From a virus, in IMG/VR virus record IMGVR_UViG_3300025117_000031, positions 89,921 through 153,920 of that record: a stretch of 64,000 nucleotides of DNA. The stretch is one strand, 5' to 3'. Of the stretch, positions 1-64,000 are shown piece after piece. The notes under the pieces were generated by a model. That model searched no databases. It saw nothing but the letters and a program-made list of their open reading frames with translations, and was not told where the DNA came from. The position numbers and the translations under genes were made by a program. Positions within the stretch are counted from its first letter, which is position 1; each line of letters opens with the position of its first letter.

Positions 1-1
1 G

Positions 2-814
2 GAACCAGTACCGGAATTCAATAAAACGGAATGTGAAAAGATCTTCTTCGGTGAAAACAATACATGGCTTGTTTTTGGAAGGGATCGCTACTCGGATAAA
101 CTTTCGGGCTATGGGGGTAAAGGTTTTACTAGAGCAGGAATGATTGATTTGGTTGTCGGAAGGAACAGCGCAAACCAAAAACTATATAAAGACGGCGAGA
201 GGGTTTTTGTAGACCCTAATTTTTCTTTGGACGCCTCTAGAGTTTATCTTTCTCAGCTTGCCGACATAGATGACTATTTTAATTTAGCTATAACTCCTAG
301 TGGTATTCCTCGTTCTGTTTCGCGTGCAGCAATCGGTATTAAATCTGATGCGGTTAGAATTATAGGAAGAGAAGGAGTAAAGATTGTAACGGGAGTAGAT
401 CAAAACAACTCTCTTGGATCTCCTTTATCACAGGTCAGAGGAGTGGAGTTAATAGCGGGTAACGACACCAGAGACGTTCAGCCTATGGTTAAGGGGGACA
501 ATGCGGTAGAGGCTTTAGAAAAGCTAGCTGGGCACGTTGAGAAACTGGCGGGGATTGTCGATTCTTTTATGACTATTCAATCACAATATAATGATGTTGT
601 GTCAAGTCATTTTCACATTTCTCCTTTTTTTGGAATTCCCAACGCTCCGTCTCAGACAGCCATGCAAAAAGGAATACAAACTTCTTTAGAATTATTGTCG
701 GAGGTTAAAGTTTCTTTGACAACAATTCGGACAAATCTTGTTAATTATAAGAACAACTATTTACAACCTTTTGGTAAGGGTTATGTGAATAGCCGCTGGA
801 ATAAAACGAATTAG
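2..814 (+). CDS. Virion structural protein, probably baseplate region (5' end outside window)
   Basis: The reading frame is open to the left edge of the window, so this is the C-terminal part of a longer gene; an internal ATG at 140 is not needed as a start. The visible 270 residues begin with EPVPEFNKTECEK and include GRDRYSDKLSGYGGKGFTRAG, a Gly-rich stretch, then a mixed alpha/beta region and a helical C-terminus (roughly the last 110 residues). No enzymatic motif is seen. It lies 8 nt upstream of the next gene and in the same strand run as gp25-like and gp6-like baseplate genes, so a role in the baseplate or hub is likely by context only. I do not recognise a specific family. Confidence 0.7.
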   Translation, partial: EPVPEFNKTECEKIFFGENNTWLVFGRDRYSDKLSGYGGKGFTRAGMIDLVVGRNSANQKLYKDGERVFVDPNFSLDASRVYLSQLADIDDYFNLAITPSGIPRSVSRAAIGIKSDAVRIIGREGVKIVTGVDQNNSLGSPLSQVRGVELIAGNDTRDVQPMVKGDNAVEALEKLAGHVEKLAGIVDSFMTIQSQYNDVVSSHFHISPFFGIPNAPSQTAMQKGIQTSLELLSEVKVSLTTIRTNLVNYKNNYLQPFGKGYVNSRWNKTN

Positions 815-822
815 GAAAGCAA

Positions 823-1155
823 ATGTTAAGTGCATCTTGGGTTTTTAAGAAGAAGAGACTTCCCTACGAAGAGGATGGGTTTTATTTTATTCTTGTTGAA
901 ACAGCGGTTCCCAAAGACAAAAAAGATAAAACTGCTGCTTTACTGAAAGCGGTTGAAGAGGCGGGGAGCCTGACTGGTCAAACCGGGTTAAGAGTTCTTG
1001 ATTATTCTTTAGAAACCAAGCCTAAAACGAGTATGTTAGTGGCGGTTGGGAAAGAAATTGAGAAAAAAGAGGAAAAAGCTGTAGAAATTAAGTCTTCAAA
1101 GAGATATTCCCTTGAAAAATTCCTTAAATTTCAAGAAAAAATGAAGGAAAAATAA
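823..1155 (+). CDS. Hypothetical protein, 110 aa, in baseplate operon
   Basis: Small protein with a short beta-rich N-terminal part (MLSASWVFKKKRLPYEEDG) and a Lys/Glu-rich helical tail ending FLKFQEKMKEK. The start has an AGGAAAG ribosome-binding site about 5 nt upstream, and the stop abuts the next ATG exactly. It sits between two structural genes, and the tight packing suggests co-translation with the following 1402-residue protein. Function is unknown; a small baseplate or chaperone role is only a contextual guess. Confidence 0.7.
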   Translation: MLSASWVFKKKRLPYEEDGFYFILVETAVPKDKKDKTAALLKAVEEAGSLTGQTGLRVLDYSLETKPKTSMLVAVGKEIEKKEEKAVEIKSSKRYSLEKFLKFQEKMKEK

Positions 1156-4100
1156 ATGGTTTCTGTTCCTGGAAGCGAAATTCTCTTTGATTTGTTAGAT
1201 CACGATGAGAAAATTCGTAATTTTTTCTCTGTTTTGGCCAAAACACTTCGAGAAAACGATATTTTTGTTGAAAATTATTCAGGAACGGACTTAGAATTTC
1301 AATTTGACAGTAATAATCATCCTGTTGCGGTTGTTTTTCACTCTTCTGGTGGACAAGTTTCTGTAAAAAAGAATATCGCCGAGCTTTTGGGTTTTGCAAA
1401 ACAGGTGGAAGAAGCAGAAAACTTTATAAACCAGAACACCTTACTGGACGTGCCGCTTAAAAAGATGTTTGGGGTAGGAATTACTGGTGGTCTGGACTTA
1501 GAATCTGCGGTAAATATGCCAAAATTTGGTTGGGGTAAGATGTCTTTAGAAGACATTATGAATAAAACAGAGGGAAAGCCCGGAGATAACAAAGAAAAAA
1601 CATACTCTGAAATTTTGGAGGAAAATAAGGTCGTCTACTCTGAAGGATTCAAAAAAAATCTTCAAGAGAGTTTAGAAAATTCATCAATAAATGTTGGGGG
1701 AATAAATCTTTTAGAGTTTTCTAAGGTAAAAACAGCAAAAGAAGCCTATGGAGTTGTATTTGACAATACCGACGTGGGGAATCTTATAAACGAGGCAATT
1801 TATTGTTTGAATGGCGTCGCTTTTGAGTTGAGTAGGTTGCAAGTTCCTGTGTTTTTCTTTCCTGATACACTTCCTACGGTAGATTTGATGGCAAGCTTTA
1901 GCCTGTCTCTTGAATCAGCTCTTTTGGAGATGATCCAGTCGGCGATTTTGGGTCTTTTGGAATCAATATTAGAGCTTTTGTTGAAATATTGTAAAGAATT
2001 GCGAGAAGGATTGTCAAACTTTAATAATTTAAACATTGACAATGAAAAATATTTTCAAAGAATATTCGATTTATTAAAAGATGAGAATTTTCTCAACTCT
2101 CTTGGGTTGACTGGTAATTTAGAAGAGGATTTGAAGAGGTTAGTTAAGTTTATTCTTGATGTTTTGTATGTTTTGACACCTCAAGAGATTTTAGATCTTT
2201 TCTTGGGCCATCCCTCAGAGGGAACGTTGTATGATATTTTAGCAGTTGCCGGAAGTGGAGAGTATGGTTTATCTGAATCTTTTCTGAGCAGTTCCTTTAG
2301 AATGCGCGCCTTGTTCTTTGCGGTTGGCAACGTTGTGGACAAGGAAAGAATTCAAAATCTTGCTAATGCATGCCGCGCTGTAAAAACATCGACGGGACCG
2401 GATGGTGAATCTGTTTGTACACAACAAGAATCTGCTTTACGGGATACGCTAGAAAGAGAAGGAGCAGACTCTGAAGAAATTCAAAGACAAATTGCGTCCG
2501 AGAGAGACAGAAAGAAAAGATTACTTGAGGAGCTAGCTAGAAAGGCAGACAAGTTAAAAAATCTTAAAATTCCCGAAGCATGTTCGCCCTCCAAAAAAGG
2601 AAAGCTGCCTAATGGATTTGATCGCATGGCAAAAAGCACAATTGGGGCGGTTTTTGACCCTGTTTACATTGCCTTTGATAAAGACGTTTCTGATTGGTAT
2701 AAAGCCTTTGTTAAAGAGAAGACGATAGAAAGAAAAATAACAAGTACACTTAAGCCTGAAGAATTCTTTGGAAACGCCCCCTTGGGTAGAATAGATGGAA
2801 GAATTCAGTATCTTCTTACTCAAGGAGTGAAGCCTTCCGGTGATCAATATACTTTTCATGAAAAGAAGATTTTTATTGCTCATGAGATAAAAGATGCTTT
2901 GGAAAATTTAAGCTCTCGTATAAAAATAGAGCTAAACGTAAACAGGAACGTTTTGATGACGGTTGAAGTTCCCAAAGACGAAGAATATTCTAAGATGTTT
3001 GAGATGTTTTCGTCTCAAAGAACCCCTGGAATTCTTTCTCTGACGGGGCAAAATATTAGTGATGTTACATTGCAGAAACAGTATGATGGAACTCTCCCGT
3101 ATAAGCTTAATGTTTTGAAACAAACAACAACAAAGGAAAGAAAGTTTAACCTACGGGATGTTCCACGGGGAACAGAAGACAGAAGAAGTCGGGAAGACAA
3201 CAACGCTCCTTCTCGTGAGGATTTGCTAGAAGAACAATTTGAGACGATAAACAAAGTGGAAAAACAGGAGATTTCTTATGTTGAAGGACAAATTGCATTG
3301 AGAGATTCAACTAGGGAATATTTAAGTTCTTTTGAAAGTGTAATTACCTTTAGCACAAGACCTCAGATCGAAATTTTCAAGAAGATTCTTGGTTCTTTTA
3401 ATACATTTAGAACATCGCGTAGCTCGGATGCTTTGATAACAGATTATGTACAGATGTCTAACAAATTTGTTTCTGCTCTTGCTTCTAGGGTAAGTGACAC
3501 AGACAAAAACAAGCTGTTTAAAACAATTTCAGTAAGAACATCTGGGGATACTTCTTTAGAGATACCCGTTCTAAAATCAGTAAAGTTTACATTTCCCCCA
3601 GAAGGTTGTTCTGGTGAAAGAAAGCATCTTCTAGATATTGAAGAATTGAAAGCAAAAGCGTTGGAAGATTTTTCCAACAATCTGTGTTTAAAAGAGTTTT
3701 CTAATTCGTCAGGGCAAGGCAGACCGCAGAATTCTTTAGAAAAGTCCATAAGTGATTCTGTTGTACAGACAACCATAAGACTTTATGTTTTAGATTATTA
3801 TCTTAGGGGATGTTTTGTTTTAAATGAGTTTTCTTTGGATCCTCCCAACGAGATGTTACTGGACTTTTTTGCAGAGAAGATAAAAACCGAATTGTTTACA
3901 TATGGTGAAAAATATGCCAACGATCTGTTGGACAGTGCAAAAGAATTATTTTATAGGAACGGGCTTTCAACAGATTATTCTGGTGACGCAAAAGAACTTA
4001 AGAAGTTAATTGAGCAGCAAGTTGTCTCTCTTTCAAAGATATTAAGAAATGAAGTGTTTGGTAGTAAGAGATCAAAAGACATCTACGATTTTACTCTACA

Positions 4101-5364
4101 AGAGTGTATACCAGCAGTAAATGTTTTTTCTTCTTTGGAACAAAGATGGGAAGATGAAAGGACAATAACCGGACAAGTTCCAATTATTTCTTTAGAAACG
4201 GAAGTAGCTACGTCAGAAGACGCTAGAAACAATATCGTTGTATTTAATGGGTTTGTTTTCGAGAAATATATTCGTTTGGCAAAGAAATCTTTAACCGAGA
4301 GAGAAAGAAATAATCTTCCTTCTGGGGAGAATCCATCAAGTCTTCCTGCTGGAATTTTTAGTCCTCAAGAGGTAAGAGGTTTGTTTAACGGCATTTTACT
4401 TTCTAGAAAGATGAAAGATTACTATGAAAAAATCTCTTATGGACTGAGACTTTGCTATGCCGGCGAAGTTTCTGGAGAAGAGTACCAGAATCTTTATCAA
4501 ACTGCTGGAATCGTGCAAGAAAAGCTTTTTGGCCTTGGCTCAGGCGAGCCTTCTTTTTTGAATCCTTTGGCAAACACTGAAATCATTGATGAAGAGCTGT
4601 TGAGCATGGATTTTAATGTTGCGAAGACGACTGATTTTGCTTCTAGATACGGGGATAGAACACTAGAATTATATCAGAAAATAAAAGAAGTTGGTGAGTG
4701 TTCTTCTTTATTTGATTACGTTTTCCCTATGGGACGTTATCTGTCTTTGCTGGCAATTCAAAGCGTTTTCGCATCAGAGATAACAAATAATAATGCTGTA
4801 TCTTATGTGTTTTCAACGACAAAAGACAGACTTAGGTTTTTGTTTGAAACGGTTAATAACGGCGGTATGTTTGCTAATGATTCTTATGAAGAAGACCGGG
4901 CTTTGAAGGCTTTGGGTGGTAAAGAGGCACTAGGAGAAGTTTTAAGAAAGCCGCTGGAACAGATTAGTGGTGCAGACATACAAAAAATGTTTAATTCTAA
5001 GGGGTTTGATTATGGAATTGTCTTAAAATTTATGTTGGAAGCTCCTGTACAGATTTTTAGAGGGTTTGTAGAATTTGCAGATCCTAACATCAATATAGCC
5101 AGCAAGATGGCAATGTTTACAAGAATTTTTGCTGGGCAAGACATTCCAGTATCTGTTTTTTCTTTGATGCTGCAGCCGTCAACTTTGATGCCGGGAAGTT
5201 GGATGGGACCTCCTCTAACTTTTTTGGGGATCGCATATCTTTTGTTAAGTATGGGGTTTTCTATCAACATTCCAGAGTTTGAAGCTTTGGTGAAGAGAGA
5301 ATTAGGGAATTCGGCTAATACGGCAAGCGGGGTTGTTGATAATCCGCTCAAGTGCGAGGAATAA
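1156..5364 (+). CDS. Large structural protein, 1402 aa, baseplate region
   Basis: A very large soluble protein with long helical, Lys/Glu-rich segments (about residues 420-470 contain many RER/EER runs) and no signal peptide. A hydrophobic helical stretch occurs near residues 250-290 (LLEMIQSAILGLLESILELLL). The last 60 residues are hydrophobic and Gly/Pro-rich (LMPGSWMGPPLTFLGIAYLLL), so this end could associate with membrane or pack in a core. The gene starts directly after the previous stop and ends just before the gp25-like start. T4-type baseplate loci encode big hub or wedge components here, but I see no family-defining motif, so the role is inferred from position. Tape-measure-like activity cannot be excluded because helices dominate. 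Confidence 0.75.
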   Translation: MVSVPGSEILFDLLDHDEKIRNFFSVLAKTLRENDIFVENYSGTDLEFQFDSNNHPVAVVFHSSGGQVSVKKNIAELLGFAKQVEEAENFINQNTLLDVPLKKMFGVGITGGLDLESAVNMPKFGWGKMSLEDIMNKTEGKPGDNKEKTYSEILEENKVVYSEGFKKNLQESLENSSINVGGINLLEFSKVKTAKEAYGVVFDNTDVGNLINEAIYCLNGVAFELSRLQVPVFFFPDTLPTVDLMASFSLSLESALLEMIQSAILGLLESILELLLKYCKELREGLSNFNNLNIDNEKYFQRIFDLLKDENFLNSLGLTGNLEEDLKRLVKFILDVLYVLTPQEILDLFLGHPSEGTLYDILAVAGSGEYGLSESFLSSSFRMRALFFAVGNVVDKERIQNLANACRAVKTSTGPDGESVCTQQESALRDTLEREGADSEEIQRQIASERDRKKRLLEELARKADKLKNLKIPEACSPSKKGKLPNGFDRMAKSTIGAVFDPVYIAFDKDVSDWYKAFVKEKTIERKITSTLKPEEFFGNAPLGRIDGRIQYLLTQGVKPSGDQYTFHEKKIFIAHEIKDALENLSSRIKIELNVNRNVLMTVEVPKDEEYSKMFEMFSSQRTPGILSLTGQNISDVTLQKQYDGTLPYKLNVLKQTTTKERKFNLRDVPRGTEDRRSREDNNAPSREDLLEEQFETINKVEKQEISYVEGQIALRDSTREYLSSFESVITFSTRPQIEIFKKILGSFNTFRTSRSSDALITDYVQMSNKFVSALASRVSDTDKNKLFKTISVRTSGDTSLEIPVLKSVKFTFPPEGCSGERKHLLDIEELKAKALEDFSNNLCLKEFSNSSGQGRPQNSLEKSISDSVVQTTIRLYVLDYYLRGCFVLNEFSLDPPNEMLLDFFAEKIKTELFTYGEKYANDLLDSAKELFYRNGLSTDYSGDAKELKKLIEQQVVSLSKILRNEVFGSKRSKDIYDFTLQECIPAVNVFSSLEQRWEDERTITGQVPIISLETEVATSEDARNNIVVFNGFVFEKYIRLAKKSLTERERNNLPSGENPSSLPAGIFSPQEVRGLFNGILLSRKMKDYYEKISYGLRLCYAGEVSGEEYQNLYQTAGIVQEKLFGLGSGEPSFLNPLANTEIIDEELLSMDFNVAKTTDFASRYGDRTLELYQKIKEVGECSSLFDYVFPMGRYLSLLAIQSVFASEITNNNAVSYVFSTTKDRLRFLFETVNNGGMFANDSYEEDRALKALGGKEALGEVLRKPLEQISGADIQKMFNSKGFDYGIVLKFMLEAPVQIFRGFVEFADPNINIASKMAMFTRIFAGQDIPVSVFSLMLQPSTLMPGSWMGPPLTFLGIAYLLLSMGFSINIPEFEALVKRELGNSANTASGVVDNPLKCEE

Positions 5365-5366
5365 AA

Positions 5367-5741
5367 ATGCCACTTTCGGTAAGATTACCATTTCGCAGAG
5401 ATAGGAATTTTGGGTTTGCTATGAATGAAACTCATAGGGAGGTGGTAAAGCAGAACTTTAAGCATCTTTTGTTAACAGCGCCCGGCGAAAGAGTGATGAT
5501 ACCAGATTTTGGGGTTGGCTTGCGAAATTATTTGTTCGAAAATGCTACTTTGATTAGAGCGGAACTGGCGTCAAGAATTCAAGAACAAACAAATAAATAT
5601 ATGCCTTTTATTACTCTGCAAGACATTTCGATTAAAGAGAAAAACAATGAAATGACACTTAAAATTACGTATTTTATTGAGCCGATGGCGATAACAGACA
5701 ATTTGGAAATTAAGAAAAGAGGAGAGGATATCGTAATTTAA
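5367..5741 (+). CDS. Baseplate wedge protein, gp25-like (IraD/Gp25 family)
   Basis: About 124 residues, the usual size of the Gp25/IraD-like family. The family signature is clear: a central helix around HREVVKQNFKHLLLTAPGER, followed by VMIPDFGVGLRNYLFEN, and a C-terminal beta hairpin (ITLQDISIKE...MTLKITYFI). In T4, gp25 is the conserved wedge component that contacts gp6 and the sheath-proximal inner baseplate. I place the start at the ATG at 5367, preceded by GCGAGGA, rather than the in-frame GTG at 5352, which would overlap the upstream stop. The gp6-like partner gene follows, now separated from it by a transposable element. Confidence 0.93.
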   Translation: MPLSVRLPFRRDRNFGFAMNETHREVVKQNFKHLLLTAPGERVMIPDFGVGLRNYLFENATLIRAELASRIQEQTNKYMPFITLQDISIKEKNNEMTLKITYFIEPMAITDNLEIKKRGEDIVI

Positions 5742-5778
5742 TCTAATTATCCCCTTCGAGACTTAAACCATGAACTCC

Positions 5779-7035
5779 TTAGTTAGCACAGTTGCTCGAT
5801 TCCTGCCCATGAGGAAGTTTCGTTCTGGCCGTAAGGCCAGAGCCAGAGCTTTCTTGGCAGCAGGCTATCCCCGCCAGGGCGGCGGTTCTAAGATTAATGG
5901 CTGCGTTGATGTCTCGGTCGTGGACAACCCCACAAGCCTCGCAAACCCATTCTCGGACAGACAAAGGCAACGGTCCTTCTCGTCTTGTTCCGCAGTCGGA
6001 ACACAGCTTGGAAGAAGGGAACCAGCGGTCAGCAACGATGATTTCGCTGCCGGCAAGCGGAGCCTTATACGTGAGCTGACGCCTGATTTCCGACAAGGCA
6101 GCATCTGCAACCGACTTTGCAAGATGGTGATTTGCCATCATTCCTTTGACGTTCAAGTCCTCGATTCCAATCCGACGAAAGTCTCGGACCAGCCCAGCGG
6201 TAAGCTTATGTGTTACGTCTTTGCGGATGTTGGAAATCCGTTCATGCAACCGACCAAGCTTCGTTTTGGTCTTCTGCCAATTCTTCCCTCCTTTGACGCG
6301 ACGAGACATTTCCTTGTTGAGTCGTCGCAGTCTGGTTTCATGAGCACGCAGAATGCGCGGAGCCTCGACCCGCTCTCCCGTGGAGAGCACGGCAAGGTCT
6401 CGAAGTCCGAGGTCCACTCCAACCGCTTCTTGGGTTTCGCAGCGGTGAGGATAGGACCAGGAGTCGGAGACTTGAACTTGGATCGAGACGTACCAATGAC
6501 CGGCTTGTTTCGTAAAGTGAGCGGACAGGATTTTACCAGGGAATCTTATCTCTTGTCGGGTGCGGACCCAACCAAGCTTGGGGATTTTGACTCTTCGGCC
6601 GTCAAATCGGAGGGCTCGACCTTCAATAGCAAAGGTTGCTTTGTTCCATTTCTTCGACTTGAAACGGGGATAGCCGGGCTTTTGGCCAGATTTAACACGA
6701 CGAAAGAAGTTGGAGAAAGCAGAACCGAGGTTGGACAGCGCCGTATTGGCGACAGCCCACGGAAGATTTGCCATCCAAGGGAATTCCGTGGTTTTGCAGG
6801 CATTCAACTCGGTGTTAAGACTAATCCAAGACGGCTTTCCTCCGGCTTCGTATTGAGTTTTCCAACGGTCCAATCCCCAGTTGTAGACGAAACGAGAAAT
6901 TCCAGCGCAACGTTCGAAAAATGTTGCCTGGACGTTATTAAGATCCAGCCGAATGTGTTGGCCGAGGATAGTTATGGGGAGGTTATTATCAGGAGTTGTA
7001 GAGTGACGTTTCGACACATTATAAATATAGTACAA
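5779..7035 (-). CDS. tnpB: TnpB RNA-guided nuclease (copy 1)
   Basis: A 418-residue TnpB/OrfB protein. It has the N-terminal helix-turn-helix-like region, then the RuvC catalytic acids: D208 in GVDLGLRD, E292 in IGIEDLNVKG and D375 in HDRDINAAINL. A zinc ribbon of two CxxC pairs (C345/C348 and C365/C368) sits between the last two acids, as in the family. TnpB proteins cut DNA at a site set by an omega-RNA made from the element's right end. The reading frame opens with TTG and GTG codons and lacks an obvious ATG, so the true start is uncertain; GTG-Ser-Lys-Arg is an alternative. About 90% identical by eye to copy 2. Codon use is GC-rich and unlike the phage genes, indicating recent arrival. 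The antisense strand is open by chance. Confidence 0.92.
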   Translation of the reverse strand: MYYIYNVSKRHSTTPDNNLPITILGQHIRLDLNNVQATFFERCAGISRFVYNWGLDRWKTQYEAGGKPSWISLNTELNACKTTEFPWMANLPWAVANTALSNLGSAFSNFFRRVKSGQKPGYPRFKSKKWNKATFAIEGRALRFDGRRVKIPKLGWVRTRQEIRFPGKILSAHFTKQAGHWYVSIQVQVSDSWSYPHRCETQEAVGVDLGLRDLAVLSTGERVEAPRILRAHETRLRRLNKEMSRRVKGGKNWQKTKTKLGRLHERISNIRKDVTHKLTAGLVRDFRRIGIEDLNVKGMMANHHLAKSVADAALSEIRRQLTYKAPLAGSEIIVADRWFPSSKLCSDCGTRREGPLPLSVREWVCEACGVVHDRDINAAINLRTAALAGIACCQESSGSGLTARTKLPHGQESSNCAN

Positions 7036-7079
7036 AAAGTGGAATGTGTTGATTTTTTTGTAAATTCATTCTTTTTAAT

Positions 7080-7087
7080 AGGAGGAG
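7080..7087 (+). promoter_or_regulatory. Strong Shine-Dalgarno upstream of the element-end hairpin, probably serving gp6-like gene
   Basis: AGGAGGAG is the best Shine-Dalgarno in this part of the window, but it lies 50 nt from the gp6-like ATG at 7138. The intervening 7090-7128 folds into a 13-bp hairpin. If the hairpin is formed, SD and ATG are separated by only 11 unpaired nt. The 9 nt directly before the ATG (TCAAGTTTA) contain no SD of their own. Confidence 0.5.
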
Positions 7088-7089
7088 AA

Positions 7090-7128
7090 GACTTAACCCA
7101 CGTTAACTAGAAGTTCGTGGGTTAAGTC
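7090..7128. repeat. Perfect 13-bp inverted repeat, left-end hairpin of tnpB element copy 1
   Basis: GACTTAACCCACG (7090-7102) is exactly complementary to CGTGGGTTAAGTC (7116-7128). The 13-nt loop can form a further AACT/AGTT inner stem. IS200/IS605-family ends carry such hairpins as single-strand transposase recognition sites. It lies 9 nt before the gp6-like start codon and so also becomes an mRNA leader structure. Confidence 0.8.
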
Positions 7129-7137
7129 TCAAGTTTA

Positions 7138-8925
7138 ATGACAAAGAAGGTTCCAATTAAATATACAGCAAGAGATTTTGAAAGCATTCGAGACTCTTTG
7201 TTGGACTATACCAAGAGATATTATCCAAACACTTACAAAGACTTTAGCGAGGCTTCGTTTGGTTCTTTGGTGATGGATGAGGTATCTATAATAGGCGATA
7301 GCTTATCGTGGTTTATTGACTATGCGGTAAACGAATCTTTTTTTGAAACTTCTTTAGAATATAATAACATAATTCGTCACGGCCGGTCTAGAGGTTGGAG
7401 CTTTACGGGGAATCCTTCTTCTTATGGTATTGCGACTTTTTATATTCTTGTTCCTGCAGCCTCAAATTCGCAGGGGCCAGACTCAAGATATTATCCCGTT
7501 CTTAAAGTTGGCAGTCAGTTTTCTTCTGCAGACGGTAAATCTTTTGTTCTTAGTGAAGATGTGGTGTTTTCTGCTACAGGAAACGATATCTTAGTAGCTC
7601 AAATAGGTGACAATGGTTATCCAACGTATTATGCGGTTAGAGCAAAAGGACAAGTTGTTTCCGGAGAGTTTGTTTATGAGGAAATTGTTGTAGGCGACTA
7701 TGAAAAATTCCCAAAATTAGAGCTTACAAGTGACGATATAGCGGAAGTTGTATCTGTTGTGGACTCTAGCGGCAAGGAATACTACGAAGTAGATTCTTTA
7801 TCACAAAACATAATTTATAAAGCTATTCCAAACTATACATCTTCGAGAGAGTATGCGGCTTATCTTATGAAGCCGTATGCTGTTCCTAGAAGATTTGTGG
7901 TCGAGAGAGAAAGGAGAAAAACATATCTTCAGTTTGGGCAGGGAAACGATTCTGATGACGCTACAATGGATTTAGTTGAACCTGCAAATGTTTTCTTAAA
8001 CATATATGGGAAAGACTATATTTCTACTGATTCTTTTGACCCCAGCCGATTAGTAAAGTCTGATTCTCTAGGAATTGCTCCTTCAAATACTACTTTACGC
8101 ATAAAAGTAAGGAAAAACACAACAGATAACGTCAACATTGGGGTTGGAACTTTGGTGAGAGTGGGAGAGGCGGTTTATGAGTTTGATAATGTCAACCAGT
8201 TGTCAACCTCCATTCTGTCTACAATTAAATCTTCTTTAGAAGTTACCAACGATGAGCCGATTACAGGCGACATAACTCTTCCGAGTACAGAGGAATTAAA
8301 AAAGAGGATTATGGGAGCCTTTTCTTCTCAGAAAAGAGCGGTTTCTTCAGAAGACTATAGGTTCGTTTGTTATGGAATGCCGGCTAAGTTTGGTTCAGTA
8401 AAAAGAGTTAATGTTGTAAAAGACAACAATTCTTTTAAGAGAAATCTAAATCTTTATGTGGTGTCTGAAGACCAAGATGGATATTTAACTGAGACAAATA
8501 CCACAATAAAAAACAACCTAAAAACTTGGATTACTCAGTATAAGATGATTAACGACACTGTTGACATATTGGATGCAAGAATTGTTAATTTTGGTATCAA
8601 TTTTGAGGTAATATCGTATCCAAGTAAAGAAAAATATGAAGTTTTAGAGTCTTGCATTTCTGCTTTAAAAGATGCGATGAAAATAAAGTTTGATATTGGT
8701 CAATCTTTGTCAAAATCAGAGATTTTTAAGACACTAAATGCAGTTGACGGAGTTGTGGATACTACAAAAGTAGAAATCGTAGAGAAACGAGGCGGAGTTT
8801 ATTCAGACTTTGGGTTTGATTTTGATAAATTTGCTAGTGCAGATGATCTTTTTATAGAGTGTCCTAAGAATTGTGTGTTCGAACTTAGAGACTTCGAAGC
8901 GGACGTAAAGGGAGTTGTTAGATAA
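7138..8925 (+). CDS. Baseplate wedge protein, gp6 / baseplate J-like
   Basis: 595 residues. The N-terminus (KYTARDFESIRDSLLDYTKR) and the segment FSEASFGSLVMDEVSIIGDSLSWFIDYAVNESFFETS are typical of T4 gp6/baseplate-J proteins, which form the wedge ring holding the inner baseplate together. The C-terminal part has the characteristic EELKKRIMGAFSSQKRAVSSEDYR segment. The gene follows the gp25-like gene as in T4-like baseplate modules, but a tnpB element has inserted between them. It lacks a normal Shine-Dalgarno immediately upstream. The stop overlaps the next start (TAATG). Confidence 0.92.
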   Translation: MTKKVPIKYTARDFESIRDSLLDYTKRYYPNTYKDFSEASFGSLVMDEVSIIGDSLSWFIDYAVNESFFETSLEYNNIIRHGRSRGWSFTGNPSSYGIATFYILVPAASNSQGPDSRYYPVLKVGSQFSSADGKSFVLSEDVVFSATGNDILVAQIGDNGYPTYYAVRAKGQVVSGEFVYEEIVVGDYEKFPKLELTSDDIAEVVSVVDSSGKEYYEVDSLSQNIIYKAIPNYTSSREYAAYLMKPYAVPRRFVVERERRKTYLQFGQGNDSDDATMDLVEPANVFLNIYGKDYISTDSFDPSRLVKSDSLGIAPSNTTLRIKVRKNTTDNVNIGVGTLVRVGEAVYEFDNVNQLSTSILSTIKSSLEVTNDEPITGDITLPSTEELKKRIMGAFSSQKRAVSSEDYRFVCYGMPAKFGSVKRVNVVKDNNSFKRNLNLYVVSEDQDGYLTETNTTIKNNLKTWITQYKMINDTVDILDARIVNFGINFEVISYPSKEKYEVLESCISALKDAMKIKFDIGQSLSKSEIFKTLNAVDGVVDTTKVEIVEKRGGVYSDFGFDFDKFASADDLFIECPKNCVFELRDFEADVKGVVR

Positions 8926-10340
8926 TGATTAAAAGATATGTTGCGGACAAAGACACTTCTATAACAAATGCTTATGAAGAAGACCTTTCTACTAGGGCTA
9001 CCACCTGCAATATGGGTGGTTCTGATGTTTTAGAGGTATTTAGCGCTTTTGGAAGGGTAAATACATCTTCTGTTGAGAAGATGAGAATTTTAATAAACTT
9101 CCCCATATCGACTTTATATTCTGATATCGTTGCTGGTACAGTACCAGACTCTGGAGTAAGCTATTATTTACGTCTTTTTGATGTAGCACATCAGGAAACG
9201 ACTCCAGAGACATTTACACTAGACGTGCAGCAAGTTTCTAGAAGTTGGGATGAAGGCCACGGAATGGATATGGAGGGGTTTTTATATGATGGAGATGGCG
9301 CTTCGTGGTCTTCTGCTAGTAACGCACAGACTGCATGGACAACTGCAGGAGGAGATTTTGTAGGGACCGCACTAACGGCTAGTTTTACTTCTTCTGCGGA
9401 CAATCTAGAACTGGATATTAGCTCTTTTGTTAGTAGTTGGATTACCTATGAGGCTTCCGGAACAGGACAGAGAAACTATGGTCTTGTAATAAAACTTTCT
9501 GGTAGTATGGAGGATTGTTTAGCCTCTTCTTCATACTATACAAAGAGATTTTCTGCAAGAACATCAGAATATTATTACAGCCAACCGATAATTGAAGCTA
9601 GGTTTAACGATTCCAAGACGGATGACCGTGGTAATTTTTATGCGAAGAGCAATTTAGTTTCTGACAATTCAAATAAGCTTTATTTTTACAATCGTCCTAG
9701 ATATGTTTGGTCAAATGTTCCCAATACACCAATGGTGGTTAGGTTTTTTGACTCTTCGGCAGGTACGGGCTCAATAACACCAGTTGAAGGGACTCCCATT
9801 ACTGCTACTTTAGAGAGTACCGGGAAATATTACATAACGGCTACAATTACTACGACAGAAGAGATTATTTACGACCGTTGGTATGACTCTTTAGGCAATT
9901 GTCTATGGACGGGCACAATAGACGTTCACACATTGTCGGCTTTCGATAGCTTGGAACAGACTGAATATGTTGGCAAGATAACAAATTTAAAATCTGAGTA
10001 TAAAAGAACAGAAACAAACGTAAGGTTTAACTTGTTTTTGAGGCTAAAAGACTGGACTCCAACAATCTATACGGCTGCGCAGTCTGCGGTTGAAAATACG
10101 ATTGTCGAAAAGGTCTATTACCAAGTACGCAGAACCATTGATGATTTAATTGTGCTTGATTATAACAAATCTTCTCAGAGCAGCGGCACTTTGATGTCCT
10201 ACGATAAAGAAGGTAATTATTTTTATCTAGACATGTCGATGTTTGAGAAAGATTATCAATATGAAATCGCGGTTGGGTACGAAATAGGCTCTGAATTTAG
10301 AGTTTTGCCACAAACTTTCAAATTCCGTATTGGAAAATAG
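8925..10340 (+). CDS. Virion protein with DNRLRE-like beta domain
   Basis: 471 residues, start overlapping the upstream stop. Residues about 15-230 resemble DNRLRE (disaggregatase-related) beta domains: a metal-rich opening (YVADKDTSITNAY), a middle VQQVSRSWDEGHGMDMEG, a segment LELDISSFVSSWI, and a closing YSQPIIEARF. Such domains are found in secreted, carbohydrate-associated proteins. The second half is a series of Ig- or fibronectin-like beta segments. Sitting between the gp6-like gene and the giant appendage gene, it is probably a baseplate-attached surface protein or fibre adaptor. The DNRLRE assignment is by pattern only. Confidence 0.75.
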   Translation: MIKRYVADKDTSITNAYEEDLSTRATTCNMGGSDVLEVFSAFGRVNTSSVEKMRILINFPISTLYSDIVAGTVPDSGVSYYLRLFDVAHQETTPETFTLDVQQVSRSWDEGHGMDMEGFLYDGDGASWSSASNAQTAWTTAGGDFVGTALTASFTSSADNLELDISSFVSSWITYEASGTGQRNYGLVIKLSGSMEDCLASSSYYTKRFSARTSEYYYSQPIIEARFNDSKTDDRGNFYAKSNLVSDNSNKLYFYNRPRYVWSNVPNTPMVVRFFDSSAGTGSITPVEGTPITATLESTGKYYITATITTTEEIIYDRWYDSLGNCLWTGTIDVHTLSAFDSLEQTEYVGKITNLKSEYKRTETNVRFNLFLRLKDWTPTIYTAAQSAVENTIVEKVYYQVRRTIDDLIVLDYNKSSQSSGTLMSYDKEGNYFYLDMSMFEKDYQYEIAVGYEIGSEFRVLPQTFKFRIGK

Positions 10341-10353
10341 AAAAAACCTGCAA

Positions 10354-10378
10354 GAACATATAATTACTATGGCATAAT
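10354..10378 (+). promoter_or_regulatory. Candidate late promoter upstream of giant appendage gene
   Basis: One of the few real intergenic gaps (61 bp). It contains ATATAATTACTATGG, similar to the TAATTAT cores found ahead of the portal gene and the 58450 and 30834 genes. An AAGGGAG Shine-Dalgarno follows before the ATG at 10402. Assignment is by recurrence only. Confidence 0.35.
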
Positions 10379-10401
10379 CCTTTTAAGGGAGTTTTACCTT
10401 T

Positions 10402-13400
10402 ATGGCAATTAAAGACCTTTTTTCTCGAAGTCAACTAAAAAACCTTAAGTTGACAAGTAAAAGCGAGATAGAGGATAAGCTTGAATCTACAAATTATCCT
10501 TCTGCGTACAATTATGATAAAAGTTTGTTTGTTCCACATGTCGATTTTGACGATTTGGCAAGTTGGTGTAAATATGGCAGTGCAGAGAGGTATTTTGCTG
10601 ATAGTTTTCTAAAAATTCAGGAGTTTTACCCCTTTGATGGCAGCAAAACTGAAAAACAAGAGTTTTTAAACAGTGGTTCTTTTGTAGATTCTTGGATTTT
10701 TGATAAAATCTATCCTAGAACTACAGGATATGCTAATTTTTCTTCTGATAATGTAATTACAATTACGTCTACTGGTGCTATTTCTTCGAAAACAATCAAC
10801 ATCGTTTCAAATCCTGAATATATTTATTTAAAAGGGGGTCCTAATCTTGGGGATGCAAATTCCTATCTAGGGGCGAATCTTTTTTCCGAGGATGACGAAA
10901 GAGCTTCGAATCTCAGGTTTGGTGGGAGTTCTGGGAATTATATAGAATTTTGGTTAAAAAGGGGAATTACTGGTAGCAATTCTGAAGTGGTCTTTAGTTT
11001 AAATGACTATTATTCTCAATATTTTACAATTTTATTGAACAACAGCGGCAGCAGTGCTTTTAGTATTGCTTCTGTTTGTTCTGGCTCGGCAAGTCAAAAC
11101 GTAATTGACCTGACAGGATATACGGCTGCGCAAGCATTTGATAATAACTGGCGACACTATGGGTTTAAGCTTTCTAATCATGCGACTGCAAATACATTTA
11201 CCATAGAATTTTTTGTTGGAGATGATTCTGTTTCTTCTACTACGGGATCTGGTAAGTTTATTGATTGTGTAAATTACGTACACGCTACCATTGGTGGTTT
11301 GATTGGGTCTGGTTCGTTTGCTACTGGTTCCGGAAAGCTTTCTGGTTCTTTGGATGAGTTCCGTTTTTGGAAATCTGCTAGAACAAACGAAGAAATTGGA
11401 CAGAATTGGTTTTCTACGGTAGACGGCGGGGCGAATACCGATGACGCTAGTACGGATATTGGAGTTTATTACAAATTTAACGAAGGAGTTTTTTCTTCTT
11501 CTAGTATACATGCGACAGATCGAATTGTTTTGGATTATTCTGGTCGCCTTTCTCATGGGGCTTGGTCTGGTTCCTTGTCCACGAGTAGAAGCACGGGTTC
11601 TGCTATTGACAGCTATTTCGGCAAAGAGACAGAATATAAAGAGCCTATTTTATATTCTACCAACCCTTATGTTGCTGCAAAAGCAGCGGAGATGGCGAAC
11701 TCTGGTTCTATACATGATGTTTCTAACAACTCTTGGGTTTATAACGATATTCCTGGGTGGATTTTAGAAGAAGATCAAGAACAAGAAGACTACTCTCTTA
11801 GAAATCTTACTCAGATAATAGGTAGTTATTTTGATCATCTATATCTGCAAGTTAATGCGGTTTCATCTTTGAATGATGTTCATTATTCCAACGATGATGA
11901 AAAACCATATCCATTTAATGACAAGAGACTGGAAAGTCTTGGAGTTAAGGTGCCGGATATTTTCATAGATTCTACTTTATTAGAATCTTTGATTGGTCGC
12001 AGCAACGAAGAAGATTTCGAAGAGAAGATTTATAACGTTAAGAACAGAATTTATGAAAACATCTATAACAATATTACAAATGTTCTCAAAAGTAAAGGAA
12101 CAGAGAAGTCGGTAAGAAATCTGATTAGATGTTTCGGTACAGATGAGGAAGTTGTTAAGTTAAATCTATATTCAGACAATACAGAATATTCTTTAAAAAA
12201 CAACACAACGGAAACAGCAAGAAAAGTAAATCTTCTTTCTCTTGACGATGCTGATAATTTTGGAGTATCCTTAATACAGGCAACCAGCAGCTTGACAGAC
12301 GACGATTTAGAATACATCACGGGCTCTACAGGGTTTAATTATATTCCATTTACTCTTGAAGCTGGCGTTGTGTTTCCGAAGAGAGCAGACGTAGACAGCG
12401 AGCTTTTTTATAGCGCCCCTTTTGTATCTTCTTCTTTGTTTGGTATTAAAAATTATAGTACGAACAACAGCATATTTAAAGTTTTATTTGTAAAGGAAGC
12501 AATCGACAGTAAGAACGGATATTGGCTTTTAACAAGTAGCGTCTTTTCTACACAACTTACCAGTTCTGTCTACAGTAATGTTTACGATAATGAATATTGG
12601 AGTTTTGGAGTCGGACTTTATCCAAATTCTCAAGATGCCTCGAATATAACTTCGACTACATATTGGCTAGATTTTTATGGTGTAAATTATTGCGGAGACA
12701 TAAAACAGAATAGTTTTAACGTGTCGGCAAGTATTAGTCAAGTGTTAGCAACGTCTTCTTTACAAACAAGCAGACGAATTTATGCCGGCGCAGCAAGAAC
12801 AAACTTTACTGGAAGTATAGAACAATACTCTGATGTAAAATTTGCCAACATAAGATATTTTCAAAAAAAGCTACAGACAGAAGAGATTGACGCTCACGCT
12901 AGGGATCCGTTTAATTATGGAGTTTTGAATCCTTCGAGAGAGATGGAAAAAGAAAGCAATCTCCAAGAATCCCAGGCTTTGGCATTAAATTGGGAGTTTG
13001 GAACGGGTAGTCTTTCGGCGCTTACCTATGGCGGGATTTCATACTACGGCATTAACGTAACAGATTATTCTTCTGGAAGCTATGTCTATCTTCATAATGG
13101 GAGTGTTGATAACGTTGTCGAAAGACATTATCCTGGTATTGCAATCTTTTTTACTTCTGGAACAACTCCGCAAGTTAGAGAACACATTTTAGCGGGTAGG
13201 CAACAGCTACCGGAATCTCTTTCAAGCGGGGATATGGTTAGTATTCTTTCAAATGATGATGAATATTTTACAAGAGATTCAAGACCTGTAAAGTATTTTT
13301 GGGCTTTGGAAAAGAGTATTTATCAAAACGTTTCCGAAGAGATATTAAAATTTTTTGCTGGAGTTGTAGACTTTAACAACCTCATTGGAGAGCCTGTTAA

Positions 13401-16400
13401 CAGATACAGAGAAGAATATAAGTCTTTAGCAAAGTTAAGAAAGATTTTCTTTGAGCGTATTGGGAATACTCCAAGCGTAGAAAAATATCTTAACTATTAC
13501 AAATGGATTGATTCTTCTATTGGCCAGATGGTGCAACAGTTAATCCCGGCAACTGCTGATTTTTCAGAGGAAATGAGAACGGTTGTTGAAAGCCACGTTC
13601 TGGAGAGAAACAAGTATCAAACTCCGTATCCGACAATGGAGTTTAAGACAGAAGAACCCGAAGCACACGCCTATGGTGTGAACGAACTTTTGTATAATTG
13701 GGGAGAAACCCATGCAAATCGTCCGCCGCTTTTTAATACAGTCTCAACACTTTATCCAGCTACAGAGAAAATGCCTTATGAGGCGGTTTATTTAACAAAA
13801 GGATACGTACCGGAAATTAGTGGCAGTGGAATCCACGGCTATTTATATCATAACACGACCTCAGACCTCGACAAGATAAAAAGAATTTATTTAAATGGTA
13901 ACAATTGGGTAACGGGGGCAACAGAAGAAACATTTTTAATGAGAGGATTTGTTTCACACGCAACGCAGAACATTTTTTTGGCGGTTTCTACGGCATCTTC
14001 AACGGGAGACGATATATATACGGCTGGGGCAACATATTATGTAAACTCTGGTTCTGGCTGGGTGAAAAGTCCCGAGACTTTTGGTTCTCAAAAGAAGAGC
14101 CCCCCAATTTACTTATCTACGATAGATGCGTTTGTGACAAAAACTTATAATGCAGCGACATCTTCTTTTTATACATCTTCGAATGGATATACTTGGGGAG
14201 AGGTTGTGGACTCTAGAGAATCTGGGCTTTCTCCTAACAATGCAGCTTATCTCCTTTTTCATCATGCTGGACTAAACAGACTTTATTTATTTGCAATAGC
14301 CACCGAAACTACAGTTGATGTAAGATATACTAATCCTGTTACGCTTGTCCCAGCGACGACATGCACTGGGCCAAGTAGTTTAGACCAGAATGCTGGTCTT
14401 CGTGCTGTTGATTACTTTAGTGATAATAAAATGGCTTTTGTTATGGACAAGGGCGCCCAGGATTGGGGAGCTAATTTTTATTTTTATACATCTTCACTAG
14501 ACGGCAATTCTTTCGGCTATGTTAATGAAACTGGATATATCCCGTACGGAATTGGGGTAAGGTTATTCTGGACTCTTGCGGCAAATAAAGATAGAAGTAA
14601 GATGCTTGTTTATGGGGTAAACCAGGGCACTACTTACGGATATACTAACATGGTATATTTAATGAGTAGAGAGAGTACCGATTTGACTCTTATTCGTTAT
14701 GACACATATAACTGTAGCGTAAACTCAGAATGGATTACTAATCCGTGGGCATTCGTGGATGAAAATGATATATTTTATATCTGTAATGCGTCTGGGTCTG
14801 CTGGTGCCGAAAGTGTACAGATAAGCTCTTCCGCTGATCAAGGACTGACCTGGGGTAATTCAACACATTCTGTAGTTACTGATTTAGATGGTACTGCTGA
14901 TATGTGGCGTTGGAAAAAGCAGAGAGCGGAAGGAGGCTTTTCTGAGATAGCTTCTGGGGACCCCAGCGTAAATTCGAATAAAACACAGTTGAAATATACT
15001 ATGTTTTCTAATGTTTCTGGTTCTACTTTTGCGAAGAGGCACTTTTCTGTTGTAACTGAACCGTCGAGCACCTATATTAAAACTTTAACTGGCTCTTTAA
15101 ACAGCTCTCCTTTTACCTCTATAGAAAATATAAAGGTAAGTTCCTCTACTCATCAGTTTTATACCGTCCCTTCGGGGTATAGTAGCAGCATTGCTACTGG
15201 ACATGAGCCAGATAGAAAGAATATTATTGGGAATTATTCTCACGACTATGAAATAGTTAATGTCTCTGGAAGATATAACCAAAGACCAGATATGGTAGCT
15301 TCTGGTGCACACAATGGGGGTTATTTTGTTTCTGATTTGGGAATGGTTCCGGCAGAGATATATACATCAGGGACGGTTGTTGACCATTATGACATAGTTA
15401 CAAGCAGTGTGGTTGCTGTTAGCAGCAGTGATTTTTCTTCTTGCGCATATCAAAACCTTAGTTATTATCCGGATGAATATGAAGGTCCAAACGGTGAAGT
15501 TAGTTCGAGTACGGGGTTTTCAGCGGATGGTGTAGCGCTTACAACACATGGAATGGCATATCCAGGAGATTTTTGGTTTAATAGCGGGAGTGTTTTGTGG
15601 GTAAGAATAATTGCTAGAACAGCCGACTCTTCTTCTTATCCATGGATTTATAGTTTTTATGATTATGGGGAAATTGCATGGGATATTCCTTATTGCTATT
15701 TCGATTTAACTTCTGGCTCTGGTGCGATTGGAAGTTCTTCTGTTGCTGTGGTCACAAGTTCGATTACGGAGCTTGGAAATGCTTTTTATGATTGTAGATA
15801 TGCTTTTACAGCGACGAGAAATGTTGGGTTAGCGGATTCTAATTATGTTAAAATTTATTACGCTCAAGCAAGTGAAGACTATTCTGTTACGGGCACAGCA
15901 TTAAGGCTTGACCAATTCATACTTCATAATGTTTCTGTTGATGTTTCAGGAAGTTCTTCGATACCAGTGTATTCTTCTTGGACGTCTTCTTACCTTTCTG
16001 GCGAAAGCCCTAACAACTTTGCTCCCTTTAAAGGAGTCGATAAGTATTGTTTTAGAACTCTATTTTCTTCTCCTGGGGAAAAGAAAACCTTAACCAAGAT
16101 TTGGTTAGATCCAGTTGCAGAAGAGCTTTCTACTCACAATGCGCAACCCTTTAGAAATCTTGAAGTAAGACAAGAATATGATACAAGCCTTCAGCTTCAC
16201 ATGGTTTCTGGGGGTCTTTCTACTACTGGAGTTGCGAATGTTCACAAGACGAACTGTAATCCGCTTAGAACGGTAGTTGTGAATCCGACAGAAATTCTGC
16301 AAGAGCGATACGATAACGGATTTGTTTCTCACCAAATTCCCAGAAGTATTTATGGATATTCGTGGATTTCTGGTTCGACAACGCAACCCACAACAGGTAG

Positions 16401-19400
16401 TATGGTGCTGGAGTTCCAAGAAGTTAGTGGAACGACTAATCTTGTAAATTGGGTTGGAACGGCTTCTTTAAACGTTAGGACAAAAGAAAACGAAATTAGT
16501 ACAACTACAAATACTTTAACTCATAATGCATCGTGGCAGACGGGTTCTTGGAGTCCTTATCAGTGGGCATCTTGGGAACAGATACGAGCAGGAGAGGGTC
16601 CTGTTGCAAGGGCTTTAAGAAAAGAAAACATCTATTCTGTTGAAGATCCTTCTAAAGAAAGAATTTTTGTTGACTCCCAGGGTAGAGAAAAACATTTTTT
16701 TGACAATAGGGCAGATTCTTTTACGAATTATTATGAGCCGGTTGTAACTTGGAATAAGCCAATAACTCATATTGTCGAAGATATAAATAAAAATATTGTG
16801 TCTTTTACATATCCATATAGAAACCTAAAGGAACATTTTGCGAATCAGAAACTTGCTAATAGATTGAACGTTGGGGAATGTTCTATACCAATCTATGAAA
16901 CTTGTTTGAATCTTTATAAGTTGGGTGAACATAAATTTGTTTCCATTTATTCGCCAGAGATCATTTATCCGAAGCATGAAAATGTCGGATTTGATATGAT
17001 TCATGCGAGAAACTATTACGATGACTCTACTTCTTCTGGAATTAAAGGAAGCGATAGAATTACTTTCTGGAAAGACACAGAGGACGACAGAACGCAGAGC
17101 AATTTTGTAAATTCTCTTGGGTTCAACATGGGGATTGGTTCTGTTTGGGCTCTGGAAGATGGTTCTGGAAGTTCTCCTTATGGCGAGCTTGCTTCTATGG
17201 GCGAGACAAGAACAAAAGATTTAATTGCTTATGGTAGAACGGGGATTCCGTCTCTTCAGTTCTGTTACGATGTGTATTTATCTGGTTCTACTCTAAAAGA
17301 AAGTGGAACAAACTATACTGCGAACTCAGAGTCTGGGATTAATCCGTTTTATAATTCTTATGACAAATATTCTGATGAAATTAGGCCAATGGGCGCAAGA
17401 TATACTATTTTACCAGAATTTAGAATCTCAGAGCACATGGGGTGGTATATTAATGAAGCTGGTGGGGATTTCAGAAAGAAAAACAGAGGTATTTTAACGG
17501 CAGTTGGTACTAATGTTTCTTCTAGTATGTATAATTCTTCTAGAACGACAGCAAATGAAGAGTTCTATAAGATTTATTCGCACTCAGATATGATGAAAGC
17601 ATTCAATGAGGTTTACGACGATCACAAGAAGCAAAAAGATAAAGTTCGCGAGTTCTCGATGACTTTCCGAGGGATAAAAAAACTACTTCCTTATAACGGT
17701 TTTTATCCTGTTCAGAGGTCTGTACAGCTTGGTAATTTACTTTCTCAATCGTATGCACCATATATTTCTTGGGACACAAACAAGTCAAATAAAGAGTCAG
17801 CAATTCAGAGCCTAATTCAGCCGTTTTATGCTCCCGGAATCTTCTACAATACAGTCAAATCTGGCATTGCTGTCGATTGGCCGATTATGACAGGTACGAC
17901 TGGAGATGAAGACGATTTTAGTGTGAACTACTATTCAGGAACGATTAAAAATTATTCTGGTTATCGGATGCCGTTTGAGTCGATTATTGATCCTTCTTAT
18001 GCTCTTCCTCTTTCGAGCAGCAATAACAGCAGCAGAGAAGGAAGAATGTATTTGCTGAGTCCGGATTATGAAGAAACTTTAGTTGCAAAGTTAGAGCAAG
18101 AGATTACAGGTACAGCGAGTTCTTTGTTTTCTTATGATATGAAACTAGATAGAGACAATTCGCAGTTTGTTGTTGGTACATTTAGAGATACTACAGATCC
18201 TACTGGAAGCGTACAGGTGTTCAATTACACTTCTGGTACTTGGACAAAACATTCCGATCTTATTCCTACGGGGACCATTGTGTCGGGAGATAAGTATGGT
18301 TCTGCTGTTGCAATTTACGGAGACGAGGCTTTTGTGGGTTCTTATGCTTCGGATATATCCGGGGAGACAGGGGCAGGACGTGTTTTGTATTTTAAGAAGC
18401 AGACCAACATCTGGCAGTGTGTTCAAGAAATAACAGCTTCTGATTTTACTGGTTCTGGTGTTTTTGGGAGAGCGCTAAGTTTTGATGGTACTACTTTGGC
18501 GGTAGGAGCAAACATATATGGTGGTGGGGATACTTTAGAGGGGAGGGCTTATATTTTACAAAGTGGGTCAAGTGGTTATGTAGAGGTAGCAGAGTTTTCT
18601 TCTTCTGTGGAGCCCGACGACGGGGCCTATGGCGGGAAAGTTTTAGTAAGTGGAACCTGGGCTTTTGTTTCGGAATATGGCGGTGCGGGTACACCAACAA
18701 TTGGGAAAATTTATATTTATAAAACCAACGGGGTAGACCCTTGGTCTTTGCTGCAAGCGATATCCGCCAGCGATGGGGGAGCAGATGATTATTTTGGCGT
18801 TTCTGTGGCAATTTCTGGAACAAAAACTTCGGTTGATGGGTATGGTAGCCAATTGGCGGTTGGAAGTTATTATACTTATGAAGATGGTCAGCAAGCGGGT
18901 TCTGTTTATCTTTATGAATTAGATTATTTAAGAGGGTGGATTGAAAAACAAAAAATCGTTTCTGGGGAATCTGGAACAGGTGATCTCTTCGGGGCTTCAG
19001 TAGATTTTTGTGACGGGTTAATGATTGTAGGGGCTACTGGGCTTGACGATGCGGCAAGCAATGCGGGGGGTGTTTATCTTTATGAAAAGGAAAATGGTTA
19101 TTATTATTTTCGGGAAAAAATTTCTGATGGGTTTGCTGCTAATGACGTTGTGGGCTCAAAGGTTGCTGTTTCAGGTAGCCAGCTTTTTGCTGGTGCACAT
19201 GGAGCGGACAAAATTTTTATTTATTCTGGGGAATATGTTGGTTCTGCATATCCATTTATTTCTTGGGATGGAGAAAATAAAACAGATTATAGTTTAGCTT
19301 CTAATAACTTTTTTGCTGAGTCTTCGAGGTTCTTCCTGAAAGACGAGAAATTTACATCTTTTGTTTCTAAAAAAGAGTCTGAATTTAAGACGATGCAGTC

Positions 19401-21573
19401 TGGAACTACGTATTATATGGATTTGATTCTGGCAAAAGATGGAATAGATATGGTAAGAAGCTCTGATGATAATTACCAAGGAAGATACTTTGGTCCTCCT
19501 TCACTGATTTATAATTTGACAGAAGTATCTTCTTCTGATTTTGCCAGCGCAAGTTTAACGAATGATTTGATGAAAAAAGATCCATCCTTTATTCAATTTA
19601 CTCCTCCGTATTATTACGGAGACTCTATTTGCAGAGTCTCTTTCTTGGCAGACGATACAAAGAAATATACTTTAGATGAGATTTTAGCAGGATTACAAGT
19701 CGAAAGTTACGATAGAGAAAAAGAAGAGCTTTTTAGAGGAATTCATAGAGATTTAAGAACATATAAAGATGTTATTCTTAATTTTGTTAATACAAAGCTG
19801 TTTACTAGCGGTACGGTTTTTACTAGTATAGGAGATTACACTCCGTTTATTAATGCGGATGGTTTTTTTGCCGCTTATGATGTAAGCGGGAACGAGATTG
19901 CTGTTCAAAGATTTACGGGTTCGACATCGGTAGATGGAGAAATTATTATAGATTCCGGAAGCGCTAGCAGAAGGTCGATGTCAGCACAAGCTTTCTTTAG
20001 GGCAATTAATTTATTGCCGGTAGATGTTACAACTACATATGTAAATACATCTTCTGGTGAGTTATATGTTAGAGATTATTCCAATAATCAAAAGTTTGGG
20101 TACAGGATTTCCGGAACCAACTTGGCCGGCAGTGCTGCCTATCTGGAGAACTTAAAACCAGAAATGATTATTTCTGGTAGTGATTATGACAATTTTGATG
20201 GGTTAACAGTAGAAAATCTTCTAAGAGATAATTTCTATACGTATAGCACAGCTATAGTTGATTCTCTTTGGTATCAGATTTACTCTTTGTATAAAGATTC
20301 CGCAGCATATTCTGGTTCAATGCCGTTTGTGTCTTCTGTGGACATTTTTGGGAAGACAAGAGAAAAGGTAACAACTTATTCTGTGGGACAAGAAACTGGG
20401 GCTAGGACAACAGAAGATTCTGATTCTACCTCTTTTGATAGATGGGTTATTTCTACAAGATACGAGTGTCCCGTTCTGCATGTAACGTCGTCAAACAGCA
20501 GCCAGGGTTCTTCTGTGTGGTCTAGTTATGGACAAATACCGACAGGCTCTGCTGGTCTTTACTTAAAGATAGAAGATAGTATTCGAGGGATAGGGCAGAC
20601 GACAAAGGTTGTACCAGAGTATCAAATATCTTTTGCTAACAGCACCTCTGATATTACTGTAGGTTCTTTGCTAGACGTTTGTGGTTTTACTCCGTCTAAG
20701 AAGAGGGTTGGCGAAGTTGCTTCGTTTAAGAAGTTTAAAGAAGCTGTTGTTGCAATACCGTTCCTTGACGAGCAAAGGACACAAGAGCCGGTAACGACCG
20801 AGATTGCTGGAAGGAACTTCTTTAAGATTTCTCGTCAGAAGCTTGAGGAGCAGAGGAGAAGGGTTTCTGAAGGTAGAATGGTTGTTGAAGAGTCAATGAA
20901 GCAAAGAAAGACAACTAGCATTACCAGAATGGTGGAAAAGATGAAGAACTATATTATTCCACCTGAATTTGACTTTGGTACATACTCTGATATGGAACCG
21001 TTTGCAATGTATATTTTTGAAATTGAGCATACGTTTACAAAAGATGACTTGGCTTTGATCTGGCAGGGTTTGATGCCGGAATCTTCTAGAAGAGCAGAAA
21101 AAGTAGAAACCTCTATTTCTCATCCGTTTGACGAATATGAGTTCTTTAATGAAGAGGGAATTCCTGAAAATACACGGTGGATGGTGTTTAAAGTAAAACA
21201 AAAGGCAGAGAAGAACTACTTTAAAGTAACAGAAAACAATAAAGATGACGACAGATTTATTTTTGATTTCCAAGTTGGTCGTAAGGAACCGGAATATTCT
21301 TATAACTGGCCGTATGACTTCTGTTCCTTGGTAGAGTTGGGAGAAATAGAAGCAGACTTAATTATTCGTCCTTCTATCGAGCAAATTCAGGCTGAAGGAA
21401 TAAATGTTCCTAGAGCAGATAGCATGGCTGGAGCAGAGACGGATTCTGATGGTGGGAAGAAAAAGGAAATGGACAATCCTCCGCAGAATATCGTTGTTGC
21501 CTCTTCGGAAGAACAAGAAGGTCCGCCGACGGTTGGTATGTTCGAAAACTTAGGAGATAAGAGAAGGAGATGA
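10402..21573 (+). CDS. Giant 3723-aa tail/baseplate appendage protein with LamG and beta-propeller-like regions
   Basis: The largest gene in the window. The N-terminal 160 residues look like a baseplate-attachment region. Residues about 165-340 form a LamG/concanavalin-like sandwich (IEFWLKRG...GSLDEFRFWKSARTNEEI). A helical linker about 480-620 resembles T4-type wedge proteins (KVPDIFIDSTLLESLIGRSN). A second LamG-like unit lies about 680-820. Residues about 1160-1530 are BNR/sialidase-like repeats (SSNGYTWGEV, SADQGLTWGN). Residues about 2575-2950 contain at least six FG-GAP/kelch-like blades (GASVDFCDGLMIVGA and similar). The C-terminus is helical and Lys/Arg-rich. Ser/Gly/Thr-rich spacers are frequent. 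Probably a gp7-position wedge extended with host-surface or glycan-binding modules. Overlaps the next gene by ATGA. Confidence 0.88.
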   Translation: MAIKDLFSRSQLKNLKLTSKSEIEDKLESTNYPSAYNYDKSLFVPHVDFDDLASWCKYGSAERYFADSFLKIQEFYPFDGSKTEKQEFLNSGSFVDSWIFDKIYPRTTGYANFSSDNVITITSTGAISSKTINIVSNPEYIYLKGGPNLGDANSYLGANLFSEDDERASNLRFGGSSGNYIEFWLKRGITGSNSEVVFSLNDYYSQYFTILLNNSGSSAFSIASVCSGSASQNVIDLTGYTAAQAFDNNWRHYGFKLSNHATANTFTIEFFVGDDSVSSTTGSGKFIDCVNYVHATIGGLIGSGSFATGSGKLSGSLDEFRFWKSARTNEEIGQNWFSTVDGGANTDDASTDIGVYYKFNEGVFSSSSIHATDRIVLDYSGRLSHGAWSGSLSTSRSTGSAIDSYFGKETEYKEPILYSTNPYVAAKAAEMANSGSIHDVSNNSWVYNDIPGWILEEDQEQEDYSLRNLTQIIGSYFDHLYLQVNAVSSLNDVHYSNDDEKPYPFNDKRLESLGVKVPDIFIDSTLLESLIGRSNEEDFEEKIYNVKNRIYENIYNNITNVLKSKGTEKSVRNLIRCFGTDEEVVKLNLYSDNTEYSLKNNTTETARKVNLLSLDDADNFGVSLIQATSSLTDDDLEYITGSTGFNYIPFTLEAGVVFPKRADVDSELFYSAPFVSSSLFGIKNYSTNNSIFKVLFVKEAIDSKNGYWLLTSSVFSTQLTSSVYSNVYDNEYWSFGVGLYPNSQDASNITSTTYWLDFYGVNYCGDIKQNSFNVSASISQVLATSSLQTSRRIYAGAARTNFTGSIEQYSDVKFANIRYFQKKLQTEEIDAHARDPFNYGVLNPSREMEKESNLQESQALALNWEFGTGSLSALTYGGISYYGINVTDYSSGSYVYLHNGSVDNVVERHYPGIAIFFTSGTTPQVREHILAGRQQLPESLSSGDMVSILSNDDEYFTRDSRPVKYFWALEKSIYQNVSEEILKFFAGVVDFNNLIGEPVNRYREEYKSLAKLRKIFFERIGNTPSVEKYLNYYKWIDSSIGQMVQQLIPATADFSEEMRTVVESHVLERNKYQTPYPTMEFKTEEPEAHAYGVNELLYNWGETHANRPPLFNTVSTLYPATEKMPYEAVYLTKGYVPEISGSGIHGYLYHNTTSDLDKIKRIYLNGNNWVTGATEETFLMRGFVSHATQNIFLAVSTASSTGDDIYTAGATYYVNSGSGWVKSPETFGSQKKSPPIYLSTIDAFVTKTYNAATSSFYTSSNGYTWGEVVDSRESGLSPNNAAYLLFHHAGLNRLYLFAIATETTVDVRYTNPVTLVPATTCTGPSSLDQNAGLRAVDYFSDNKMAFVMDKGAQDWGANFYFYTSSLDGNSFGYVNETGYIPYGIGVRLFWTLAANKDRSKMLVYGVNQGTTYGYTNMVYLMSRESTDLTLIRYDTYNCSVNSEWITNPWAFVDENDIFYICNASGSAGAESVQISSSADQGLTWGNSTHSVVTDLDGTADMWRWKKQRAEGGFSEIASGDPSVNSNKTQLKYTMFSNVSGSTFAKRHFSVVTEPSSTYIKTLTGSLNSSPFTSIENIKVSSSTHQFYTVPSGYSSSIATGHEPDRKNIIGNYSHDYEIVNVSGRYNQRPDMVASGAHNGGYFVSDLGMVPAEIYTSGTVVDHYDIVTSSVVAVSSSDFSSCAYQNLSYYPDEYEGPNGEVSSSTGFSADGVALTTHGMAYPGDFWFNSGSVLWVRIIARTADSSSYPWIYSFYDYGEIAWDIPYCYFDLTSGSGAIGSSSVAVVTSSITELGNAFYDCRYAFTATRNVGLADSNYVKIYYAQASEDYSVTGTALRLDQFILHNVSVDVSGSSSIPVYSSWTSSYLSGESPNNFAPFKGVDKYCFRTLFSSPGEKKTLTKIWLDPVAEELSTHNAQPFRNLEVRQEYDTSLQLHMVSGGLSTTGVANVHKTNCNPLRTVVVNPTEILQERYDNGFVSHQIPRSIYGYSWISGSTTQPTTGSMVLEFQEVSGTTNLVNWVGTASLNVRTKENEISTTTNTLTHNASWQTGSWSPYQWASWEQIRAGEGPVARALRKENIYSVEDPSKERIFVDSQGREKHFFDNRADSFTNYYEPVVTWNKPITHIVEDINKNIVSFTYPYRNLKEHFANQKLANRLNVGECSIPIYETCLNLYKLGEHKFVSIYSPEIIYPKHENVGFDMIHARNYYDDSTSSGIKGSDRITFWKDTEDDRTQSNFVNSLGFNMGIGSVWALEDGSGSSPYGELASMGETRTKDLIAYGRTGIPSLQFCYDVYLSGSTLKESGTNYTANSESGINPFYNSYDKYSDEIRPMGARYTILPEFRISEHMGWYINEAGGDFRKKNRGILTAVGTNVSSSMYNSSRTTANEEFYKIYSHSDMMKAFNEVYDDHKKQKDKVREFSMTFRGIKKLLPYNGFYPVQRSVQLGNLLSQSYAPYISWDTNKSNKESAIQSLIQPFYAPGIFYNTVKSGIAVDWPIMTGTTGDEDDFSVNYYSGTIKNYSGYRMPFESIIDPSYALPLSSSNNSSREGRMYLLSPDYEETLVAKLEQEITGTASSLFSYDMKLDRDNSQFVVGTFRDTTDPTGSVQVFNYTSGTWTKHSDLIPTGTIVSGDKYGSAVAIYGDEAFVGSYASDISGETGAGRVLYFKKQTNIWQCVQEITASDFTGSGVFGRALSFDGTTLAVGANIYGGGDTLEGRAYILQSGSSGYVEVAEFSSSVEPDDGAYGGKVLVSGTWAFVSEYGGAGTPTIGKIYIYKTNGVDPWSLLQAISASDGGADDYFGVSVAISGTKTSVDGYGSQLAVGSYYTYEDGQQAGSVYLYELDYLRGWIEKQKIVSGESGTGDLFGASVDFCDGLMIVGATGLDDAASNAGGVYLYEKENGYYYFREKISDGFAANDVVGSKVAVSGSQLFAGAHGADKIFIYSGEYVGSAYPFISWDGENKTDYSLASNNFFAESSRFFLKDEKFTSFVSKKESEFKTMQSGTTYYMDLILAKDGIDMVRSSDDNYQGRYFGPPSLIYNLTEVSSSDFASASLTNDLMKKDPSFIQFTPPYYYGDSICRVSFLADDTKKYTLDEILAGLQVESYDREKEELFRGIHRDLRTYKDVILNFVNTKLFTSGTVFTSIGDYTPFINADGFFAAYDVSGNEIAVQRFTGSTSVDGEIIIDSGSASRRSMSAQAFFRAINLLPVDVTTTYVNTSSGELYVRDYSNNQKFGYRISGTNLAGSAAYLENLKPEMIISGSDYDNFDGLTVENLLRDNFYTYSTAIVDSLWYQIYSLYKDSAAYSGSMPFVSSVDIFGKTREKVTTYSVGQETGARTTEDSDSTSFDRWVISTRYECPVLHVTSSNSSQGSSVWSSYGQIPTGSAGLYLKIEDSIRGIGQTTKVVPEYQISFANSTSDITVGSLLDVCGFTPSKKRVGEVASFKKFKEAVVAIPFLDEQRTQEPVTTEIAGRNFFKISRQKLEEQRRRVSEGRMVVEESMKQRKTTSITRMVEKMKNYIIPPEFDFGTYSDMEPFAMYIFEIEHTFTKDDLALIWQGLMPESSRRAEKVETSISHPFDEYEFFNEEGIPENTRWMVFKVKQKAEKNYFKVTENNKDDDRFIFDFQVGRKEPEYSYNWPYDFCSLVELGEIEADLIIRPSIEQIQAEGINVPRADSMAGAETDSDGGKKKEMDNPPQNIVVASSEEQEGPPTVGMFENLGDKRRR

Positions 21574-22547
21574 AATTCTTAGAAAAAAAAGAAAGAGTAA
21601 TTGATTTTAAACTTACTCCTTACGGTAAATCAGCTCTTGCGAGAGGTGAATTTCGTCCCATTGGATATGATTTTTATGATGACGATATCATATATGATGA
21701 AGATTACGCTTCTTCGGCAGACGAAACACAGAATGCAATACAGGACAGGATTTTAGAGGGCATCGAACGGCTAGAGGTGCAAACGATTTTTTCTGGGAGA
21801 GAGACACAAATCTCTAGAAAGGCAGAACAGATACGGTCTGAAAGCCAAGGACAGACTTTTTCTGATAGGCCGATTGTTTTGTCGGAAGACAAGAATTATT
21901 TCATGGCTCTTCCCATAGGGTCTTCAGATAGAACCAGAGAGTATTCGCCTGCGTGGAACATTGTTATGACAGGAGGGGAATTTACTGGTTCAGTATCGTA
22001 TTTTTCTTCTTCTTATTCTTCTTTGGTAAAAATACCTCAGCTTACAACTAAAGATTATAATTATGATATTGTTATCAGAAAGGGAAATCCTCCTTCAATG
22101 GAAGAGGGTGTTTCTAGACCGAGTCAAGGAGAGGTTGTATATTCTGACGATATGTCAAAAATAAAAATGTTTGACAATCAGTTTGATGATGGTTCTTTTA
22201 TAGAAATAATTGGGGATTGTTTTCTAACTGACATTATGGAAGAAAACGTAAGAGATGAAAAAGAGAATTTTGATTTGGAAGTTTATATAGTTGAGTCAGG
22301 TACTAGTGGTAAGGACGTGTTGGTTCCTCTTAGTTTCGCTAAAAAACAAGAAAGATTTGTCGATGGGATCTTGTTGGACGAGCAAGAAGTTTCATGTGAA
22401 GATATAAAAATAGACTCATCTTTTGTGGAGTATTATTTTGATGTTTTTGTGGATAAAGAGATAGAAGAAGTTAAGACAAGTCCGCAAAAAACCGAGAAGT
22501 TGCGTAATTACAAAGGAAAGATTGGGAAAATATGCCCAGAGGACTAA
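21570..22547 (+). CDS. Virion protein, 325 aa, with TPYGKxxLARGxF N-terminal module
   Basis: Start codon overlaps the giant gene's stop (ATGA), so the two are translationally coupled. The first 40 residues (VIDFKLTPYGKSALARGEF, then FYDDDIIYDEDYA) resemble the start of the protein at 28381 (LTDAGRKRLARADGTFKIAKFAVFDDEIDY). They define a small module that recurs in tail-region proteins of environmental T4-like phages, as I recall. The middle is acidic and helical, the end a beta region. A baseplate or fibre-connector role is likely from position; no enzymatic motif is seen. Confidence 0.75.
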   Translation: MKFLEKKERVIDFKLTPYGKSALARGEFRPIGYDFYDDDIIYDEDYASSADETQNAIQDRILEGIERLEVQTIFSGRETQISRKAEQIRSESQGQTFSDRPIVLSEDKNYFMALPIGSSDRTREYSPAWNIVMTGGEFTGSVSYFSSSYSSLVKIPQLTTKDYNYDIVIRKGNPPSMEEGVSRPSQGEVVYSDDMSKIKMFDNQFDDGSFIEIIGDCFLTDIMEENVRDEKENFDLEVYIVESGTSGKDVLVPLSFAKKQERFVDGILLDEQEVSCEDIKIDSSFVEYYFDVFVDKEIEEVKTSPQKTEKLRNYKGKIGKICPED

Positions 22548-22550
22548 AGA

Positions 22551-25500
22551 ATGTCTTTTTTTGAAAGTAATGCTCTAATTAACAACCTTATTCCCAAGAT
22601 AGTAATAGAGACTATAGAACTTTCCGATAGAAGAAGTGCAAGTAATTTCATTGAAGAACCGCACATTGTAGTTGGCGGAGAAGGACTGATAAGTAATTCT
22701 GAGGGTGTTTTGAGGGTTAGGGTGGTTCTGTCTCTTACGGAAGTTCTAGACGAAGTAATGTCGCAGATTTTTGATGGGCAGGACTTTAAAAAATATCTTA
22801 GTGTTGTTGTTCAGCAAAGACTTGGGGCAAGAGATAAAAACAAAACTCTCTCTTTGGCTCAAGGCACCAAAGACTTTTCAGCCTACAGTGTAGATTCTGA
22901 TGGGAATGAAGTAATAAAGTTGATCTATGATGTAGAATTTGAGAATACCGAGAGGGATATAAAAGATCTTAGTATCTTGGTTGTTCCTATGTTTAATGAC
23001 CAGGCTTTTTCGGAAGACTTTGGGTTTAGACTAGGACTTGATCCAGAATTGAGGAAAAATTTTTTAGAAGAGAAAATAATAAAAGACTCTATTATCGTTT
23101 CTAAAAAAACGCAAGACTTTAGAATCTCCGAAAAGATATACAAATCTGAAACGGACACTTCGGATGTTACAAACATCTTGAATCAAGAGGTTCTTAAGTT
23201 TGATCGTGGGGCTTCGACCTTTAATGTATCTTCTGCATGTTCTTATGTGACATCTTTAAAGACGTCTAGAGATTATGTTGGTAACTGCAGATTTTTATTT
23301 GGAGTTGATTATAGGAACTTTGTTTCGGACAACTCTCTTTATGGCAAATTCTTTGAAAAGGAGATTTTTGACGGCCCTTCGACCTTTGGGAACTACTTTA
23401 AAATTCTTTCTTTGAAAGTCTTAAGAAGGCGAGTAGAAGCCGTTACTTCTCACAATAGAATTAATTCTCCGGAAGAAGGATTTATCGTTTTTTCAGATGA
23501 TCCGAAAGAGATAACGGTAGCTTTGTCGGGAGAACAAGAGTTCAAAAAGTTTATTGCAGTTGATGACAAAGACGGCTCTTTGAGAGAAGTAAATCTGTTT
23601 TTCCAGTCGGAAGACTTAACTGACGATGCGAGATTTTTTACAGGGACAGATAAGGTAATAAAAGACGAAACAAACGGCATTTATCAATATGGAATAGAGA
23701 TGGTAGTTGAAGATAAATCGAGAGAGATTTTTAAGGACTACTACAACAAGCTTGAGAGTGCTTATAATGCTTTAAAGAAATATCTTCTTGTTGCAGAGAT
23801 TACGGGCAAAAGCAGACTTCTTTTTGCTATTGATGAGCCACATATTGTAAGAGAAGACGAAAGAGCAGAATCATTAGAAAACATTCGTGGTAATTACGAT
23901 GTTTATTCGAATAAGTTTACAGAAGATTTTGCGGATTCTAACATACGGAGATATTCTACTCATCAAGAAACTGCCCCCTGGGTTGAGTCGATAGCACAAT
24001 ATCTTGTGGTTTTAAAGAGATTTTCTTCTATAACCGACGAGAGAGCAAAAGAACTTTCAAGAGGGTTATTTGACCTCGTTCACCCTAGAAAAGCCAACCC
24101 AGACAGCATTAGATTTGTAATGGATTTAATTTCCACTTTGGCAAGAGAAATATATTCAAAAATTGACACCATAGGGGACGTGGTTTTAGGTGATGGAACA
24201 AGAACAAACCCGCAGGGTGTTATGTTTAAGCAAATTGAACTAAAAACATGGTTCAAAGACGGAGTTTTTAACGCAGATACTGATAAAGTTTCAGGATTTG
24301 ACTACCTTTCAATCACGGGGGACTTAGAACAAGAGGCAAAAGACAGAAGTCTTGGGTTGCGAATAATAAAAAGCGGAGATTATGAAAAGAGAGCTAAGGC
24401 AGAGATTCATAAATACTTTGCCACAGAAAACGAAGATATAAACATTACTGTTGACGGGCAAGTTATATCTTCTGGGGATTCTATAGAGAGCAAAAAATAT
24501 GGGGTTTTGTCTCCTTCGGTTGTCCGGACAAATAATCCCGGAACAACTAAAATCCTAACTACTGTGAGTTTTTATCCGGGAAGCGATTTGGCACAGCAGA
24601 TTGTTGACATGGAAATAACAACGGTTCATAAAAACTCTTCCGAGACAGAAAATACGGTTGTTTCTGACGATGGAGCTGCTTCGGATTCTGAGGCTGCAGC
24701 AAACAATAATGCTCAAATGGCAGACATTTTATATGTTGCTGGAGTTACGGTGAACGATGTTTTTTCTTTTGGGAATTCTTTCCCTTCGCAGGAAGAAAGA
24801 ACAAATAAAACAACTCCAGAGAGCAAAGACAGCACGCAAACATATAGGAGCGAAGACACAGAAAGTGAGAAAATAGATCCTTCTGTTGCCGACGAAACTA
24901 AATGCGCTCTTCCCAGGGGAGTTAAAGATAGAATATTGGTATCTAATCCCAATCAGACAATGTATACGATGATTAATCAAATGGATATGACGGCCATGGC
25001 ATATGGGGCGGCGGCTCCTTCTACAATAGCTATGGATAGACCGGATCATAAAAAGATTATTTCTGGGAAAGGCAAGGCGGAAATAAAAGCGAATACTATT
25101 GAGAATTTTGATTTAACTCTACAAGATAACATTGTCAATGTGGCAAAAAGGAATCCTTATGCTGCTGCCGCATTGACCAAGAAAAGTTGGGAAGAGAGTA
25201 AGAATATTTCTACTTCTGAGATTTTAAGAACTTTGCCCAATCAGATAAAGAGCTTGTTTTTAGGCTCGACAAATCCCGAAAGAGTTAAGACGGTTTGGGC
25301 GGGAAAAAGCTCTAACATGGCAAATCCGATGAGGAATTACTCTTCTCCAGACTCGAGTCTTTTTAGAATGAACTATAATATGCTCGGCGTGATAGAGGTT
25401 TTTGAGGGCTTTGAGAAGACAGAAAATTCCAACTCTTCTATTAAACACGAGAAGTGGTCGATGTTGGCCATAGAGTCTTTTAATAATTCAGTTGGGAAAG

Positions 25501-26084
25501 AACTTCTTTGCAGAATAAAGCCATATCAGAATGAGATTCTGGGCCTTACCAGAGAACAAAGACTTGAGCTTGGCGTTTTTAACGAATATTTCTTAATAAA
25601 GCCGGAAAGAAAAACAGTTGTGCAGCCTCCGCCCTCCTTCCCTCCTACGGAAAGACCAGAATTAACTCCTGCGCTGCCTACGATTGTAGAAGAGACGACT
25701 CCGCAACAGGCGGATGCTGAAAATTATGGTCCTTCTCCTGGAGAATTCTTTGGGAATCAAAACGAAGAGGAAGAGGTTACTACTCCGTTTGAGGAAGGTC
25801 TGGAGAACGGTACAATACAATCTACCATAGGTGACGTGGAGGTTGCGGGAGAAGAAGAGGTTACTACTGCTTTCGAAGAGGGTATAGAAGAGGGTACAAT
25901 ACAATCTACTATTGGGGACGTACAGGTTCAAGAAGAAGAATTTGTTCCCCCCTATGCGCAGACTGCAGAAGATGCTGAAATAGTTTCAACGTTAGTTGGA
26001 TTAACAGTGGAAGAAGAAAGCGCTTTAGAACAAAGAGCGGCAGAGCTTGAACAGCAAATGAATTCTAGCAAGAGAAGGAAATAA
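22551..26084 (+). CDS. Large tail/baseplate protein, 1177 aa, acidic repeat tail
   Basis: Begins 3 nt after the previous stop. The body is mixed alpha/beta without a recognised enzyme motif. A long acidic, Ser/Thr-rich linker covers about residues 690-800. The C-terminal 160 residues are low-complexity and acidic with Pro/Gln/Glu, including two near-identical 28-residue repeats and a degenerate third. The arrangement suggests a structural protein with a flexible solvent-exposed tail. Its position among appendage genes supports a tail-surface location; the exact role is unknown. Confidence 0.75.
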   Translation: MSFFESNALINNLIPKIVIETIELSDRRSASNFIEEPHIVVGGEGLISNSEGVLRVRVVLSLTEVLDEVMSQIFDGQDFKKYLSVVVQQRLGARDKNKTLSLAQGTKDFSAYSVDSDGNEVIKLIYDVEFENTERDIKDLSILVVPMFNDQAFSEDFGFRLGLDPELRKNFLEEKIIKDSIIVSKKTQDFRISEKIYKSETDTSDVTNILNQEVLKFDRGASTFNVSSACSYVTSLKTSRDYVGNCRFLFGVDYRNFVSDNSLYGKFFEKEIFDGPSTFGNYFKILSLKVLRRRVEAVTSHNRINSPEEGFIVFSDDPKEITVALSGEQEFKKFIAVDDKDGSLREVNLFFQSEDLTDDARFFTGTDKVIKDETNGIYQYGIEMVVEDKSREIFKDYYNKLESAYNALKKYLLVAEITGKSRLLFAIDEPHIVREDERAESLENIRGNYDVYSNKFTEDFADSNIRRYSTHQETAPWVESIAQYLVVLKRFSSITDERAKELSRGLFDLVHPRKANPDSIRFVMDLISTLAREIYSKIDTIGDVVLGDGTRTNPQGVMFKQIELKTWFKDGVFNADTDKVSGFDYLSITGDLEQEAKDRSLGLRIIKSGDYEKRAKAEIHKYFATENEDINITVDGQVISSGDSIESKKYGVLSPSVVRTNNPGTTKILTTVSFYPGSDLAQQIVDMEITTVHKNSSETENTVVSDDGAASDSEAAANNNAQMADILYVAGVTVNDVFSFGNSFPSQEERTNKTTPESKDSTQTYRSEDTESEKIDPSVADETKCALPRGVKDRILVSNPNQTMYTMINQMDMTAMAYGAAAPSTIAMDRPDHKKIISGKGKAEIKANTIENFDLTLQDNIVNVAKRNPYAAAALTKKSWEESKNISTSEILRTLPNQIKSLFLGSTNPERVKTVWAGKSSNMANPMRNYSSPDSSLFRMNYNMLGVIEVFEGFEKTENSNSSIKHEKWSMLAIESFNNSVGKELLCRIKPYQNEILGLTREQRLELGVFNEYFLIKPERKTVVQPPPSFPPTERPELTPALPTIVEETTPQQADAENYGPSPGEFFGNQNEEEEVTTPFEEGLENGTIQSTIGDVEVAGEEEVTTAFEEGIEEGTIQSTIGDVQVQEEEFVPPYAQTAEDAEIVSTLVGLTVEEESALEQRAAELEQQMNSSKRRK
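25769..25935 (+). repeat. Tandem 84-nt (28-aa) coding repeat, two copies plus a degenerate third
   Basis: Each unit encodes a peptide beginning EEEVTTxFEEG, continuing with GTIQSTIGDV. The unit phase is fixed by GGTTACTACT at 25775 and again at 25859, a spacing of 84 nt. A third weak copy follows in the protein (EEEFVPPY...EIVSTLVGLTVEEE). Confidence 0.75.
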
Positions 26085-26086
26085 AA

Positions 26087-28309
26087 ATGGATAAAAAGAA
26101 CAATCTCCAACCTGGAATTCCTTCTATCATATTAGACGAATATCGTTCTGAAGATGAACCAATTGCGTTGAACGATTCGGGGGAGCCGGTTGCTCCTTCC
26201 GGGATAGGGATTACAACAACTCCTAATATCCAAACTGTTACCATGGTAGAGCCCGGCCCGCAAACAGCTTTTGAGGTTTGTAAGTGGTATGATGTCTTAC
26301 CAAAGAGTGAATTTAGAAGTGGAGAAGACTTTTTATATGCTGATTGGGCTTCATTTTTGAATTCAATAGTTTTTAATCAAGAATACTATAATTTTGACTT
26401 TGTTTTGCCTCGACCGCAAAGGGTTACAGAGAAGGACACATCAAATGTTGTTTCTCCGTACTATTATTCTGCGAAGTCACAATATAACTTCTTTGTAGAT
26501 GGATATGAAACAGCAATAGAGTCTGTTCCGGAAAGACTGCTGCCAAATTCTTATGTGTTTGATATTCACAGCTATTCTTCCAAGGTAAATAAAAGATTTG
26601 AAGCTTTGATTACTCTTTCAAAAAATATTGAGTACAAAGTTAAGAACCCTACTGGAGAATATTTTGATTTATACAAGAAGAAGATTGCATCTTATGCTTT
26701 AACAGAAGCGGCAAACATTGTTGGCGACATGTACAAGAACACAATTTTTCCTCTTGCAGATATAGAAGGATTTATGTCTAGGGAAACAGATAAATGGTCT
26801 TTCCCTATGTTTAATTCTGTTGATTTTTCAACAGATGTGTCGACTGAAGTGGCAGAGCTATTGGCAAAAACGGGTCTTATGAACATTTTAATGTCTAATA
26901 TCTCTTCTTGTGTCGAAACTGGTAATTTTTTTACGAATCAGAGAATGAAGATTAGTGGCCAAGACGTTAATTTAAGGTCTTTTAACATAATGGTTTGGTT
27001 TGACGTTCTAAAAAGCTTATTGGATGGCGACGTGGAAGATGAGATATTTAGAACGTTTTCTGGGAAAGAAACAGACACAACGTCTTACATAAGCGAGAGA
27101 GCGTTTAGAGAGGGGATTTTTGCAGATCCTAAATATAAACTAAATTTTTCTGTGTCTTTGTTTTTGTTTGCGAAGAAAATAGAATACATTTTAAAAGACA
27201 GAGCAAGAAGCTTTTTGGACGTCTTTAATAAACAGAAAGCTCCCTCTGAGACCATCCTCTATCGTATTGAAAAAACAGATAGCGAAGGGGTAATACAGAA
27301 CTATTATTTGCCAAACAGCAACAAAATTGACATTTTAAAGTTTGTAGACACTCAAGTAAAGTATGCAAAGAGATACAAATACAAAGTATATGCTTATCAA
27401 TTCGTTTTGGGTACAAAATACAAGTTTTTTGATGCTCAAAATAACGGTACAAGTGGAAGAATTTGCGTGCAAGATGAGACTGTTGTGAGAATTTTAGAGG
27501 TTCCCTACTTTGAACAGGAACTAATGGTTTATGACGCTCCGCCCGTTTCTCCAGAGGTTGTTTTTTGGCCCTATAAGGACATAAATAACAGAGTTTCTAT
27601 TGTTATGAACGGCGGTTTGGGCACAAGAGAAGAAAAACCTGTGATTTTGGAGATTTCCGACGAAGAGCAAGAAAGAAAAATGCGAGAAGTTCAGGAAATT
27701 CCTGAGAAAGAAGAGAAAATCACGTATTCGTCGGATGATAATGTTGTGCTCTTTGACATTTATAGAATTGAAAAGCATCCAGAAAAATATGAAGACTTCA
27801 GAAACAATAGAGTTTCTAGGGTTTCTACTTCAATTTCGTCTATAACCAACGACAAAGCGACCTCTGCTACTTTCAAAGATGAAATTGAGCCAAATAAGAA
27901 ATATTATTATGTGGTTAGGACTGTGGATGTGCATAGCCATGTGTCCAATCCGAGTCCAATTTTTCAAGTTGAGATGGTAGATGATGGTGGTACTGTTTGG
28001 CTTTTAACAGAATGTGTTGAATTGAAGAAAACCGCTGAAAGACAGAAGAGTATTTCCTTCAGGAAAAAGCTTCATATGGTTCCCTCGTTGAAACAGGTGC
28101 TTGTGGATCTTGAAAAAAACGGCCTTTCTGGAGTTGAAACTGGGTTTGCAGCAAAAGATATCGTTTTGGGGGTAACAGAAGATTCTGTTTGGGGGAAAAC
28201 CTTTAAAATTCGTATTGTTAGCAAGCAATCTAATCGAAAGATAGATTTTAATGTATCTTTTGTTCCGAGATTTGATCGGAATACGACAAAAATAGAGGAG
28301 AATAAATAA
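26087..28309 (+). CDS. Tail appendage protein, 740 aa, with fibronectin type III-like domains
   Basis: Start is 2 nt after the previous stop, within GGAAATAAAAATG. Residues about 385-440 (LYRIEKTDSEG...KRYKYKVYAYQFVLG) and 545-630 (DIYRIEKHPEKYEDF...PNKKYYYVVRTVDVHSHVS) look like FN3 beta sandwiches, which phages use as spacers or glycan-contact domains in tail proteins. The N-terminal half is mostly helical and unclassified. Context is the appendage block downstream of the giant protein. Confidence 0.78.
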   Translation: MDKKNNLQPGIPSIILDEYRSEDEPIALNDSGEPVAPSGIGITTTPNIQTVTMVEPGPQTAFEVCKWYDVLPKSEFRSGEDFLYADWASFLNSIVFNQEYYNFDFVLPRPQRVTEKDTSNVVSPYYYSAKSQYNFFVDGYETAIESVPERLLPNSYVFDIHSYSSKVNKRFEALITLSKNIEYKVKNPTGEYFDLYKKKIASYALTEAANIVGDMYKNTIFPLADIEGFMSRETDKWSFPMFNSVDFSTDVSTEVAELLAKTGLMNILMSNISSCVETGNFFTNQRMKISGQDVNLRSFNIMVWFDVLKSLLDGDVEDEIFRTFSGKETDTTSYISERAFREGIFADPKYKLNFSVSLFLFAKKIEYILKDRARSFLDVFNKQKAPSETILYRIEKTDSEGVIQNYYLPNSNKIDILKFVDTQVKYAKRYKYKVYAYQFVLGTKYKFFDAQNNGTSGRICVQDETVVRILEVPYFEQELMVYDAPPVSPEVVFWPYKDINNRVSIVMNGGLGTREEKPVILEISDEEQERKMREVQEIPEKEEKITYSSDDNVVLFDIYRIEKHPEKYEDFRNNRVSRVSTSISSITNDKATSATFKDEIEPNKKYYYVVRTVDVHSHVSNPSPIFQVEMVDDGGTVWLLTECVELKKTAERQKSISFRKKLHMVPSLKQVLVDLEKNGLSGVETGFAAKDIVLGVTEDSVWGKTFKIRIVSKQSNRKIDFNVSFVPRFDRNTTKIEENK

Positions 28310-28380
28310 AATTCTTTGATTTCTTCACTATTTAGAGGGAGTGAGACCCTTTTTAAGAAAATCTCAAGAGGAGAGAATTA

Positions 28381-29271
28381 ATGGCGTTTTTATCTAGCAC
28401 TGGTAACATTATTCTTGACGCTGTTTTGACCGATGCTGGCCGTAAGAGGCTTGCTAGAGCGGACGGAACCTTCAAGATTGCAAAGTTTGCTGTTTTTGAT
28501 GATGAAATAGATTACAACGATTATGATAAATCGCATGCGTCTGGTTCATCTTATGTTGATGTAGAGCTTTTGACTACTCCGGTATTTGAAGCCTTTACAA
28601 ACAATACGTCGGTAGCAAAGTCTTTCTTGGTTAGCTACAACAGAACAAATCTTTTGTATCTCCCTATAGTTAAACAGAACGATCAAGATGCGGCTTCTAA
28701 AAAACACGCTTCTGGTAGTTATGTGGTCGCTGTGGACGAAGATACAGAGACGGATTTTGCTGGTGTGCAAGGATTTTTGTATGGTTATACACCGGGTTCT
28801 GGTGGTGGCATCGTAAGAGTAGATCAGGGTCTAGATACTACCGAGATACCTCCTACTTTTAGTCTTGAACCGTCTTTAGTTGAGACTCAATATATTATTG
28901 AAATAGACAATCGTCTAGGATATGTTGTAGATAAGAACGATGCTAAGCAGGCTGCTGTTTCTTATATCGACGACGACAACATCGCTTCATATCTTTTGAC
29001 TCTTGGCAACGATGTTAAGTTTGTAAGAAAGAACGAAACGACTGATAGCAAAGACTCACAAGTTATTTCAGGTCCAAGAGGAACAATTTTAGAGTTCAAG
29101 CTTCAGGCGTCAATCGAATTGAACTCCAGCACTTATCTTTTTACTACAATAGGTACAACTGGTACTGGTAGCTGGGCAGGTTATTATTACATTGACGCAA
29201 ACGTTAGAATTACTGGTGCGACCACCGGCTATAGTGTAGATATTCCAGTACGGTTTTTGAAGAAAGTATAA
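28381..29271 (+). CDS. Virion structural protein, 296 aa, LTDAGRKRLARADG module
   Basis: Preceded by a clean AGGAGAGAATTA leader. The N-terminal LDAVLTDAGRKRLARADGTF followed by FAVFDDEIDY is a module shared in outline with the 21570 protein. The rest is beta-rich and ends with YYIDANVRITGATTGYSVDI, suited to a trimeric or hexameric fibre base. Codons are less AGA-biased than in neighbours (CGT and GGT are common), which suggests higher expression. Probably an abundant tail or baseplate component; specific role unknown. Confidence 0.78.
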   Translation: MAFLSSTGNIILDAVLTDAGRKRLARADGTFKIAKFAVFDDEIDYNDYDKSHASGSSYVDVELLTTPVFEAFTNNTSVAKSFLVSYNRTNLLYLPIVKQNDQDAASKKHASGSYVVAVDEDTETDFAGVQGFLYGYTPGSGGGIVRVDQGLDTTEIPPTFSLEPSLVETQYIIEIDNRLGYVVDKNDAKQAAVSYIDDDNIASYLLTLGNDVKFVRKNETTDSKDSQVISGPRGTILEFKLQASIELNSSTYLFTTIGTTGTGSWAGYYYIDANVRITGATTGYSVDIPVRFLKKV

Positions 29272-29294
29272 GCTCTTAATACGGAGAAGAATAA

Positions 29295-30341
29295 ATGGCA
29301 CAAATTTATAAACAGCTTACAAGTAATGACATTGTGACGACACATACATTACTTCACGAATCTGTACCTATCACTGGTACGCTTGTTAGCGGCAGTTATA
29401 GCGGTACAAACATCGAAAGTCCTTCGCATGGAAGATATCAAAGAGTATGGGATTATAACTATGCTTCGGCTTCTGCTAATCATCTTTTTGATATTACTTT
29501 GTGTCTTTCTTCTGGTTCCACGTACCACAACTTAATTGGTACGGATTCTTTGGCAACAGCAAAGATGAATATGTATGATACTCTTGCTCAGGTTTTGATG
29601 GGACACGATGCAACTGGAAGTATTTTAGATTTTGATGAAGACGGAAATCTTCTGGCGGGCGGAACAAAGATTACTGGTTCTTATGCTCTTTGTTTCTCAA
29701 GACTTTTGGTCAAAGACGAAATTAAAAAAGGTTCCTTTAACATGTACCTCGCTTTGAGCGGTACATATGCAACACCGAGAGGTGGTGATTATGGAAACGT
29801 TTTGATTACAGACTCTGGCGCCGAAACAAGTTATTTCGTTAATTCTCCTGCTGGAGAATATGGTGTTCTAAACAGTGGTTCTACTGCGGTTGGTCTTTTA
29901 TTTTACCAGGCTGGTGTTGCGGTGCTTAATGCTGAAAAGATTTTTATGACTTCTTCTGTGAACGGCAGTGTTGGTGTTCAAATGGATTCTTCAACGAGAG
30001 GAGTAAATTATTATCTTTCTACAGGCACCATAGACGCTGCTGCTTCTGCGCTAAGATATAGAATTAACAACATTACTTTCAACAACACTACAGACTTAAA
30101 TTCTACTGTTGTGTTTTGTAGAATGGATCATGGTTCATTTAACTATTCTTCAAACCCAACATATCTTTCCGGGTCAAAGATTCGCACAAAGAATGTTGCG
30201 GCAGATGCTCCGGTAGCATATTACACAGGCATTGGTCTTTATTCGCCGGATAACGAACTTCTGGCTGTGAGCAAGATTTCTACGCCTTTAAAGAAAACTT
30301 CTGACACAGAACAAATAATTCGACTCCGGATCGATTTTTAA
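29295..30341 (+). CDS. Tail protein, 348 aa, paralogue of the 31779 protein
   Basis: Beta-rich protein with an N-terminal MAQIYKQLTSNDIVTT. The middle IKKGSFNMYLALSG...AVGLLFYQAGVAVLN and the C-terminal YTGIGLYSPDNELLAVSKIS..PLKK align with the protein at 31779 (IKKGTVALKFYTSG...AGVILYTEGIMLLTG; ISKIAVLDQYGEILGIAKLATPIKK). The pair is therefore an ancient duplication. The C-terminal motif is common in structural proteins of environmental T4-like phages, as I recall. Probably a baseplate or fibre component. Leader GGAGAAGAATAA precedes the ATG. Confidence 0.82.
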   Translation: MAQIYKQLTSNDIVTTHTLLHESVPITGTLVSGSYSGTNIESPSHGRYQRVWDYNYASASANHLFDITLCLSSGSTYHNLIGTDSLATAKMNMYDTLAQVLMGHDATGSILDFDEDGNLLAGGTKITGSYALCFSRLLVKDEIKKGSFNMYLALSGTYATPRGGDYGNVLITDSGAETSYFVNSPAGEYGVLNSGSTAVGLLFYQAGVAVLNAEKIFMTSSVNGSVGVQMDSSTRGVNYYLSTGTIDAAASALRYRINNITFNNTTDLNSTVVFCRMDHGSFNYSSNPTYLSGSKIRTKNVAADAPVAYYTGIGLYSPDNELLAVSKISTPLKKTSDTEQIIRLRIDF

Positions 30342-30373
30342 GTTTTTCTTAATGTTTTCAAGCACTTACGAAA

Positions 30374-30763
30374 GTGAAATCTCCCAAAATCCCCAAATTT
30401 AACGTTGCTCTCTTTTTTGCGGAAGGGGATAAAACCGCGACAGAAATAAACTTTAATTATCAACTTATTTTCAAGATAACGGACTATTATTGCGAAGAAG
30501 AGGAAAGAAAAAAGATCGTTCAAGTTGTCAGGATACTCTCCGCTCCCGATTACCAGAATCTTCAAGCTCTAATAACAGAGAAATCTCAAGGTCTTTACCC
30601 TTTTGTTTCCTTTGAGCTTTTGCAAGAGCTTTACAGCTTTTATAAAAAATGTCTCACAGAGTTAGTAAAAAATGATATAATAGTTTTTCACAAGAGTAAG
30701 TGGATTTTAAAAGAAAGTAATTTGTTGTCCTCTTTTCCTATCGGAAATAAAGAAATCTCATAG
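30374..30763 (+). CDS. Hypothetical protein, 129 aa
   Basis: GTG start with only a weak upstream purine run (GAAAG), so the start is uncertain. The protein is helical with alternating basic and acidic residues (LIFKITDYYCEEEERKKIVQ) and may be a small winged-helix or regulator-like fold, but no motif is diagnostic. It fills the gap between two structural genes on the coding strand, and its codon use matches the phage, which supports it being real. Confidence 0.55.
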   Translation: MKSPKIPKFNVALFFAEGDKTATEINFNYQLIFKITDYYCEEEERKKIVQVVRILSAPDYQNLQALITEKSQGLYPFVSFELLQELYSFYKKCLTELVKNDIIVFHKSKWILKESNLLSSFPIGNKEIS

Positions 30764-30781
30764 CCAAAATCACTTAATTCA

Positions 30782-30795
30782 GCCTAATTATTGAG
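30782..30795 (+). promoter_or_regulatory. Candidate phage promoter element GCCTAATTATTGAG
   Basis: The same string, apart from one extra T, occurs at 58420 (GCCTAATTATGAG), and a close relative at 45299. All lie in intergenic gaps upstream of a gene start, as expected for a phage late-promoter core of the TATAAATA kind. A TTGACT hexamer lies 12 bp further downstream at 30807. Confidence 0.4.
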
Positions 30796-30833
30796 AAAAG
30801 TTTTTCTTGACTTCTCCGGGAGAACAGGATAGG

Positions 30834-31010
30834 ATGTCTTTAATAAGAGAGATAGTAAAACAAGAAGTTATTAACCTTTGGAAGGGTCGTTCAAAGAAGA
30901 AAAAGGGTAATCCTTTCGGGGGTATGACAAATCCTCTTGAAAAGGGTCCTTCGCTTGAAGGCGATGTTTTATCGGAAGAAGACAAAAAGAAAGAAGGCAA
31001 AGATGTCTAG
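30834..31010 (+). CDS. Small protein, 58 aa, with candidate capsid-targeting N-terminus
   Basis: Starts MSLIREIVKQEV, one of several N-termini in this region that share an I-R-E-x-V-K-E-type amphipathic helix. The rest is short, very basic in the middle (GRSKKKKG) and disordered. An in-frame TTG at 30807 could extend it, but that codon lies in a possible -35 element. It overlaps the next start by 8 nt. Best guess is a small internal head protein with a DNA-contacting basic patch; function is unproven. Confidence 0.55.
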   Translation: MSLIREIVKQEVINLWKGRSKKKKGNPFGGMTNPLEKGPSLEGDVLSEEDKKKEGKDV

Positions 31011-31449
31011 GAAGATGTACGTTCTGCGTGGCGTTTCTGGTTCTGGAAAGTCCACAAAGGCTTTGGAGTTGGCTCCGAAGGAGAATATCTTTTCGACCGA
31101 TGAGTATTTCATGGTCGGAGGTAAGTATTTTTTTGACTCTGGCAAGCTTTCCAAGGCTCATGCTTGGAATCGTGAGAGAGTGTACGGTGCCCTGAAGAGC
31201 GGGGTTTCTCCTGTGGTTGTTGATAACACCAACACGCAGTCTTGGGAGGCCGAGCCTTATGTGAAGATGGCTCTTGCTCATGGCTATAAGATTGAGTTTG
31301 TTGAGCCCGATACTTCGTGGGCCAAGAATGCGGACGAGCTTGCTAAGCGCAACAAGCACGGTGTTCCAAAGGCGGCGATTGTTCGAATGTTGCAACGTTA
31401 TCAGCCGATGGATAAATTTAAGGCCGATTTGATCGGCAAGGGAGAGTAA
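31003..31449 (+). CDS. P-loop kinase, polynucleotide-kinase-like
   Basis: About 148 residues from the ATG at 31003, which has an AAGAAGG site 7 nt upstream; a longer in-frame extension to 30937 lies inside the previous gene and is less likely. Walker A is GVSGSGKST at residues 10-18, after MSRKMYVLR. FSTDEYF and VVVDNTNTQSWEAEPYV are typical of the AAA_33/NEDD4BP2-like P-loop kinases, which phosphorylate nucleic-acid 5' ends or related substrates. A lid Arg/Lys region follows (AKRNKHGVPKAAIVRML). Composition is more GC-rich than its neighbours, suggesting acquisition. It lies 3 kb upstream of a CCA-adding enzyme, so an RNA-end repair role is possible. Confidence 0.85.
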   Translation: MSRKMYVLRGVSGSGKSTKALELAPKENIFSTDEYFMVGGKYFFDSGKLSKAHAWNRERVYGALKSGVSPVVVDNTNTQSWEAEPYVKMALAHGYKIEFVEPDTSWAKNADELAKRNKHGVPKAAIVRMLQRYQPMDKFKADLIGKGE

Positions 31450-31454
31450 TAAAA

Positions 31455-31751
31455 ATGGCAAAGTTTTCTCCTCAAGAGATTCGAGAGGTGGTAAAAGAAG
31501 TTCTGTTAGAAAATCTGCAACAAGATCCTCAAACAGAAAAAAACATTGAGAATGCGTATAATTCCGTTCTTGCTGCAAGACGACACTTAAAGACTCTTTT
31601 GAAGTACGGCGGTCTTGAGGCAAGAGATGAAATTTCTTCTTGGGTTCAACAGATTGAACAAATTGTTAAGAATATTGAGCAAAAAGCCAAGATTGCAGAA
31701 AGCACACAGAAAAATCCTTGGTCTGTTTGCAATACGATAAAGGAAAAGTAG
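31455..31751 (+). CDS. Small helical protein, 98 aa, candidate internal head protein
   Basis: N-terminus MAKFSPQEIREVVKEVLLEN carries the motif shared by several genes in this region, followed directly by L-L-E, a T4 gp21-type cleavage context. The remainder is a long helical region with IVKNIEQKAKIAES and could form a coiled coil. Leader is GGGAGAGTAATAAAAATG. Function is unknown. Confidence 0.65.
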   Translation: MAKFSPQEIREVVKEVLLENLQQDPQTEKNIENAYNSVLAARRHLKTLLKYGGLEARDEISSWVQQIEQIVKNIEQKAKIAESTQKNPWSVCNTIKEK

Positions 31752-31778
31752 GTCTTGATAAGGGTTTTCATGAAATAA

Positions 31779-32867
31779 ATGAGAAAATTTAAAGAGAATG
31801 ACATTTTCAGAAATAGAATAAAGACTCATCCGAAATATGAATTTTTTGTTCATTCTGGAACAACGTATTTAAACAACTATCTTGCGCAAGGTTCAAATAT
31901 ACCTCAAGGCTCTATCTCTCTTTACGAAGAAAACATAGATAGAACGGCTGCGCAGAAAATATATCCATTTATCATAAAGACCGGCAATCTTACTTCTTTT
32001 TCTACAGTATCTACTTCAAAATATAATGAGTATGCTTATGGGACAACGATAACTGGGTCGTATCCTTTGACATCTTCCATAAAGATTACCAATCATGCTC
32101 CAAACAGTTCACGTCCTTATATTAATGCTCTCAAGAATACAATAAATTATTATGGCTATCTTAGTCCTCATTGTTCCTATTCTTCTACTCTTGGGGATTA
32201 TTCTACAGTACAAGTATCTGAGATCCAGCTTTCCTCTATTTTTTATGGTAGTTCCATTAAGAAAGGTACAGTTGCTTTAAAGTTTTATACTTCTGGCGCT
32301 GTTCTTAATGAGCTGTATGATAACGAAAGAGGAGAATTAGTTCAGGCGTCAGGTTCTCAATCTGGTTCTGTTGCTGGAGTAATTTTATATACGGAAGGGA
32401 TTATGTTGCTGACTGGTTCTTGGGCTTTGGCAACAAATCACAGTGAACCATATTACAATTCAACAAATTATAATCCGTCTTGGAAGTATTTTGGAGCATC
32501 TGTTCCATCTTCAAGCTATGGAGTTGAGTTTGAAGGAATTAATTACGTCGATGTGATTACGATGTATTGTCATGCTCCTCCTGGAGAATTAAATCACTCT
32601 AACAACGCTACATATATTGAGCATGGGCAAACGGAATTTTATACTTCTGGCAGTAAGACTTTTTCCGAAAACCAGAAGCTATCTATTAAGAATATTGTAA
32701 AGAGTCCTTTTGACGGAGCGGAAGCGGATTTTGAAAAGACAGTATATATTTCTAAGATTGCGGTTTTAGATCAATATGGGGAAATACTTGGTATCGCCAA
32801 GTTGGCTACTCCAATTAAGAAAGAAGAAAGTAGAGGTCTTTCTTTTAAGTTGAAGTTGGATATATAG
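31779..32867 (+). CDS. Tail protein, 362 aa, paralogue of the 29295 protein
   Basis: Shares a mid-protein block (IKKGTVALKFYTSG, GVILYTEGIMLLTG) and the C-terminal block (HSNNATYIEHG, YISKIAVLDQYGEILGIAKL, TPIKKEE) with the 29295 protein. N-terminal MRKFKENDIFRNRIKTHPKYEF is specific to this copy. Probably a structural component of the baseplate or fibre. It is separated from its paralogue by four small genes including the kinase, so those may have been inserted between duplicated structural genes. Confidence 0.82.
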   Translation: MRKFKENDIFRNRIKTHPKYEFFVHSGTTYLNNYLAQGSNIPQGSISLYEENIDRTAAQKIYPFIIKTGNLTSFSTVSTSKYNEYAYGTTITGSYPLTSSIKITNHAPNSSRPYINALKNTINYYGYLSPHCSYSSTLGDYSTVQVSEIQLSSIFYGSSIKKGTVALKFYTSGAVLNELYDNERGELVQASGSQSGSVAGVILYTEGIMLLTGSWALATNHSEPYYNSTNYNPSWKYFGASVPSSSYGVEFEGINYVDVITMYCHAPPGELNHSNNATYIEHGQTEFYTSGSKTFSENQKLSIKNIVKSPFDGAEADFEKTVYISKIAVLDQYGEILGIAKLATPIKKEESRGLSFKLKLDI

Positions 32868-32878
32868 AGGAAAATTCA

Positions 32879-34330
32879 ATGAAGATAAGAGAAATAGTTA
32901 AAGAAATATTGAACGAAATGAAAGAAAAACGTCCGGAATTAAAAAGACTTGGACAAGAGCCGATAATAACAGCTTCTCCAAAATCTTCTGTTCCTTCGAG
33001 AAAAGACAAACTTGATAGAATGAAAAACCCTTCTTTTGCAGACAAGATTAAAAAGGTTGTTGGTCTTGTGGAAGAGGAGAATATAGAAGAAGAACAACAG
33101 ATTGATGAGGGGTTTTGGGATAGTCTTGAAAACAAAGTAACTAAAGCTTTTTACGGTGATGAGTCCGTTAGGCCCAAGAAAACAAAGAAGAAAAGCTCTC
33201 CCAAACCCAAGAAACCAAAAGAAGAAAAGCCAGAGGAGCCTGTTGCGGCTGCTGCACCCGAGCCTGTCAAAGCTCCAGAAGCCCCAGAACCTGCCAAGAC
33301 AAAGAAAGAAAAAAGTCCTCCTGTTTCTGCTGCAGAATTAGAGCCCGAGAAACCGGGAGTTTTTTCTAGAGCGGTAGGTGGGATAACAAGCTTCTTTAGA
33401 GATCGACAGAAGAAATTCGAAGATGTAGAAAGAACGAAAGACAGCATTGCACGCAGGATAGAACCCAGTCGTCCGGGGTACAACGAAGAACGAGAAATGA
33501 TTTTGGAGTTTGTAAAGATACAAAAGAAATTAAACGAACTTAAGCTGCTGAGAGGGATTAAAGAAAAAGATCTTATAGACGTATTCGAGAAATACTTTAC
33601 AGCAGAAGATGCTTTATTGATAAGGGTTTTGAATTATGGAGACGTTATTTTAGAAAGAACCAGAGACCACGACTATAAATCTTTAGACCAAGAAGAGTTT
33701 TTGAGGGCAGCAAGAGAACAATTAACCCCAGAGATATTTAGGACGGTTGAGGACTTATTGGAGGCTTCAAAGAAAATAAGCAGACGAAAAGGTCAATTTA
33801 GAGGTGAGACGAATCTTACCGAAGAAGCAGAGCAATCCCCAGACCAACTTTTAAATAACGTCTTGACAAGAATGGAAAATTTTGATAAGATGTTGGCTCC
33901 TTATAAAAATAATGTTGAGGAAGCCATGAAAAATATCACCAAAGGTCCGGGAGATATTGGGATTGATAGATATGAGCAGGAACAAAATAAATATCAAAAA
34001 GAAGAGGAATACCTTGAGCGTCTGAAGAGTGATGCCTTGTTGCACGGACAGCTTTTGATGGATAATTTTTCGGACTTTCAAAAGTTTATGGACTTTGTTT
34101 GGTGGAACGACAACGTGAGCGAAAAGCTTCGTAGAATGGTCGAAATTAACTTTGACCCCGAGAATTACGACAGCAGCAAAGAACAAGAACTATATAAAGA
34201 GTTTCAAGCAAAGTTCCAAGACAAAAACTTTAAAATGTCTTCTTTGGGAGAAGTTTTGTATAAAATCTATGAGACATATGTTGAAACATATGATTGGAAC
34301 AAGCTTATTTCTTATTTAAACGATTATTGA
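32879..34330 (+). CDS. Charged helical protein, 483 aa, candidate internal head protein
   Basis: Begins MKIREIVKEILNEMKEKRPE: the shared N-terminal helix followed by L-N-E. Residues about 100-160 are a Lys/Pro/Ala-rich linker (KKSSPKPKKPKEEKP) resembling histone H1-like or TonB-like spacers. The C-terminal 300 residues are helical and acidic/basic alternating, with no catalytic motif seen. The basic linker and N-terminal motif suit a protein packaged in the head alongside DNA. It lies 4 nt upstream of the CCA-adding enzyme gene. Confidence 0.7.
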   Translation: MKIREIVKEILNEMKEKRPELKRLGQEPIITASPKSSVPSRKDKLDRMKNPSFADKIKKVVGLVEEENIEEEQQIDEGFWDSLENKVTKAFYGDESVRPKKTKKKSSPKPKKPKEEKPEEPVAAAAPEPVKAPEAPEPAKTKKEKSPPVSAAELEPEKPGVFSRAVGGITSFFRDRQKKFEDVERTKDSIARRIEPSRPGYNEEREMILEFVKIQKKLNELKLLRGIKEKDLIDVFEKYFTAEDALLIRVLNYGDVILERTRDHDYKSLDQEEFLRAAREQLTPEIFRTVEDLLEASKKISRRKGQFRGETNLTEEAEQSPDQLLNNVLTRMENFDKMLAPYKNNVEEAMKNITKGPGDIGIDRYEQEQNKYQKEEEYLERLKSDALLHGQLLMDNFSDFQKFMDFVWWNDNVSEKLRRMVEINFDPENYDSSKEQELYKEFQAKFQDKNFKMSSLGEVLYKIYETYVETYDWNKLISYLNDY

Positions 34331-34334
34331 AATA

Positions 34335-35621
34335 ATGTTTGAGAAGTGGCAGCATTTTCTGAAAGAATCGAAGCAAATGGAAGACTTTTATAAGAAGTTT
34401 AAGGTTTTTCTTGTCGGCGGTTCTGTCCGAGATTCGTTGCTCAACAGAGCATCACACGATGCGGATTACGTTGTTGTTGGTGCTACGCCACAAGACATGT
34501 TGGATGTTGGGTTTTCGCAAGTAGGAGCAGAGTTTCCTGTTTTTATTCATCCGAAGACGGGAGACGAATACGCCCTTGCTCGTTCGGAGAGAAAATCAGG
34601 AGAGGGGCACAAGGGATTTACTACGAATACGGAAGATATCCCAATTGAAAAAGATCTCGAGAGAAGAGATTTAACAATTAATGCCCTTGCTAGAATGATG
34701 CTTTCTTCTGGGGAATATGGTGATATCGTTGATCCATATGGCGGCAAGAAAGACATAGAAAATAAACTATTGAGACACGTTTCGGAAGCTTTTGAAGAAG
34801 ATCCTCTTCGTGTCCTGCGAGTTGCGAGATTTGCAGCGCAACTTGATTTTTCCGCTGCTCCCGAGACAGAAGAATTAATGAGCAACATGGTTGGTCGGGG
34901 AATGCTGGACTCTTTAACTCCGGAGAGGATTTGGAAGGAGACGGAGAAGGCGCTATCTTCTGACAGACCAGATAAATATTTTGAGGTCTTGGCAAAGTGC
35001 GGGGCTTTGGACAGGTTTATGCCAGAGCTTTCAAAGCTCAGAGGAGTTCCGCAGCCGCAGCAATATCACGGGGAAAACGACGCTTGGATGCACACGATGG
35101 CTGCTGTAAGGGCAGCCAGAAGCATCACCAGCGATCCTGAGATTATTTGGGCTGTTGTTAACCACGATCTTGGGAAGGGAGCTACTTCCAAGGATGTTTT
35201 GCCGCATCATTATGGACATGAGATGGCGGGAATTCCTTTGGTTAAGGCGGCAAACGAAAGATTAAAGGTTCCTTCTTCTTTTTCTGATCTGGCTGAGATG
35301 TCGACAGAAAATCATATGCGGGTTCATATTGTAAAGAAGATGAGACCGGAGAAGGTTGTTGATTTGCTTTATAGAACCGACGCTTTTCGTAAGCCGGAAA
35401 GGTTTGAAAAGTTTTTGAGAGTTAGCGAGGCCGATGCACGTTCGCATAAGGGTCGGGAGTTTGAAGAGGGAGATTTTATCCGCAATGCTTTTGAAGTTTG
35501 CCGAAAGGTGAGCGCAAAAGAACTTGTTGACCAAGGATTTGTTGGGAAGCAGATTGGAGAAAAACTTCGACAAAATAGAATTGCGGCGTATAAGAATTAT
35601 CTTCGTGGAGAGAACAAATAA
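34335..35621 (+). CDS. cca: CCA-adding enzyme / multifunctional tRNA nucleotidyltransferase with HD domain
   Basis: 428 residues matching bacterial class II Cca of the E. coli type along its length: VFLVGGSVRD near residue 24, catalytic D-x-D in HDADYVVVG, PVFIHPKTGDEYALAR, ERRDLTINALA, EDPLRVLRVARFAAQ and LTPERIWKE. A C-terminal HD phosphohydrolase domain follows with NHDLGKG. It adds or repairs the 3' CCA of tRNAs; the HD domain in homologues has 2',3'-cyclic phosphodiesterase and phosphatase activity. Unusual here are about 22 extra N-terminal residues (MFEKWQHFLKESKQ) before the usual start, which resemble T4 capsid-targeting peptides. Located among putative internal head genes. Confidence 0.95.
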   Translation: MFEKWQHFLKESKQMEDFYKKFKVFLVGGSVRDSLLNRASHDADYVVVGATPQDMLDVGFSQVGAEFPVFIHPKTGDEYALARSERKSGEGHKGFTTNTEDIPIEKDLERRDLTINALARMMLSSGEYGDIVDPYGGKKDIENKLLRHVSEAFEEDPLRVLRVARFAAQLDFSAAPETEELMSNMVGRGMLDSLTPERIWKETEKALSSDRPDKYFEVLAKCGALDRFMPELSKLRGVPQPQQYHGENDAWMHTMAAVRAARSITSDPEIIWAVVNHDLGKGATSKDVLPHHYGHEMAGIPLVKAANERLKVPSSFSDLAEMSTENHMRVHIVKKMRPEKVVDLLYRTDAFRKPERFEKFLRVSEADARSHKGREFEEGDFIRNAFEVCRKVSAKELVDQGFVGKQIGEKLRQNRIAAYKNYLRGENK

Positions 35622-36956
35622 ATGAGGTCGCTTGTAGAACAAATTGTACAAGAAATTTTAGAGGGCTCCGGAACATTATTGGAAGACAAGGTTTCTTCTT
35701 TAAAGGAGAAGATTCCCGAGCAAACAGAACTGATCGACTTCTTTGCCTCGAAGGATCCAACAGGCAAACAGAAATACCTCGAATGGGCTTTGAAAAGAAC
35801 TCTTCAAGGCAATGAAAGCAAAGAGCTGGTTGTGGATGCGTTCCTCAAGTTTGATCAGATTGGTCCTCGGCTGGAAAAGAAAGACATCAACCAATACGAA
35901 TCTGCAGAAAGAGTCTTCGACGCAATCAACTATTACGAAACGGTGCAGCGGAGCGAGAGGTCAAAGGGGAAAGAGAAGAAGAAAACAGCGTATAAAGCGG
36001 CCGAGAGCGGAGAGGGGGAAAAAGTTCCCACAAAAGCTAGTCATTTGTCTTTGGAAGAAATTATTTTGCAAGAAGTATTAAAGCACAAAGTTGATGAAAT
36101 GGCTTTGTCAAACCTGGAGAGTGTTGACGATCCCTTTGCCGAAGAGCTTATTTCTGCTTTAAGAAAAGGGAAAAAGACAGCCGTTGTTTATCATGGAACT
36201 TCAACCAAACATTTTTGGAGTATTATAAAGAATGGGTTTGTTTTTAGCCCAGAGAGAAAAAACTGGGAAGGTACATCTCCGGGAACATATTTTTCTTTTA
36301 ACATAAGAAGGGCTGCTGAATATACTTTAAAGCCAGTTGAAAAGGCTGGTGGAGAAGCGATTATTTTTGTCTTGGAACTTCCTCTTAAAGAGCTTGAACG
36401 AGATTTGGACGACTCTGATGCTTGGGATAAGAACACTCATTTCCAATCTGTTGTAAGAAAAGAAATACAACCAAGGATGATAACTGGTGTTATTTATCCT
36501 GTTCGTCCATTTGAGAGCGGAGAAACTCCCGAGACGCCAATTAAAAAGTTTATTGCTCAGGTCCAAAATGGAAAGATAAAAGAGATTCCTCCCGACGAGG
36601 AAGGAACAGAGGGGCGCTTTAAAAAGGCAACTCCCGAAGAGATTGAGTGGGCAGTTGTTCAATATGTTCAAGACCTTATTCAATATACCTCTTTTGATAT
36701 GCACAATTTCGGGCAAGAGGGAGTAAAATTAAACTCTTTGGTGCTTAGGAAGGTCGTTGAGGAGGGGTGGCCGAAGATTAGTGCGTGGACTGGAGAAGAT
36801 TGGGTCAAGTATTTAGAGTCTGTTTATAAGAAAAAAAACGAAGAAGAATACTATAAAGAGCAGAGAGAGTTTACAGTTCCTCTTTGGAGAGTGATTAAAA
36901 AATATACAGCAGATATTGAAGCATTTAACAAGTTTCGTCTAGGAAAGACGAAATAA
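35622..36956 (+). CDS. ADP-ribosyltransferase-like protein with candidate capsid-targeting N-terminus
   Basis: 444 residues starting MRSLVEQIVQEILEGSG, the shared N-terminal helix followed by I-L-E. Around residues 185-300 there is a recognisable ART/PARP-like fold pattern: VVYHGTSTKHFWSIIKNGF (the histidine strand), GTYFSFNIRRAAEYT (the Tyr strand and helix) and AIIFVLELPLKEL. T4 packages an ART (Alt) in its head through a similar N-terminal peptide and injects it, so an Alt-like role is attractive. The third catalytic residue cannot be fixed by eye. The C-terminus is helical with no motif. Starts directly at the cca stop. Confidence 0.7.
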   Translation: MRSLVEQIVQEILEGSGTLLEDKVSSLKEKIPEQTELIDFFASKDPTGKQKYLEWALKRTLQGNESKELVVDAFLKFDQIGPRLEKKDINQYESAERVFDAINYYETVQRSERSKGKEKKKTAYKAAESGEGEKVPTKASHLSLEEIILQEVLKHKVDEMALSNLESVDDPFAEELISALRKGKKTAVVYHGTSTKHFWSIIKNGFVFSPERKNWEGTSPGTYFSFNIRRAAEYTLKPVEKAGGEAIIFVLELPLKELERDLDDSDAWDKNTHFQSVVRKEIQPRMITGVIYPVRPFESGETPETPIKKFIAQVQNGKIKEIPPDEEGTEGRFKKATPEEIEWAVVQYVQDLIQYTSFDMHNFGQEGVKLNSLVLRKVVEEGWPKISAWTGEDWVKYLESVYKKKNEEEYYKEQREFTVPLWRVIKKYTADIEAFNKFRLGKTK

Positions 36957-36973
36957 AGGAGAAAGTGAATAAA

Positions 36974-37405
36974 ATGTCAGGTGATGATATCCGTGAGCAA
37001 ATTAAGGAAATGTATCGAGAGATTATTTCCGAAAACCTTGGTCTTAACAAGTTGTTGGAACAAGATGCTCCTCCGGGAAGAGAAATTGATCGGAATCAGG
37101 CGGTGATGAATGAGAAAATTCAGGAATATTACGAAGGTATTCTTGATGATCAGAATGAATTCTATGACAACGTAATGATGTATGTCTATGAAAACGGGGA
37201 ACAGATGGGTCTAGATAAATACCCAGAGTTTCCAGAAGACGGCTCTGATTTAAACAAACTAAGCACCTTTGAAAGTAGAATGCGGCAGAGTTTAAAATCA
37301 GCAGGGAAAAAGAAACTACAAGGTCTTGCTGGACAAATTCAAAATCTGACTCTTCGTGTTGCTACAGCCATGGCCAACCAAGACCTCCAAGAGGTTTTGA
37401 AATAA
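36974..37405 (+). CDS. Helical protein, 143 aa, candidate internal head protein
   Basis: I use the ATG at 36974, with AAAGGAG upstream and a GTGAATAAA spacer; the GTG at 36965 lies too close to the SD. N-terminus MSGDDIREQIKEMYREIISEN carries the motif of this region and ends in I-S-E. The rest is acidic and helical with a C-terminal LQGLAGQIQNLTLRVATAM. No known domain. It is the last of the tagged genes before the replication block. Confidence 0.65.
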   Translation: MSGDDIREQIKEMYREIISENLGLNKLLEQDAPPGREIDRNQAVMNEKIQEYYEGILDDQNEFYDNVMMYVYENGEQMGLDKYPEFPEDGSDLNKLSTFESRMRQSLKSAGKKKLQGLAGQIQNLTLRVATAMANQDLQEVLK

Positions 37406-37417
37406 GAAAGAGAAAAA

Positions 37418-37942
37418 ATGAAAATTATAGGTCTTGATGTAAGTACATCTATTACTGGATGTGCTGTACTAGATGAGAATGGTGACGTATTAGAATCAGC
37501 GGCTTGGAGAACCGAGAAGCTAGAGGGTCTTGAAAAAAAAGCAGACTTTATTCACGACCAAATAGATAAACTTTCCGAGAAATACAAAGGCGATTGTATA
37601 GTTTATATCGAAGATTGTGCAAAGAAGTTTTCTTTTGGTAAGTCTTCTGCACAGACTCTGCGTATTTTATCTCAATTTAACGGGATGATTACTTATATTT
37701 CTCACATGTATTTTAAAAGAGTAGAAAAGCTTACTCCCTCAAGAGCAAGAAGCCTGTGCGGAGTAAAGGTTAAAAGAGGAGAAAACGGAAAAGAGAAGGT
37801 ATTTGATTTAATCAAAAAAGAATCTTGGTTTTCTTATAAAGAAACAGCGAAGGGCAATCCGGAACCAGGCACCTACGATAGGTGTGACGCTTTGATTATG
37901 GCAAGAGCGGGTTTAAAAGAATGCTCTCCTCTCAACAAATAG
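37418..37942 (+). CDS. RuvC-like Holliday junction resolvase (RNase H fold)
   Basis: 174 residues with the RuvC pattern: first acid in MKIIGLDVSTSITGCAV (D7), a second in VYIEDCAK, and C-terminal acids in YDRCDALIMARAG. Such enzymes resolve four-way junctions; in phages this clears branched DNA before packaging, the job T4 endonuclease VII performs. It overlaps the downstream primase gene by 22 nt and sits in a replication/recombination cluster. RNase H-fold nucleases are diverse, so the exact substrate is an inference. Confidence 0.85.
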   Translation: MKIIGLDVSTSITGCAVLDENGDVLESAAWRTEKLEGLEKKADFIHDQIDKLSEKYKGDCIVYIEDCAKKFSFGKSSAQTLRILSQFNGMITYISHMYFKRVEKLTPSRARSLCGVKVKRGENGKEKVFDLIKKESWFSYKETAKGNPEPGTYDRCDALIMARAGLKECSPLNK

Positions 37943-38862
37943 AAATTCTTAAAAACGTTTTAGGCGAATACGACTTAAAAAAAAGAGGCACAGAGCTATA
38001 TTTTTATTGTCCATATTGCGAACACTATAGAAAGAAATTTGCAATCAACATTGAAAGCGGCAAGTTTCATTGTTGGAAGTGTGAAAAATCTGGGCATTCT
38101 GTAGAAAAGCTTGTTTGGAGATTTGGCGATGCAGCAAATCGACAAAAATGGGAAGGTCTATCTGGAGGGTCATTAGATTTTGATTTGTGGGAAGAGTTTT
38201 TTGGGAAAGAAGAAGAAAAAGAAAAAGAAGTGTTTCTTCCCGAAGAATATATTTCCCTTATTGGGAATTTGAATTCCCAAGAGCCAAGAAAATATTTGTC
38301 CTCTCGCGGAATAACAGAAAAAGACATCTGCTTTTATAAGATTGGGTACTGTAAAGAGGGGGAATACGCCAACAGAATCATATTTCCTTCATTTGATAAA
38401 GACGGCAAACTTAATACGTTTGTTGCCAGAGCATACAATAGGAAGCCGTGGCCTGTTTATACGATGCCAGAGATAAAGAAAAAGAAGATCATTTTTAATG
38501 AACTTTATCTTGATTATACAAAGCCAATTGTTTTAGTAGAGGGGGTATTCGATGCGATAAAAGCCGGGAACAATTCTGTTCCTCTTCTTGGCTCTTACTT
38601 GAGAGAAGATTATGCGATTTTTAAAAAGCTATTAAAAGAAAAGGTTCCGTTTGTTTATTCGGCTTTAGATCCAGATGCGGAGGAAAAAGAAAAAAACAAT
38701 AATCTTCTTTTAAAGAGGCACGGAATCGAAGTCAAAAAGATTGATATTTCGGGGTATAAAGACCCAGGAGATATGACAAAGATGTCTTTCATTGAAAAGA
38801 AAGAAAAATCTTTTATTATTGACGACGTTTATTATTTAGAAAGGGCAATAAAAGGCGTTTAA
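37921..38862 (+). CDS. DNA primase, CHC2 zinc finger and TOPRIM
   Basis: 313 residues. The zinc finger is CPYC at residues 30-33 and HCWKC at 50-54, as in DnaG/gp61-type primases. A central segment RNIIFPSFDK-like (NRIIFPSFDKDGKLNTFVARAY) is followed by the TOPRIM start PIVLVEGVFDAIKAG, then DPDAEEKEK with the TOPRIM acids. It makes RNA primers for the lagging strand. No helicase gene follows in this window. The start overlaps the resolvase end, implying coupled translation, and its stop directly abuts the SbcDC fusion. Confidence 0.88.
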   Translation: MLSSQQIEILKNVLGEYDLKKRGTELYFYCPYCEHYRKKFAINIESGKFHCWKCEKSGHSVEKLVWRFGDAANRQKWEGLSGGSLDFDLWEEFFGKEEEKEKEVFLPEEYISLIGNLNSQEPRKYLSSRGITEKDICFYKIGYCKEGEYANRIIFPSFDKDGKLNTFVARAYNRKPWPVYTMPEIKKKKIIFNELYLDYTKPIVLVEGVFDAIKAGNNSVPLLGSYLREDYAIFKKLLKEKVPFVYSALDPDAEEKEKNNNLLLKRHGIEVKKIDISGYKDPGDMTKMSFIEKKEKSFIIDDVYYLERAIKGV

Positions 38863-41800
38863 ATGAAAGTAGCGACATTGGCTGATACGCACATTCATAA
38901 CTTTAAGTTTTTTGAAGAATACCAAGAAGTTTTTGAAAAAATCTATGCTTCTTTGAGAGAAGAAAAACCAGATTACATTGTTCATCTTGGGGATCTTCTT
39001 CATACAAAGAATCAAATCAGTCCTGAAGCAATTGAAATTGCAGCTAACTTTCTTTCTTCTCTGTCCGACATTGCAGAAACATTTGTGATAGTTGGCAACC
39101 ACGATTACAACATTAAGAATCCTTCTCGACAGGATTCCATTTCTCCTATTGTTAGTGCTTTGGGTAAAAAGAATCTAAGAGTTCTAAAATATTCGCAAGA
39201 GATTTTTTTGCAAAATAAGGTTGCGCTAAACGTGTTCTCTATTTGCGATCCGGAGAATTGGAGGCCGGAACCTTCAAATCCTGACTTGATTAACGTTGCT
39301 TTATTCCACGGTGTAGTAAAGGGTTCTTGTACTGAGTTGGGCCATTATTTAAAAGATGGTGACATAGAGATAGACGACCTTAAAAACTTCGATTATGGCT
39401 TCTTTGGGGACATCCACGCTTCTAATTATTGTCTTGAAGCAGATGGTAGATTTAGATACGTTGGTTCAACTGTGCAGCAGAACTTTGGAGAGCAGGACAA
39501 TAAGGGATATCTTCTTTGGGATATCGAAGACAAAAGAAAGTTTTCTGTAAAGCACATTATTGTACCTAATCCCAAGCCGTTTGTTTCTGTTATGGTAACT
39601 CGCGGCAAGATGCCGAAGCTTTCTTTGAAAGAAAACTCGAGACTTAAAGTCTCCTCTGATGAGAGAATCCCCAGCAATGAGTTTAAAGAGATTATAGACT
39701 TTATTAAACAAGAGTATAAGCCGTTTTCTATTATTACCTCCAATGGTAAATCGGAAGCGATCAAATTCTCTATTAAGAAAGGCTCCGCTTTTTCTGAAAA
39801 CATTAGGGATTTGGCGGTGCAAGAGAAGTTTATTAATCGCTTCTTGGAGAAAAAGAAAGTTCCGGAAGAGAACATAAAAAAAGTTCTAGATTTGAACAGA
39901 GGTTACAATTCGTTTAGCGACGAAGATGAAGTTGTACGAGGAATACGATGGAAACTAAGAAGACTCGAATGGGACAATTTGTTTAACTACTCTGAGGGTA
40001 ATTATATTGATTTTGACAAGTTAAAGGGGGTCGTTGGACTTATTGCAGGAAACAGATCAGGAAAGACATCTGCAACAGAGGCTTTATTATATGCTGTGTT
40101 TAACAACATATCTAAAAACAGTAGAAAGTCCTATAACATTGTCAACCAAAACAAAACAACAGGTCGTGCCTCTTGTGCCATAGATGTTGACGATAAGACC
40201 TTTTTGATTAATAGGAATATCGTTAAGAAGTCCGAAGAAGACAAAGAGGCGAAGACGACGGTTGAGTTTATTTGCGAGGCCAAGGATGAAGAGTTTAACA
40301 CTCTGATAGAAAAGTCTCGTGTTGAAACCGATAAACACATAAGAAGATATTTTGGAACACTTGAAGACTTCATGTTGACTTCTTATTCATCTCAGTTCGA
40401 ATTTCTTACCTTTATAAAAGAAGGATCAACAAAGAGAAAAGACATATTAAATAAGTTCTTGGACCTTGACTTTTTGAAGAAGAAGTATGAGGCTTGTAAG
40501 GATGATAGCCAGGAACTAAAGTCCCACATTAAAAAGAACGAAGGTCGTAATTTTGGCGAGGAGATAGAGGAGACAAAAAGAAAGTTGTCTTCTAATCTTG
40601 ACGAATCGGAAAACATTATTTCTTTGACGACAGAGCATAACAGAATGCTGGAGGTATGTTCAAGGCAGATAGCTGAAATAGATGCTTTTGTTTCTTCTGT
40701 ATCGTCAGAGGTTATAAACGGAGAGGGGTTGGAGCAGGAGGTTCTGTCTCTTGTGGAAGAAAGAACGGCGCTGGTGAAATCTAGAGAGGAAACAACAAGA
40801 CTAATAGAGAAGAAACAAAAAGAAAAGAGCGTATTGGAAGCCTTTTTGTCGATGAAAGACAAGGGGTTGTATGAGAATGAGATTGTTCTATTACGTTCAC
40901 AAAAGACCCAGCTTCAAGCCTGCGAGAAAGACAAAGAACACGTTATAAAAGACATTTCAAAATGCGAAAAAAGAGAACGGCTTTTGACAGAAGTACCTTG
41001 CGGAGAGTCTTTTAAAGAATGCAAATTTAAGACAGATGCTTATAGCGCAAGAGAAGAGCTTCTGAGACTCAAGAGTGGTCTATCTGTTTTGGATAAGCAG
41101 ATCGCAGAGCTTATGGCCCAAGGAATAGATGATAATCTTCGCAAATGCCAGGGTTTTCTGGAAGAAATTAACAAGAATACGATCAAGAAACACTCTTTGG
41201 ACAAGGATATATCGGAATTTGTGGCGAGAGTCGCCAAATATGATTTAAAAATCCACGAAATTGATTCTAAAATAGAGAAGAATGAAGCAGAATCAAAGAA
41301 ATTCCAAGAGAACAAAGAATTATTTCTGAAAATTAAAGAAAAAACGAAGAAAAAGACCGAAATCGAGCTAAAAAAGAAGAAGAATGCTGAGAAGCTGGAA
41401 GAAGAGAACAAGAAGCTTACGGCCCTATACCGAGAAAGAGGCTCAGAGGAACAAAAATTAAAGAGTTTGGAGCAAGGTTGGGTAGAATTGAGAGCGGCAA
41501 GAGATAAGTACGCGATTTGTGAGTATTATCTTGAGAGTATGCACGTTAACGGGATTAGCTATGACATCATCCGAGAAACTTTGCCAACAATAAATGAAGA
41601 AATAAACAAAATCTTGTCTAATATTGTTAAATTCAATGTTATTCTGGCGACAGAGGACGATAGGCTAGAGGTTTACATACAGTATCCGAAATATTCGGCC
41701 AGGTTGATAGAAATGGCTTCTGGAATGGAAAAGACGTTGGCAAGCTTGGCAATTAGATTGGCTTTGATAAAGTCTTCTTCTTTGCCGCAGCCAAACTTCT

Positions 41801-41988
41801 TTATTATGGATGAACCGTTGGTGTCTTTGGACTCAGAAAACTTGAATGAGTTTTCAAAGGTATTTGAGTTGTTGAAGGAACAGTTTGACATTGTTCTTTT
41901 GATTACACACATTCAAGAGCTTAAGGATGTTGTTGATCATCAAATCTCAATTGATAAAATTGATGGTTATGCTCACATAGAGGTATAA
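38863..41988 (+). CDS. SbcD-SbcC (Mre11-Rad50) single-chain fusion nuclease
   Basis: One 1041-residue frame carries both subunits. N-terminal Mre11/SbcD: D8 and H10 in ADTHIHNF, D44 in HLGDLLH, GNHD at 78-81, LFHGVV and GDIHAS near 182. Rad50/SbcC ATPase: Walker A GNRSGKTS near 396-403, Q-loop region SYSSQFEFL, coiled coils broken by a zinc-hook-like CGESFKEC near 712-719 (C-x6-C instead of the classical CxxC), ABC signature ASGMEKTLA near 952 and Walker B FFIMDEPLVSLD near 979. In T4 the partners gp47 and gp46 are separate genes. The complex processes DNA ends for recombination-dependent replication. All catalytic residues appear intact. Confidence 0.95.
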   Translation: MKVATLADTHIHNFKFFEEYQEVFEKIYASLREEKPDYIVHLGDLLHTKNQISPEAIEIAANFLSSLSDIAETFVIVGNHDYNIKNPSRQDSISPIVSALGKKNLRVLKYSQEIFLQNKVALNVFSICDPENWRPEPSNPDLINVALFHGVVKGSCTELGHYLKDGDIEIDDLKNFDYGFFGDIHASNYCLEADGRFRYVGSTVQQNFGEQDNKGYLLWDIEDKRKFSVKHIIVPNPKPFVSVMVTRGKMPKLSLKENSRLKVSSDERIPSNEFKEIIDFIKQEYKPFSIITSNGKSEAIKFSIKKGSAFSENIRDLAVQEKFINRFLEKKKVPEENIKKVLDLNRGYNSFSDEDEVVRGIRWKLRRLEWDNLFNYSEGNYIDFDKLKGVVGLIAGNRSGKTSATEALLYAVFNNISKNSRKSYNIVNQNKTTGRASCAIDVDDKTFLINRNIVKKSEEDKEAKTTVEFICEAKDEEFNTLIEKSRVETDKHIRRYFGTLEDFMLTSYSSQFEFLTFIKEGSTKRKDILNKFLDLDFLKKKYEACKDDSQELKSHIKKNEGRNFGEEIEETKRKLSSNLDESENIISLTTEHNRMLEVCSRQIAEIDAFVSSVSSEVINGEGLEQEVLSLVEERTALVKSREETTRLIEKKQKEKSVLEAFLSMKDKGLYENEIVLLRSQKTQLQACEKDKEHVIKDISKCEKRERLLTEVPCGESFKECKFKTDAYSAREELLRLKSGLSVLDKQIAELMAQGIDDNLRKCQGFLEEINKNTIKKHSLDKDISEFVARVAKYDLKIHEIDSKIEKNEAESKKFQENKELFLKIKEKTKKKTEIELKKKKNAEKLEEENKKLTALYRERGSEEQKLKSLEQGWVELRAARDKYAICEYYLESMHVNGISYDIIRETLPTINEEINKILSNIVKFNVILATEDDRLEVYIQYPKYSARLIEMASGMEKTLASLAIRLALIKSSSLPQPNFFIMDEPLVSLDSENLNEFSKVFELLKEQFDIVLLITHIQELKDVVDHQISIDKIDGYAHIEV

Positions 41989-41989
41989 A

Positions 41990-42382
41990 GTGGAAGCAGT
42001 TTTACAAAAAGTTTGGGTTTTTTTGAAAAGCTATTGGTATGTTCCACTGATTGCTGTTCTTATTGTTGTTGTCGGCGTTGTTTCGAGGGAAACAGCAAAA
42101 GATTTGTGGGTTGCTGTGAAGGAAGCTCACGATTCCTACAAGAGGGAGCGAGCGCAGCTTAACGATCTTGATAAACAAAAACGAGAGAAGAAAGAAAAAG
42201 TAGAACAGCAATATTCTGCTGTTGTTAAGACGCTAGAGGAAAAGGCTAAAGTTGATGTAAAGAAGTTGGACGAAGGCAAACAAAAAGAAATTAAGGAGAT
42301 GTCTGAGAAGTCGGAAGAAGAGCTGGCAAAGTACCTTCAAAAGGAATTCGGCTTGGTTTACGTGAAAAGGGTGGACAAATGA
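41990..42382 (+). CDS. Single-pass membrane protein with coiled coil, possibly spanin-like
   Basis: 130 residues, GTG start right after the SbcDC stop. One transmembrane helix near residues 18-35 (YVPLIAVLIVVVGVV) is followed by a long Lys/Glu coiled coil. This topology (short N-in, TM, extended helix) is seen in inner-membrane spanins, but it is also common in other small phage membrane proteins. The start of the next gene overlaps its stop (ATGA), so the two are coupled. Function uncertain. Confidence 0.65.
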   Translation: MEAVLQKVWVFLKSYWYVPLIAVLIVVVGVVSRETAKDLWVAVKEAHDSYKRERAQLNDLDKQKREKKEKVEQQYSAVVKTLEEKAKVDVKKLDEGKQKEIKEMSEKSEEELAKYLQKEFGLVYVKRVDK

Positions 42383-42816
42383 GTAAGATTGTTTTTTTGA
42401 GCTTATTTGTTTCGTCTTTGGCTATGGGTCAGACCGACCCTGTTTTTACTATTTTGAAAAAAGGGGAAGCAGCTCCGTTTGAAGGCTATTTGATGTCTAA
42501 AGAGGCAGTAATTAAGATGTCTGTTGATAAAAACTATGAAATCTCGAAAAGGGAACTAGAAATAAAGCTTGAAATGGATAAAGAACTTAAGCAGAAGCAG
42601 TTCGAGATAGATACTTTGAAAATAGAGGTTGAATCTCTTAAAAAAGAAAGAGATCTCGTTTCGGATGTTAAAGAAAAAGAAATTGTAAAGTTAAATGATA
42701 TTATATCGAAAGCGCCAACAGATTATTCCTACGCTTGGTTTGCGGGTGGGACCATGGTCGGGGTGATCACGTCTGTGGCAATATTCTGGGCGGCTGTACA
42801 AACTGCGCAAAATTAA
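42379..42816 (+). CDS. Secreted or membrane protein with signal peptide and C-terminal TM
   Basis: 145 residues. A signal-peptide-like start MSKIVFLSLFVSSLAMG with probable cleavage after A-M-G is followed by a coiled-coil middle (EISKRELEIKLEMDKELKQK). A C-terminal TM helix lies near 122-140 (GGTMVGVITSVAIFWAAV). With the preceding coiled-coil membrane protein it may form a complex in the envelope, possibly for lysis. It has no lipobox, so a classical outer-membrane spanin is not supported. Confidence 0.65.
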   Translation: MSKIVFLSLFVSSLAMGQTDPVFTILKKGEAAPFEGYLMSKEAVIKMSVDKNYEISKRELEIKLEMDKELKQKQFEIDTLKIEVESLKKERDLVSDVKEKEIVKLNDIISKAPTDYSYAWFAGGTMVGVITSVAIFWAAVQTAQN

Positions 42817-43190
42817 TGTCGATTATCCACGAAAAGCTTAAAAAAGACCCTCATTATCTTTTTAAACTTGAGCAGGAAATTGCCAAGAAATACGGCCAAG
42901 ATGCGATTAAAAGCCTCCGAGAGTGGGATGAGGGAAAAGACGAAGAATATCATCAACAGATTAAAGAGATGTATGACAAGTGGAAAGAAAGACAAGAAGC
43001 GGGCGAAGTGCTCGAAAATAACGGATATTTAGTCAAAGGAAAACTATTTAATAAAGAAGCGAGAACTTGTCGTTTGTGCGGCAGGCATTCGTTTTCTACC
43101 GAAGATGACCCTACGTTGTTTCGGTATAAGGTTTGTGCAGAGTGTTTTGATAAGAAGGCTTCGAAAATCTTGCGAGAGGGAAAAATCTAA
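42816..43190 (+). CDS. Zinc-binding protein, 124 aa, upstream of terminase
   Basis: Start ATG at 42816 overlaps the previous stop (TAATG). The N-terminal half is helical (MSIIHEKLKKDPHYLFKLEQEI). The C-terminus has two CxxC pairs, CRLCG and CAEC, separated by about 20 residues, forming a zinc ribbon. Genes like this often sit just before the large terminase in T4-like environmental phages, as I recall, but a function is not established. It could bind DNA or a packaging component. Confidence 0.7.
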   Translation: MSIIHEKLKKDPHYLFKLEQEIAKKYGQDAIKSLREWDEGKDEEYHQQIKEMYDKWKERQEAGEVLENNGYLVKGKLFNKEARTCRLCGRHSFSTEDDPTLFRYKVCAECFDKKASKILREGKI

Positions 43191-43675
43191 TGGCTAAAGA
43201 TATTTATGAGATTGTGAAGGGACTAAATCAAGCAGCATCGCATGCTGTTCCGGGAGCCTTGAATAAAAAAGGTGAAGTGAGAGAAGACCTTCCCATCGGT
43301 GGAAAAAATGATGGGTTCCGGGTTTCTTTTTCCGGTAACAAGATGCTGGTAAAGCTTCAATCGGAAGTGACTCTTGATGAAGTTTCCGAGAGAGAGAAAT
43401 TTCTTAAAGAAGTCTCAGATAAATTTGATGACATTCTAAAATTTCTCAAAAAAGAATATAAAGACATTACAGGCAAGAGCATTGCTCTAAAGCTTGTGAC
43501 AAAAGAAAACCCCTTAGTTCAAAGTCTTTCTCGTCTACGCTCTTGGGTGCAAGCCCAGAGAGTTTATGAGATTTCTGGTACAGAGACAGAAGAAGTTCCA
43601 GAATATGGTAGAAAGATTGATGAGTCTCTTGCGAAATTTATTCACGAGAACAAAAGGAAACCCTTTTCTGATTGA
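43190..43675 (+). CDS. Terminase-adjacent conserved phage protein, 161 aa
   Basis: Start overlaps the preceding stop by one base. The protein reads MAKDIYEIVKGLNQAASHAV, then a beta region (NDGFRVSFSGNKMLVKLQSE), and a helical C-terminus with FLKKEYKDITGKSIALKLV and RSWVQAQRVYEISG. I recall proteins of this pattern directly upstream of T4-like large terminases. A small-terminase or packaging-accessory role is possible from position but not shown. Overlaps the terminase start by 4 nt. Confidence 0.7.
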   Translation: MAKDIYEIVKGLNQAASHAVPGALNKKGEVREDLPIGGKNDGFRVSFSGNKMLVKLQSEVTLDEVSEREKFLKEVSDKFDDILKFLKKEYKDITGKSIALKLVTKENPLVQSLSRLRSWVQAQRVYEISGTETEEVPEYGRKIDESLAKFIHENKRKPFSD

Positions 43676-45264
43676 TCCCTAAGTCTAAGCAAGAAGCAAA
43701 GCAAGAACTAGAGCATTGTAAGCAAGATCCTGCTCACTTCATTCGAAATTACGTAACAATCTCGCATCCTGGAAAGGGATATATTCCCTTTATTTTATAC
43801 GACTTCCAAGAAGAGCTATTATCAGACTTCTTAAAGTTCGATAAGAACATTATTTTAAAAGCTCGACAGTTGGGCATTTCAACATTAGTTGCGGCTTATG
43901 TTGGTTGGCTGCTTTTGTTTCACCGTGGGAAGGATGTTTTAATTCTTTGTACAGATCAAAAAAAGGCAACAACGATTTTACGTAAGATTAAGATTCTTAT
44001 GGAACGCTTGCCGAAGTGGATGCAGGCTTTGGCGGTTACAAAGGCTGACAATCAAACCTCGATTGAACTGGTAAATGGTTCTCGTGTGGTTGCCTCCACC
44101 ACGACCAAGAAGTCTGGTCGTTCTGATGCTCTTTCTTTGCTTGTAGTAGACGAAGCTGCGCACATTGAGCAAATGGAAGATGTTTGGACAGCTATTGAGC
44201 CTGCGACAACGGTTGGTGGAGGGCGTTGTATTGCTTTGAGTTCTCCTAATGGGGTTGGAAACTGGTTTTATGATGTTTATTCCAACTCACGAGTTGGGAA
44301 AAACGACTGGCATTATACCGATTTGCCGTGGCAAGTCCATCCCGATAGGGACCAGAAATGGTTCGAGAAGGAAACAAGAGAACTTTCTCCACAACAGATT
44401 GCGCAAGAGTATTCTTTGAGCTTTAATTCTTCCATCAATACGTTTATAACGCCCGAGAGAATAAAAGAAATGTTTGATGGGACCAGAGAGCCAATAGATA
44501 AGGCTGGTTTTGATAGAAATTATTACGTTTGGCAAAGACCGATGCCCAATAGAAAGTATTTTATTTCCGCAGATGTTGCAAGAGGAGACGGCTCTGATTA
44601 CTCAGTTTTCCACGTATTTGATACAGAAACGATGTATCAAGCTGCAGAATATCAGGGGAAGCTGCCGACAGAAATGTTTGCAGAGCTTTTGTTTAATGTT
44701 GGGATGGAATATGGATTTTGCATGGTTGTGGTGGAAAATAACGTTTATGGAAGCGATGTTCTGACGAGAATGATTGAGAGAGAGTACCCCAATCTTTACT
44801 TTACCAGAAAAACCACAATGGAGTATGTGGAACACTACGCTGCGATGGGGCGAGAAGACACAATACCGGGATTTGTTACTACTGTTCGTTCAAGACCCTT
44901 AATTCTTGCCAAGTTGGAGCAGTATCTTAGAAACGGATTTGCTTCAATTAACTCTAAGCGTTTTTGTGGCGAGTTGGAGACTTTTATTTGGAAAAATGGT
45001 AAGCCAGAAGCGACATCTAAAAGTAATGATGATTTAATTTTAGCAGCAGCAATTGCCTGCTATGTTCGCGATGTGGCTTTGGTAGCCGATCAGAAGGGAA
45101 TAAGTGACAAAAAGGCCCTTTTGGGAGGCATTTTGTTATCTACGGATGCGCTAGACACTAGAATTCCAGGAATGCGAGGTTACGACAGGAATAAAGACCC
45201 GTTTAAAACCTCTCAAAAAAGTGAAACAATTGGCGGTCTACCTTTGAGGATTTTTATGGGTTAG
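43672..45264 (+). CDS. Terminase large subunit (gp17-like)
   Basis: 530 residues. ATPase domain: adenine-binding region YDFQEELL, Walker-A-like ILKARQLGIST near 62-72 (deviant form typical of T4-like terminases), Walker B LLVVDEAAHIE near 157 and coupling motif LSSPNG. Nuclease domain (RNase H fold): SADVARGDGSDYSV near 300, VVENNVYGSDVL and DDLILAAAIACYV. It packages DNA through the portal and makes the cuts. The start is a TTG overlapping the upstream TGA; no ATG gives the full N-terminus, so a non-ATG start is supported. Confidence 0.96.
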   Translation: MIPKSKQEAKQELEHCKQDPAHFIRNYVTISHPGKGYIPFILYDFQEELLSDFLKFDKNIILKARQLGISTLVAAYVGWLLLFHRGKDVLILCTDQKKATTILRKIKILMERLPKWMQALAVTKADNQTSIELVNGSRVVASTTTKKSGRSDALSLLVVDEAAHIEQMEDVWTAIEPATTVGGGRCIALSSPNGVGNWFYDVYSNSRVGKNDWHYTDLPWQVHPDRDQKWFEKETRELSPQQIAQEYSLSFNSSINTFITPERIKEMFDGTREPIDKAGFDRNYYVWQRPMPNRKYFISADVARGDGSDYSVFHVFDTETMYQAAEYQGKLPTEMFAELLFNVGMEYGFCMVVVENNVYGSDVLTRMIEREYPNLYFTRKTTMEYVEHYAAMGREDTIPGFVTTVRSRPLILAKLEQYLRNGFASINSKRFCGELETFIWKNGKPEATSKSNDDLILAAAIACYVRDVALVADQKGISDKKALLGGILLSTDALDTRIPGMRGYDRNKDPFKTSQKSETIGGLPLRIFMG

Positions 45265-45296
45265 GTTCCATAAACTATAAAAAAAGGCAAAGTTTT

Positions 45297-45315
45297 CCTC
45301 TAATTATGATAGACG
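45297..45315 (+). promoter_or_regulatory. Candidate late promoter CCTCTAATTATGATAGACG upstream of portal gene
   Basis: Lies in the 71-bp gap between terminase and portal. The CTAATTATGA core matches that at 58421 and nearly that at 30783. GGGCGAGG follows as a Shine-Dalgarno before the portal ATG at 45336. Confidence 0.4.
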
Positions 45316-45335
45316 CTTAAGGGCGAGGTTTTTCC

Positions 45336-47333
45336 ATGGCGAAATATAAAAAGTCTATGTCTTTTAAGGGCAATCCCAAGAATCCGGAGTCGGACCTTTT
45401 CAAAAGGCTGACAAGGTTCTTTTCCGGTCCTATAGCAGATTATCGTTCTCAAGTTCCAAGAGAACTAAAGCGAAGACAACTAAAAAAATATAAGTTTACT
45501 AATTCTGCTGGTGGTGATTTCGCAAAAAGCATGCACAATCCGTTTTCTGCTTTGCAAACGGAATATATGGTCAATCAAGACAGATTGATGCGCTATGCCG
45601 ATTATGAACAAATGGAGTACATGCCTGAAATAAGTTCTGCTTTGGACCTTACTGCAGATACCATGACTACGTTTAATCACATGGAGCCGATTCTAAGATT
45701 AGATAGTCCCAACCAAGAGATAAAGTTTATTTTAAAGGACTTGTTTTACAATATTCTTGCGGTAGAACAGAATCTTCACGGTTGGTGCAGATCACTTTTG
45801 TCCAAGGGTGATTTCTTTTTGTATCTTGATGCGGTCGAAGGGTTGGGCATTAAGAACGTCTTGGGGCTTCCTGCAAGAGAAATGGAAAGACTAGAAGGTC
45901 TAGACGAAGATAATCCGAGTTACGTTCAGTTTCAGTGGAACACTCAAGGAGCTACCTTTGAAAGCTGGCAAATGTGCCACTTTAGAATTCTTGGGAACGA
46001 TAGATATCTTCCATATGGAAGTTCTTTCCTTGACGCATCGCGTCGTATTTGGAAACAGCTTCAACTATTAGAAGACTTTGTTATTTCCTATCGCATTGTT
46101 CGAACACCAGAAAGAAGAGTATTTTATATTGATGTAGGAAACATTCATCCTGATGAAATTGAGCCTTATATGAAGAAGGTTCAAACAGAGATGAAGAGAA
46201 GATTTCTTGTGGATGAGAACACAGGAGAGGCTAACTTAAGATTTAACCCTCATAGTATAGAAGAGGATTACTTTATTGCTGTTCGAGGAGACAAATCGGG
46301 GACAAAGATTGAGTCTGTTCCTGGCGGCCAATTTACAGGTGATATTGAAGATATTGAGTATCTAAGAGATAAATTGTTTTCTGCTTTGAAGATCCCTCAA
46401 TCTTATCTCTCGAAGGGGAAAGACGGTTCGGCAGAGGATAAAACAACTCTTGCACAAAAAGATTTGCATTTCGCGAGGACTGTACAAAGATTACAAAATT
46501 CTGTAGTGTCTGAACTTCGCAAAATGGCAACTGTTCACTTGTTTCTACTAGGATTTACAGGTAGGGATTTATTGAATTTTGATATCAAGTTGAACAATCC
46601 ATCGAAGATCGCCGAAATGCAAAGCCTCGAAGAGTGGCGCACAAAGTTTGATGTTGCAAGTGCAGCCACCGAAAACTTCTTCTCTCGCAGGTGGATTGCG
46701 AAGACGGTCTTTAATCTTTCCGATGAAGAGATTGTCCGCAACAACAGAGAGAGATTTTTTGATATGAAGCTGGATGCTCTTCTTGCCGAGCACGAGCCGC
46801 AGGAAGAGGGCGGAGGCATGGGGCTTGGCGGCGGGGAAGACGCTGGCGGCATAGATGATATTTTTGACGACACGGCAGATGAAAAAGACAGCGACACTGC
46901 GGTTCCCGGCAAAGAAGAAGATATTCTTCTTGCCTCTCCGGGGAAAGATGTTGGCGGCATAGGCGATCCCGCTGCCAAGAGAACAGAAAAACTCTTACCT
47001 GGAACAAAATATACGACTCCTGGGGCGAAAGGAAAGGCTTATACAAAGAGACACGACGCGAGAGAAATGGGCGCAAGACAAAGAAATATTATGGCTCTCA
47101 CAAGTAGAGAAACGGCATCTAATACGCCAAGAAACGTATTTAAAGGACTTTCAGGACTGACTTCGTTATCAAGAGGGATTTTAGAGAACAAAGAAGAAGT
47201 GGAAGAAGAGTTTCTTCGCAATAGCGGAGAGATTCAGGATGTTCTAAGAACTCTTGAAAAAATTAAAGAAGATAAGAAATTCTTGAAAGAGGAAGTGAAC
47301 AAAAATGACAGCAATGATGACGACGAAAACTAG
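45336..47333 (+). CDS. Portal vertex protein (gp20-like)
   Basis: 665 residues with the T4-type portal pattern: N-terminal basic region, RLMRYADYEQMEYMPEISSALDLTADTMT, LLSKGDFFLYLD, FVISYRIVRTPERRVFYIDVGN, RDKLFSALKIPQSYLSKG and FARTVQRLQNSVVSEL. The C-terminal 150 residues are Gly/Asp-rich then basic and helical. It forms the dodecameric ring at one capsid vertex for DNA entry and neck attachment. It follows the terminase as expected and overlaps the next gene by 29 nt. Confidence 0.95.
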   Translation: MAKYKKSMSFKGNPKNPESDLFKRLTRFFSGPIADYRSQVPRELKRRQLKKYKFTNSAGGDFAKSMHNPFSALQTEYMVNQDRLMRYADYEQMEYMPEISSALDLTADTMTTFNHMEPILRLDSPNQEIKFILKDLFYNILAVEQNLHGWCRSLLSKGDFFLYLDAVEGLGIKNVLGLPAREMERLEGLDEDNPSYVQFQWNTQGATFESWQMCHFRILGNDRYLPYGSSFLDASRRIWKQLQLLEDFVISYRIVRTPERRVFYIDVGNIHPDEIEPYMKKVQTEMKRRFLVDENTGEANLRFNPHSIEEDYFIAVRGDKSGTKIESVPGGQFTGDIEDIEYLRDKLFSALKIPQSYLSKGKDGSAEDKTTLAQKDLHFARTVQRLQNSVVSELRKMATVHLFLLGFTGRDLLNFDIKLNNPSKIAEMQSLEEWRTKFDVASAATENFFSRRWIAKTVFNLSDEEIVRNNRERFFDMKLDALLAEHEPQEEGGGMGLGGGEDAGGIDDIFDDTADEKDSDTAVPGKEEDILLASPGKDVGGIGDPAAKRTEKLLPGTKYTTPGAKGKAYTKRHDAREMGARQRNIMALTSRETASNTPRNVFKGLSGLTSLSRGILENKEEVEEEFLRNSGEIQDVLRTLEKIKEDKKFLKEEVNKNDSNDDDEN

Positions 47334-48396
47334 TATGAAGCATAATAAAAAGAGGAATTCGGCGTTTCTATATGAAGTGCTGGTGCGTTGTCTAACTGCT
47401 GCCTCTCTCAAGGGTGACGATAGCAAGAAGAAAGTAATTGTTTCTCTTCTTCGAGAGCATTTTTCCAAAAGTACACTTCTTTGGAAAGAATTGTCTTGTT
47501 ATCGAATGGTGTTTGAAGCGAAGGTTTTAAAAGAGTCTGTCGTCTCGCGAATGTTGGAAGAGGCCAAGAGAGAATATGATAAAATTTCAACCAAAGATCT
47601 GTTTGTAGAGCAAAGTCGCTTGATTCGAGCGGTCAATACAAAGCTTGGCTCTGATGTTTTTTCTGTATATGTTCCAAAATATAAAGAACTTGCGACAGCA
47701 TATCAAATCTTCAATAGAAAAGTTCCTATTACAGAACAGATTCTTTTGGAAAATCGTTTAATTTCTGCTTTATGCGAAGACAAGAAAAAAGAAGAGGCTG
47801 GAGTTGATGTTGATGCTCTAACCTTCAAGATTCTTGTTGAAAAATTCAACAAAACTTATGATACCTCTATCTTAAAAGAACAACGTCAGGCTTTGAGTTA
47901 TTATATTTACTCTGGAATAGATGGTGGAATAGAGTTGCGGGCTTTTCTGAACGAAGAAATTTCTCGTCTTCGTGAAGTAATTTCGAGTAATAAAGAAATT
48001 AATGAAGATGCAGCGATGAAGGAATCTTCAACCAAGATATTGGAGTTTTTGGGTTCTTTCAAAACAAAGAAGGATTATTCCGAAGAAGACTTGGAGAAAC
48101 TATTTGAGGTGCAGGAGATTGTGAGAGAGGCTGAGACAAGCAATTCAGAAAAAGTAAGTCGTTCTGTTGCAAAAGATGTTGGTGAAGGTCTTGGAATGAG
48201 TTGGTCTGAATATAATTTAGACGAGTTTTATAAAGGTATGAATACCGAGCTGGAACATGGCAAAAAAGATCCTCAAACCAACATCACAAGCGACAATCTA
48301 GAAGAAACTGGGAAAATCGCTTTAGCTCATTTGAAAGAAAAACCAGATTATTATACTCTTCTTAAGAAAGTTGAAGGCAAGAAGGAACAAAATTAA
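47305..48396 (+). CDS. Head-assembly region protein, 363 aa
   Basis: Begins inside the portal gene, where GAGGAAG gives a good SD; an internal ATG at 47335 is the alternative. The protein is helical and charged throughout, with SLLREHFSKSTLLWKEL near 45 and QRQALSYYIYSGIDGGIELRAF in the middle. In T4 the genes between portal and protease encode prohead core components (gp67, gp68), so a core or scaffold role is suggested by order only. No motif is recognised. Confidence 0.75.
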   Translation: MTAMMTTKTSMKHNKKRNSAFLYEVLVRCLTAASLKGDDSKKKVIVSLLREHFSKSTLLWKELSCYRMVFEAKVLKESVVSRMLEEAKREYDKISTKDLFVEQSRLIRAVNTKLGSDVFSVYVPKYKELATAYQIFNRKVPITEQILLENRLISALCEDKKKEEAGVDVDALTFKILVEKFNKTYDTSILKEQRQALSYYIYSGIDGGIELRAFLNEEISRLREVISSNKEINEDAAMKESSTKILEFLGSFKTKKDYSEEDLEKLFEVQEIVREAETSNSEKVSRSVAKDVGEGLGMSWSEYNLDEFYKGMNTELEHGKKDPQTNITSDNLEETGKIALAHLKEKPDYYTLLKKVEGKKEQN

Positions 48397-48983
48397 TGGC
48401 TATCAAAGTAACCGTTTCCAAGGACGGCGGAACACAGCCGGGACAACAAGAAAAACCGAAGGGTCCGCCTCCTAAGTTTCCCATTCGCCTTCGTATTCGT
48501 AAGATGTTAAATGGCGATTTGCTGATTATGGATAGTGAAGATATCGACATTATTCTGATGAGAGCAAAGAAAAAGATTCTTACTCTTCCCAAAGATCAAC
48601 TTACGGATGAGGTATATGATTGCCAAGATAGATTTTTTAAATTCCTTTCAAAAAAGGGTGTTATTGACGCTAGCACAGTACAGGCAGCAAACATCTTTGG
48701 GTCAATCGAGGGGAAAATAATGTCCTCCGATGATGATGCAGAACAAATAACTCTTTTTGCAATAAAGAAGTTTCTTATGTCAGAGGAACCGTATGAGGAG
48801 ATGAGAGAGAAGCTCCAAAGAGAAGAAGAATTAAGACTTACAGACCCGGATCCTTCAACAGAAGAGGGGGAGGTTCCCCACGATCCAAACAAGGGGAACA
48901 TGCCCAATCCTATGATGGGGATGAATGGTTCTGGAAATGGCTATTTTTGGGAGAGTTTAGATAAAACTCAGGGAGATAAATAA
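48396..48983 (+). CDS. Head-assembly region protein, 195 aa
   Basis: Start overlaps the previous stop (TAATGG). A Pro/Gly/Gln-rich N-terminus (GTQPGQQEKPKGPPPKFP) precedes a compact helical core, and the tail is Pro/Met/Gly/Asn-rich (NPMMGMNGSGNGYFW). Its place between portal and protease fits a core or neck-associated component, with no family assignment. Confidence 0.72.
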   Translation: MAIKVTVSKDGGTQPGQQEKPKGPPPKFPIRLRIRKMLNGDLLIMDSEDIDIILMRAKKKILTLPKDQLTDEVYDCQDRFFKFLSKKGVIDASTVQAANIFGSIEGKIMSSDDDAEQITLFAIKKFLMSEEPYEEMREKLQREEELRLTDPDPSTEEGEVPHDPNKGNMPNPMMGMNGSGNGYFWESLDKTQGDK

Positions 48984-49280
48984 GTGGAAAAAGAAATTCT
49001 CAAACAGATTTACAATCTAGCAAAAGAGATTGCATCTGAGACTTCGAACGAGAGAGCTGGCAAGCATGCTATGGCAATTTTAAGTCTTACGAAAGACCTT
49101 GCAGAGAAACTAGCTGCTGGTCCGAAAGCAAGACCCAATATTGATACGCAAGATGCAGCAGATTCTTCGGTTGTTCGGGGTGCGGCACAATACAATCAGC
49201 CCTATAAGAACGAGTCTCTGAAAAAGATGATTTCTGAAGCTATTCAAAAGTGGGCGAAGAAACACGGCAAGAAGAAATAA
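48984..49280 (+). CDS. Small prohead-region protein, 98 aa
   Basis: GTG start immediately after the previous stop, with GGGAGATAAATAA upstream. Helical: MEKEILKQIYNLAKEIASE and, at the C-terminus, SLKKMISEAIQKWAKKHGKKK. It could be a core protein like T4 gp67, which is small and highly charged, but gp67 is more acidic. Overlaps the next start by one base. Confidence 0.68.
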   Translation: MEKEILKQIYNLAKEIASETSNERAGKHAMAILSLTKDLAEKLAAGPKARPNIDTQDAADSSVVRGAAQYNQPYKNESLKKMISEAIQKWAKKHGKKK

Positions 49281-49636
49281 TGCTAACGAATTTATTTATT
49301 TTTGTCTTGGCGACGTGGGGAATGACGAGCATTCTTGTGTACGGCCGCATTTTCAACGCAATAAGACCAAAAAATAAGTTCTTTCATTGCCCGCAGTGTG
49401 TTGGGTTTTATGTCGGGGTAGCTGTGTTTCTTTTCATGTGGTTTTTTGGAGCATCTTTTGTGGCGAATCTGTGGGTTGGATTGGCAACAGGCCCTTTTAT
49501 TGCGTCTGCTGTTAGTTATTTTATGACAATGGTTGTAGACGACGATGGAATTAGATCGCATAAAAAATTAACTCTTAAGGGAGAAACAAGAAATGTTAAA
49601 TTACCAAAATCCTCCAATAAAAAAGTGGATGAATAG
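49280..49636 (+). CDS. Small membrane protein, DUF1360-like
   Basis: ATG at 49280 shares its A with the previous TAA. Hydrophobic segments near 5-25 and 42-90 flank HCPQCVGFYVGV; a CPxC-x-GFW/Y-V motif between TM helices with an N-terminal ATWxxTSIL is typical of DUF1360 proteins from phages and bacilli. The function of that family is unknown. A membrane protein among prohead genes could anchor head assembly to the membrane, as T4 proheads start at the inner membrane; that link is speculative. Confidence 0.75.
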   Translation: MLTNLFIFVLATWGMTSILVYGRIFNAIRPKNKFFHCPQCVGFYVGVAVFLFMWFFGASFVANLWVGLATGPFIASAVSYFMTMVVDDDGIRSHKKLTLKGETRNVKLPKSSNKKVDE

Positions 49637-49680
49637 AAGAGCGGTTGCGAGGTGCGCGAAAGGGTGCTGACGAGGTAAAA

Positions 49681-50304
49681 ATGATGGCTAAGATATTACT
49701 AAAAGAGTTCTTTAATTTATGTCCGGATGGTCGGTGTGGGTTGGATCTTCTCACCGAAGAAGAACGGCATGAAGTAAAAAACGGGGCGATGTATCTGCAA
49801 GGGGTTTGTCAAAAAAAGGACACACGTAATCAAAACTCTCGTCGGTATCCCTCCGATGTGTTGGAGCGCGAAGTTAACAACTATTTGAAATTAGTGAAAG
49901 AAAACAGGGCGTTAGGAGAATGTGACCATTCGGAGAACGAAGTTGTTAATTTAAAAAACGCTTCCCATCTGATAACGAATTTGTGGTGGAAGGGGAACGA
50001 TTTGTGGTGTAAGGCGAAGGTTCTGTCCACCCCTGCTGGACAAATATTGCGCTCTTTGGTTAACGATGGGGTGCAGTTGGGTATTTCTTCTCGTGCTCTT
50101 GGGTCTTTGAGCGAAGGTGGAGATGGAACAAAGATTGTGGGGGACGACCTCCAACTTATTTGTTGGGATTTTGTTTCTGAGCCTTCTACTACTGGAGCTT
50201 TTATGCATATTGCCGAAGGATTACAAAGAAAATATTATACAAACGTTGAAACAAAAGCTGATAGAATTAATAGATTGATCAATGACTTTGTAAGGGGTGC
50301 ATAA
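49681..50304 (+). CDS. Prohead core protease (gp21-like)
   Basis: About 208 residues from the ATG at 49681 (GACGAGG upstream). Family features: QKKDTRNQNSRRYPSDVLEREV, GECDHSENEVVNLKNASH with the catalytic His at about 83, LSTPAGQILRSLVNDG, and GISSRALGSL with the catalytic Ser near 136. T4 gp21 degrades the scaffold and trims head proteins after (L/I)-x-E sites. Candidate (I/L)-x-E sites occur right after the shared N-terminal helix of several nearby proteins, making them likely substrates. Followed by a 170-residue protein. Confidence 0.93.
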   Translation: MMAKILLKEFFNLCPDGRCGLDLLTEEERHEVKNGAMYLQGVCQKKDTRNQNSRRYPSDVLEREVNNYLKLVKENRALGECDHSENEVVNLKNASHLITNLWWKGNDLWCKAKVLSTPAGQILRSLVNDGVQLGISSRALGSLSEGGDGTKIVGDDLQLICWDFVSEPSTTGAFMHIAEGLQRKYYTNVETKADRINRLINDFVRGA

Positions 50305-50306
50305 GC

Positions 50307-50819
50307 ATGGCTGCATACAACAAAGAAGATTTAAAAAGAATTATTAAACCTTTGATTCAAGAGTGTATCAAAGAGGTTATTTTTGAAGAAGACGGCATTC
50401 TGTCCAAGATTATTGCGGAGGCAATTCGGCCAATAGTTGACGCTCAAGAGATGTTGTTAGAAACCGTCCGTTCTTCTGCAGCAAATAAAAATGTTCCTTC
50501 TCCGGTACATTTCGGCGGAGAAGAAAGAAAAAGAAAGCTGGCAGAAACAACAGAGCCTCTTGGCTATGGACAGATGGCAGATGGTTTCCTACAAGAGGCA
50601 AAGAGTGTCCGAAGACCAAAAGAACAGCCAAGACAAAAAGAAAGTATTGTCGAAAGCCTTGGACGACAGATGAGCGTTGAGATGAAGAATCCAACTCCAG
50701 AAGCTGGCGGAGGATATAATCCTTTGGCCATGGCTCAAGCAAATGGTGCAATTCAGGGAGCGGGTGTTGATGTTGAGGGTTTGTTTAGTTTTTTAAAGGC
50801 GAAAGCCGGAAAGCAATAG
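50307..50819 (+). CDS. Prohead-region protein, 170 aa, with shared N-terminal helix
   Basis: MAAYNKEDLKRIIKPLIQEC has the amphipathic helix seen in the tagged genes at 30834-37405, with I-Q-E and I-K-E in sequence. The middle is disordered and basic/Gln-rich, the C-terminus Gly/Ala-rich with GVDVEGLFSFLKAKAGKQ. Likely a core or internal head protein removed or trimmed by the protease just upstream. No domain recognised. Confidence 0.7.
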   Translation: MAAYNKEDLKRIIKPLIQECIKEVIFEEDGILSKIIAEAIRPIVDAQEMLLETVRSSAANKNVPSPVHFGGEERKRKLAETTEPLGYGQMADGFLQEAKSVRRPKEQPRQKESIVESLGRQMSVEMKNPTPEAGGGYNPLAMAQANGAIQGAGVDVEGLFSFLKAKAGKQ

Positions 50820-50831
50820 ATAGGTATTAAA

Positions 50832-51071
50832 ATGGCAATTCACGTTCAGGTTGATTCGTATGCAGATGAGGGAAACGAAAGACTCGTGAAGAGGTTTTTG
50901 AAGAAATGTAAGAAAGAAAATCTTCATCAAATCTTCATGGAGAAGTGTTGTTGGTGCAAGAGATACGAAAAGAAAAGCGTTCGAGATAGAAGAGAGAAAA
51001 ACTTTCAAATATGGCGACATAAAAAGCGTATGGAAGAAGAAAAAGAAAACGATAAGAAGTGCGAGAGATAG
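50832..51071 (+). CDS. Ribosomal protein bS21-like
   Basis: 79 residues, the size of bS21. MAIHVQVDSYADEGNERLVKRFLKKCKKEN gives the V-x-V...N-E-x(3)-V-K-R-F-x-K-K-C pattern of bS21 (NEPxEVALRRFKRxCEK), and RYEKKSVRDRREKNF matches the YEKPSxxRKRxK segment. bS21 sits on the 30S platform near the anti-Shine-Dalgarno and affects initiation. Phage-encoded bS21 is known from metagenomic large phages. Here it lies in the late head region, not with replication genes. A CCWC pair inside the sequence is atypical. Confidence 0.7.
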   Translation: MAIHVQVDSYADEGNERLVKRFLKKCKKENLHQIFMEKCCWCKRYEKKSVRDRREKNFQIWRHKKRMEEEKENDKKCER

Positions 51072-51095
51072 TTATATCAAGGAGAGAGAATAAAA

Positions 51096-51521
51096 ATGAG
51101 TTCTAGATATCAACCAAAAGCAGGAATCGGGATGGCCGGTCGATGGATGGTCCCTGGAGAAGCTTATTGGCTAAGACATAAATTTGCTACTGGGGCAGGC
51201 GTGCAAGAGATAAAAATAGATTTTCCTTCTTTGACAAGAAGTATTACAATTTTTAATGAAACCTCCAATAATGCTGCCGCTATCATGAGAATTCACAGCA
51301 GCGCAAGGACCGGGGATTTGGATGTTGTTGCTGCTGATCTAACGGGACATAATTTTCAGATTAAGCCCGGAGAATCATTTTCTTTTGATCTAAAGGCAGG
51401 CTTTGTTTATGTGAGTGTTGATGATGCTTCTGCTGCAGATGCTTTTTTTGATCTATATGCAGAAGTAACTGGCGTGACCGATGTTAACTTTGTTCACAGC
51501 ACAGAGGGCGTTAGTAGCTAA
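51096..51521 (+). CDS. Virion surface protein candidate, 141 aa
   Basis: Leader AAGGAGAGAATAAAAATG is a strong site. The protein is beta-rich and Ala/Asp/Ser-rich with no charges in long runs: LTRSITIFNETSNNAAAIMR and FQIKPGESFSFDLKAGFVYVSV. This looks like a small jelly-roll or decoration-type fold. It begins MSSR, as does the next gene. Placed in the block between protease and scaffold, a head decoration role is a guess from position and composition. Confidence 0.65.
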   Translation: MSSRYQPKAGIGMAGRWMVPGEAYWLRHKFATGAGVQEIKIDFPSLTRSITIFNETSNNAAAIMRIHSSARTGDLDVVAADLTGHNFQIKPGESFSFDLKAGFVYVSVDDASAADAFFDLYAEVTGVTDVNFVHSTEGVSS

Positions 51522-51546
51522 AGTTTTGTAGAGGAGAGAAAAATTA

Positions 51547-51918
51547 ATGTCTTCTAGGTTTTTTTCATATAATTCAAGCACAAGTACAGGAACGGGCACG
51601 GGGTATACAGAGGTAACGTCTTCTTGTGCTCTTGGATTAAATACAATAGAAGCGACAGATATGTCTGGTTCCTATCTGGCTTTGTATGAATATTATCTCA
51701 CCTCTGGTTCAACAGCTAGGGCTGGGCTTGTTCATGCTTTATATATGTCTAGTTCGGCCGGTGGAGCTTCTGCTTCCTATCAAGATTCTGGCCCTGCTGA
51801 TATTGGAAGTTTTCCAACAGCCTCTGTGTATGTTGAAGCATCAAGTTCATATCTTAACTTTATTGTTTCGTCTTCTGTTGCGGCAATGTCTGCAACTGTA
51901 AATAGAATAACGTTTTAG
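51547..51918 (+). CDS. Virion surface protein candidate, 123 aa
   Basis: Starts MSSRFFSYNSST and is extremely Ser/Thr/Ala/Gly-rich with few charges, consistent with an all-beta extracellular or particle-surface protein. Leader GAGGAGAGAAAAATTA. It shares the MSSR start and size class with its upstream neighbour but no clear homology beyond that. Function unknown. Confidence 0.6.
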   Translation: MSSRFFSYNSSTSTGTGTGYTEVTSSCALGLNTIEATDMSGSYLALYEYYLTSGSTARAGLVHALYMSSSAGGASASYQDSGPADIGSFPTASVYVEASSSYLNFIVSSSVAAMSATVNRITF

Positions 51919-51931
51919 CGAGGAATAAGTT

Positions 51932-52642
51932 GTGAAAAAAGAAGCGTTTTTTGGAATAGGGTTTATAACTTTATTTATTGGGTTTCTTGTTGCGGCAAAT
52001 ACTATCTTTCGGGATGGTATTACGTTGCCAAACAACGAATTCTTTTCTGCTTTTAATGCGGCAGGCTCTGCTACTGTTGATGTTTTAAAAGTTAATACGA
52101 GCGACAGGGGAGAGTTTGGTGTAGATACGGAAATAGGTGCAGTAACTTGTTTGGAAGATTATGGTGCCGAATGCGTTATTGGAGATTTATCTATTTCTGC
52201 AACTCCTGTCGCAGGAACAGAAGAAAGTATTGAAGTAAGAATAGACGGCACAGGACATACTAAATTTTATTGTGAGACAGATGGTTCTGGTGCTGCACAA
52301 AATTGCAAGACGGAACTAACTCACGATTTGGATTTAAATTCTGGTCTTATTGCATCTAGAATTGCGGTTGCTGCTGCAACATATTCTGCAACAGGAACAT
52401 ATGTTTTAATTGGCGTTACATATACCACAACAGCAGCAGTTACGGTGACTTTGGATACGGATGCTGTGGATGCGGGAAGAGTAATAATAATTAAAGATGA
52501 AGGTGGCGGGGCTGGAACAAGAAATATTACTGTTGATACCGAAAGCACAGAATTAATTGACGGTCAAGCAAGCATATTAATAGCGGAAAATTACGGTGTT
52601 GTTAGGTTATATTCCAACGGCACCAATTGGTTCATGTGGTAA
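51932..52642 (+). CDS. Membrane-anchored fibre-like protein, 236 aa
   Basis: GTG start after GCGAGGAATAAGTT. An N-terminal TM or signal helix at residues 5-24 (AFFGIGFITLFIGFLVAAN) is followed by beta-rich repeats. The C-terminus (VDAGRVIIIKDEGGGAGTRN...YGVVRLYSNGTNWFMW) is a module I recognise from many phage tail fibres. A TM anchor on a fibre module is unusual and suggests a protein displayed on the infected cell, or an uncleaved signal; the alternative is a fibre with a hydrophobic attachment helix. Confidence 0.68.
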   Translation: MKKEAFFGIGFITLFIGFLVAANTIFRDGITLPNNEFFSAFNAAGSATVDVLKVNTSDRGEFGVDTEIGAVTCLEDYGAECVIGDLSISATPVAGTEESIEVRIDGTGHTKFYCETDGSGAAQNCKTELTHDLDLNSGLIASRIAVAAATYSATGTYVLIGVTYTTTAAVTVTLDTDAVDAGRVIIIKDEGGGAGTRNITVDTESTELIDGQASILIAENYGVVRLYSNGTNWFMW

Positions 52643-52671
52643 TAAAGGACTCGCAAGAGGAGAAAAAATAA

Positions 52672-53226
52672 ATGGATTTGAGAGCTAAGTCTTCAAATGA
52701 TTATAGATGGGACGATTTGAGAATCGCAATGTCTTCTGTTAAAGTTGCTGGAGTTCACGATCCAAACTTCGCAAAACTAACAGGAAGCGGAGCGACAGAT
52801 GGGGTTTATACATATTTCTTCGATCCTGCGACAGAAGAAGAAGTTTATTTTGAGACTCAGATGCCTCACGATTGGTATCAGGGCTCTTCCATTTATCCTC
52901 ATATCCATTGGTGTCCTACCTCAACAGGTTCAGGAAACGTGGTTTGGGGTTTGGAATATACTTTAGCTTCCGTGAGTGGAACCTTTGGACAAACTGTTCT
53001 TATGTCTGCTTCTTTCGCAGCAACAGGAACAATAAATTATCATCAAATGGCAATTTTACCTTCGATGAGTATGTCTGGAAAAACTATTTCTTGTATTATC
53101 TTCGGAAGATTATATCGAGCTGCGGCAGATGGTGGAGATACATATGCAGAAGATGCGGCAGCTATTTCTTTCGACTTCCATTATCAAAAAGACGATAGAG
53201 GAAGCTATAATCAATATACGAAATAA
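52672..53226 (+). CDS. Phage structural/fibre protein, 184 aa
   Basis: Leader AGAGGAGAAAAAATAA. Recognisable pattern of a widespread phage protein found near tail fibres: DDLRIAMSSVKVAGVHDPNF, FDPATEEEVYFETQMPHDWYQGSSIYPHIHWCPTS, and VVWGLEYTLASVSGTFG. All-beta and probably surface exposed; His-rich near PHIHW. The exact role is unknown; in several phages such genes lie beside fibre or capsid decoration genes. Confidence 0.7.
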   Translation: MDLRAKSSNDYRWDDLRIAMSSVKVAGVHDPNFAKLTGSGATDGVYTYFFDPATEEEVYFETQMPHDWYQGSSIYPHIHWCPTSTGSGNVVWGLEYTLASVSGTFGQTVLMSASFAATGTINYHQMAILPSMSMSGKTISCIIFGRLYRAAADGGDTYAEDAAAISFDFHYQKDDRGSYNQYTK

Positions 53227-53252
53227 ATAAGATATTAATTAGAGGTTTTGTA

Positions 53253-53906
53253 ATGTCCACAACAGAGAAAACAAAGCAAGAAAAAGAATCTAGAGCAAAG
53301 GAACTACTAGTTGGCCTTGGACTGGCAGCCATTGTAGCTGCCGGTGGAACGACAGCATATTTAAATTTATGGGATACACATGTTGCAGTTGAAGCAACAA
53401 AAGGCCGAGACGTAAATAAAATCAAAGATAAACAAGTTGAAAAGCAATATTGCGGACATATAAAAAATCCTCTAACAGAAGAGACTTTCTATTCTTGCAC
53501 AAACGCAAAATTAGAAGAAGTAAAGACAGGTTTGTTAAATAACATGATTATATTAAAGTATTGCGGCACTGTATCTGAGAAATTAGAAAAGTGTCCGGAA
53601 TGGCCAGCAGAACAATTATCTTCATGTTGTTGTGTACCTCCTTTGGTAGTAGTTGACGATTGTTTTTGTGGAACAATAGAAACTGTCGTTGATGCTGATA
53701 CTGGCGAGACACAAGAAAAAGAAATATTCTCTTCGACAGACAGAGCTTTGCAATGCACAAATGGGTATGTGACAGGAGGACAAGAGACTTCTTGTGTTGT
53801 TAATGATCCTTCTTTAAATTGTGTTGTCTGGCCGATGAATGTGATGTCAGGGGAAAATCCTGGCAAGATAGCAAAACAAAAAACTGTTGAAAACGAAGGG
53901 GAATAG
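53253..53906 (+). CDS. Membrane-anchored Cys-rich protein, 217 aa
   Basis: A charged N-terminal tail is followed by a TM helix near residues 18-40 (LLVGLGLAAIVAAGGTTAYL). About 13 cysteines then follow in the C-terminal domain (SSCCCVPPLVVVDDCFCG), an ectodomain probably held by disulfides in the periplasm. It lies just upstream of the lipoprotein with a Cys-rich repeat. No family is recognised; a cell-surface or periplasmic role during infection is inferred from topology. Confidence 0.68.
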   Translation: MSTTEKTKQEKESRAKELLVGLGLAAIVAAGGTTAYLNLWDTHVAVEATKGRDVNKIKDKQVEKQYCGHIKNPLTEETFYSCTNAKLEEVKTGLLNNMIILKYCGTVSEKLEKCPEWPAEQLSSCCCVPPLVVVDDCFCGTIETVVDADTGETQEKEIFSSTDRALQCTNGYVTGGQETSCVVNDPSLNCVVWPMNVMSGENPGKIAKQKTVENEGE

Positions 53907-53940
53907 CAGAGAGAAGTTTCCAATAAGAGAGAAAAAATAA

Positions 53941-56103
53941 ATGAAGATGATGAAATCTATTATAGCAGGAGTGATATTCTTTCTTTTGTCTTGTGATGAA
54001 AGCTCCTGCTCTCAGCTTGTTATAAAGTCTGGCATTTCGGGAGATTTTGTTATAAAGTCTGGTGTTTCTGGGGATTTGATGGTCCAGGCAACATGTGGTG
54101 ATGGAGTAACAAACGGTACAGAGACGTGCGATGATGGAAATTTGGTAAGTGAGGACGGATGCGATTCTAATTGTGCAGACGAAGTTATTTTTAAGTTGGG
54201 ATATGATGAGATTGGGGGGAATTTGGTTTCTGGCCTTTCCCAGCTTTCCAAAAACCTCACCATAAACGGCATTGAAGTTGCGCCTAGCGTGTGGTGTGAG
54301 GGGCAGGACGCAGGCGCGTCGACGTGGGCTTGCGACTATGGCGGGACGCTGGCCGTTGTCAACGGTGGGGCGGACGTTACACCCGGTGTAGCGGCTCCAT
54401 TCACAGACGGCACAACTGCGCTTAGTGGTGGTGCCGATTATTTTCAGGCAAGCGCAAACACGGTTGGGGATATAGGTACAGAGGACTTTGCCCTAGAATT
54501 TATGACGAAAGCGCCAGCAGCAACTAGCTTTTTAGCACAAAAAGGTGGCACGGCTTTCTGGTCAATAACAAGCTATACCACTTCTAACCGGCTTTCAATT
54601 GATGATGGTCCAGACAATAAATATGCGGACTCTGTTGCCAGTGCTTTGTCGTGGACGCATACGATCTGCTTTGTGAATAGAGACGAGGCTAGCACAAATG
54701 GGATGGTTTGTTACGGTAATGCAACAGCAGGGACCGGTGTAGACGCTAGTTCTGTCGGCAACATGTCAGAAGCGACAACCCTAAAAGTTTTGGCGTCTGC
54801 AACGGGTGCGTTGCCCTTTGGTAGTAACCTAGTTCACGTCGCCATGTGGAAATACCCCTCCTGGCACAAAGCCGGCGCCGACGGTCCCGCAGAATGGGCC
54901 GTGATCGCGAAGCAGCGCTTTTACCAATTGGCCGGCATATACCCGCAAACCGCACCAACAAAACTTGCAACATATACAAGAGCGACCACAGCAACGCTTG
55001 AAATTCAGGACACACACACAAACAACGCAACCAACTTTTTTAATGTTGGCTCCGGTTGGCCTAGAGTTGTTCGAGACTGCGACAGCGACGAATGTTTAAA
55101 TGGTGTCTTGGCAGAACCTGCAATAACAAATAAAATACTTCAAAGCTCAGCATTTGGCACAACATGGACAAATATTGATGCCCTTGACGACATAGCGGAC
55201 GGCACAACCGACATATTTGGAACGGCTTTGGCAGATGGGTTTACAGCCGGAACAGGAACCTCTGTGCATGGCGTTACCCAAGCTGTGACATTAACTGCTG
55301 CAACACATACTTTTTCCGTATATGCCAAACCAGGAAACAGAGACTGGCTATATTTGTCAGATGACACAGTAGCCAACGCATATAGCTATTTTAATATTTC
55401 GTCTTGTGCTCTTGGCACAAAAGGGGCAGGAGCAAGCGAGGCTCTTGTGCAAGATGTTGGTGACTATTGCAGAGTTTCTATTGCGTATCTTGGAACAGCA
55501 GCATCACACACACATAAAATTGCATTTGCGGAAGCTGACACCGACAACGAATTTGCAGGGGATGATGCAACGGTATCAGGTTATTTACTTGGTGCTCAGG
55601 TAGAAGCATATGGCGCAGCAACATCTTTTATTGCAACGACAACGGCGCAAGTGACAAGAAATACAGACTCTTTAGAATATACTTTTACGGGACCAAACAC
55701 AGGGACAATGGAATTTAGTTTTATGTGCAAGAGTATTGACGCGCCGCATACGATCCAGGCTTTATTTTCTTTGTCAGATGGAACAAATGAAAATAGGGTT
55801 GGCTGGTTTATAAATACAAATACCAGCGTTGGAAGACAGCAAATATTAGTTGGGAATTCTAGTGTTTCCAATTTAATAGGAACTACAGATATTATGGACA
55901 ATTCTGTTCATTCGCTCACGGGGTTGTGGGGAACGTCAAATAATGCGGTTTATATTGATGATGTCTTAGAAGCATCTTCGGGAACGTCAATTTCTATTCC
56001 AAGCACGACAAAACTAGGTATTTCTTTAGGAGCCATGCAATATCAGCCCGCCTTTTGCATCCAAAACGGAGTTAGGATCTGGAACCGCCAGATCGCCCCA
56101 TAG
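53941..56103 (+). CDS. Lipoprotein-like LamG/fibre protein with Myxococcus-type Cys-rich repeat
   Basis: 720 residues. A signal peptide ends in a lipobox-like LLSC with C18. Short repeats VIKSGISGD and VIKSGVSGD follow, then a Cys-rich motif near 52-78 (CGDGVTNGTETCDDGN, then EDGCDSNC) matching the DUF4215/myxo_disulf_rpt pattern. Residues about 90-330 look LamG-like, 390-560 resemble phage head-spike/carbohydrate modules (ILQSSAFGTTWTN), and the last 130 residues are a second LamG-like unit ending VRIWNRQIAP. Base composition rises sharply from about 54270 to 55000, so the gene is mosaic. It may be displayed on the infected host or on virions. Confidence 0.78.
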   Translation: MKMMKSIIAGVIFFLLSCDESSCSQLVIKSGISGDFVIKSGVSGDLMVQATCGDGVTNGTETCDDGNLVSEDGCDSNCADEVIFKLGYDEIGGNLVSGLSQLSKNLTINGIEVAPSVWCEGQDAGASTWACDYGGTLAVVNGGADVTPGVAAPFTDGTTALSGGADYFQASANTVGDIGTEDFALEFMTKAPAATSFLAQKGGTAFWSITSYTTSNRLSIDDGPDNKYADSVASALSWTHTICFVNRDEASTNGMVCYGNATAGTGVDASSVGNMSEATTLKVLASATGALPFGSNLVHVAMWKYPSWHKAGADGPAEWAVIAKQRFYQLAGIYPQTAPTKLATYTRATTATLEIQDTHTNNATNFFNVGSGWPRVVRDCDSDECLNGVLAEPAITNKILQSSAFGTTWTNIDALDDIADGTTDIFGTALADGFTAGTGTSVHGVTQAVTLTAATHTFSVYAKPGNRDWLYLSDDTVANAYSYFNISSCALGTKGAGASEALVQDVGDYCRVSIAYLGTAASHTHKIAFAEADTDNEFAGDDATVSGYLLGAQVEAYGAATSFIATTTAQVTRNTDSLEYTFTGPNTGTMEFSFMCKSIDAPHTIQALFSLSDGTNENRVGWFINTNTSVGRQQILVGNSSVSNLIGTTDIMDNSVHSLTGLWGTSNNAVYIDDVLEASSGTSISIPSTTKLGISLGAMQYQPAFCIQNGVRIWNRQIAP

Positions 56104-56197
56104 AACGGCAATAATGGACATAACAGCATATTCGCGAGACAAACAAATATAATTTACTCTTGGAAAAGAAAGTTTCCAACAAGACAACAAAAAATAA

Positions 56198-56341
56198 ATG
56201 ACAAATACACAAGATCACAACAATAGAGCAATGGAAATAGTTTCAAAATTAAAGGTTCCTGCACTTGTTGTAACAGCCGTTGCAACAGCGATGGTGGGGC
56301 TATTTGAAACATATAGGGAAGAAAAGAAAAAAGATGTTTGA
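56198..56341 (+). CDS. Small membrane peptide, 47 aa, coupled to the cytochrome gene
   Basis: A short frame MTNTQDHNNRAMEIVSKLKV, followed by a hydrophobic helix (PALVVTAVATAMVGLF) and a charged tail ETYREEKKKDV. The leader ACAACAAAAAATAA resembles others in this block but has no strong SD. The stop TGA at 56339-56341 overlaps the cytochrome ATG at 56334, suggesting coupled translation. It could be a partner or assembly factor for the cytochrome, or a small holin-type protein. Confidence 0.6.
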   Translation: MTNTQDHNNRAMEIVSKLKVPALVVTAVATAMVGLFETYREEKKKDV

Positions 56342-56711
56342 ATTGGGGGAAAGAGAGATAAAGAATTTCTTTCTATTCTTATTAACTATTATAATCATTG
56401 TTTTTATTGTATTTCTTTCAAAAGTTTCCTATTCACAAGGATTAAACAAAGATACTTTGGATTGTTTATCTTGTCATGATGGAGTGATTGCCAAGGACAT
56501 AGCTTTAGAAAATTCGCATCCGGTAGGAATGACGTACCCTCCTCTGAGAAAAACAAACGAATATAATGTCTTTATAAGACTTCCTTTATACGAAAATAAT
56601 ACAATTCAATGTAAAACTTGCCACGGTGTAGGGTTGGAATCGCAACATTGGACAGAAATGCGAATAGCTTTATATAGAAGCGAACTTTGCCTAGAATGTC
56701 ATTCCATTTAA
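56334..56711 (+). CDS. Membrane-anchored tri-heme cytochrome c (paired CXXCH type)
   Basis: 125 residues. An N-terminal hydrophobic helix (residues 11-29, NFFLFLLTIIIIVFIVFLS) acts as signal or anchor, with YSQ possibly a cleavage site. Three heme-binding motifs follow: CLSCH at 44-48, CKTCH at 93-97 and CLECH at 119-123. DCLSCHDGVIAKD...SHPVG and LPLYENNTIQCKTCHG...LYRSELCLECH follow the doubled-CXXCH cytochrome layout, including a spare His in HPVG as a possible distal ligand. Maturation would need the host's periplasmic heme-ligation system. The TAA stop is the last base before the tnpB element, yet the protein looks complete because the family normally ends near the last CXXCH. Start shares bases with the 47-residue frame. 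Confidence 0.88.
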   Translation: MFELGEREIKNFFLFLLTIIIIVFIVFLSKVSYSQGLNKDTLDCLSCHDGVIAKDIALENSHPVGMTYPPLRKTNEYNVFIRLPLYENNTIQCKTCHGVGLESQHWTEMRIALYRSELCLECHSI

Positions 56712-56739
56712 GACTTAAACCACGAACTCCTTAGTTAAC
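56711..56739 (+). repeat. Left-end inverted repeat of tnpB element copy 2
   Basis: A 29-nt end beginning AGACTTAAACCACGAAC and ending TTAGTTAAC. It is the reverse complement of 58041-58069 with one mismatch (CACG against CATG). Similarity continues weakly for another 10 nt. Confidence 0.8.
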
Positions 56740-56795
56740 ACGACTGCTGATAGACGAAACAACGAATTTACAAAAAAATCAACATATTTCACTTC

Positions 56796-58049
56796 GTGTG
56801 CTATATTTATAGTGTGCCGAAACGTCATTCTACAGCTTCCGACAAAAGCCTCATAACTATCCTCGGCCAACGCATTCGGCTGGATCTTAATAACGTCCAG
56901 ACAACCTTTTTCGAACGTTGCGCTGGAACTTCTCGTTTCGTTTATAATTGGGGATTGGACCGCTGGAAAGCTCAGTACGAGGCTGGTGGAAAACCGTCGT
57001 GGGTTAGTCTTAGCTCTGAACTGAATGCCTGTAAAACTACCGAATTTCCCTGGATGATCAAGCTGCCGTGGGCTGTTGCCGCAACGGCGTTGTCCAACCT
57101 CGGCAATGCTTTTTCCAACTTCTTTCGCCGTGTTAAATCTGGCCAAAAGCCCGGCTATCCCCGTTTCAAGTCGAAGAAACGGAACAAAATGTCCTTTGCT
57201 ATTGAAGGTCGAGCCCTTCGATTTGACGGCCGAAGAGTTAAGATTCCCAAGCTTGGTTGGGTCCGCACCCGACAAGAGATAAGATTCCCCGGCAAAATCT
57301 TGTCTGCTCACTTTATGAAACATGCCGGTCATTGGTACGTCTCGATCCAAGTTCAAGTCTCCGACTCCTGGTCCTATCCCAATCGCTGCGAAACCCAAGA
57401 AGCGGTTGGAGTGGACCTCGGGCTCCGAGACCTTGCCGTGCTTTCCACGGGAGAACGGGTCGAGGCTCCGCGCATTCTGCGTGCTCACGAAACTAGACTG
57501 CGACGATTCAACAAGGAAATGTCTCGTCGCGTCATAGGAGGAAGAAATTGGCAGAAGACTAAAATGAAGCTTGGTCGGCTGCATGAACGGATTTCCAACA
57601 TCCGCAAAGACGTAACACATAAGCTTACCACTCGGCTGGTCCAAGACTTTCGTCGGATTGGAATCGAGGACTTGAACGTCAAAGGAATGATGGCAAATCA
57701 CCATCTTGCAAAGTCGGTTGCAGATGCTGCCTTGTCGGAAATTAAGCGTCAGCTTACGTATAAAGCTCCGCTTGCCGGCAGTGAAATCATTGTTGCCGAC
57801 CGTTGGTTCCCTTCTTCCAAGTTGTGTTCCGACTGCGGAACGAGACGAGAAGGGCCGTTGCCTTTGTCCGTCCGAAAATGGGTTTGCGAGGCTTGCGGGG
57901 TTGTCCACGACCGAGACCTCAACGCAGCCATTAACCTTAGAACCGTCGCCCTGGCGGGGATAGCCTGCTGTCAAGAAAGCTCTGGCTCTGGCCTTACGGC
58001 CAGAACGAAACTTTCTCTTGGGCAGGAATCGAGCATTCATGTTAACTAA
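56796..58049 (+). CDS. tnpB: TnpB RNA-guided nuclease (copy 2)
   Basis: 417 residues, colinear with copy 1. RuvC acids are present in GVDLGLRD, IGIEDLNVKG and HDRDLNAAINL, with zinc ribbon CSDCG and CEACG. Like copy 1 it begins with GTG codons (GTG-Cys-Tyr, or the later GTG-Pro-Lys-Arg), with no nearby ATG. Differences from copy 1 are scattered substitutions, all conservative around the catalytic residues, so both appear functional. The stop lies in the right-end repeat, so any omega-RNA would overlap the end of the gene and read out into phage DNA. Confidence 0.92.
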   Translation: MCYIYSVPKRHSTASDKSLITILGQRIRLDLNNVQTTFFERCAGTSRFVYNWGLDRWKAQYEAGGKPSWVSLSSELNACKTTEFPWMIKLPWAVAATALSNLGNAFSNFFRRVKSGQKPGYPRFKSKKRNKMSFAIEGRALRFDGRRVKIPKLGWVRTRQEIRFPGKILSAHFMKHAGHWYVSIQVQVSDSWSYPNRCETQEAVGVDLGLRDLAVLSTGERVEAPRILRAHETRLRRFNKEMSRRVIGGRNWQKTKMKLGRLHERISNIRKDVTHKLTTRLVQDFRRIGIEDLNVKGMMANHHLAKSVADAALSEIKRQLTYKAPLAGSEIIVADRWFPSSKLCSDCGTRREGPLPLSVRKWVCEACGVVHDRDLNAAINLRTVALAGIACCQESSGSGLTARTKLSLGQESSIHVN

Positions 58050-58069
58050 GGAGTTCATGGTTTAAGTCT
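58041..58069 (-). repeat. Right-end inverted repeat of tnpB element copy 2
   Basis: Reverse complement of 56711-56739 with one mismatch. It contains the tnpB stop codon region (GTTAACTAAGGAG). The same segment is found at the right end of copy 1. Confidence 0.8.
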
Positions 58070-58179
58070 CGAAGGGGATATGAAGTAGCAGATTGTAGGT
58101 TTCTGTAGACAAACATCTTCCCAAATCTATAATAAAAACAAGAGCTTCTGCCTTCCTAGTTATAAAGAGGGCAAGAAAG

Positions 58180-58401
58180 ATGAAGAAGTTATTATTTGTT
58201 ATCTTGGCAACAATGCTGTTCGAGGGATGTCTGCCTGTCTGTTTCTTATATTGTCCTGCAGCCCCTGGACGTTGGACATACGTCGGCTGTCTTCCTCCCG
58301 GAGGTAGTTTAACGTTGCCTGCAACAGAGCAAACAGAAGAGCAGACAAAAGAAACGCAGAGACAAGAAAAACAAAAACAAGTCGTTCCTTCTGCTTTCTA
58401 A
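58180..58401 (+). CDS. Small lipoprotein, 73 aa
   Basis: A signal peptide MKKLLFVILATMLFEGC ends in a lipobox-like L-F-E-G-C with C17. A Cys/Pro-rich middle (PVCFLYCPAAPG) and a Gln/Glu/Lys tail follow. Small phage lipoproteins act as outer-membrane spanins or superinfection blockers; this one is near a holin-like gene, which favours a lysis link but does not prove it. Preceded by a 100-bp gap with no gene (58081-58179) in which I see only AT-rich sequence and the leader GAGGGCAAGAAAG. Confidence 0.68.
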   Translation: MKKLLFVILATMLFEGCLPVCFLYCPAAPGRWTYVGCLPPGGSLTLPATEQTEEQTKETQRQEKQKQVVPSAF

Positions 58402-58417
58402 GAAAAACCGATATTAT

Positions 58418-58434
58418 TAGCCTAATTATGAGAG
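58418..58434 (+). promoter_or_regulatory. Candidate late promoter TAGCCTAATTATGAGAG
   Basis: Shares AGCCTAATTAT with 30781 and CTAATTATGA with 45300. It lies in the 48-bp gap before the holin-like gene. Confidence 0.4.
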
Positions 58435-58449
58435 AGAACATCCTCTTTT

Positions 58450-59040
58450 ATGGAGATTTATAAAAACATGATTAGAACATTGAAAGAACAAACAAAGAAG
58501 TTATTCTGGGTTATAACAACTTTCTTAATTGCTTCTCCCGCATTAGCTTCCGAGAGCTTATGGGGAAACGAGAAATTAAGAGAAAGTTTAATGAATTTTG
58601 CTGCAGACAGCATTGTTGTAGCATCTCCGTTAATCTTGGGTATTTTGACAGTTCTTTTAACTCGTCTTATGCAGTATCTTTCGACTAAGACGAAAAATGA
58701 AAAAGTCAAAGGAGCCTTTGAGAAAGTAGATGATCTTTTAATGAATGCTGTTTCATATACTTCTGCGACCTACACACAAAAATTAATTGATGCAAGACAG
58801 CCCGACTCTCCTGGAGGCGTGAATTTAACAAAAGAAGAGCAAGAAGAGGCAATGAGAATAACTCTAGAAGCCTTCAAGACACATGCTGGTACGAAGGGGC
58901 TAAAAGATATTTATTCTGTCTTGGGATTAACCCCTGAGCAAGCAGACGACGCCCTTAAAATCAGGGCAGAGGCCATTCTTAACGAGCAAAATATTCAGAA
59001 AAAAGCTCTTTTCGCAAGACATAATGCAGAAAATGATTAG
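58450..59040 (+). CDS. Holin-like membrane protein (LL-H type), 196 aa
   Basis: A signal-like N-terminus (LFWVITTFLIASPALASES) precedes a TM helix near residues 52-75 (FAADSIVVASPLILGILTVLL). It continues TRLMQYLSTKTKNEKVKGAF and LTKEEQEEAMRITLEAFKTH, a layout resembling the LL-H phage holin family. Holins permeabilise the inner membrane to trigger lysis. Two starts are possible, 58450 and 58468; GGAG at 58452 would serve the second. No endolysin gene was recognised nearby. Confidence 0.65.
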   Translation: MEIYKNMIRTLKEQTKKLFWVITTFLIASPALASESLWGNEKLRESLMNFAADSIVVASPLILGILTVLLTRLMQYLSTKTKNEKVKGAFEKVDDLLMNAVSYTSATYTQKLIDARQPDSPGGVNLTKEEQEEAMRITLEAFKTHAGTKGLKDIYSVLGLTPEQADDALKIRAEAILNEQNIQKKALFARHNAEND

Positions 59041-59124
59041 TTCAAGTGTTTTTTCTAATAAATCATAATAATTAATACTAGTTATTGTGGTTATTCCTCT
59101 TTAAGGATACTGAGGAGATAAAGT

Positions 59125-60288
59125 ATGAGCAAACTTCTAAAAGAAGCCCTAATAGATGCGAAAGCGATTAAAGATGCGGCTTTGAAATCTGCTGAAAACA
59201 TGATTCTGGAGAGATTTTCTCCAGACGTGAAACGAGAAGTAGAAAAACTTCTAAACGAAGAGATAAAGGCAACAGAAGAGACTCCGAGTCCTGTTTCTTT
59301 TAATTCTTTGGATGACGGCCCGACTTCCGAGAAGGATACCTTTTCTGATGTTCCTTCGGCCGTTGCTGATGGCGAACGCCTCTGCCGTTGCCCAGACGAG
59401 GAAGAAGAAATCGAAATTAATCTTCCCGAATTAGCAAAACAGGTGGGAGGTGATCTACAAGAAATGGAATCCGACTTGGGCTTAGATATGCCCATGGGCG
59501 GTGACGAGGCTTCGCCTTTAGATAATGAGCTTCCTCCTCCGGAAGATGGTGAGGAAGAAGAACTAATAAAAGAACTGCTTCAAAACGAAGATATCGTTGG
59601 AATGATTGAAACGGAATTAGATTCCGAAGTTGAAGAAAACGAAGAGACAAGAGACGAGCTGTCAAAAGAAAAGAAATTGGAAGTTGATGTTGAAAAAACT
59701 TATCAACCTCTTGGTCATATGGGCGGCGCAAACGTGTCTGATAAAAAAGGCGAACTTGCTCGTCATGCGGCAGGAAAGTCGGACGATACACAACAGGATA
59801 AAGAAGAGGAAGAAGAAATTAAAGAAAACAAACAGTTAAAAGAGTCTCTAAGCAAGAACTCTGTTCTGACCGAAAAACTGGCCAAGACAGAAAAAGAAAA
59901 TAAGAAGCTTAAAGATAAATTCCTTGCCCTTGAGTCTTTAACAAAGAAGATTGCGGACAAGGCAGAAGAAATTAATTTGAGAAACGCAAAGTTAACATAT
60001 GAGAATAAGGTTCTAACAGACAAATCTCTAAATGAGAAGCAAAGAGTGCAAATTGCTGAAAGTCTGCAAAGAACAAAGTCTGTGCAAGAAGTAAAGACTG
60101 TGTTTGAGACGCTTACAAGTGCAGTGAATTCTATGTCCGAGAAGACAAAAGAAATTAAATCACTGAACGAAGCAGTAAATTCAAATACAGCTCGTGTAAT
60201 TCAAGCTAGACAAGAGTCTGATGTCATTTCTGAAACAGTAAAGAGAAGAATGCAACGTCTTGCTGGCATATCTTCCAAGGATGAATAA
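59125..60288 (+). CDS. Prohead core scaffold protein (gp22-like)
   Basis: 387 residues, very acidic in the middle with long coiled coils (ENKKLKDKFLALESLTKKIADK) and a basic helical end (VKRRMQRLAGISSKDE). It lies directly before the major capsid gene, the place of T4 gp22. The N-terminal MSKLLKEALIDAKAIKDAAL is a helix that could contact the shell or portal. Several (L/I)-x-E sites would let the gp21-like protease degrade it. Leader is the 84-bp AT-rich gap 59041-59124 containing TAATAATTAATACTAG. Confidence 0.85.
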   Translation: MSKLLKEALIDAKAIKDAALKSAENMILERFSPDVKREVEKLLNEEIKATEETPSPVSFNSLDDGPTSEKDTFSDVPSAVADGERLCRCPDEEEEIEINLPELAKQVGGDLQEMESDLGLDMPMGGDEASPLDNELPPPEDGEEEELIKELLQNEDIVGMIETELDSEVEENEETRDELSKEKKLEVDVEKTYQPLGHMGGANVSDKKGELARHAAGKSDDTQQDKEEEEEIKENKQLKESLSKNSVLTEKLAKTEKENKKLKDKFLALESLTKKIADKAEEINLRNAKLTYENKVLTDKSLNEKQRVQIAESLQRTKSVQEVKTVFETLTSAVNSMSEKTKEIKSLNEAVNSNTARVIQARQESDVISETVKRRMQRLAGISSKDE

Positions 60289-60332
60289 AAAGGGCAAGAG
60301 AAGATAAATAAAAAAGGAGATTTTAAATAATC

Positions 60333-62033
60333 ATGGGTATTCTACAAAAACTAACTGAAGGTATTGTGAAAAGAGATTTTCGCAAAGAAACCTCAGCTCT
60401 AGTTCAAAAATGGGAAAAGATCGGTCTTCTGGAAGGTCTCTCTGGTATTAAAAGAGATAACCTAGTTGTTCTGTTAGAGAACGAAGCAAAAGAACTTCTG
60501 CGCGAAGCAACCACAATGGAAGCCGGTGCAGTTGAAGGTTTTGCCGCTGTTGCGTTCCCCCTGGTCCGCAGAGTGTTTGGTGAGCTGATTGCCCAAGACC
60601 TGGTGTCTGTGCAACCGATGTCGCTGCCTGCTGGTCTGATCTTCTTCATGGATTTCGTTCGTAATGCAGCTCGTGGTCCTTTCGCTGCTAGCGAGTCAAT
60701 CTATGGTGGTGGTGTGACTGGTTCTGGTATCGCGTCTGGTATTTCTCTTACTAGCTCTTCGGCTGAAACTGGTTATTTCAATCTGTCTCAAGGTTATTCA
60801 AAGGCCACTGGTAGCACAATCGTTGCGTCGTCTTCGTTTACCTATAGCGCTCCGATTACTCTGTCCACCGGCTCTACGAATATGACCGATGCAAACAAAT
60901 TAATCTTCCGTTTTGACGCTGACCTACTGTCTGAAGGCGACGATGCAAATACTGCTGGTACAAATCTTTATCTGCACAAAATCACTGTTAATCCTTCAAG
61001 TTCTTGGGACACTCAATTTGACGTGAACAGTCTTATGGCCGTCAATGCGACTGGTTTCACTAGCTCTTGGAACAACAGACTGATCCGCAGACTAACTGAT
61101 TATACAAGCGGTGTTCTTTCTTTATTTGTTGTGTCTGATAACGGAACTGGTGTTGTGGGTGCAAGTGCCAATATTACTATTACCTTCCCTGTGACCGATA
61201 CACTGGCTGCTGGTACAAGCCTGGGCTCTATCGTTGGTAGCAACTACTGGCCTCTAGAGAACGAGACTGATATTCCTGAGCTGAATATCAAAGTAAATTC
61301 TCTGCCCATCGTTGCCGGCTCTCGTAAGCTGAAAGCAAAGTGGACCCCCGAGCTAGAGCAGGATCTAGGCGCGTTCCACAATGTTGATCCCGAAGTTGAG
61401 CTGACTGGCATTATGTCCGAAACCGTTGCTCTAGACATCGACCAGGAAATCCTGGGCGAGCTGATCAAAGGTGGAACCGCTGGCAAACTTTACTGGAGTC
61501 GTAGACCTGGTAAGTTCGTAAACCGTCTGACTGGTGCTGATATTACTTCCAATGGTGCGAATCTGCCCGACTTCACTGGCAACGTAAGCCAATGGTATGA
61601 GACTCTTGTCGAGACCATGAACGACCTGAGCGCTGATATCCATCGCAAGACGCTGCGAGGCGGTGCGACCTTCGTTGTGACTTCACCTGAAATCGCCAAC
61701 ATCCTTGAGTTCACTGCTGGCTTCCGTGCAGACGTGACTGGTGATGCTGAGAAGGGTTCCGTGGGGACTTATAAGAACGGCTCAATCAACAAAAAGTGGG
61801 ACATCTATGTTGATCCGTACTTCCCCCGCAATGTGATTCTGATGGGTCGTAAGGGTAAAGGCTTCTTGGAGTCGGGGTTTTGTTACGCGCCGTACGTCCC
61901 CCTTGAGATGACCCCTGTGATCCTCGACCCGGATGACTTCACTCCTCGTCGCGGCTGTCTGACCCGATACGCTAAGAAGATGGTAAGGTCAGATATGTAT
62001 GGTCTTGTAATTGTTACGGATTTGGAAGGCTAG
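60333..62033 (+). CDS. Major capsid protein (gp23-like)
   Basis: 566 residues. The diagnostic segment is DNLVVLLENEAKELLREATT, followed by AFPLVRRVFGELIAQDLVSVQPMSLPAG, the T4 gp23/HK97-type E-loop and P-domain entry. A strong SD AAAAAGGAG lies upstream. Possible prohead-protease sites are near residues 55-70 (TTMEAGAVEG). Codon use differs sharply from all neighbours (CTG, CGT/CGC, GGT favoured over TTA, AGA, GGA), as expected for the most expressed virion gene. A terminator follows 32 nt after the stop. Confidence 0.96.
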   Translation: MGILQKLTEGIVKRDFRKETSALVQKWEKIGLLEGLSGIKRDNLVVLLENEAKELLREATTMEAGAVEGFAAVAFPLVRRVFGELIAQDLVSVQPMSLPAGLIFFMDFVRNAARGPFAASESIYGGGVTGSGIASGISLTSSSAETGYFNLSQGYSKATGSTIVASSSFTYSAPITLSTGSTNMTDANKLIFRFDADLLSEGDDANTAGTNLYLHKITVNPSSSWDTQFDVNSLMAVNATGFTSSWNNRLIRRLTDYTSGVLSLFVVSDNGTGVVGASANITITFPVTDTLAAGTSLGSIVGSNYWPLENETDIPELNIKVNSLPIVAGSRKLKAKWTPELEQDLGAFHNVDPEVELTGIMSETVALDIDQEILGELIKGGTAGKLYWSRRPGKFVNRLTGADITSNGANLPDFTGNVSQWYETLVETMNDLSADIHRKTLRGGATFVVTSPEIANILEFTAGFRADVTGDAEKGSVGTYKNGSINKKWDIYVDPYFPRNVILMGRKGKGFLESGFCYAPYVPLEMTPVILDPDDFTPRRGCLTRYAKKMVRSDMYGLVIVTDLEG

Positions 62034-62065
62034 TCCTTCGGCCTTATCTAAAACTTTAAGTTTTG

Positions 62066-62094
62066 GCCCCGGTGAAAACCGGGGCTTTTTATTT
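62066..62094 (+). terminator. Rho-independent terminator after major capsid gene
   Basis: GCCCCGGT (62066-62073), a GAAA tetraloop, ACCGGGGC (62078-62085), then TTTTTATTT. Perfect 8-bp GC-rich stem with a stable loop and a U-run; it ends the head transcription unit. Confidence 0.95.
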
Positions 62095-62187
62095 CATAAA
62101 TCCTCTTTTTCTTGTCCTCGTCGATTTCTTGCACAAATATTTCCCATATATGCTATTTAGAGAAAGGCTTTGCGCCGAGGAGAAAAC

Positions 62188-63030
62188 ATGGAAACAAAAA
62201 AATGCCCCAGATGTCTACAAGACAAACCAATCACAGAGTTTCACAAATGCAAGACTAAAGCGAGAGGACTTTATACGATTTGTAAAGACTGCAGCTCTAT
62301 AGAAAGCGCCAAACAACACCAAGCGTACAAAGAAAAGAATCAAAATAGAGAAATAGATTTAACAGCAATAAAAAAATGTTCTTCTTGTGGAGAAGAGAAG
62401 ACTTTAGAGAATTTTTACAAGGAATCTTCTACGAGAGACGGAGTTAGTTCTTTGTGTAAGGTTTGTAAGGAAGAACAAAGAAGAAAAAGAGCACTTTTAA
62501 AGCTTTCTTCCCCAACTATAAAAAATCCCGAAGAATTAAAAAGATGTTCAAAATGTGGTACGCTAAAATCACAAACAGAATATACAATTTGTAACTCTAC
62601 AGGAGATGGGTTAAATTATAGGTGTAAAGAGTGCCAAAACAACTATGCAAAAAAGAACAGAGAAAGAATTAATAAAAGAATAATGGAAAGATATCGCACA
62701 GAACCAGCATTTAAAATTACTCATTTAATTAGAGGTCGGTTTAGGAAAATCATTGCTCGTTACAAATGTGGGTCAAAAATCAAAACAGAGAATACGAAAT
62801 ATTATTTTGGCTGCTCGGTTGAAGAGCTTATTTTATGGATTGAGTCTCAGTTCAAGCCAGGGATGACGTGGGATAATCATGGGCTATGGCATGTGGACCA
62901 TATAATGCCGTTGTCTTCTTTTGATTTTACGAAGCCAGGACAATTAGAAAAAGCTTGGAATTGGAAGAACTTGCAACCGTTATGGGCAGAGGAAAATCTT
63001 AAAAAGGGAGATAGAGTATTTTCCTCTTGA
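62188..63030 (+). CDS. HNH endonuclease with three zinc-binding modules
   Basis: About 280 residues from the ATG at 62188, with GAGGAG upstream. Three similar CxxC/CxxC units occur in tandem: CPRC...CKDC, CSSC...CKVC and CSKC...CKEC. The C-terminal HNH domain reads HVDHIMPLSSF, then WNWKNLQPLWAEENLKKGD, as in homing and free-standing phage HNH nucleases. Such genes are frequent intruders next to capsid genes, and it stands right behind the terminator as a separate transcription unit. Confidence 0.9.
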   Translation: METKKCPRCLQDKPITEFHKCKTKARGLYTICKDCSSIESAKQHQAYKEKNQNREIDLTAIKKCSSCGEEKTLENFYKESSTRDGVSSLCKVCKEEQRRKRALLKLSSPTIKNPEELKRCSKCGTLKSQTEYTICNSTGDGLNYRCKECQNNYAKKNRERINKRIMERYRTEPAFKITHLIRGRFRKIIARYKCGSKIKTENTKYYFGCSVEELILWIESQFKPGMTWDNHGLWHVDHIMPLSSFDFTKPGQLEKAWNWKNLQPLWAEENLKKGDRVFSS

Positions 63031-63054
63031 CTTCTTTGTTTTTTATGATATTGT
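63027..63054 (+). promoter_or_regulatory. Sigma70-like promoter before the Vsr-like nuclease gene
   Basis: TTGACT (63027-63032), 16-bp spacer, TATTGT (63049-63054). The start codon at 63061 lies 7 nt past the -10, with no SD between, so the mRNA may be leaderless or the promoter may be coincidental. Confidence 0.5.
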
Positions 63055-63060
63055 GCCCTT

Positions 63061-63582
63061 ATGACATATTTAACAGAATCTACTTTGGGAAATATTCTTG
63101 AGAATATATTCGGACAGCCCTTCATTCACAACAAAGCTTTTTCTAAAGAACATAAATTCAGACCAGACTATAGAAATGACGATTTAAAGCTTATTGTTGA
63201 ATTTGATGGGTTTCGTCATTACAACGACGTTTCTGTGATTATAAAAGATGAAAAGAAAGATGAGGTTTATAAAGAACATGGATATAAAGTCGTAAGAATT
63301 CCGTATTTCGTTCAGCTTGAGACAAGAACAATTAATTTTTTCTTCTCTCGGCAACATGTTCTTGAGCAGAAGTTTCCTCATGGATTTATTTCCAAGGAAG
63401 CTCTTTTGCCTGCCAATTTTTGTCAAATGGGGACGGAAAGGTTTATAGAAGAAATAACTTCATACCCTTCTTGGCTTATCTATGAGATTTGCACGTCTTT
63501 GGAAAAAAAGATAGAAGAATTAGGGGACGAAAGATATGTTCTTTCTTCTGCCGTTGACCTTGAATATTCTCTCTTAATCTAG
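63061..63582 (+). CDS. Vsr/DUF559-like restriction-fold nuclease
   Basis: 173 residues. The pattern RPDYRNDDLKLIVEFDGFRHY, followed by KDEVYKEHGYKVVRIPYF, is that of PD-(D/E)xK nucleases of the Vsr/DUF559 group: the acid in RPDY and the E/D in VEFDG are the likely metal ligands. These act in very-short-patch repair or as phage-borne site-specific nucleases. It follows the HNH gene, so the two may be parts of a mobile nuclease cluster. No SD is visible upstream. Confidence 0.82.
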   Translation: MTYLTESTLGNILENIFGQPFIHNKAFSKEHKFRPDYRNDDLKLIVEFDGFRHYNDVSVIIKDEKKDEVYKEHGYKVVRIPYFVQLETRTINFFFSRQHVLEQKFPHGFISKEALLPANFCQMGTERFIEEITSYPSWLIYEICTSLEKKIEELGDERYVLSSAVDLEYSLLI

Positions 63583-63591
63583 GAGCACAAA

Positions 63592-63879
63592 ATGACGCAG
63601 AAATATAAAGAAAAGATTGTGGTGAAAGAAGTTAAAAAAGTTATTGAACATTCTTTTGTTTGCAACAAGTGCGGATATGAAGCTTCTTTGCTTCAAGGAG
63701 AAAAAGAGACAATTAGACAAAACATATCTAAGAGAGCAAAGATTAAGGAAAGCTTCTTTTATTTTTTTGTGTCTGGCGGATATTATTCAACATTTCCGCA
63801 AGACGGACAGGAAATAGAATTTCATCTTTGTTCCGACTGTTTAAAGCAGCTTATTGATTCTTTTGAAGTTCCCGCTTGA
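63592..63879 (+). CDS. Zinc-binding hypothetical protein, 95 aa
   Basis: One CNKCG near residue 24 and one CSDC near 79 could form a zinc ribbon around a central basic/aromatic region (SKRAKIKESFFYFFVSGGYY). Leader CTAGGAGCACAAA gives an AGGAG site 6 nt before the ATG. Similar small zinc proteins accompany phage nuclease genes; function is unknown. Positions of the cysteines support a real gene. Confidence 0.7.
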   Translation: MTQKYKEKIVVKEVKKVIEHSFVCNKCGYEASLLQGEKETIRQNISKRAKIKESFFYFFVSGGYYSTFPQDGQEIEFHLCSDCLKQLIDSFEVPA

Positions 63880-63904
63880 CATCTTCTTTTATTTTTGTTA
63901 TCCT
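63876..63904 (+). promoter_or_regulatory. Sigma70-like promoter, consensus -35, near start of the last gene
   Basis: TTGACA (63876-63881), 17-bp spacer, TATCCT (63899-63904). ATG at 63913 lies 9 nt after the -10. The local sequence cTTGACATCTTCTTTT resembles cTTGACTTCTTTG at 63026. Confidence 0.65.
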
Positions 63905-63912
63905 CGGCCGAA

Positions 63913-64000
63913 ATGGAAAGAGAACAAAACAGAGGAGAGCGGCTTTTTTGGGAGCTTTGCAATAAAGGCAAAGACAAGGAAGCGGCTTTAATTCTGTCGA
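63913..64000 (+). CDS. Start of a gene cut by the window edge
   Basis: Open from ATG at 63913 to the end of the window, reading MEREQNRGERLFWELCNKGK and then DKEAALILS. The LFWELCNKGKDKEAALIL stretch resembles the first helix-turn-helix of an ankyrin repeat, but only 29 residues are visible. It has its own promoter candidate just upstream. Product unknown. Confidence 0.5.
   Translation, partial: MEREQNRGERLFWELCNKGKDKEAALILS

Follow-up and report, generated by a model that had tools for sequence, protein, structure and literature searches.

A predicted OmcE-related triheme cytochrome encoded by a T4-like phage

Phages are known to encode electron-transfer proteins as auxiliary metabolic functions, photosynthetic carriers among them, as exemplified by the plastocyanin, ferredoxin and PTOX genes of cyanophages. 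Multiheme cytochromes have been described on the archaeal Borgs (PMC9605863). In bacteria, OmcE-family multiheme cytochromes serve as periplasmic or extracellular electron carriers, a role established for OmcE itself (PMC9473688), the nanowire-forming tetraheme cytochrome of Geobacter sulfurreducens (PDB 7TFS). The triheme cytochrome c7 of Geobacter (PpcA, PF14522) is a further small periplasmic multiheme protein.

The gene considered here lies in a window of 64,000 bases, that is, the whole stretch of DNA that was analysed, corresponding to positions 89921-153920 in a virus record of 153,920 bases. As with the cyanophage redox genes and the Borgs, a mobile element carries a redox protein that may support host energy metabolism; in this case, however, the element is a T4-like phage and the protein a multiheme cytochrome of the bacterial OmcE family. 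No report of a phage-encoded OmcE-family cytochrome was found in the open-access literature searched, although absence there is not proof.

The cytochrome and its family

56334-56711, + strand: predicted 125-aa triheme c-type cytochrome, OmcE-related family (ATG start, 378-base frame)
56334-56438, + strand: N-terminal hydrophobic helix of the cytochrome, residues about 6-36 (hydropathy, and AlphaFold helix 6-36)
56198-56341, + strand: 47-aa single-TM ORF whose stop overlaps the cytochrome start codon (ATGTTTGA)

The protein contains three CXXCH motifs, at residues 44-48 (CLSCH), 93-97 (CKTCH) and 119-123 (CLECH), together with two further histidines, H62 (in HPVG) and H105. Chance clustering of the motifs is ruled out, since none of 200,000 residue shuffles contained three. 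A single hydrophobic stretch, at about residues 11-30, precedes the first motif, with a hydropathy maximum of 2.95 at residues 13-31, the level of a transmembrane helix, and the AlphaFold model (mean pLDDT 59) is confident for this N-terminal helix only. The N-terminus may be a signal-anchor or, possibly, a signal peptide cleaved between SYS and Q. The overlap of the cytochrome start with the stop of the 47-aa ORF means that the two are probably translationally coupled; the match of the latter to a PHROG membrane protein is weak (E 0.046). The preliminary description, made from the DNA letters, had noted the three motifs, the HPVG histidine and the hydrophobic helix within 125 residues, all of which are confirmed. 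Its identification of an exported or anchored triheme c-type cytochrome also stands as a sequence-based prediction, whereas its assignment to the doubled-CXXCH cytochromes has to give way to the OmcE-related family.

Which evidence places the protein in that family? Pfam and NCBIfam searches returned sub-threshold matches only (cytochrome c3, cytochrome c7 and others). The doubled-CXXCH profiles fall well short of their cut-offs (PF09699, 10.8 bits vs 20.6; TIGR01905, 9.6 vs 25.2), and those for cytochromes c7 and c3 also stay under the curated values (PF14522, 20.8 vs 24.8 bits; PF14537, 21.7 vs 25), so that the likeness to PpcA is explained better by the OmcE-related family. In a direct phmmer comparison, OmcE (7tfs) is the best solved relative (E 6e-5), and a 29-row profile that includes the phage protein matches 7tfs at E 7e-28. 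Against a profile of OmcE relatives built exclusively from bacterial sequences and two PDB fragments, the phage cytochrome scores 62.8 bits, while the best of 5,000 shuffles in which the CXXCH cysteines and histidines were kept in place reaches 29.3. H62 and P63, the HPV-type histidine and its neighbour between OmcE motifs 2 and 3, are invariant in all 29 alignment rows. With OmcE and the “putative multiheme cytochrome c” of PDB 9YUQ, the phage protein has in common the core CLSCHDG...NxHPV...LPL...CxxCH...LCxxCH, which extends over hemes 2-4. A genome scan for relatives (the best 80 of 178 were retained) recovered Planctomycetes, Acidobacteria, Gammaproteobacteria, Desulfuromonadia and others. 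Judged by these comparisons, the phage cytochrome is a triheme member of the OmcE-related family.

The triheme form and its bacterial relatives

The phage protein covers the family hemes 2-4. In contrast to OmcE, a chain of 232 residues, it has neither heme 1 nor the N-terminal domain, and the histidine that ends the CHxxH sequence is gone as well, so that both marks of OmcE proper, the N-terminal fourth heme motif and CHxxH, are absent. The third OmcE motif continues as CHxxH in the family; the phage sequence reads CHGVG. Is this a randomly shortened OmcE? The last histidine of CHxxH is kept in 77 of the 77 scored proteins that have heme 1, and it is missing from all four complete proteins without heme 1 in the first scored set (those of the window, L103 and L105, and Geobacter L045). 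The pairing fails in that set only for L027, which is truncated at the end of its contig. A triheme profile run against 195 genomes of one class gave a further set of 48 bacterial relatives with three hemes, and CHxxH is absent from every one of them. The joint loss of heme 1 and the CHxxH histidine is therefore strict in all complete genes examined, and the simplest reading is that this histidine would ligate heme 1. Because the two losses are paired, the phage cytochrome represents a regular triheme form and not a random truncation.

The nearest architecture is found in trihemes of 126-150 residues from Desulfuromonadia (e.g., L166, L167, L170 and L174). Like these proteins, the phage cytochrome falls within about 125-150 aa, has an N-terminal hydrophobic segment predicted as the one TM segment, three CXXCH motifs, HPV, a histidine before the last motif and the sequence YPPx[GR][KRH], and lacks CHxxH. 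The YPPx[GR][KRH] motif is present in the phage protein and in eight of 11 short Desulfuromonadia trihemes, against none of 118 others (0/37 other trihemes, 0/81 tetrahemes), a count that is descriptive because the motif was seen in the alignment before counting. The proteins differ in that identity is 26-36% and in that the phage cytochrome has no histidine before motif 1 (KVSYSQG), where most short bacterial trihemes have HH (HHG). The small triheme genes of Desulfuromonadia (L166, L167, L170, L172, L174) often lie beside an Rrf2-type regulator, cysK (cysteine synthase) and a LarE-like gene, as named by eye, a neighbourhood that may point to a connection with sulfur metabolism.

A phylogeny against bacterial cytochromes, proposed in the preliminary description, does not settle the position among three groupings: in AU tests, joining the phage protein to the short Desulfuromonadia trihemes (p 0.20; 0.204), to all trihemes (0.28) or to the planctomycete tetrahemes (0.29) is in no case rejected, the branch being long and the columns few.

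The phage protein has one distal histidine fewer than the short bacterial trihemes. With H62 and H105 as the sole histidines outside CXXCH for three hemes, one heme is probably without a histidine ligand from within the protein. Such a heme might bind NO, CO, sulfide or peroxide, in sensing or detoxification, and so protect the infected cell; most bacterial short trihemes have, in addition, the HH before motif 1. The missing ligand could nevertheless come from a methionine or a partner protein, and no catalytic motif was found; this role is regarded as very unlikely.

The absence of heme 1 and the N-terminal part, with the rest of the fold kept, is also what would be expected of a shortened OmcE-like subunit that mixes with or caps the OmcE-type nanowires of the host, or their export route. 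OmcE filaments need a histidine from the neighbouring subunit to coordinate a heme (PMC9473688), and several other exported proteins are encoded around the gene (see below). In doing so, the subunit would obstruct filaments that might serve other phages as receptors, or stop extracellular electron transfer, in a dominant-negative or superinfection-exclusion role. However, the triheme form also occurs in bacteria, encoded by ordinary genes of the chromosome, hence the shape is not that of a blocker made by the phage, and most viral members of the family are full-length tetraheme proteins. Such interference is considered quite unlikely. Polymerisation as in OmcE is unlikely for a protein without heme 1 and the N-terminal part.

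The gene in its phage context

43672-45264, + strand: large terminase TerL, phage anchor (phrog_2, E 6e-44)
45336-47333, + strand: T4-type portal protein, phage anchor (PF07230, E 1e-74; record positions 135511-136668)
49645-50304, + strand: prohead maturation protease, phage anchor (phrog_207, E 1e-46)
51547-59040, + strand: lineage-specific island with many exported proteins, flanked by the prohead-protease cluster on one side and by the scaffold and major capsid genes on the other
56796-58049, + strand: TnpB-family RNA-guided nuclease of an IS element, between inverted ends, directly 3' of the cytochrome stop and separate from the cytochrome
58180-58401, + strand: predicted small lipoprotein, 73 aa, o-spanin-like by layout only (from sequence; no family match)
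58450-59040, + strand: holin-like protein with N-terminal hydrophobic segments (phrog_13712 holin, E 1.2e-4, a weak match)
60333-62033, + strand: Gp23-type major capsid protein, phage anchor (PF07068, E 7e-64)

The T4-type structural genes lie on the same contig and strand as the cytochrome, which marks the latter as a gene of a T4-like phage. Its composition (GC 0.325, GC3 0.27) fits the phage, most neighbouring phage genes having GC 0.36-0.40 and GC3 0.25-0.34. Gene and flanks are identical, over the part compared, in two further IMG/VR records; the arrangement is contiguous in all three, and all known copies of the gene of this virus are identical. With three agreeing records and phage genes on both flanks, host contamination or misassembly is unlikely, although the records may come from related samples and would then not be fully independent. 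The earlier claims that the gene is phage-encoded, in the codon style of its neighbours, and that it is not a standard phage gene are thus upheld, the second by the lack of any tblastn match in 50,697 phage records; two bacterial relatives used as queries found none in phage records either, and a tblastn search of plasmids gave one weak match only. No other ORF with at least two CXXCH motifs occurs in the remaining 90 kb of the virus record.

In related phages with 50-54% identical capsid proteins, no multi-CXXCH frame was found near the capsid gene, and in L015, the only relative whose locus spans the full interval, the protease cluster is close to the scaffold gene. The cytochrome is therefore placed in a lineage-specific island of about 51.5-59.0 kb. 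The same island encodes a 720-aa protein (53941-56103) whose C-terminal part resembles a tail protein; it also has a DUF4215 motif and, at the N-terminus, a hydrophobic signal like that of a lipoprotein, which is atypical of a virion fibre. A 217-aa exported protein (53253-53906) encoded in the island has clustered cysteines and matches no family.

At 0.51, the GC content of the neighbouring TnpB gene is above that of the phage. Four near-full copies of the element, about 90% identical, were observed in the virus (window 56757-58080 and 5748-7074, L004 782-2106 and L007 17721-19044), in addition to four isolated segments of its right end, each about 140 bases long (L005 3715-3854, 6413-6552, 17067-17206 and 18306-18451). 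The latter correspond to where the omega RNA would lie and could be stand-alone guide RNA units.

Might the cytochrome be a passenger, picked up with host DNA and now decaying without a present function? The long branch in the trees and the adjoining mobile element would agree with this. Against it, the heme-binding residues, an intact frame, a natural C-terminus and a phage-like codon composition have all been retained, and related genes recur in unrelated phages, which leaves a decaying passenger unlikely.

The position of the gene near those for a holin-like protein and a small lipoprotein brings to mind a lysis function, in which a membrane cytochrome would tune the proton-motive force that controls holin triggering. 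In another viral record, L108, the cytochrome directly follows two Rz/Rz1-like (i-/o-spanin-like) genes (4956-5646). These are two cases only, however: the neighbours in L101, L103 and L105 are nucleotide-metabolism, tRNA or DNA genes, the holin match in the window is weak, and the TnpB element separates the genes there. A part in lysis timing is accordingly given a very small chance, the smallest of the roles weighed here.

Shine-Dalgarno motifs precede 21 of 36 genes, compared with a background of 14%, a frequency that argues against a Bacteroidota host. A Desulfuromonadia host is suggested by the signature motif alone.

Viral relatives and proposed function

Profile-guided scans of 2.9 million IMG/VR contigs recovered OmcE-family cytochromes in eight further viral populations, six with the tetraheme and two with the triheme form. 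Phage structural or packaging genes are present in four of the eight: L102 has TerL, L103 has Gp23 and L110 has portal and TerL, while L104 is less clean, with TerL-like matches of which one has an internal stop. L101 and L105 are short records in which phage-type ribonucleotide reductase, dCMP deaminase, exonuclease or DNA polymerase is present. For L106 (494 kb) and L108 (166 kb), searches for Gp23, TerL, portal and sheath were empty, and their neighbouring genes are phage-like only; L106 carries a phage-type adenylosuccinate synthetase. The L103 cytochrome shares 47% identity with the product of a triheme gene on a bacterial chromosome. As a separate observation, the large viral records that contain OmcE-family multiheme cytochromes (L101-L108, L110 and L123) reach up to 536 kb, and most of the proteins are full-length tetrahemes.

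On the best tree, the virus label changes eight times, and at least three changes are forced by well-supported branches alone (two in a smaller tree). As the viral members are scattered on the tree and come from eight further populations, captures have been repeated but rare, which suggests that phages repeatedly borrow parts of the electron wiring of their hosts. The wider proposal, that large phages of metal- or mineral-respiring bacteria repeatedly capture OmcE-family cytochromes and manipulate periplasmic or extracellular electron transfer of the host, nanowires included, is tentative and still doubtful.

What would the protein do in the infected cell? The preferred reading, with a probability of roughly 0.55, is that an exported, host-matured cytochrome captured from the OmcE-related bacterial family joins the periplasmic electron transfer of the host during infection. 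It would most likely sustain or divert the flow of respiratory electrons in the host; the idea in the preliminary description that host electron transfer is sustained or redirected is plausible. A T4-like phage would have captured the gene from OmcE-related bacteria, among which the short Desulfuromonadia trihemes are most like it. The product would be exported by the Sec pathway and would receive its hemes from the cytochrome c maturation system of the host; no CcmC/CcsA-type maturation gene (PF01578) was found in the virus record, so that maturation would rely on the host. The cytochrome would then remain at the inner membrane, on its periplasmic face, and may pass electrons within the host pool of periplasmic multiheme cytochromes. 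In this way, respiration and the proton-motive force could be kept up during the shutdown of synthesis by the host itself.

The paired loss of heme 1 and the CHxxH histidine provides a testable structural rule for the OmcE-related family, and the sequences allow a test of whether infected cells respire on virus-made cytochromes. If the phage cytochrome is functional, viruses would alter anaerobic and extracellular respiration, which in groundwater and sediments drives the chemistry of iron, carbon and electrodes.
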